A stretch of DNA of 10,024 nt from Gloeopeniophorella convolvens (taxonomy: Eukaryota > Basidiomycota > Agaricomycetes > Russulales): NCBI GenBank assembly GCA_022496205.1, contig WTXD01000403.1, positions 1-10,024 of the forward strand, written 5' to 3'. Each line of letters opens with the position of its first letter. The stretch's first letter is position 1. A program made the translations under genes and the position numbers. This document shows positions 1 through 10,024 of the stretch, piece by piece. Under the pieces are notes generated by a model. The model was given only the letters and a program-made list of their open reading frames with translations. It did not search any database and was not told the DNA's origin.

Positions 1-250
1 TGGGAATGCCTGTTAAGGCAGAGATCTTGCGAACTGAGTGGTTTAATCCATGGAGGGTGAGGATCTTAATCCTCTTGGAAGGTGTGAGCTCAACAGGTCC
101 TCGGGCCATGGTGATACAGAGCAAAGATGATCGACGATGTAACTACGATGTGACACATATGACGTGTCCGGATACTTTCGGTCACAGTGAGTACAGTTTT
201 ACTGTCCAGGGGTCAAGCCACTGTCCCTGAAAATTTCGTCCCTCAGTTCC

Positions 251-416
251 ATGTCTATTAGAGCATACGAGACTGAGGTGAGCTACAGTACCAATACTGT
301 TTGTATTCACTTGTACTTACTCGCCTAGATGGCAATTCGTTCTGCTTAGGTGAATAAAACCTAGTTCTATGTCTATTAGAGCACGCAAGACTGAGATGGC
401 AATTCATTCTGCTTAG
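251..416 (+). repeat. Tandem duplication, first copy split by a 51-bp segment
   Basis: Copy 1 is block A (251-277) plus block B (329-349). Copy 2 is A' (369-395) joined directly to B' (396-416). A and A' differ at 3 of 27 positions, and B and B' at 1 of 21. The 48-bp joined copy 2 equals copy 1 with 278-328 removed. The two copies start 118 bp apart. Confidence 0.8.
278..328 (+). other. 51-bp intron-like segment (GTGAGC...CTAG)
   Basis: This segment separates the halves of the first repeat copy and is absent from the second. It begins GTGAGC, ends CTAG and carries CTTAC, a plausible branch-point sequence, 9 bp before the end. Its length matches the 45-57 bp introns inferred for the transposase gene in this window. 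The insertion boundary can slide by 2 bp (AG at both edges), as is common at real introns. No transcript is known, so splicing is inferred; a simple insertion or deletion is the alternative. Confidence 0.45.
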
Positions 417-426
417 CTTAGAACCA

Positions 427-431
427 CCTGC
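427..431. repeat. Target-site duplication, left copy (CCTGC)
   Basis: This 5-bp sequence is identical to 917-921 and immediately abuts the TG terminus at 432. Confidence 0.72.
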
Positions 432-688
432 TGTTGAGACGGACAGTGTCCTGGCGGCTCTGATTAGATTAGATATGGACCTAATGATCAAGGACTATCT
501 TATCTAGTGTACATAATGTTCTAGACTTAAGGCTGTGTTCAGCCCCACATTCGTTTCCATGTTCTGGACTATTCTAGGGCATTCAATGACCCACCTTGTA
601 CTCCGGTACCCACTCTTACTCCGTTTCATGTGGGTCTCCTAGGCTTTCTAAGCAGTGTTTATCACATGCTATCTGTCGCTCCTTACTG

Positions 689-695
689 TATATAA
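689..695 (+). promoter_or_regulatory. TATA box of the solo LTR
   Basis: TATATAA, followed by GG, lies 257 bp inside the LTR. The transcription start would be expected about 25-35 bp downstream, near 715-725, which is where the duplicated block at 724-748 begins. Confidence 0.6.
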
Positions 696-723
696 GGACC
701 TCTTTCTTCGCCTTTGTAGCCTC

Positions 724-885
724 AGTCTTTTGACCTTCTCTGACTGAGGCAAGTACACTACCGCTCCTTTCACTTCTACCTTATGCTTACCTTACCTTAT
801 AGCGTCACTCTGTGTCCTTCAGGTATTGCACTAATGTATTAGTCTTTTGACCTTCTCTGACTGAGCATCACTCTGTGTCCTTCAG
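724..885 (+). repeat. Duplication inside the solo LTR, first copy split by 54 bp
   Basis: Copy 1 is block C (724-748) plus block D (803-822). Copy 2 is C' (841-865) joined directly to D' (866-885). C and C' are identical over 25 bp, and D and D' differ at 1 of 20 positions. Copy 2 (45 bp) equals copy 1 with 749-802 removed. An 18-bp spacer (823-840) separates the two copies. Confidence 0.85.
749..802 (+). other. 54-bp intron-like segment (GCAAGT...ATAG)
   Basis: This segment is present in the first repeat copy and precisely absent from the second. It begins GCAAGT after GAG, which fits the known GC-AG donor consensus. It contains two CTTAC branch-point-like motifs (786-790 and 791-795) and ends TATAG. 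Its position just downstream of the expected LTR transcription start would make it a leader intron. Splicing is inferred from the repeat comparison only. Confidence 0.5.
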
Positions 886-916
886 TTGTCACTCCACCCT
901 CTGCTGCGCTTCAACA

Positions 917-921
917 CCTGC
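917..921. repeat. Target-site duplication, right copy (CCTGC)
   Basis: This 5-bp sequence is identical to 427-431 and immediately follows the CA terminus at 916. Confidence 0.72.
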
Positions 922-1343
922 GCACTTTCAAGAACCCACCCCTACTGGGTTATTTATTTCTACACCTTCAACCCACTTAAGTTCATCAGCAAAACCGACC
1001 GGGATTGATAAGAATTGATGAGAATTGATGAAAACTACTGCCAATGATAAGTGTAAGACATAGCAAGATGTCGACTGGTAACGCTTTGACTTAGCGAGAT
1101 GCTAATTTACCTACCTCACACAGTCCCTGTCTTGTAGTTATCAACCCCCATCGACGCGCGTGTTGTGTCACCTGGCTATATCAATTCGTTAGTATGCTTG
1201 ACAATGTCTGGTAGACACAATATCAATGACACTGTACCTTTGATAACCCTTGATTGCGAGACTGTATACCTTTATCACACTCACTACTAACCTTGCCATG
1301 CATATATCACACGTTGTCAATCTAGTTGAATCTTTATAAAGAG
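922..1343. other. Unassigned spacer between solo LTR and transposase gene
   Basis: No gene is visible. It should contain the 3' untranslated region of the minus-strand transposase and perhaps the left end of the Plavaka element, but I could not identify a terminal inverted repeat without the other end. A short tandem repeat sits at 1002-1031. Confidence 0.45.
1002..1031. repeat. Short 10-bp tandem repeat
   Basis: Two adjacent exact copies of AGAATTGATG occupy 1011-1020 and 1021-1030, preceded by a degenerate copy at about 1002-1010. It is microsatellite-scale, with no function inferred. Confidence 0.6.
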
Positions 1344-4260
1344 TTACCACCCCGCGAGCCCAGCGTCCGCAAGTACAAGCTCGTCCCAGTCTACATACTC
1401 CAGCTCCTCATCTGCTCCCCTGGCTCCCGCCCTCCGCCACCCTCTCCTTTCATCTTCCGCGTCCGGATCTTCCCTCTCCAAGTCCTCCCACTCGTCTGCC
1501 CTGCCATCCTCCACCACCTCCACCTCCCAATCGGCCCCCTCCCCATCCTCCCCTGGCCCTTCATCGTCAGTAGCATCTCCGTGAACCTCCGCCTGTCCAC
1601 CCGTGCGCGGCACATGCGGGTCTCGAAGGAGGATCTGGTTGAGGAAGCGCGTGGACCGGTGACTGACACTGCCTCCGCGCTGGCGCATCATCGCGTCTCA
1701 GTCGACGAACCTGTGCATAGTGATTAGATACGAATTCACGTCCCAGTGCATGATACATACATGTTCAAACCATAGCACTCCCAATCCTGGTCTTTGTCCT
1801 CGGGCCTGCGCACAAAGGACTCTCCGAGGCGTTCGGAGGTGCGCCCAAGCGCGAACGCGGGGATAAGGTGGACCGCGCAGATGACTTGTTCAGGATCCAG
1901 GAACCCAAATGCTCCTGGCTCGTCTGCGGGGATGAAGGAGAGGCAGTGCAGTCGCTTTCGCGACCACCCCCCCGGACAGTCATTGTTGATCCCGAACCAG
2001 TGCACCCATAAGAACTCAATTGCCCGCGGCGGCGACACAGCCCCGTCTCCCTGTCGGTGCTGCACTACAGCGTGGAAGACACCTAACACCTGTGCGTACC
2101 AGTATGGATGTTTAGGATTTTTCCGGTTGGTGATGTCTTCAGGGGAGAGCACCATGATGTCGGCATGGGTGCGGGGGTTGATAGAGTCCTGTTGGCGTCG
2201 GACGTCATACGAGGTGTAGTTGATATGTAGAACTTTGTGCTTGTAGATCTGGTCATTCACAATGAAGACGTTGCTACGCTCCTCTTCGCTGAACTCGTGT
2301 TCGTCGCCGTCGAAATATGCCTCGATGATGCGTCGCAAGAAGTGGTCCTTGAGGAGACCATCGAATCCCTAGACAATCGTGAGCGCGAGTCGTCGAAATG
2401 GTGTTTTACTCACCTTCAGAGCTGGATCGCCTTCATGCTTGCCAAGCCATGTTGGGAGGTGGAAGTGGTCGCGCGTCGATTTGGATATGTGATGATGTAT
2501 TGCTGGGTCCGTGAAGGGTAGCGTGTTAGCAATCTCGCTCGACTCTGTTGGGAGTCCATCCCTCTCTCAGAGGTGAGCTTTGATACGTGCCACAACGCGC
2601 CGAGTGACACGCTCGCACCCCTCGTGCTGAGCGATCTGCTTGACGTATTCATTTTTGTTCGTGCGTTGGAAGCGCCGCTTCAACATGCGGTGCTCCAACT
2701 CTCCCTGAAGGTGATGGTCATCGTGCCGGCCTATCAGATTAATCAAGACTCACGTTTTGGGTGCTAGAATGCTCAAGCCCTCCTATCCACCGTATCGTCT
2801 CTACGTAGTCCCCCAGCGCATGCATCTTGTAGGTCGCCAGGTTCAACTCTGTGACAGGAGCCGTTGGCTTGTGGGATGGATCATTGACTGCGGCTTTCTT
2901 GCGCCTGCGCGCCGCTTGATCGTGAGGCATTTCGTTAGTGATGTATTTAGCACACGTCTTTGCCAGGAAGACTCGGACGGTGCGACCGAATTCCTTGAGG
3001 GCGACACCGAGATTCTTGCTCATCGTATCAGTATGCATCCTAAGTTTAGAATACGAGTGAATAGTCACAAGATCAAACAAGAGATCGTCCACGATCTTCT
3101 GGTTCTCGACGTCCTCGCCCAGGAGGCCATCGAAAACCATTGGGGCATACTGTCAAGACGCTGTTTCAGAATGTTTCATGGAGACTCAAGCTTGTATACA
3201 TCTCACCTGGATGATGTCTTCATAGTCTCGCGCGGCCAGCTTCCACAACGACGAGACGTTCCCTGTGAAGCGCCGTATCGTGTCGCGCCCAAAAGTCCCA
3301 ATCATACGGAACCGTTCGTTGAACTCCTGCACCCCGCTGCCACCCGCAGCAACGAGGATGCGCAAGAGGTGTTCTATGATGCGCGGCCCAACGCCGAGCT
3401 CGACCTCATGCAGGAAGTCGGGCAATATGACTTTGTGAAAGTCAAAGCCCAACTCTTGCAGCTTCTCTGAGAATGCATTCTGCATGGCCACCTGCGTTAC
3501 CCGTTCTGACATCTCATGAGCGAGCGCAGGTGCTTACTAGGGTGGGGACCTTCGACCCTGGTAGTTCCTCTTGCACTACCTTTGACTTCACCAGTCACCC
3601 TCCTTCGAATACAAGATTGCGCGCTTTTTTGACTTGCCTTCAGCGTGTAGTGTCATCCACGCGCTTCCGGCGCTGACGCTCCCTCTGGTCCTTCTTGGTG
3701 CCCATCATGATCGCCCGTGACTTGGGGACGAGGCACCGTGGGCACATGAAGGTCCCGTTTCGTTTGATTGTGGCGAGCAATGCTCTGTGCAAGGCAGTAG
3801 TAGTCATCGACACATCAGGTAATAGTGGTGCAACTTACTTTTCCGGGTAGTCCGCCGCATAGATGAGGAGGCGTAGGAACATGAGCATTTGTGTACCGTC
3901 GCCGCAGTCCAGGATTAGCCCGTCCTCGTAAGCGTCGACAAACTTCTTGTTTTGAATCAGGTGGAGGATTTGGTGGATGAGCTCCCACTTGAGGTGCGTG
4001 AGTGTGTTGTTGGTTGCACTCTTGCCGAACTGCTCTCTGTAAGCGTCTTGTACGGTGTCAGGGAGCTCCGCAAATCATCGTAAGTTGGTTATCGCTGTAG
4101 AGAGAAGAGTAGGCACACCGAGGGCATGTAGGCAACATGGTGGCAACTAAACTTTGAAGGCATGGCGCGCGTGTACTTTGACTCGCTTCCAAGGAACATG
4201 TACATAGGCCATAGGTCGTTGGACCCAAAGTTCATGAGGTTGGTTGTCACGTGCTGTGCA
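1344..4260 (-). pseudogene. Plavaka-type DNA transposase, 5'-truncated pseudogene
   Basis: This is the degenerate transposase of an En/Spm-related Plavaka element, a cut-and-paste enzyme that would act on the element's ends. Inferred exons, in transcript order, are 4260-4119, 4065-3839, 3784-3538, 3491-3207, 3149-2754, 2704-2414, 2368-1761 and 1710-1344, and one frame runs through all of them. Introns are 53, 54, 46, 57, 49, 45 and 50 bp, nearly all with good GT-AG signals. Family-like stretches, recognised from memory, include DLWPMYMFLGS, CPRCL, PDFLHEVELGV, TFGRDTIRRF, YKMHALGDYVETIR, GELEHRMLKRRF, NPRTHADIMVLS and VHLIPAFALGRT. The C-terminus is a long acidic tail ending at the TAA at 1346-1344. 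Four TGA codons interrupt it (3642-3640, 3597-3595, 2569-2567, 1700-1698), with no indels. The 5' part is cut off by the LTR at 4261. It is certainly non-functional as it stands. Family assignment is strong; the exact first intron (its acceptor would be the weak GAG) is less sure. Confidence 0.88.
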
Positions 4261-4916
4261 TGTCACGAACACTAAGGCCTCAAGGAGGTCGAACTGCTCA
4301 GAACACTAGAGCAAATCCAGCCCTACCAGTAAATACCCTACGCGTCGCTCACAATGCGACACGTACCACTCACATTGCGACTACAAGTCGAAATGCATCA
4401 CGTGACCCTTCACCCCCATTCCTCGCCCTACTCCCTAATGGCCAATTAACTCTGGAATACCCCCAAGATTTCGGACTAGGAATCTCTCAGAATGGCCATA
4501 TTACTCGTCCCAAAGTAACCAGAACCTTGATCAAGGTGAAACACTTCATGCGTCCTCTTTGGGACTCTGATCATCAAGAACTCCATGGGGCCTCAAGCCC
4601 CACTCTGCGATGGAATCTAAGAAGCGTATCAGAGAGGAGAGGTTATGGGGAATCCCCTCTGGAATCCCCATCAGTAATTAGACCAGATTCGTCTGGGGGG
4701 TCTCCAGTAGTATATAAGACCCCCATGTATCGCCCAGTGGTCCTCAGACTGTCCATCTGTGGCACTCTCATCTGTACCTAGCACTGCAATAGCACTGTTA
4801 GTGTGTTCCCACTCTACTCCTGCACATCGCAGCTCATCTTCTGTCTTCCCCCTTGTGACGCTCTCCAAACCCCTCTGCTATCCTCTCTGCGCGCACCCCG
4901 CGAGTGAGTCCTGACA
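4261..4916 (+). mobile_element. 5' LTR of the Gypsy-type element, 656 bp
   Basis: The left boundary is where transposase coding similarity stops, and the sequence there begins TGTCAC. The right boundary is taken at TGACA, giving 5-bp inverted ends TGTCA...TGACA, followed two bases later by a TGG that could begin a primer-binding site. A TATA box lies at 4711-4718. The target duplication should be GTGCA (4256-4260), but its partner is outside the window. Small internal repeats include GGAATCCCC at 4649-4657 and 4661-4669, and an imperfect 14-bp pair at 4347-4360 and 4368-4381. The left end is more certain than the right. Confidence 0.78.
4711..4718 (+). promoter_or_regulatory. TATA box of the Gypsy LTR
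   Basis: TATATAAG lies about 200 bp before the LTR's 3' end, where the U3/R boundary is expected. It would drive the genomic RNA, starting near 4740-4750. Confidence 0.6.
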
Positions 4917-4918
4917 TT

Positions 4919-4936
4919 TGGACAGTCTCTTACACC
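4919..4936 (+). promoter_or_regulatory. Candidate minus-strand primer-binding site
   Basis: TGGACAGTCTCTTACACC begins two bases after the proposed LTR end. Its leading TGG would pair with the CCA end of a tRNA primer. I cannot name the tRNA from memory, and some fungal Gypsy elements self-prime instead. Confidence 0.45.
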
Positions 4937-4957
4937 CTCTGATCAGCTGCGACCTCA

Positions 4958-6202
4958 GTGTCTTACTCTTACTCTGGAATCACTGCACCCCGGACTGCGC
5001 TCCTCTCGGACCGTACTCGACCTCAGGCACTGATTCGCCCCTCATCCTATCTTGACCTTGACGCTCCCACCTCTGGACTGTCCAACCCCCTTGACTACGG
5101 CACTCCCACTCGCGGACTGTCTCCTGAACTCCAGTACCCTCCTCTCGTCTCCACTCCTCGTCCTCCACCTACGCCTCGTTCTCCATCATATCATCCGCGC
5201 TCCCCATCCCCAATCGACGTCGAACCAGGACAAATCCTCGACGTTCTCACAGTACCACCTCGCTCTCCCTCTCCTCATCATTCAGCCTTCGACTTTCTAG
5301 TCCGCCTCAGAGCTCAACAGGTGCAAGAACGCTTTGCAGAAATAGTACGCACTTCAGCCATCCCTCAGTCTCCCACTCCTGGCCCCTCTCGCACTGGTGA
5401 ACAAGCTCCCAGCCCCTTGGTCGAGCCTACTCCAGCCTCCCCTGTCGTATCCACTCCCCAGCCTCGCCTGTCGCGTTTTTCACCTCTTTACTCCCCTTCG
5501 CATCTCTCTATCCTTGCCCCTTCTCCTCATCCTGCATCGTCGACGCATACTCCTGCGCTCAGTCCTGCTCCTGCTCCTGCTCCTTATCCTATATCAACTC
5601 CCATACCCTCGCGAGCAGCGACGGTATCCCCTTTAATCTTCGCACCCAATCCAGCACCTGCTCCCGCCCTTGAAATCTTAGTCGACGTCGCAGTTGAGCA
5701 AATCCCAGACCACGCACCTCCTCCATACCAGGCTCCACCTCGTCGCTCTCCCTCCATCTCTGAGTTCAGTGAGGATCTCACTGACTACGCCGAGAACCAC
5801 TTCGTTCTCCCTCTCCGTGCACCATCCCCTGACTGCGCTCACACCAACCACTACTACCACGAGCGCATCGCCCAAGTCCTACACGGTTACCCAGCAGCAG
5901 TCGGAAACCATCACCAGCCTTTCCACGTCCCTCGCATCAGCAGTGCCCTTTACTACCTCACCCACTTCGACGAATTCCTCCCTGAAGTACGTCCCTTCAG
6001 GTCGATCATCCTCCCCAAGCACTATATCACCATCCCTTCCACGCGCGTGAATGGAGACGGTCCACCATACGCACCACAGTATATCTGCGCCGTCACCGCT
6101 TACACTCCCCCTTGTCGAGAACTCCCCCTTGGTGCCATCCGTTACGACTTTACCTATCACCTCATCCACACCTTCAAAAACCTCGCGTTCGGCACTCAAT
6201 GA
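4958..6202 (+). CDS. Pro/Ser-rich protein encoded upstream of gag
   Basis: This is an open frame of 414 codons in the place where gag normally starts, 41 bp after the LTR. I do not recognise the protein. Residues about 1-285 are a low-complexity Pro/Ser/Thr/Ala tract with many SP, PxP and APAPAP motifs. The DNA at 5563-5585 is a CTCCTG-type microsatellite. From about residue 290 the sequence becomes ordinary globular protein, with runs such as HYYHERIAQVLHGYP and YYLTHFDEFLPEVRPF. The frame has no ATG at all: its first codon is GTG at 4958, with an in-frame TGA at 4940-4942, so a true start has probably been lost by mutation or lies in a spliced leader. The TGA at 6200-6202 may be a premature stop rather than a natural end, since the sequence stays protein-like afterwards. 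A structural or RNA-binding role is only a guess. Confidence 0.6.
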   Translation: MSYSYSGITAPRTALLSDRTRPQALIRPSSYLDLDAPTSGLSNPLDYGTPTRGLSPELQYPPLVSTPRPPPTPRSPSYHPRSPSPIDVEPGQILDVLTVPPRSPSPHHSAFDFLVRLRAQQVQERFAEIVRTSAIPQSPTPGPSRTGEQAPSPLVEPTPASPVVSTPQPRLSRFSPLYSPSHLSILAPSPHPASSTHTPALSPAPAPAPYPISTPIPSRAATVSPLIFAPNPAPAPALEILVDVAVEQIPDHAPPPYQAPPRRSPSISEFSEDLTDYAENHFVLPLRAPSPDCAHTNHYYHERIAQVLHGYPAAVGNHHQPFHVPRISSALYYLTHFDEFLPEVRPFRSIILPKHYITIPSTRVNGDGPPYAPQYICAVTAYTPPCRELPLGAIRYDFTYHLIHTFKNLAFGTQ

Positions 6203-8065
6203 CTCTACGAAGGAGCAAGAATCCCCTTCGTCATATCGACTTCCTCGACGGCCGCGTCCTCACCACTGAAGGCAACCTCCACTTCAACCACGGTCGCCTC
6301 ATCCGCATCAACAACCGGTACTCCGTCGTGAACGACGCCTCAGCCTTTACCCCCACCTCAAACTCTTCACCGCCTACGCTCGCGTTCCCAACAACATCAA
6401 GCAGATAGGCGACGATCCCTTCCTCGTTATCGACTCCAACCTCCTCGCCATCGTCCATATTCCAGTAGAAGAGTTCCTGTAAAACCAGTAAACCAAGTCG
6501 GCTACCTTGTACCAGTAGTAGTATCTGCCCAATCGTTTTCTAGAGTGCGTAGCACCTCTGTGGGAGATACTATTGACTCAGACTCGACTCAGTGGAAGCA
6601 CCACCCCAAGTATTGCTTGAAGGACTCCATCTGATCCCTTACAACGACACAATCGCCTAACCTTTGACCAAGCCTACCGACGCTTCTTGACAAATACTAT
6701 CAAGTCCTTCATCGCATTATCCGACTCCAGTTCTACGACCCTCGTGCTCGCGTCCACGACTTCTCCACCGACACTCTAGTTCGCTCTGACTCTTGGCTTA
6801 CCCCGGTCCTAACAAGACTTCGGCGATCTCTCCCATTGGACAACTCTTTGACAACGATCTACACCTCAGTCACTGGTTCAACGCTGAAAGGAACATTGTC
6901 CAAAGTGCTGTAGAAGAACAGCACCTCTTCTGGTTCCTTCAACGACCTAGCGGTGTACGCTGGGAACCCATCCAAACCACCAACCTCTGGCTCGAACTCG
7001 AGCTCTTCTGGTGGAACATCGTCCAAGTCCACAAAGAACATCTCATTGAGAAAATCCTTACCGGCCATCGAATCTACTATCTTGAATGTTTCATCACTAC
7101 TCCGTACCAGACTCGTCTCCATTTCGCTCAACTTGTCCTACTTCAAGAAAACCCTCTAGTACCTCTCTACTCTATCCGCTCCGGCCCTTCTGCAACTATA
7201 CCTTGCATCTGCAAGACACACACTGGATCATAAGTAATCCTCTCGATCTCGACCTTATCCAATCAAGCAACGATTCCTATATCCTGTACCACGACGACCT
7301 CCTCTTATTCCTCCAGCAACCCCTGAATCAGACACCGGAGAAAATAGTTGGAACAACGCCCCAAGCATCATCAGCAACTTCAGCCTCGACGAAGAACAAG
7401 AAGAACAGACAACGACGTCCCCAGCATCCACACTATCAGCGACCTGACCTACAAGACACCAGTGACCTTACCGACACCCAGTATTTAGAGATCTAGTCAG
7501 ATCCTCCTGTATCCTGTATTTTAGACTATCAGAGTCTTTCTGTCGCAATCCTGGCATCCAGCCTAATCGTCGACGGTCTCCCAGACACCGTCCTCCGACA
7601 CCACTACCGCAAGTAGCGTTACCACCAGTACAACGTACGCCAACCCCTGAAGATCCAAGAAACCTCAGCAGAACCCGACTCATCGACATCCAACGTGATA
7701 ACGTTGCGCACCACCCAGAAATCATCTACATCGGCCAAACCTTGCCTACCCGAAACTACCTTGGTTTTCACAACTTCCGACGCTGGTGCAGAGAAGAATA
7801 CAATCGTCGCCAACTCCGTATCATCAGTTTCCCCCACGATCTCCACGAACTCGCCAACTTTACTAGCGATCCTCTGCACTTTGAAGGCTATCTGTGGAAG
7901 CGATCTACAAGAATCTTTCGCGACCACATCGAAGAAGACTACGCCCGCATCGAACGCCATACCATTGATCGACGTCGTCCTATCCTTAACCACGCTTTCA
8001 CCATCACATATCATCACAACGTCAACACCTACACTGTGCAAGTTGTAGGACTCCCTATCATCTGA
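6203..8065 (+). pseudogene. Frameshifted continuation of the pre-gag coding region
   Basis: This stretch reads as protein in successive frames rather than one. Coding-like pieces with strong third-position C bias are about 6203-6235, 6238-6340, 6342-6479, 6482-6600, 6590-6657, 6654-6685, 6686-6840, 6840-7190, 7190-7340 and 7340-8065. Examples are TTEGNLHFNHGRLIRINNRY, YARVPNNIKQIGDDPF, WFNAERNIVQSAVEEQH and LGFHNFRRWCREEYNRR. The last piece is open to the TGA at 8063-8065 apart from two TGA codons (7445-7447 and 7463-7465). Together with 4958-6202 it implies an ancestral protein of roughly 1,030 residues. I recognise no domain. The boundaries between pieces are approximate. It is either a decayed gene or an intact gene damaged by sequence errors. 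Confidence 0.6.
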
Positions 8066-8075
8066 ATCACTCTTT

Positions 8076-9935
8076 ATGAGTACCGAATTCCAAAGATACA
8101 TCAAAGAGAACAATTGGAACGACCCTAGCCCAGAAGAAATCACTGACATCTCCCGACATCTACCTCCCGGAAGCATTATTAGGAAAATCAGACTTGACGA
8201 AGAAAGCGGACACGTCTACGCCATCGCCACAGTCCTTGGACGAACTCTCGTCCTCGACGAGGCAACCAAGCAAACAGTTTTCACCACTTATCAAGTACCA
8301 GTCCTCGACGCACTCAACGCTTACTACCCACACGCCGATCAACTTCAAGGTTACGCCTGGGCGTCCTTAGAAGGACTTTACAAAGACAAGAAAGTCCGTT
8401 GGAACGAAGGAAGGAAACGGTGGCAATACTTCAACAACCAACCAGTATACTTTGACCCTCCTGAACAAACCCGCGTCGTACCACCACCTACACCACCTCC
8501 CTCAGACGACTCAGACGAAGTCAACGAACTCCTAGAATCTACTCAAGAAACCATCCATCGTATCTCCAGAAAAGTTACTCCATTAGGCACCCCATTAGCT
8601 GCAAACTCGCCTCGCACCATACCTGGAGGCTTTGGTACCCCGGAACGTCATCCATCTCCTCAACAAAACCCAATTCCTGAAGAATCGTCTGAACCAGTTG
8701 CGCCTCCATCGTCTCAGCCTCAAGAACTTGTACCTTTCGTCCAGACTCCTACGCCTCCTGTCTCTCGTATCGGACCGACTCAGACTCCAGTTGCCTCTTC
8801 ATCTCGTCAGACTCAAGTACCGCCTCCATTTAAACCACCAGTAAACCCACCATCACAAGGAACCACTACTGCTCCGCCCAAGATGTCTTCCAAATTACTC
8901 GGCAGCCCACCAGAACCCTTTGACGGCGCAGAAGCCACTGCCCGCCAATTCCTTTCTCATCTTAACAACTATTATTCGCTCAATGAAGACCTGTATAACA
9001 CCGACACCAAGAAGATCGCCGACGCCTATACTCACTTTAAAAACAACACCCGTGCTGGGGAATGGGCTCGCGTCCGCATGAATGACGCACTCACGAATAA
9101 AGCCTACGGCACCTGGAAAGCCTTTGTCGACGCCTTTGAAACTATGTTCACCAACCCGGACCAGAAACAACTCGCTATCAACAAGTTCTTCCAGTACCCA
9201 CAAGGCATTCGCCGCTTCCGCGAATGGTACCAAGATTGGGATGTTGCACGCACTGAAGCTGCCATCACTGACGACACTGTCACCATCCCCGTTCTCCGCC
9301 ATAACTTGAACAATCAACTTGAGCAGAAGTACTCTGCTGTCGCAAACAAACCAAAGACGCTTGCGGAAGTCGTTAAGATTATCCAAGAACTTGACGACTC
9401 CTACTGGACGAACCGTCCTAGGAGTACCTTCCGAGGTGGACGCGGACGAAGCAATATCCGCTCCCTCGAAGAAGGAGAAATCTCACAAGTCAATGCGACC
9501 ACTGCATTTCCCCCACTCACTACTGAAGAACGCAAGCGTCGTCGCGACAACAATCTTTGCATGTACTGTGGAGGAGGAGGACACTGGTCCGACAAATGCC
9601 TCAAGAAGCCTAGCGGACCCTCATCTTCCACTTCGTTCAATTTTAACCGCCGAGGTAGAGGAAACTTTAGAGGATCATTCCGAGGCCGCGGACGCGGCGG
9701 ATCCTTTACTCCCTCATCTAACTCTCGCAATCTCATTGCGAATGACCCATCATCCTCCTCCACTACCGACACTTCTATCCAAGCTATCAATAGCTGGTAT
9801 GCTCAAGCCACTCCCGAGGCCAAGCAAGCCGTTTCCGACATCATCTCCCCATCTACCACTTCGAGAAGAAGGATTTTTGAACCGTCCCATAGCCGCACTG
9901 TCTATTGGGACTCTTCGTGTTCAGAGGACATATGA
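8076..9935 (+). CDS. gag: Gag protein of the Gypsy-type retrotransposon
   Basis: This is an intact frame of 619 residues starting at ATG 8076. Gag assembles into the virus-like particle and packages the element RNA in the cytoplasm. Residues 1-130 form an unrecognised globular N-terminal region. Residues about 135-270 are a Pro/Ser-rich linker. Residues about 275-440 match the retrotransposon capsid-like Gag style (EPFDGAEATARQFLSHLNNYY, then a helical region with WKAFVDAFETMF and IRRFREWYQDWD). A CCHC zinc knuckle, C495-x2-C498-x4-H503-x4-C508, follows, then an Arg/Gly-rich stretch (RRGRGNFRGSFRGRGRGG) suited to nucleic-acid binding. The long N-terminal region before the capsid domain is more than a minimal Gag needs. 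The preceding frame stops 10 nt upstream of this ATG, and a downstream +1 frame overlaps its end. Confidence 0.9.
   Translation: MSTEFQRYIKENNWNDPSPEEITDISRHLPPGSIIRKIRLDEESGHVYAIATVLGRTLVLDEATKQTVFTTYQVPVLDALNAYYPHADQLQGYAWASLEGLYKDKKVRWNEGRKRWQYFNNQPVYFDPPEQTRVVPPPTPPPSDDSDEVNELLESTQETIHRISRKVTPLGTPLAANSPRTIPGGFGTPERHPSPQQNPIPEESSEPVAPPSSQPQELVPFVQTPTPPVSRIGPTQTPVASSSRQTQVPPPFKPPVNPPSQGTTTAPPKMSSKLLGSPPEPFDGAEATARQFLSHLNNYYSLNEDLYNTDTKKIADAYTHFKNNTRAGEWARVRMNDALTNKAYGTWKAFVDAFETMFTNPDQKQLAINKFFQYPQGIRRFREWYQDWDVARTEAAITDDTVTIPVLRHNLNNQLEQKYSAVANKPKTLAEVVKIIQELDDSYWTNRPRSTFRGGRGRSNIRSLEEGEISQVNATTAFPPLTTEERKRRRDNNLCMYCGGGGHWSDKCLKKPSGPSSSTSFNFNRRGRGNFRGSFRGRGRGGSFTPSSNSRNLIANDPSSSSTTDTSIQAINSWYAQATPEAKQAVSDIISPSTTSRRRIFEPSHSRTVYWDSSCSEDI
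9558..9599 (+). other. CCHC zinc knuckle within gag
   Basis: CMYCGGGGHWSDKC has the C-x2-C-x4-H-x4-C spacing of the retroviral and retrotransposon nucleocapsid knuckle, used to bind RNA. All four ligands are present. Confidence 0.93.
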
Positions 9936-10024
9936 GAGGTTCTTCGGAGTCGAGAAATTTGAACCCTTTGTAACGATTGACTCTATTCCTGTACCGTCGT
10001 CTACGACGCGTAATCGACCGACTC
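9799..10024 (+). CDS. pol: Probable start of pol, +1 frame, runs off the edge
   Basis: This frame is open from an ATG at 9799 to the window end, in +1 relative to gag and overlapping its last 137 bp. After gag stops it continues with protein-like sequence such as RTYERFFGVEKFEPFVTIDS. In this class of element the aspartic protease and reverse transcriptase should follow, but none of their motifs is reached here. Translation could begin at the internal ATG, or by a +1 ribosomal frameshift in the overlap as in yeast Ty3, or the frame change could be a mutation. The pol assignment rests on position, not on motifs. Confidence 0.55.
   Translation, partial: MLKPLPRPSKPFPTSSPHLPLREEGFLNRPIAALSIGTLRVQRTYERFFGVEKFEPFVTIDSIPVPSSTTRNRPT

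Follow-up and report, generated by a model that had tools for sequence, protein, structure and literature searches.

A block of three AUG-less reading frames ahead of gag in a fungal chromodomain retrotransposon, with candidate start codons assembled by splicing

The DNA analyzed in this study is a 10,024-nucleotide stretch of the Gloeopeniophorella convolvens genome (contig C339, GenBank WTXD01000403.1), hereafter called the window. An LTR retrotransposon fills it from position 4261 rightwards, represented by its 5' part with an LTR, a block of pre-gag coding sequence and gag, and the end of the contig lies near the start of pol (Table 1). We assign it to the Ty3/gypsy retrotransposons with a chromodomain. 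Its full length is ~10.2 kb, as two further copies (C382 and C398) have LTRs paired on one strand ~10.2 kb apart, with matches to gag and to the pre-gag ORFs in between. The window stops short of pol, and the pol domains were read from the C382 copy, which has matches to an aspartyl protease (1e-6), RVT_1 (1.7e-14), RT_RNaseH (4.2e-38), integrase (2.7e-22 and 6.4e-14) and Chromo (4.6e-14), giving the order PR-RT-RH-INT plus a chromodomain. There are at least 43 LTR-like matches in the 36.7-Mb genome (40 of 162 candidates scored), and our alignment of the family holds 21 copies, namely the window and 20 other loci, with 16 additional pre-gag stretches of the family lying outside the alignment. 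Within the LTR a hypervariable stretch at 4800-4859 (diversity 0.199) is flanked by conserved parts on both sides.

Table 1. Position of the features of the element in the window; the leader exon and both introns are candidates read from sequence motifs.
Feature	Position	Strand	Remarks
5' LTR	4261..4916	+	TGTCA...TGACA; left edge at 4261 in 15/15 aligned loci reaching it
TATA box	4711..4717	+	TATATAA; identical letters in 20/20 alignment rows
Leader exon (inferred)	4740..4903	+	no ATG common to more than 4/21 copies; last base A
Putative 55-nt intron	4904..4958	+	donor GTGAGT 4904-4909, branch-like CTGAT 4939-4943, acceptor AG 4957-4958
ORF1	4959..6482	+	~508 codons when intact; N-terminal part rich in Pro/Ser, C-terminal part of ~235 residues
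ORF1-ORF2 intergenic region	6483..6592	+	indel-tolerant part, then conserved at ~6540-6599 (diversity 0.026)
ORF2	6593..7496	+	303 codons in intact copies; conserved stop UAG 7494-7496
Candidate ORF2-ORF3 intron past the UAG (weak)	7481..7584	+	GTATTT ... CTAAT 7563-7567 ... CAG
ORF3	7497..8065	+	up to 189 codons, no Met; same frame as ORF2 after the UAG
gag	8076..9935	+	AUG 8076 in weak context (TTTAUGA); first ATG common to most copies downstream of the promoter
gag N-terminal extension	residues 1-269	+	ATG-free
Capsid/zinc-knuckle part of gag	8883..9935	+	starts at the next ATG of any frame after 8076

The segment from 4958 to 8065 had been singled out by the original prediction as coding-like and as a candidate for an undescribed component, and both statements are borne out. 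It has matches throughout the family, its variation falls mostly at one codon position over the greater part of its length and its dN/dS is well below 1, so that there is an undescribed coding block of ~3.1 kb ahead of gag that is common to the family and under purifying selection, and no Pfam cut-off was reached by its pieces as found in the window (pieces, not full intact ORFs). In the window's own 36.7-Mb genome the pieces at 4958-6202, 6793-7233 and 7742-8065 have at least 79, 46 and 42 matched stretches, respectively. Inside the family the block is present across copies rather than missing from other members, and its distance from gag is constant, as it begins at 4250 with gag at 7366 in the C105 copy and at 4958 with gag at 8076 in the window. 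What did not hold is the proposal of a single protein of ~1,030 residues or of one split Gag. A search of intact members for one uninterrupted pre-gag ORF instead found three ORFs parted by conserved stops, with stop-to-stop lengths in the best-kept copies of 509-513 codons for ORF1, 308 for ORF2 and 189 for ORF3. The ORF1 stop is followed by ~45 nt with indels in non-multiples of three, then by a highly conserved stretch and then by ORF2. The copy in the window is itself broken, with ORF1 halting at 6202 and the later frames shifted, including a frameshifted ORF2.

The family falls into two subfamily types, A and B. Calculation of dN/dS, a test suggested along with the original prediction, gave values below 1 for all three ORFs. 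ORF1, for which the values cover six of the seven copies that retain 480 open codons or more, ranges from 0.11 to 0.34 overall, with 0.11-0.21 within type A and, between types, 0.21-0.33 for the Pro/Ser-rich first 275 codons and 0.21-0.34 for the rest. For ORF2 the median is 0.24 (six copies) and for ORF3 it is 0.45 (five copies), with frameshifted ends inflating the two values. The 3.1 kb thus constitute three genes, and it is nearly certain that ORF1, ORF2 and ORF3 specify real proteins. Over the C-terminal part of ORF1 (~5790-6480) types A and B share 53% protein identity (L042 versus L052) with synonymous divergence of dS 1.2-1.9, while the neighboring DNA is ~89% alike, which suggests either a recombination swap or fast evolution.

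None of these genes appears to have a conventional start. We tested five sequences of ORF1, two of ORF2 and one of ORF3 and found no in-frame Met codon in any of them. The deficit extends to all frames, with the best shared ATGs between 4740 and 8075 present in only 6/21 and 6/19 copies. U3 retains nine ATGs, each of which is present in 14-20 of 17-20 copies, and the gag ATG at 8076 is found in 12/12. The 3,331-nt leader of L042 contains three ATGs versus 25.6 expected from a first-order Markov model over all frames; in the leaders of L041, L052, L046 and L051, where counts cover 1.7-3.1 kb each, none is observed versus 19.6, 22.6, 16.5 and 13.1 expected. CAT, the reverse word of ATG, is not depleted in the leaders. 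We also utilized synonymous shuffles that preserve the protein and its codon use. Of the seven ORF1 copies that reach 480 codons, five entered this test (L039 and L045, with one and seven ATGs at 4740-6480, were omitted). Seven of eight ORF1-3 sequences have no out-of-frame ATG versus 2.5-5.0 expected (P 0.000-0.047), the exception being L042 ORF1 with 2 versus 4.2 (P 0.14). The same test gives 0 versus 3.2 for the gag extension at 8079-8882 (P 0.006), where ATGs are present in up to 4/9 aligned copies, and normal out-of-frame counts for the capsid part (9 versus 5.8) and for pol (17 versus 11.6; 15 versus 15.2). Older copies carry scattered leader ATGs, up to 33 in L050, that we read as decay. 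There is additionally a fixed ATG at 4725 (20/20 copies), only 14 bases beyond the TATA box. Transcription is assumed to start at or beyond ~4740; were it to start before 4725, the transcripts would carry a short upstream ORF.

One could argue that the pre-gag block is a decayed or captured stretch with no function in the element and that its shortage of ATGs simply reflects base composition. The region is rich in C and poor in G, and the window copy is only one of many that are broken. However, dN/dS is far below 1 over the deep divergence between types A and B, and the shuffles, in which protein and codon use are held constant, still predict ATGs that are absent here, while CAT, the capsid and pol are normal. 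This explanation is consequently very improbable, and we have little doubt that the ATG purge of the pre-gag leader is real.

Inspection of the sequences at which ORF1 and ORF2 begin points to a way in which start codons could be supplied. The putative first intron has a GTRAGT donor, a branch-like CTGAT and a YAG|TG acceptor in 21/21 copies, the base preceding the donor is A in all of them, and its length is 55 nt in 20/21 copies and 56 in L040. It spans the end of the LTR and the expected location of the primer site. Joining of the exon's last base to the first two bases of ORF1 would yield the start codon A(4903)|TG(4959-4960), and joining of the same base to an acceptor ahead of ORF2 would yield A(4903)|TG(6593-6594). 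The ORF2 acceptor (AG 6591-6592) reads YAG|TG in 17/17 copies and is preceded by TTGAC (6573-6577) in 17/17, and the dip in diversity to 0.026 covers it. Only four YAGTG sites between 4740 and 8400 are kept in at least 80% of copies, and two of these are the exact ORF1 and ORF2 starts. A stop codon lies five codons before the start in 20/21 copies for ORF1 and in 15/16 scored copies for ORF2. L040 has an extra base directly ahead of the YAG of ORF1, and L045 lacks one directly ahead of the YAG of ORF2; both indels fit a coding sequence that opens with the TG. The U5 donor is also the sole GTRAGT in the leader of L042, the one leader searched. Neither spliced junction occurs in any of the genomic copies, an absence that would follow from a primer site inside the intron and equally from a lack of splicing. 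The intron ahead of ORF2 would measure ~1.7 kb, which is long for a fungus. On the strength of these conserved motifs a splice-made AUG for ORF1 and ORF2 is the probable reading.

A different account of the same regions places the start of ORF1, and perhaps those of ORF2 and ORF3, at near-cognate codons of the unspliced RNA, with most ribosomes scanning on to gag. Such leaky scanning agrees with the scarcity of ATG in every frame as far as gag and onward to 8883, and with the presence of GTG at both the ORF1 and ORF2 starts in the alignments. There is also a precedent in rice tungro bacilliform virus, for which excerpts of one study (PMC5902531) describe leaky scanning over ~900 nt of ORFs devoid of internal AUGs, an AUU start codon and a spliced RNA for one product. 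However, the GTGs have T at -3, a poor context, and it is less easy to see how ribosomes would get past ORF1 to ORF2 in this manner. Non-AUG initiation also leaves unexplained the conserved U5 donor, the branch-like motifs, the YAG before both ORFs and the final A of exon 1, and we regard it as unlikely relative to start codons made by splicing.

How ORF3 would be entered is less apparent, as there is no conserved YAG|TG in its own frame. ORF2 and ORF3 share one frame in L042, where removal of a 105-nt intron (GTATTT...CTAAT...CAG) would fuse the two in frame past the UAG; this is the only candidate with a branch-like motif among nine listed of 15 candidate introns. The ORF2-ORF3 junction is also unusually conserved, with a diversity of 0.028-0.030 at 7440-7559. 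Expression of ORF3 through this intron is our best guess, and a tentative one. The same observations can be taken further, to suppose that ORF1-3 belong as exons to one or two larger proteins made by splicing (such as an ORF2-ORF3 product) whose start codon has gone unrecognized. Against such larger proteins, the GTATTT donor is weak and there is no conserved donor before the stop of ORF1. Furthermore, this stop (TAA 6480-6482) is kept in both types despite differing preceding codons, which read ..FL-stop in type A and ..LE-stop in type B. Exons of larger proteins appear improbable, more so than initiation at near-cognate codons.

The gag gene has two in-frame candidate starts, of which 8076 has T at -3 while 8883 lies in strong context (AAGAUGU) with A at -3. 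ATGs at offsets of 0, 807, 907 and 986 from the gag start form a pattern found in 5/6 distinct scorable copies (the window, C398, C382, C34 and C334, the last with one extra ATG); C105 differs, and four loci are without the exact start motif. The window gag matches Retrotrans_gag (0.0015), Ty3_capsid (0.0019) and zf-CCHC_5 (0.35), all below curated cut-offs, and a C-X2-C-X4-H-X4-C zinc knuckle is visible in its sequence (CMYCGGGGHWSDKC). At ~9850-9935 in the window the gag match of many copies breaks off around codon 601, with residues 595-619 matched separately; there may be a frameshift at this gag/pol boundary.

The overall model that we favor, with a probability of roughly 0.6, is that three genes were gained between the 5' LTR and gag and are controlled by start codons that would be present only after splicing. 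A leader exon ending in A before the GTRAGT donor in U5 would be joined to TG at the acceptor of ORF1 or ORF2, and the AUGs so created would lie in good context with G at -3 (GCG-AUG-U for ORF1 and GCG-AUG-G for ORF2). Unspliced RNA would offer no AUG until gag, where scanning ribosomes would initiate at 8076 in its weak context or, through leaky scanning, at 8883 in its strong one, giving an extended Gag and a core Gag, respectively. A purge of AUGs along the entire leader is understandable only if ribosomes pass through it, and we lean slightly towards scanning of ~3.3 kb to gag on the unspliced RNA. Both splicing itself and the placement of the primer site within the intron are inferred from the nucleotide sequence; if correct, only unspliced RNA could serve as genome and as Gag-Pol message. 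The more specific proposal, to which we give somewhat better than even odds, is that the split start codons work as one system. A single leader exon's A would serve at least two acceptors, the 3.3-kb unspliced message would be purged of AUGs in all frames so that gag can be reached by scanning, and one splicing choice would set accessory protein versus Gag-Pol and, with the primer site in the intron, message versus genome.

Searches for relatives of the three proteins returned very little. There is no homologue of the ORF1 protein among 7,991 scored candidates, nor of its residues 275-509 among 574. ORF2 has one protein homologue, P0001, which is 97% identical and derives from an ENA contig of 1,377 bases; its first Met sits where the genome copies read GTG, a position compatible both with a spliced transcript and with a bacterial-style gene call. 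ORF2 has no match on a prokaryote or viral contig, and P0001 has none in PDB. Comparison of profiles built from 3-4 near-identical rows, a weak test, found no link of the ORF1 C-terminus to ORF2, to ORF3 or to the N-terminal part of Gag, and none of ORF2 to ORF3. Single-sequence structure models were unusable (pLDDT 33.5 for P0001 and 47.9 for the window ORF3). An envelope protein is unlikely, as the highest 19-residue hydropathy in ORF1-3 is at most 1.56, and because there are no strongly hydrophobic stretches, accessory or regulatory roles are favored for the products. Two related families (C66 and C393, two of eight matches at 41-48% identity) appear to have no comparable block, and the part they share begins 370 nt to 1.1 kb before their first gag-like frames; this is a weak test, as tblastx against the window finds nothing, not even gag.

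Comparison with known systems places the element among the chromoviruses, with which it shares protease, RT, RNase H, integrase and a C-terminal chromodomain (as read from C382) and probably also a capsid-like gag with a CCHC knuckle, and from which it differs by having three further ORFs before gag. Pol of the Ogre/Tat lineage is not known to carry a chromodomain, and Ogre elements reportedly undergo partial splicing, going by the title of one study. Filing the present element as Ogre/Tat was rejected given the chromodomain in the C382 copy. The likeness to these plant Ty3/gypsy elements, drawn from description and not from sequence, lies in an ORF upstream of gag, such as the extra 1,527 bp ORF that excerpts of PMC2533021 give for a Medicago Ogre family; in contrast, there are three ORFs here, they are AUG-less and pol has a chromodomain. 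Among fungal chromodomain Ty3/gypsy elements most full-length members have one fused or two ORFs according to excerpts of PMC2864245, which in the legend to Figure 3 refers to an "additional ORF" with no known function.

Other parallels concern mode of expression. Rice tungro bacilliform virus and badnaviruses also have AUG-free upstream ORFs that let ribosomes reach a later gene, which is a likeness of mode, with ~900 nt and a non-AUG start there versus ~3.3 kb and proposed splice-made AUGs here. The expression of an extra gene from spliced subgenomic RNA, as proposed here, would be shared with retroviral accessory genes and with errantivirus env, the latter described in excerpts of PMC4276936; these genes lie downstream of pol, whereas the present ORFs lie between the LTR and gag, and the AUG itself would be split by an intron. 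The copia element BARE keeps separate RNA pools for translation and genome with splicing involved (excerpts of PMC3735527), but it splices out pol to make Gag, whereas splicing in the present element would skip Gag. A search of the open-access literature found no described element or retrotransposon with a splice-made start codon. If our model is correct, then a start codon made by splicing would act as an expression switch in an LTR retrotransposon, the leader would be an extreme natural example of an AUG-free scanned leader and three selected protein families in which no known domain was found would be travelling with a chromovirus. Such genes would be missed by ORF finders that require ATG, and the signature of an ATG purge is easily searched for in other genomes.

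To the left of the element the window has two further features. The minus strand at 1300-4200 has broken protein-like frames, four pieces of which have no Pfam match above cut-off and which we take to have the look of a decayed DNA-transposon gene. Positions 432-960 are a remnant of another LTR family, a similar insert of which is found in L039, L045, L053, L056 and L057 (71-94% identity).
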